Below are positions 1 through 9,341 of a stretch of 9,341 nt of DNA, in pieces (within the stretch, counting starts at the first letter, position 1; every line of letters begins with the position of its first letter). This DNA comes from Candidatus Zhuqueibacterota bacterium (GTDB lineage: Bacteria; BS750m-G25), in assembly GCA_016783505.1 (NCBI GenBank), contig JADHWK010000072.1, positions 1 to 9,341 on the forward strand. Reading direction: 5' to 3'. The translations under genes and the position numbers were made by a program. The notes beneath the pieces were generated by a model. The model was not told the origin of the DNA. It searched no databases and saw only the letters and a list, made by a program, of their open reading frames with translations.

Positions 1-111
1 ATAAGCCTAGAGAACCTCATTGCTTTAATTGTATGTTTTACAATTAGATGATTACCTATTTCGGTTAGTTTCTGTTTGGGTTTATACGGCCAGATTTGCC
101 GTGTTTGGGAT
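1..111. repeat. Terminal direct repeat, left copy
   Basis: These 111 bases recur without a difference at 9231-9341. Identity runs to the edge of the window at both ends, so the true repeat may be longer. A self-overlap like this is what an assembler leaves when a contig closes on itself. A tandem duplication, or a repeat of exactly this length bordering the segment, would look the same. The copy contains a perfect 7-bp inverted repeat at 27-45 and the left arm of a 13-bp hairpin at 79-91. Confidence 0.95.
27..45. repeat. Perfect inverted repeat AATTGTA-N5-TACAATT
   Basis: Two 7-bp arms (27-33 and 39-45) are perfect reverse complements around a 5-base centre. It lies inside the terminal repeat, about 145 bases upstream of the membrane-protein gene. 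The size suits a dimeric regulator's operator, but no regulator is encoded here and the site has no partner elsewhere in the window, so its role is unknown. Confidence 0.5.
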
Positions 112-132
112 TTGCTTTCGGCCGTATAAACC
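79..132. repeat. 13-bp perfect inverted repeat with 28-base loop (palindrome C)
   Basis: The arms at 79-91 and 120-132 are exact reverse complements (GGTTTATACGGCC and GGCCGTATAAACC). No T-run follows, so it is not an intrinsic terminator. Its TTATACGGC core is shared with the palindromes at 9134-9158 and 9210-9234. The right arm sits three bases before the proposed integron core GTTATAC (136-142). GTATAAAC (124-131) followed by GTTATAC forms an inverted pair similar to an L-box/R-box simple site for an integron integrase, but no canonical inverse core (RYYYAAC) precedes the left arm, so a full attC is not supported. Confidence 0.7.
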
Positions 133-177
133 TATGTTATACAGAAAGACAAAATTCACTACATTAATTTTAATAAA

Positions 178-184
178 GGAGGAG
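178..184 (+). promoter_or_regulatory. Strong ribosome binding site
   Basis: AGGAGG lies within an A- and G-rich stretch a few bases before the ATG at 190. This near-perfect Shine-Dalgarno sequence fixes the start and argues that the cassette ORF is translated. Confidence 0.8.
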
Positions 185-189
185 GAAAG

Positions 190-621
190 ATGGACACAAA
201 GCGATTTGTAATTGGAACGCTCGCGGGCGGTATCGTAATGTCCTTGGTCGGCTACCTCATCTGGGATTTGCTCTTGGCAGACTTCTTCGCCGCGAACGCG
301 GGGTCGGCGACGGGCGTGGCCCGTGAAACCATGCTGATCTGGGCTGTTGTGTTGGGACATTTCTCGCTGGCCGCGCTCGTCACCCTTGCGGTCGGGAGAC
401 AGGCTGGCTCCTCGACGATTGTAGATGGCTTAAAGATTGGCGCAATCGTGGGTTTTTTGGTTTGGTTCGGTGTGGACTTCATCCACTACGGAGTCACGAA
501 CATCTCGAATCTCACGGCGACCATCGTCGACCCACTGCTCGAGATCGTGCGCACTGGAATCGGCGGCGCCGTCATCGCCGCGGTGCTTGGTCGATCACCT
601 AAACGGCAGGAGGGGACGTGA
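190..621 (+). CDS. Four-helix membrane protein of unknown function, cassette-borne
   Basis: The product is 143 residues and almost entirely hydrophobic. It has four likely membrane helices, at about residues 6-32, 48-70, 79-101 and 112-135, joined by short loops. The tail is short and charged (SPKRQEGT). Conserved-looking polar features within or next to helices are WD at 25-26 and the DFIHYG segment in helix three. I recall similar small membrane proteins in proteobacterial genomes, always uncharacterised, and can assign no function. The start is fixed by a strong ribosome binding site. The gene is visibly richer in G+C than the flanking DNA (for example the AT-rich 111-189 leader), and an attC site lies downstream on the same strand, so it is probably cargo of an integron cassette acquired separately from its neighbours. 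Confidence 0.85.
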   Translation: MDTKRFVIGTLAGGIVMSLVGYLIWDLLLADFFAANAGSATGVARETMLIWAVVLGHFSLAALVTLAVGRQAGSSTIVDGLKIGAIVGFLVWFGVDFIHYGVTNISNLTATIVDPLLEIVRTGIGGAVIAAVLGRSPKRQEGT

Positions 622-967
622 GGATGCTCCTCTGGCCCGGCCTGAAATCCCTTGTAGCTGATGAGCAGGGAATGAAAGAGCTCTAGTTTTTGGGTTGGCT
701 CAATGCTTTACCAAGCTTTGGAGGGTATCGAAGGTCAAGCGCAGATTCCTCCCGCTGCGTGAAGCGCAATTTTACAATGTAGGTACACAGTTCTACTTTG
801 ATGGAATAAGTAGTAATGGTTGGCCGAAGAGTGCCCACATTTACTACATTTACATTTTGAAGGAAGTGATTTGCCTAACGGCGTTTATTTCTACAGATTC
901 GAGGCAGATCATTTTTCGCAAACGAGAAAGCTAACATTGCTAAAATGAGCGTAGACTCGGCGATCGT
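622..967. other. Non-coding spacer between cassette ORF and attC
   Basis: No convincing gene is present. A 79-codon reading frame opening with TTG at 695 has no ribosome binding site and an unremarkable composition. The 7-mer GCCTAAC at 873-879 is a textbook inverse core (RYYYAAC) and is exactly complementary to the core GTTAGGC at 1094-1100. The bases after it do not pair with the inner arms of that attC, so it is a chance match or a remnant of an older site. Confidence 0.5.
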
Positions 968-1100
968 GTATAACAAGCGGCTTAACTCCGACCAAAGGGC
1001 GCCGGTTTTCTGAGCTGGTATGGTGCTATCTCAAAGCTTTTGGGGAGGTTGTAAGTAAGGTACGGTCTATCCCTTTGGCAGGTTAGCCGCAGCGTTAGGC
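968..1100 (+). other. attC: Integron attC recombination site
   Basis: The 133-bp site folds as an attC. The inverse core R'' is GTATAAC (968-974) and the core R' is GTTAGGC (1094-1100), which fits GTTRRRY. Inside these, GCGGCT (977-982) pairs exactly with AGCCGC (1085-1090). After one unpaired T at 983, AAC (984-986) pairs with GTT (1082-1084), giving the single extrahelical base typical of attC L boxes. A further perfect 8-bp stem joins CCAAAGGG (992-999) and CCCTTTGG (1071-1078). The roughly 70-base variable loop is long, as in larger chromosomal-integron attC sites. The strand exchange point would lie between G1094 and T1095. Known biology: IntI recombines the folded bottom strand of such sites. 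Confidence 0.82.
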
Positions 1101-1172
1101 GAGCGATAATACGGAAAGGCGGCCAAATTTGCTAGAGAAACCGAAATTCATTTGAAGAGAAGGGAGCATGAA

Positions 1173-2510
1173 ATGGCATATTACAATCAATTACCTTTCA
1201 CGTACATGCAAGTTGGTATTAATAAGCATGAGTTCTCCGTCACCGCCAACTCACGAGCGGATAGTATCCGCAAGAGATTTCCCATCCCCATTTTTGTTTT
1301 CATGCTCAGCGTACTTGCTGTACTAAGCTGTACTAAACAACCACCCCGTGAACTTAATGAAGGTCTTGCTTTTTATCGTCAGAATCAACTCGAGGAAGCG
1401 CTTCCACTCCTTGAACGTGCCGTTGAGCAGGACAAAGAGAACCCGGAGGCTTATGCCTGGCTTGCCGAGACCTACCGTCGCCTCCTGCAGATTGACAAGG
1501 CGATCAGCGCAGCGAGAAAAGCCATTGAGATAAATCCCTGTTATAGTTTCGCCCATACGGTTATGGCCGATGCATACAATCCCATGTACGGTTCCTGGGA
1601 AGGAGCAAACTTTGATACGACCTGGAAGCATCTACTCAGAGCAGTAGCATGCGATTCTGGCGATGGAAATGCCTGGCTGAGCATCTGGAGTGAGGCCATA
1701 CGTCGTGGTGAGCACAACCAGATAAGAAAGGCACTTCGCTCTATGGTCGAGACCGGATTCCTGACACCAGCCGTTTTATCCTACAACCGCTGGATGTTAC
1801 GCTATCTTCCAGAAAATGCGCTTCTCCTGACCAATGGAGATATGGACACCTATCCCGCTGTGGCCCTGCAGGAGGTCGAACATTTTCGTACAGACGTTGC
1901 GGTTGTGAATCAATCACTCCTCAACACAAGCTGGTATGCACGATTCATCCGAGATCAATATGGAATACCACTTCCGTTTCGGGACACCGAACTGGATTCT
2001 CTCAGACCCTATCGGGATGAGAATGAAAACCTGATATGGGTATCCAAACAGATTCTCAGAGGATGGCTGAATCAGCAGAAAAGGGGTGCTTTCCTGCGCC
2101 CAATTGCCATATCGGTCACTGTAAACCAGAGCTTTATATCAGAGATCGAAGATCATCTTAAACCGATGGGAGCATTCTGGTTGTGGTTTCCAGAGCCCGT
2201 GGATAGCCCTCCGGATACCACCATGATGCGAGTCAGCCTCGCTAGTATAAACCCCGACGATTTTGCGGGTTCATTTGTGAGTCCCCAAGATCGCAGTCCC
2301 GTGCGGAGAACATACAGTAACGGCATGGTTAGAAATGTGACTTCAACGGCTCTTCATTATAGCAACATCCTTATAAAGTCGGAACGTTTCTCGGAAGCAA
2401 ACAAGATATTGACGTGGGCTGAAGAGTTCGAGAAAAAGACCGAGTTGGGGCCTGTTTTCACTGACCAAATTGCAAAACTCAAAGAAGCTGCACTACGGGA
2501 GATGAAATAG
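1173..2510 (+). CDS. TPR-repeat lipoprotein with a GD-DTYP domain
   Basis: The product is 445 residues from the ATG at 1173, chosen because AGGGAG lies six bases upstream. An in-frame TTG at 1152 would add seven residues but has no such signal. A basic patch (RKR, 33-35) and a hydrophobic stretch end in LAVLSC, so Cys53 is the probable lipidation site. The leader of about 52 residues before it is unusually long. Two TPR-like helix pairs follow (about 60-90 and 93-122), the second ending with the typical AIEINP. Residues about 213-265 contain NGDMDTYP, then RTDVAVVN. I recall a similar GDNDTYP...RPDV pattern from large DUF2723-type membrane proteins of Bacteroidota and relatives. The C-terminal half has no recognised domain. 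Role: probably a periplasm-facing scaffold or binding protein. It starts 73 bases after attC and no attC follows it. Confidence 0.85.
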   Translation: MAYYNQLPFTYMQVGINKHEFSVTANSRADSIRKRFPIPIFVFMLSVLAVLSCTKQPPRELNEGLAFYRQNQLEEALPLLERAVEQDKENPEAYAWLAETYRRLLQIDKAISAARKAIEINPCYSFAHTVMADAYNPMYGSWEGANFDTTWKHLLRAVACDSGDGNAWLSIWSEAIRRGEHNQIRKALRSMVETGFLTPAVLSYNRWMLRYLPENALLLTNGDMDTYPAVALQEVEHFRTDVAVVNQSLLNTSWYARFIRDQYGIPLPFRDTELDSLRPYRDENENLIWVSKQILRGWLNQQKRGAFLRPIAISVTVNQSFISEIEDHLKPMGAFWLWFPEPVDSPPDTTMMRVSLASINPDDFAGSFVSPQDRSPVRRTYSNGMVRNVTSTALHYSNILIKSERFSEANKILTWAEEFEKKTELGPVFTDQIAKLKEAALREMK

Positions 2511-2620
2511 ACGCTCGGAAGAAGCCACTATTCAGGTCGAACAGGGTTGATAGACAGCAATGTTTGAAGTTTATGAACAGGAAAAAAGGATAATCGCAAT
2601 CCTGAAGACAAAATAACTAG

Positions 2621-2962
2621 ATGAAACCAAAAAATTCAATGAATACAACTAAAACCCGGGAAGGAAGATATCTTTTAAAATTTTCCTTCCTGATCGTTGC
2701 GATTTTCTACCTATCCATATCTTTATTTCTGCCCTTTCTTCACAACCATCCTCATGATAATGGAGAATTTCATGACAATTGTCCCGCCTGCCACTTGGAG
2801 CGTCCATCCCAGTTCTGCAATGATGATCCGGATCAGACTCAAGATTTTATCATTTTGACCAACAAATCATTTATCCGCTTTTCCCTAATCAATACTTACC
2901 TATTTACCCCCCAATTTTACCACCAAAGCCTTTCCACTCGTGCCCCGCCCTTAGCCGCCTGA
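2621..2962 (+). CDS. Small membrane-anchored His/Cys protein, possible metal handling
   Basis: The product is 113 residues. A basic N-terminus is followed by one hydrophobic helix (about 20-40), then a cluster of possible metal ligands: HNHPH (41-45), His51, CPACH (54-58) and Cys66. The tail ends in STRAPPLAA. This layout (one helix, a His/Cys motif, a C-terminal R-[AG]-P-P) resembles small DUF2946-like proteins found near metal transport genes. That is a resemblance from memory, not a search result. CPACH also matches the CXXCH haem-attachment motif, so a tiny c-type cytochrome is an alternative. The HxHPH run and metal-transport neighbours make metal binding the better guess. The start is uncertain: the ribosome binding site is weak, and a second ATG lies at 2639. 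It is the first gene of a co-directional block running to 8715. Confidence 0.7.
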   Translation: MKPKNSMNTTKTREGRYLLKFSFLIVAIFYLSISLFLPFLHNHPHDNGEFHDNCPACHLERPSQFCNDDPDQTQDFIILTNKSFIRFSLINTYLFTPQFYHQSLSTRAPPLAA

Positions 2963-3147
2963 TCCCCATTTTGTAAACAAGATTTCTACCTGATGTCCTT
3001 ATTGTGAGATCGTCAAACAAGTCTCGGCTGGATTGGCATACTACCAGAACGACTTTTTCAGTAATCAGATTTACCGATTGATTCCTACAACCATTTTTTA
3101 TTGTAAAATTAATATTATGAAATCATACTTTGAAAAAGAGATGAAAA
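2963..3147. promoter_or_regulatory. 185-base intergenic region, AT-rich at its 3' end
   Basis: The second half is A+T-rich and could hold a promoter for the porin gene. The only symmetry I see is GTAA-N6-TTAC near 3061-3074, too short to call an operator. There is no terminator-like hairpin after the upstream gene, so read-through is possible. Confidence 0.3.
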
Positions 3148-4434
3148 GTGAATATCAATAATAAAAAGTCAATATTCATAATTATTAGTTTTGTTTTATT
3201 TTCAATGAATTTAAGTATTGCATTTTCATGTAATTTAGCAGATTTCTTATTTAACAGAAGTTATTTAACTAGACAGTGGAAAGGTTATCGCCCGAAATTG
3301 GAAGATATGGGTATTATTTTTAATTTGGATTATACAAGCGATCTATTTTCTAATGTATCTGGTGGTCTTAATTCAAAATCGGTATATCTTGATAATATAG
3401 ATATTACGCTTTCTCTCGAAATGGAAAAGTTAACAGGCTGGAAAGGAACTGACCTCTATTTTTACATTCTGGGAAACCATGGAAAAAGCCCAAGCGAACT
3501 GACAGGTGATATTCAGGCTTTAAGTAATATTGATGCTTATAATACCTGGAAATTATATGAAGCCTGGATTCAAAATAAATTTTTAAATGATAGGACATCT
3601 ATTTTAACAGGTCTCTATGACTTAAATTCTGAATTCGATGTTATCGAGACCGCAGGATTATTTATTAATAGCTCCCATGGTATAGGACCTGATTTTTCGC
3701 AAAGTGGAAAGAATGGCCCGTCAATCTTTCCAACCACGTCTGTTGGTTTACGTATTAAATTTGTACTCAATGAAAAATACTATTTTCAATTTGCTGTTTT
3801 AGATGGTGTACCGGGTGACCCTGAAAATCCCAACGGTACTCACATTATTTTCAGGAAAGGAGATGGCCTTCTTCTCGCCAGTGAATGGAAGTATTGTCTA
3901 CAAAGTAGTGAATCTTCTGAAGTCAATTCTACAAAAATTGCAATTGGAGGATGGTACTATACCGGAATGTTTAATCATATTTTTAGGGAAAATATACAGG
4001 GAAAACCTGTTAACCAGACAGGCAATTATGGTATGTATATATTAGGCGAAACCAAAATATTTTCGGAAACGAGTTCTTTAAACCAGGGAGTTTCAATATT
4101 TTCCCGGTTTGGTTTCGCTGATCCGAAAGTGAATCAGTTTCATTACTATTTTGGAGGAGGTTTTGTATATAACGGGTTAATACCTGGACGAAACGAAGAT
4201 AAATTAGGTCTGGCTATAGCGACTGTGATAAACGGGGAAAACTTTAAGAAGATGAATTATCAATCCGGTAATACCGTGGATGATTTTGAAACTGCTGTGG
4301 AATTTACTTATCTGTTCTTACTTTCTCCTTGTCTTTCACTGCAGCCTGACATTCAATATATTATCAATCCTTCAATGGACAAAAAAATAAATAACGCTTT
4401 AGCAATCGGATGCCGGTTTATACTTTTGTTTTGA
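3148..4434 (+). CDS. OprB-like outer-membrane porin
   Basis: The product is 428 residues from a GTG start. This start gives a full signal peptide with KK at 6-7 and a hydrophobic core to about residue 26, whereas the next in-frame ATG (residue 20) would cut it off. The mature part is rich in alternating hydrophobic and polar strands and ends in a terminal Phe (ILLF), the usual signal for barrel assembly. RPKLEDMGIIF (48-58), a GG at 72-73, GDIQALSNIDAYNTWKLYEAW (120-140) and LTGLYDLN (153-160) follow the order of motifs in the carbohydrate-selective porin family OprB. OprB members pass sugars or other small solutes; here, beside a metal transporter, metal or metal-chelate passage is an inference. 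The gene is clearly more A+T-rich than those on either side. The next gene begins 46 bases downstream, suggesting co-transcription. Confidence 0.8.
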   Translation: MNINNKKSIFIIISFVLFSMNLSIAFSCNLADFLFNRSYLTRQWKGYRPKLEDMGIIFNLDYTSDLFSNVSGGLNSKSVYLDNIDITLSLEMEKLTGWKGTDLYFYILGNHGKSPSELTGDIQALSNIDAYNTWKLYEAWIQNKFLNDRTSILTGLYDLNSEFDVIETAGLFINSSHGIGPDFSQSGKNGPSIFPTTSVGLRIKFVLNEKYYFQFAVLDGVPGDPENPNGTHIIFRKGDGLLLASEWKYCLQSSESSEVNSTKIAIGGWYYTGMFNHIFRENIQGKPVNQTGNYGMYILGETKIFSETSSLNQGVSIFSRFGFADPKVNQFHYYFGGGFVYNGLIPGRNEDKLGLAIATVINGENFKKMNYQSGNTVDDFETAVEFTYLFLLSPCLSLQPDIQYIINPSMDKKINNALAIGCRFILLF

Positions 4435-4480
4435 GATTTAAAAAGATATTCATAATTATTTTATTCTAAAGGAGACAACC

Positions 4481-5827
4481 ATGAAAGCCTTTGGACCAAA
4501 ACTATCCCTACTGTTCTTCCTGAGCCTTGCTACCTTAACCACTGCCCAGGAATCGAGCAACCCCAAAAGCATCAAGGAAGTTAATAGGGATCTGACAAAG
4601 CTCAAAGAAGAACTAAATGGACTGAAAAACGACTACCAGGCAAAGATTGAAGAGCTTAGTGAGAAAATCAGTCAACTGGAAAAAACCAAAGCCGCAGAAG
4701 AGGAGAAAACCGAATTGGAAAAGCTGCTCAATTCGGCTCGAGATTTTGCTAAAAGAGAAAAAGAGGAAGAGGTCACTATCGCAAGAGTTTTCCGAGGAGG
4801 TCAGAGGCAGCTTCAAGCTCTTAATCCCAACATCAGCATGACCGGGGATTTTTATGGAAGCATAAGCAATGTTAGTTCTATACACCATGAACACGAAGAT
4901 GAAAATAATCATGTTCATGCTCATGGGATCGTGGAGCGAAACCGATTCGCCCTCAGGGAAGCGGAATTTCACATCATAGCGCCGCTTGACCCCTTTACCC
5001 GGGGTAAATTCTTTCTCGGGGTCCCCGGGGACGGTAATCTTCATGTGTGCGAGGCCTACATGGAGTGGTTAAACCTACCAGCAAGGATGAATCTCAAGAT
5101 AGGCAAGTTCAACACTCAATTCGGCATTCTCAATCGCTGGCACGATCATGGTCTGCCGCAGATTGATAGGCCACGGGCCCTTATCAATTTGTTTGCCGGC
5201 AGTCTTAACGGCGTTGGAGTTTCAGCGAACTTCTTATTGCCCAAGCTCTGGGCCCATGTCAACGAGCTGGATCTGGAGGTCGTGACCGGTGGAGACGGCG
5301 TGAGCTTTGATACCGCCTATGACAATGTTATAATCGTCTCTCATTTAAAAAATTATTATGACCTGACCCGGAATACCTATCTGGAAATCGGTCTCTCTGG
5401 CGCTCACGGCTGCAACGATAAGGAAAATGACTACAGAACATTTTTAGCCGCCCTGGATATGACTTACAAGTGGGTTCCGGCCGGACGGTCTCACTATCGA
5501 ACCGTAGAATTCCGCAACGAGTTTTTTTATAGCCACAGGGAGGCTCCCACGGAAAACATCAATCGAATCGGTTTCTATTCCTACATCTCAAACAGGATGG
5601 GAGCAAGTTTCTGGACGGGTGTCCGTTACGGCTATTCGGAATTGCCAAGAGAGATTGAGAAAGATTATGAATGGGACATATCTCCTTACATTGACTTCTG
5701 GCAGAGCGAGTTTGTGATGATGCGGCTACAATATAGTTACACCTATCGGAACTATGCGGAAAACGATCATTCCGTTTTTCTTCAGTCGGTCTGGTCTATG
5801 GGACCACACAAACATGAGGCTTATTAA
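4481..5827 (+). CDS. Coiled-coil outer-membrane barrel protein with a His-rich loop
   Basis: The product is 448 residues from an ATG with AAAGGAGA nine bases upstream. It has a signal peptide (cleavage probably after TTAQ, residue 23), then a long charged heptad-like segment (about 30-100) predicted to form a coiled coil. A beta-rich region begins at ALNPNISMTGDF (113-124). Residues 135-148 carry seven histidines among acidic residues (HHEHEDENNHVHAH), an obvious divalent-metal binding stretch. Further clusters are RWHDHG (219-224) and a GPHKHEAY tail. Segments such as RMNLKIGKFNTQFG look like porin strands. I recall similar barrels beside zinc ABC transporters in several phyla but know no established name. 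The likely role is passage or capture of zinc or manganese at the outer membrane. The substrate is inferred from the His loop and the binding-protein gene 136 bases downstream. Confidence 0.78.
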   Translation: MKAFGPKLSLLFFLSLATLTTAQESSNPKSIKEVNRDLTKLKEELNGLKNDYQAKIEELSEKISQLEKTKAAEEEKTELEKLLNSARDFAKREKEEEVTIARVFRGGQRQLQALNPNISMTGDFYGSISNVSSIHHEHEDENNHVHAHGIVERNRFALREAEFHIIAPLDPFTRGKFFLGVPGDGNLHVCEAYMEWLNLPARMNLKIGKFNTQFGILNRWHDHGLPQIDRPRALINLFAGSLNGVGVSANFLLPKLWAHVNELDLEVVTGGDGVSFDTAYDNVIIVSHLKNYYDLTRNTYLEIGLSGAHGCNDKENDYRTFLAALDMTYKWVPAGRSHYRTVEFRNEFFYSHREAPTENINRIGFYSYISNRMGASFWTGVRYGYSELPREIEKDYEWDISPYIDFWQSEFVMMRLQYSYTYRNYAENDHSVFLQSVWSMGPHKHEAY

Positions 5828-5885
5828 CAGAACACGGTTGCGCAATAATACCAATTTTTAAAAAAGAAGTAATCGAATGGAGTGT

Positions 5886-5910
5886 TGGTGTAAAATGATA
5901 CCTTATACCA
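5886..5910. promoter_or_regulatory. Candidate operator TGGTGTAA-N9-TTATACCA
   Basis: The 8-bp arms (5886-5893 and 5903-5910) match as reverse complements at seven of eight positions. A third half-site, GATACC, lies between them. The site is 54-78 bases upstream of the binding-protein start, where a metal-responsive repressor (Zur-, MntR- or Fur-type) could act. It does not match any Zur or MntR consensus that I know, so the assignment rests only on symmetry and position. Confidence 0.35.
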
Positions 5911-5963
5911 GATGGTTGTTCGATTTGTAGAAATTCCATGACATAAAAGAAAGGAGCATTGAA

Positions 5964-7034
5964 ATGAAGAATATCAAATTACTAGCTTTGATAGGTTGTT
6001 CGCTTCTGTTGGTGTTATCGAGTATCTTCGCCGGGTCTAACGATCCTAAAACTAAGCCCGCGCTGAGGGTGGTCACCTCTTTTTCCGATTATGCCTCCAT
6101 TGCTCATGAAATAGGCAGGGAGAAGGTGATGGTGGAGTATCTCTCTTATGGGGATCAGGATCCTCACTTTGTTCCTCCGAAGCCCAGCTTGGCTCTGAAG
6201 CTGAAAGACGCGGATTTATTTGTCACCACCGGACTGGATTTGGAAATGTGGGCGACTACTCTTTTGGATAAGGCCCGCAATAAAAAGATTATGGACGGCG
6301 CCTTCGGCTATGTGACGGCCTATCCTGGCATCAAGCTTTTGCAAAAATCAACCACCGCGCTGAGTCGAACCGAGGGGGATATTCACATCTACGGGAATCC
6401 CCACATTCACACCAGCCCCATGAATTGGAAGCCCATTTCCGAAAACATCCTCATCGGGCTGAAGAAAGTGGATCCTGATAATTCAGAATACTATGAGCTA
6501 AGACAAAGGGCTTTCGTTGACAGAGTCGATCGCGCCATGTTTGGGGACGAATTGGATGATTTGATCGGTGGAGAAAGGTTAACTGATTTAGTCCTGGCAG
6601 GGACTCTTTTTGATTTCCTGGAGAAAGAATACAGGGGCAAAAAATTGCTGAACAAATTGGGTGGGTGGCTAAAGAAGGCTCTCCCCTTTCGGGGCAAAAA
6701 GGTCATGGCCTACCATAAGAATTGGGCCTATTTTGCTCGGGATTTCGGACTAACCGTAATCGGCTATATTGAACCAAAACCGGGAATTCCCCCCACACCG
6801 AAGCATGTACAGCGAACCATTAGTCTGATTAAAGAACACGGCGTCGATGTCATGCTGGTAGCGAGCTATTTTGAAAGAAGGAAGCCCAACACGATAGCCC
6901 GAAAAACGGGTGTGAAAGCCCTCTTCTTGCCCCTTTCGGTGGGTGGGATTCCAGAAGTTTCGGATAATTTCAAGCTTATTGATTACTGGATTGATAGCAT
7001 CAATGATGCCATGGAAAGACCATTCAGCGAATAA
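5964..7034 (+). CDS. Metal ABC transporter substrate-binding protein (ZnuA/TroA family)
   Basis: The product is 356 residues from an ATG preceded by AAAGGAG. A signal peptide ends near residue 23; an LIGC at 9-12 looks like a lipobox but sits too early in the hydrophobic core. This is a cluster A-I periplasmic binding protein that captures Zn2+ or Mn2+. Expected ligands are visible: His68 in GDQDPHFVPP, a His at 147 or 149 in GNPHIHTSP (family pattern DPH-W-DP), and His251 in AYHKNWAYFARDFGL. The usual late acidic ligand, in an L-D-P-L context, is replaced by FLPLSVGG (321-328), which has no acid. Glu304 or the HIH cluster might complete the site. The segment between the second and third ligands (about 150-245) is long and highly charged. 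The permease genes begin 24 bases downstream, so this is the periplasmic partner of that transporter. Confidence 0.92.
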   Translation: MKNIKLLALIGCSLLLVLSSIFAGSNDPKTKPALRVVTSFSDYASIAHEIGREKVMVEYLSYGDQDPHFVPPKPSLALKLKDADLFVTTGLDLEMWATTLLDKARNKKIMDGAFGYVTAYPGIKLLQKSTTALSRTEGDIHIYGNPHIHTSPMNWKPISENILIGLKKVDPDNSEYYELRQRAFVDRVDRAMFGDELDDLIGGERLTDLVLAGTLFDFLEKEYRGKKLLNKLGGWLKKALPFRGKKVMAYHKNWAYFARDFGLTVIGYIEPKPGIPPTPKHVQRTISLIKEHGVDVMLVASYFERRKPNTIARKTGVKALFLPLSVGGIPEVSDNFKLIDYWIDSINDAMERPFSE

Positions 7035-7058
7035 CTATCCTAAGATCAGGAGCAATCA

Positions 7059-7871
7059 ATGCTGGAAACTCTTAAATTTTTATCCATTCAGATTATACTG
7101 TTGACAGTCGTAACCTCTGTGCATACCTATCTGGGGCTTCACGTCATCCGGCGGGGGATCGTATTCTCCGACCTGTCCCTAGATCAGTTGGCGGCATTCG
7201 GCGTGATAGTAGGAATCAGCCTGGGTATAGAGGGCGGTACCACCGGATCCTATATTGTCTCTTTTGTTGCCGTACTGATGGGTTCCGTGCTGCTTGCTTA
7301 TGTGAAACCCAAGAACAAAATGATCCCCCAGGAGGCGGTCATCGGTATTATTTATGGCCTGGCCTTGGTTGCCTCTATCATGGTAGCCGACAAGTTCTCC
7401 GGCGGTTCGGCCTATGTCACCCAGATCTTGTCAGGCTGTATGCTCTGGGTGAGTTGGCCCCTGGTCCTGGTGACCGTTTTGGTCTATATCGTGTTATCCC
7501 TTTTTCTATATAAATATCGGAAAATATTCATCGCCATCACCGAAAAGACGGAAGAGGTGGATAACGAGAATTTTTGGGATCTATTATTTTTCATCTCCCT
7601 GGGCATCATTACGGTACTCATCGTTCCCATCGCCGGCGTTCTTTTGGCGTACGGCTTCTTAATGATCCCGGCGGCCATTGCCGCCCTTTTCACCAAAGGC
7701 TGGGCACAAGGGCTGAGAATCGGCTGGATCATTGGGTTTATTGCCTCCATGGTTGGCCTTTTCTCTTCTTATTTCTTTAAGCTACCTTATGGCCCCAGTC
7801 TGGTACTGGCTCTCGGAGCATTTTTTATTGGCGCGCTGATTCTACGCTATATGTTACCCGAACGGAAATAG
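7059..7871 (+). CDS. Metal ABC transporter permease, ABC-3 family (first of two)
   Basis: The product is 270 residues with about eight membrane helices, the normal size for ABC-3 permeases such as ZnuB, TroC and MntB. Family landmarks are in order: VFSDLSLDQLAAFG (35-48), MIPQEAVIGIIYGLA (about 88-102), QILSGCMLW (about 122-130), and the C-terminal IAGVLLAYGFLMIPAA segment that precedes the ATPase-coupling loop (ALFTKGW). It would form half of the inner-membrane channel with the next gene product. The start has AGGAG upstream and lies 24 bases after the binding-protein stop, and the next gene follows after 25 bases, so the three are surely co-transcribed. No ATPase gene accompanies them. Confidence 0.93.
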   Translation: MLETLKFLSIQIILLTVVTSVHTYLGLHVIRRGIVFSDLSLDQLAAFGVIVGISLGIEGGTTGSYIVSFVAVLMGSVLLAYVKPKNKMIPQEAVIGIIYGLALVASIMVADKFSGGSAYVTQILSGCMLWVSWPLVLVTVLVYIVLSLFLYKYRKIFIAITEKTEEVDNENFWDLLFFISLGIITVLIVPIAGVLLAYGFLMIPAAIAALFTKGWAQGLRIGWIIGFIASMVGLFSSYFFKLPYGPSLVLALGAFFIGALILRYMLPERK

Positions 7872-7896
7872 TTTGCTCACCGAAAGGACTTAAAAT

Positions 7897-8715
7897 ATGT
7901 GGGAAATAATTCAGTTCTTATTTCCGCCTTTTGTCGCCTGTCTAACTATGATAGTGATCTTTGGGTACCTAGGCATTCATGTTCTGGAAAGGGAAATCAT
8001 ATTCATAGATATCGCCCTGGCCCAGATTGCGGCGGTAGGTTCTACTTCGGCTTTTATTCTTTTTAGAACGGAAGAGCACAGCCTCATAGCCTATATCTGT
8101 GCCCTTGGCTTTTCTTTACTGGCAGCCGTTTTCTTCTCTCAAGTTGGAAAGAGGGTAACCCAAATTCCCCAGGAGGCGATAATAGGTGTTTCCTATGCAA
8201 TTGCTGCTGCCGCCGCTCTATTTCTCCTCGCTATGGCTGCTGGTGGGGATGTTCACCTTGAGCATATGCTCACCGGAAGTATACTCTGGGCCAAATGGTC
8301 TGATATTCTTCCATGTGCCGGAGTGTATGCTGCAGTTGGATTATTTCATTACATTTTTCGGGATAAATTCAGAAAAATATCCCGGGATTATCAGGGCGCC
8401 ATCAAAGAGGGAATCAAAGTTGGGCGGTGGGATTTTCTGTTCTATGCCTCTTTGGGAATTGTGGTCACATTTTCGATCCGGATTGCCGGAGTGCTGGTGG
8501 TATTTTCATTCCTGATTATCCCGGCGACTTTTGCGGCTATGTTTGCCCAAAGCTGGGGAAAAAGACTGACCATCGCCTGGGGTATCGGGTTAGCGGCCTC
8601 GATAGCAGGTCTGGCCTTCTCTTACCTCTTCGATTTCTCCAGCGGGCCCTCGGTGATTACATTCCTGGGATTGGCTCTGATCGTGACAGCTCTGGTGAAA
8701 CAGTCAAAGCCGTAA
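7897..8715 (+). CDS. Metal ABC transporter permease, ABC-3 family (second of two)
   Basis: The product is 272 residues with the same fold and landmarks as the preceding permease: IIFIDIALAQIAAVG (34-48), QIPQEAIIGVSYAIA, HMLTGSILW, and IAGVLVVFSFLIIPATFAAMFAQSW. The two proteins differ throughout, so this is an old paralogous pair rather than a recent duplication, as in TroC/TroD or MntC/MntD heterodimeric permeases. A GAAAGGA sequence lies upstream of the ATG. It is the last gene of the block; an intrinsic terminator lies about 60 bases after the stop. The ATP-binding subunit that would drive this channel is not in the window. Confidence 0.93.
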   Translation: MWEIIQFLFPPFVACLTMIVIFGYLGIHVLEREIIFIDIALAQIAAVGSTSAFILFRTEEHSLIAYICALGFSLLAAVFFSQVGKRVTQIPQEAIIGVSYAIAAAAALFLLAMAAGGDVHLEHMLTGSILWAKWSDILPCAGVYAAVGLFHYIFRDKFRKISRDYQGAIKEGIKVGRWDFLFYASLGIVVTFSIRIAGVLVVFSFLIIPATFAAMFAQSWGKRLTIAWGIGLAASIAGLAFSYLFDFSSGPSVITFLGLALIVTALVKQSKP

Positions 8716-8776
8716 TGAGCATAAAATTATAGGGAAATAAAAGATTTCCTCGTCAGCGACACCTTTCAAAAACAAC

Positions 8777-8805
8777 AAAGCCGGGTCTCAAGCCCGGCTT
8801 TTTCC
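8777..8805 (+). terminator. Rho-independent terminator of the metal operon
   Basis: AAAGCCGGG (8777-8785) pairs perfectly with CCCGGCTTT (8793-8801) around a 7-base loop, and the strand continues as a T-rich run. It lies 61 bases after the second permease stop and closes the block that starts near 2621. The flanking A-run also allows some termination of transcripts arriving on the opposite strand. Confidence 0.93.
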
Positions 8806-8845
8806 TTTTTCAAATGTCCATTACAAAAATCCTCTGGTTACACCA

Positions 8846-8939
8846 TTTAAAGACCCCAAGGTAAAAAATTATCAATTTTTTACTTGCAATTTTTTGAATA
8901 ATTATTTAAATTAAAAAATACGCTATACCTTGGTTTAAA
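8846..8939. mobile_element. AT-rich nested inverted repeat, possible MITE-like element
   Basis: CCAAGGTA (8856-8863) and TACCTTGG (8926-8933) are exact inverted repeats about 60 bases apart. TTTAAA lies outside each of them (8846-8851 and 8934-8939), with four extra bases on the left. TTTAAA is self-complementary, so it could be part of the inverted repeat or a target duplication. The interior is almost all A and T and contains a 23-bp palindrome. It encodes nothing. The form suits a miniature transposable element, but an AT-rich origin-like or regulatory structure is equally possible. Confidence 0.35.
8861..8883. repeat. 23-bp perfect AT-rich palindrome
   Basis: The 10-bp arms GTAAAAAATT (8861-8870) and AATTTTTTAC (8874-8883) are perfect reverse complements around ATC. 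The left arm overlaps the left arm of the larger inverted repeat at 8856-8863. As RNA this is a weak A-U hairpin, so a protein-binding site or a recombination structure is more likely than a terminator. Confidence 0.7.
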
Positions 8940-9133
8940 ATCAAGGGGGCTTTTAACGCCTATGCCGCCGTGATTGAGAATATGGATGAGCTTTTTAGTC
9001 AAAATTCCACTGCTGAAAAGAAACAGTAACTCCTCAATCAGGTTCGTTTTGCCATTCAAACCAAACATTACAGCATCAGAACTGAAGAATCATATATCCA
9101 TGAATTACATCATCCCAAACATTTCTCTTAGGT

Positions 9134-9158
9134 TTATATGCCTTCATTTGGCGTATAA
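9134..9158. repeat. Palindrome A: 9-7-9 with TTATATGCC arms
   Basis: Arms TTATATGCC (9134-9142) and GGCGTATAA (9150-9158) pair at eight of nine positions plus one T-G, around the 7-base centre TTCATTT. The geometry is the same as palindrome B, 76 bases further on. Confidence 0.75.
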
Positions 9159-9209
9159 GAAACTCAACTTGTTGAATAAATGGATTTTGAAAGGAGATAT
9201 TGGGGGGGG

Positions 9210-9234
9210 TTATACGGCATTTTTAGACGTATAA
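9210..9234. repeat. Palindrome B: 9-7-9 with TTATACGGC arms, at the contig junction
   Basis: Arms TTATACGGC (9210-9218) and GACGTATAA (9226-9234) pair at eight of nine positions around the 7-base centre ATTTTTA. Arm length, centre length and arm sequence match palindrome A, so these are two copies of one kind of site. The boundary at which the contig repeats its start (9230/9231) falls inside the right arm. Inverted arms of about 9 bp around a 7-bp centre also describe core sites of many tyrosine recombinases, but no recombinase is encoded here. Confidence 0.75.
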
Positions 9235-9341
9235 GCCTAGAGAACCTCATTGCTTTAATTGTATGTTTTACAATTAGATGATTACCTATTTCGGTTAGTT
9301 TCTGTTTGGGTTTATACGGCCAGATTTGCCGTGTTTGGGAT
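9231..9341. repeat. Terminal direct repeat, right copy
   Basis: Exact copy of 1-111. If the molecule is circular, its unique length is 9,230 bp and base 9230 joins base 1. The join lies inside the right arm of a 9-7-9 palindrome at 9210-9234, and that palindrome stays intact in the closed form. Nothing in the window resembles a replication initiator, relaxase, partition gene, transposase or recombinase, so a free replicon is not supported by gene content. Confidence 0.95.

Follow-up and report, generated by a model that had tools for sequence, protein, structure and literature searches.

The window analysed here is one whole contig of 9,341 nt from a 60%-complete genome. ORF calling on the contig placed six co-directional genes between positions 2621 and 8715, in agreement with the initial annotation, and Pfam searches bore out the parts of an ABC-3 importer that it had named, a metal-binding protein and two permeases. 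Two features were absent from that account: the RAPP terminus of the 113-residue peptide that heads the locus, and the lack of a gene for an ABC ATPase. The locus is composed as follows:

2621..2962, + strand: leader ORF of 113 aa, with no Pfam or NCBIfam match
2873..2950, + strand: C>G bubble, a candidate Rho-utilisation region (78-nt span in which C minus G reaches its contig-wide maximum)
2963..3147, + strand: intergenic region of 185 nt, a candidate Rho termination zone of unremarkable structure
3148..4434, + strand: OprB-family porin (Pfam) with a GTG start and low GC, a probable insertion outside the conserved operon
4481..5827, + strand: barrel, uncharacterised and with no family match, in which a coiled coil is joined to a predicted 16-strand porin
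5964..7034, + strand: ZnuA-type metal-binding protein (Pfam), which by alignment keeps all three His positions known from zinc-binding ZnuA
7059..7871, + strand: ABC-3 permease 1 (Pfam), of a divergent subfamily
7897..8715, + strand: ABC-3 permease 2 (Pfam), of a divergent subfamily
8777..8801, no strand assigned: strong bidirectional intrinsic terminator that closes the operon (terminator search)

The Pfam E-values were 2e-56 for OprB, 4e-44 for ZnuA, and 3e-23 and 2e-30 for the two permeases; neither the barrel at 4481 nor the 113-aa peptide matched a family in the Pfam and NCBIfam searches, and no Rfam riboswitch was found in the window. Directly upstream, at 1152-2510, lies a TPR gene with a lipoprotein-like N-terminus, which is outside the conserved operon, since only one related locus has a match to it. 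The contig carries an identical 111-bp repeat at both ends (1-111 and 9231-9341), part of a dispersed double-hairpin element (GGTTTATACGGC...GTATAAACC) that recurs in diverged form at four further sites of the genome. These repeated ends probably reflect an assembly break at the repeat, a circular molecule being another possibility.

We sought the barrel in 58 distant genomes and found it in 11, in at least eight of which a ZnuA gene adjoins it. A scan of species genomes yielded 80 barrel loci, in records named as KSB1, Latescibacterota, Bacteroidota, Krumholzibacteriota, Glassbacteria, Calditrichia, Thermoanaerobaculia, Gemmatimonadota and unclassified bacteria. The scan profile was built from a three-member alignment, a nine-member alignment being too diverse for scanning contigs, and hits were required to contain MGPHKHE or EAYMEW-like peptides, which biases conservation at those two sites and leaves it unbiased at H221/H223 of the barrel. 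A ZnuA gene stands 3' of the barrel in 78 of the 80 loci, the remaining two contigs stopping first, and one or more permeases follow ZnuA wherever the contig runs on. Barrel, ZnuA-type binding protein and ABC-3 permease(s) are thus a conserved operon in at least six phyla, as the proposed tie between the barrel and the metal ABC genes had anticipated. Of the six families that the initial annotation had joined in one neighbourhood, the barrel, the leader ORF and the ABC genes do co-occur in relatives; the OprB porin does not, being found in 0/80 loci.

The OprB gene also differs in composition, with a GC content of 34% (27% at third codon positions) versus 47-49% in the downstream genes, and it has matches in four other genomes only, all of them weak. 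Among barrel loci it is confined to the genome of the window, and it is most simply explained as an insertion between leader and barrel. For these reasons (absence from the related loci, foreign composition and few, weak matches elsewhere) the suggestion of a two-porin arrangement fails, and the idea of a distinct outer-membrane metal route is left plausible for the conserved barrel alone.

The AlphaFold model of this barrel, obtained with 67 sequences (pLDDT 86, pTM 0.73), predicts an N-terminal coiled coil followed by a 16-stranded porin, and its fold matches include the porins OprP, DcaP and Vibrio OmpT. The likeness to these and to OprO is at the level of the fold, with an identity of ~10%, and neither the HxH motif nor the operon context of the window barrel is shared by them as far as known; a search of solved structures with the barrel profile returned no relative. 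TonB-dependent receptors of the ZnuD type have a plug domain and a 22-strand barrel, and no such features were found here, the barrel having no Pfam match and 16 predicted strands; a TonB-independent outer-membrane metal route is plausible. The histidine-rich loop HHEHEDENNHVHAH (barrel residues 135-148, 4883-4924), which had been singled out as the key feature, proved not to be conserved and lies in a disordered first loop. Instead, H221 and H223 (HxH, 5141-5149) are 99% conserved in 89 sequences and are located between predicted strands 5 and 6, the place of the constriction loop in 16-strand porins. A C-terminal GPHKHEAY (5801-5824) is also conserved, in part as an artefact, because the loci were found via that peptide, and it is present in most homologues found without the peptide filter as well.

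The two permeases form a subfamily separate from canonical ZnuB; members of the same subfamily with long C-terminal extensions occur at L075:10494-11822 and L077:6062-7492. No ABC ATPase was found on the contig or inside any of the 80 operons, nor was a ZnuC linked nearby, and in four chromosome-level Gemmatimonadota (L080, L081, L085 and L101) every ABC-3 permease belongs to a barrel operon that lacks an ATPase gene. Of six genomes examined, five encode a separate and complete canonical znu set elsewhere, so these permeases could draw on a shared ATPase. The sixth is a Gemmatimonadota chromosome, whose best AztA-like ATPase (L115) appears, by eye, to be part of a cobalamin/iron-type set. Compared with ZnuABC and ZnuD, the locus has the ZnuA-type binding protein and ABC-3 permeases in common and differs in having neither an ATPase gene nor a TonB-dependent receptor, as well as in its divergent permease subfamily. 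The zinc exoprotein system ZepA was checked as a lead and found to be unrelated.

The 113-aa peptide contains the motifs previously reported, HNHPH at residues 41-45 (2741-2755) and CPACH at residues 54-58 (2780-2794), together with an N-terminal hydrophobic segment judged by eye. It ends in STRAPPLAA, with RAPP (2939-2950) three residues from the end. A short ORF directly 5' of the barrel with [RH][AG]PP no more than eight residues from its stop was found in 65 of the 76 relatives with upstream sequence, as against 16 of 4,884 control ORFs (0.3%), giving a nominal binomial P of ~1e-117 that is uncorrected for kinship. Five further relatives have a looser or displaced motif (RSPP, KSPP, RGPP, HAPP), a recognised leader is missing in 6/76, and RAPP or RSPP is also present in homologues recovered when no pattern filter was applied; in viral contigs the leader peptide had no match. 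Apart from the metal motif and the C-terminal RAPP, very little of the leader sequence is conserved, yet the spacing between the two is fixed: CPAC and RAPP are exactly 49 residues apart in the window and eight relatives, with a linker of varying sequence; in Gemmatimonadota HDHxxC begins 51 residues before the motif (11/14 leaders); and in a group made up mainly of Bacteroidota and KSB1, HAHP precedes it by 69-77 residues, mostly 73-74. A nascent-chain sensor would be expected to need a linker of constant length and variable sequence, because the linker would span the ribosome exit tunnel. From the conservation of RAPP and the fixed spacing, we reread the peptide, originally considered a membrane-bound part of the transport machinery, as most likely an arrest-peptide leader with a regulatory role.

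RAPP and RGPP are demonstrated ribosome-stalling motifs; proteomes strongly avoid them, but small exported ORFs that precede other genes are enriched in them at their ends (PMC12992588, PMC10987492). In CruR of Bordetella pertussis, CXXC and RAPP are 45 residues apart with conserved spacing; in the absence of copper, ribosomes stall at RAPP and the operon is on, and with copper, sensing by CXXC relieves the stall and Rho then terminates transcription, RAPP being required for expression and a C>G bubble marking the Rho site (PMC9426467). As here, this short leader heads an operon with an outer-membrane metal transporter, and the two are alike in the distance from the cysteine metal motif to RAPP (45 residues versus 49 in the window), in their long intergenic regions (162 nt versus 185 nt) and in having a C>G bubble. 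They differ in that CruR serves copper and a TonB-dependent transporter, whereas the window has a zinc-type binding protein, a porin-like barrel and ABC-3 permeases, and in that the window leader adds HNHPH and comes from different phyla. Against the profile of DUF2946, the Pfam family of CruR, the window peptide gave no match at E<=10, only the distant relative L027 doing so at E 0.08; as the leader matches neither this nor another family, any homology to CruR is putative. Judging by sequence, then, the window leader is similar to CruR in its working parts and is not a member of CruR's Pfam family.

Other RAPP-type arrest peptides, such as ApdA and ApdP, are likewise small ORFs with a C-terminal RAPP/RGPP/HAPP-type motif directly upstream of the regulated genes, and they share the N-terminal localisation-type hydrophobic segment; the characterised ones act as monitors of Sec/YidC or lie ahead of copper genes and others, whereas leaders of the window type bear conserved metal motifs and stand ahead of zinc-type import genes (PMC10987492, PMC12992588). 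CutF-like proteins also combine a metal motif with a proline-rich C-terminus upstream of metal genes, some having His motifs only, ahead of HupE/UreJ; CutF itself differs in raising the expression of a copper oxidase, and Znu-type neighbours go unmentioned in the main text (PMC9973294). The word zinc is absent from the main texts of all four papers (PMC9426467, PMC12992588, PMC10987492 and PMC9973294), and a wider literature search, confined to text outside supplementary files, yielded no zinc-type arrest leader. In the literature searched, ribosome-stalling leader peptides that sense a transition metal are characterised for copper only.

Taken together, we favour the reading, with a probability of about 0.7, that the locus is an operon for zinc-type uptake, with a metal-sensing arrest-peptide leader at its head and Rho as the means of control. 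The stalling, the metal, the action of Rho, the transport and the use of an ATPase in trans are steps that we infer, and they would proceed as follows. When zinc is scarce, a ribosome translating the leader would stall at the C-terminal RAPP and bar Rho from the leader's C-rich 3' end, which would allow the operon to be transcribed. When the metal is plentiful, it would bind the nascent HNHPH/CPACH segment, ~50 residues back from the stall point, and the folding or pull of the metal-bound segment would release the ribosome, whereupon Rho would terminate transcription and the uptake genes would be off. As for transport, the outer-membrane pore would admit metal to the periplasm, where the ZnuA-type protein would capture it, and the two ABC-3 permeases would pass it inward by means of an ATPase encoded elsewhere. 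The inserted OprB gene, situated between leader and barrel, would share the control by the leader.

The mode of control could be a different one, resembling that of SecM or CutF, in which stalling at RAPP would let the ribosome open an mRNA helix that masks the start of the following gene, so that translation initiation is what is controlled; sensing could take place on the periplasmic side, during emergence of the nascent chain. Across 63 loci the leader stop region pairs with its own barrel start better than with the starts of other loci (KS P ~4e-6), with z below -2 in one third of them, though related loci are not independent, and several Bacteroidales show the stop codon linked with the barrel start in a clean helix. 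As far as such pairing can tell, its occurrence in many relatives suggests a SecM-like mode rather than Rho there. In the window, a start-hiding helix found no support: the leader end gave z values of +0.8 with the OprB start and +0.1 with the barrel start. This lack of pairing, the 185-nt intergenic region, which is not unusually structured, and the strong C>G bubble fit Rho instead. The bubble overlaps the 3' end of the leader ORF and its C-richness coincides with Pro and His codons, so it may be partly codon-driven; in 57% of 65 loci the corresponding bubble falls within the highest 5% for that locus. Hence, we rank Rho control first for the window, where the SecM-like mode is an unlikely though serious contender, and the family as a whole fits either mode.

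Zinc itself is the metal suggested by sequence, rather than Mn or Fe. The best solved relatives of the binding protein are zinc-binding ZnuA proteins, and all three of its histidines align with those of Synechocystis ZnuA (PDB 2ov1/1pq4), whereas in manganese binders the third of these positions is usually Glu. Import of another metal (Mn, Fe, Co or Cu) under the same leader logic is a little less probable again than the SecM-like mode, even though binding proteins of cluster A-I cover Zn, Mn and Fe and leaders of similar type are known for copper (PMC9426467). Far less probable than either is the initial view that the peptide is a membrane-bound, metal-binding component of uptake, for example a periplasmic carrier between the barrel and ZnuA, and that both porins take part. 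Its hydrophobic segment, its His/Cys motifs and its linkage to transport genes would suit such a role, but a sequence barely conserved outside motifs held at fixed spacing is what arrest leaders typically show and would be unexpected in a carrier, and all 80 relatives do without OprB.

Beyond the window, we advance more tentatively, at somewhat less than even odds, the view that zinc-responsive RAPP leaders (with CPAC, HAHP or HDHxxC according to clade) are widespread and control a TonB-independent zinc route consisting of a His-pair porin, a zinc-binding protein and ABC-3 permeases lacking a dedicated ATPase. Zinc import is usually described as being under the repressor Zur. If true, this view would mean that zinc is also controlled by a second route, acting at the ribosome, in six or more mostly uncultured phyla; it would give a likely job, that of a TonB-independent metal pore, to a barrel family absent from Pfam and NCBIfam; and it would prompt one to ask how an ABC-3 permease can function when it has no ATPase of its own.

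Several related loci showed variations on the operon. One Gemmatimonadota genome (L081:3770-11158) carries the barrel-ZnuA-permease set twice in tandem, the second permease ORF being seemingly split. Upstream of another barrel operon (L022:2247-4788) we noted, by eye, a LolD-like ATPase, an FtsX-like permease and a DUF3299-like gene, which we take to recall the Zrg/PA4063-4066 zinc genes, and a probable lipoprotein, coiled-coil and His-rich (HEEHGEEREEHSHEHGHEE), lies ahead of ZnuA at L027:5667-6308.
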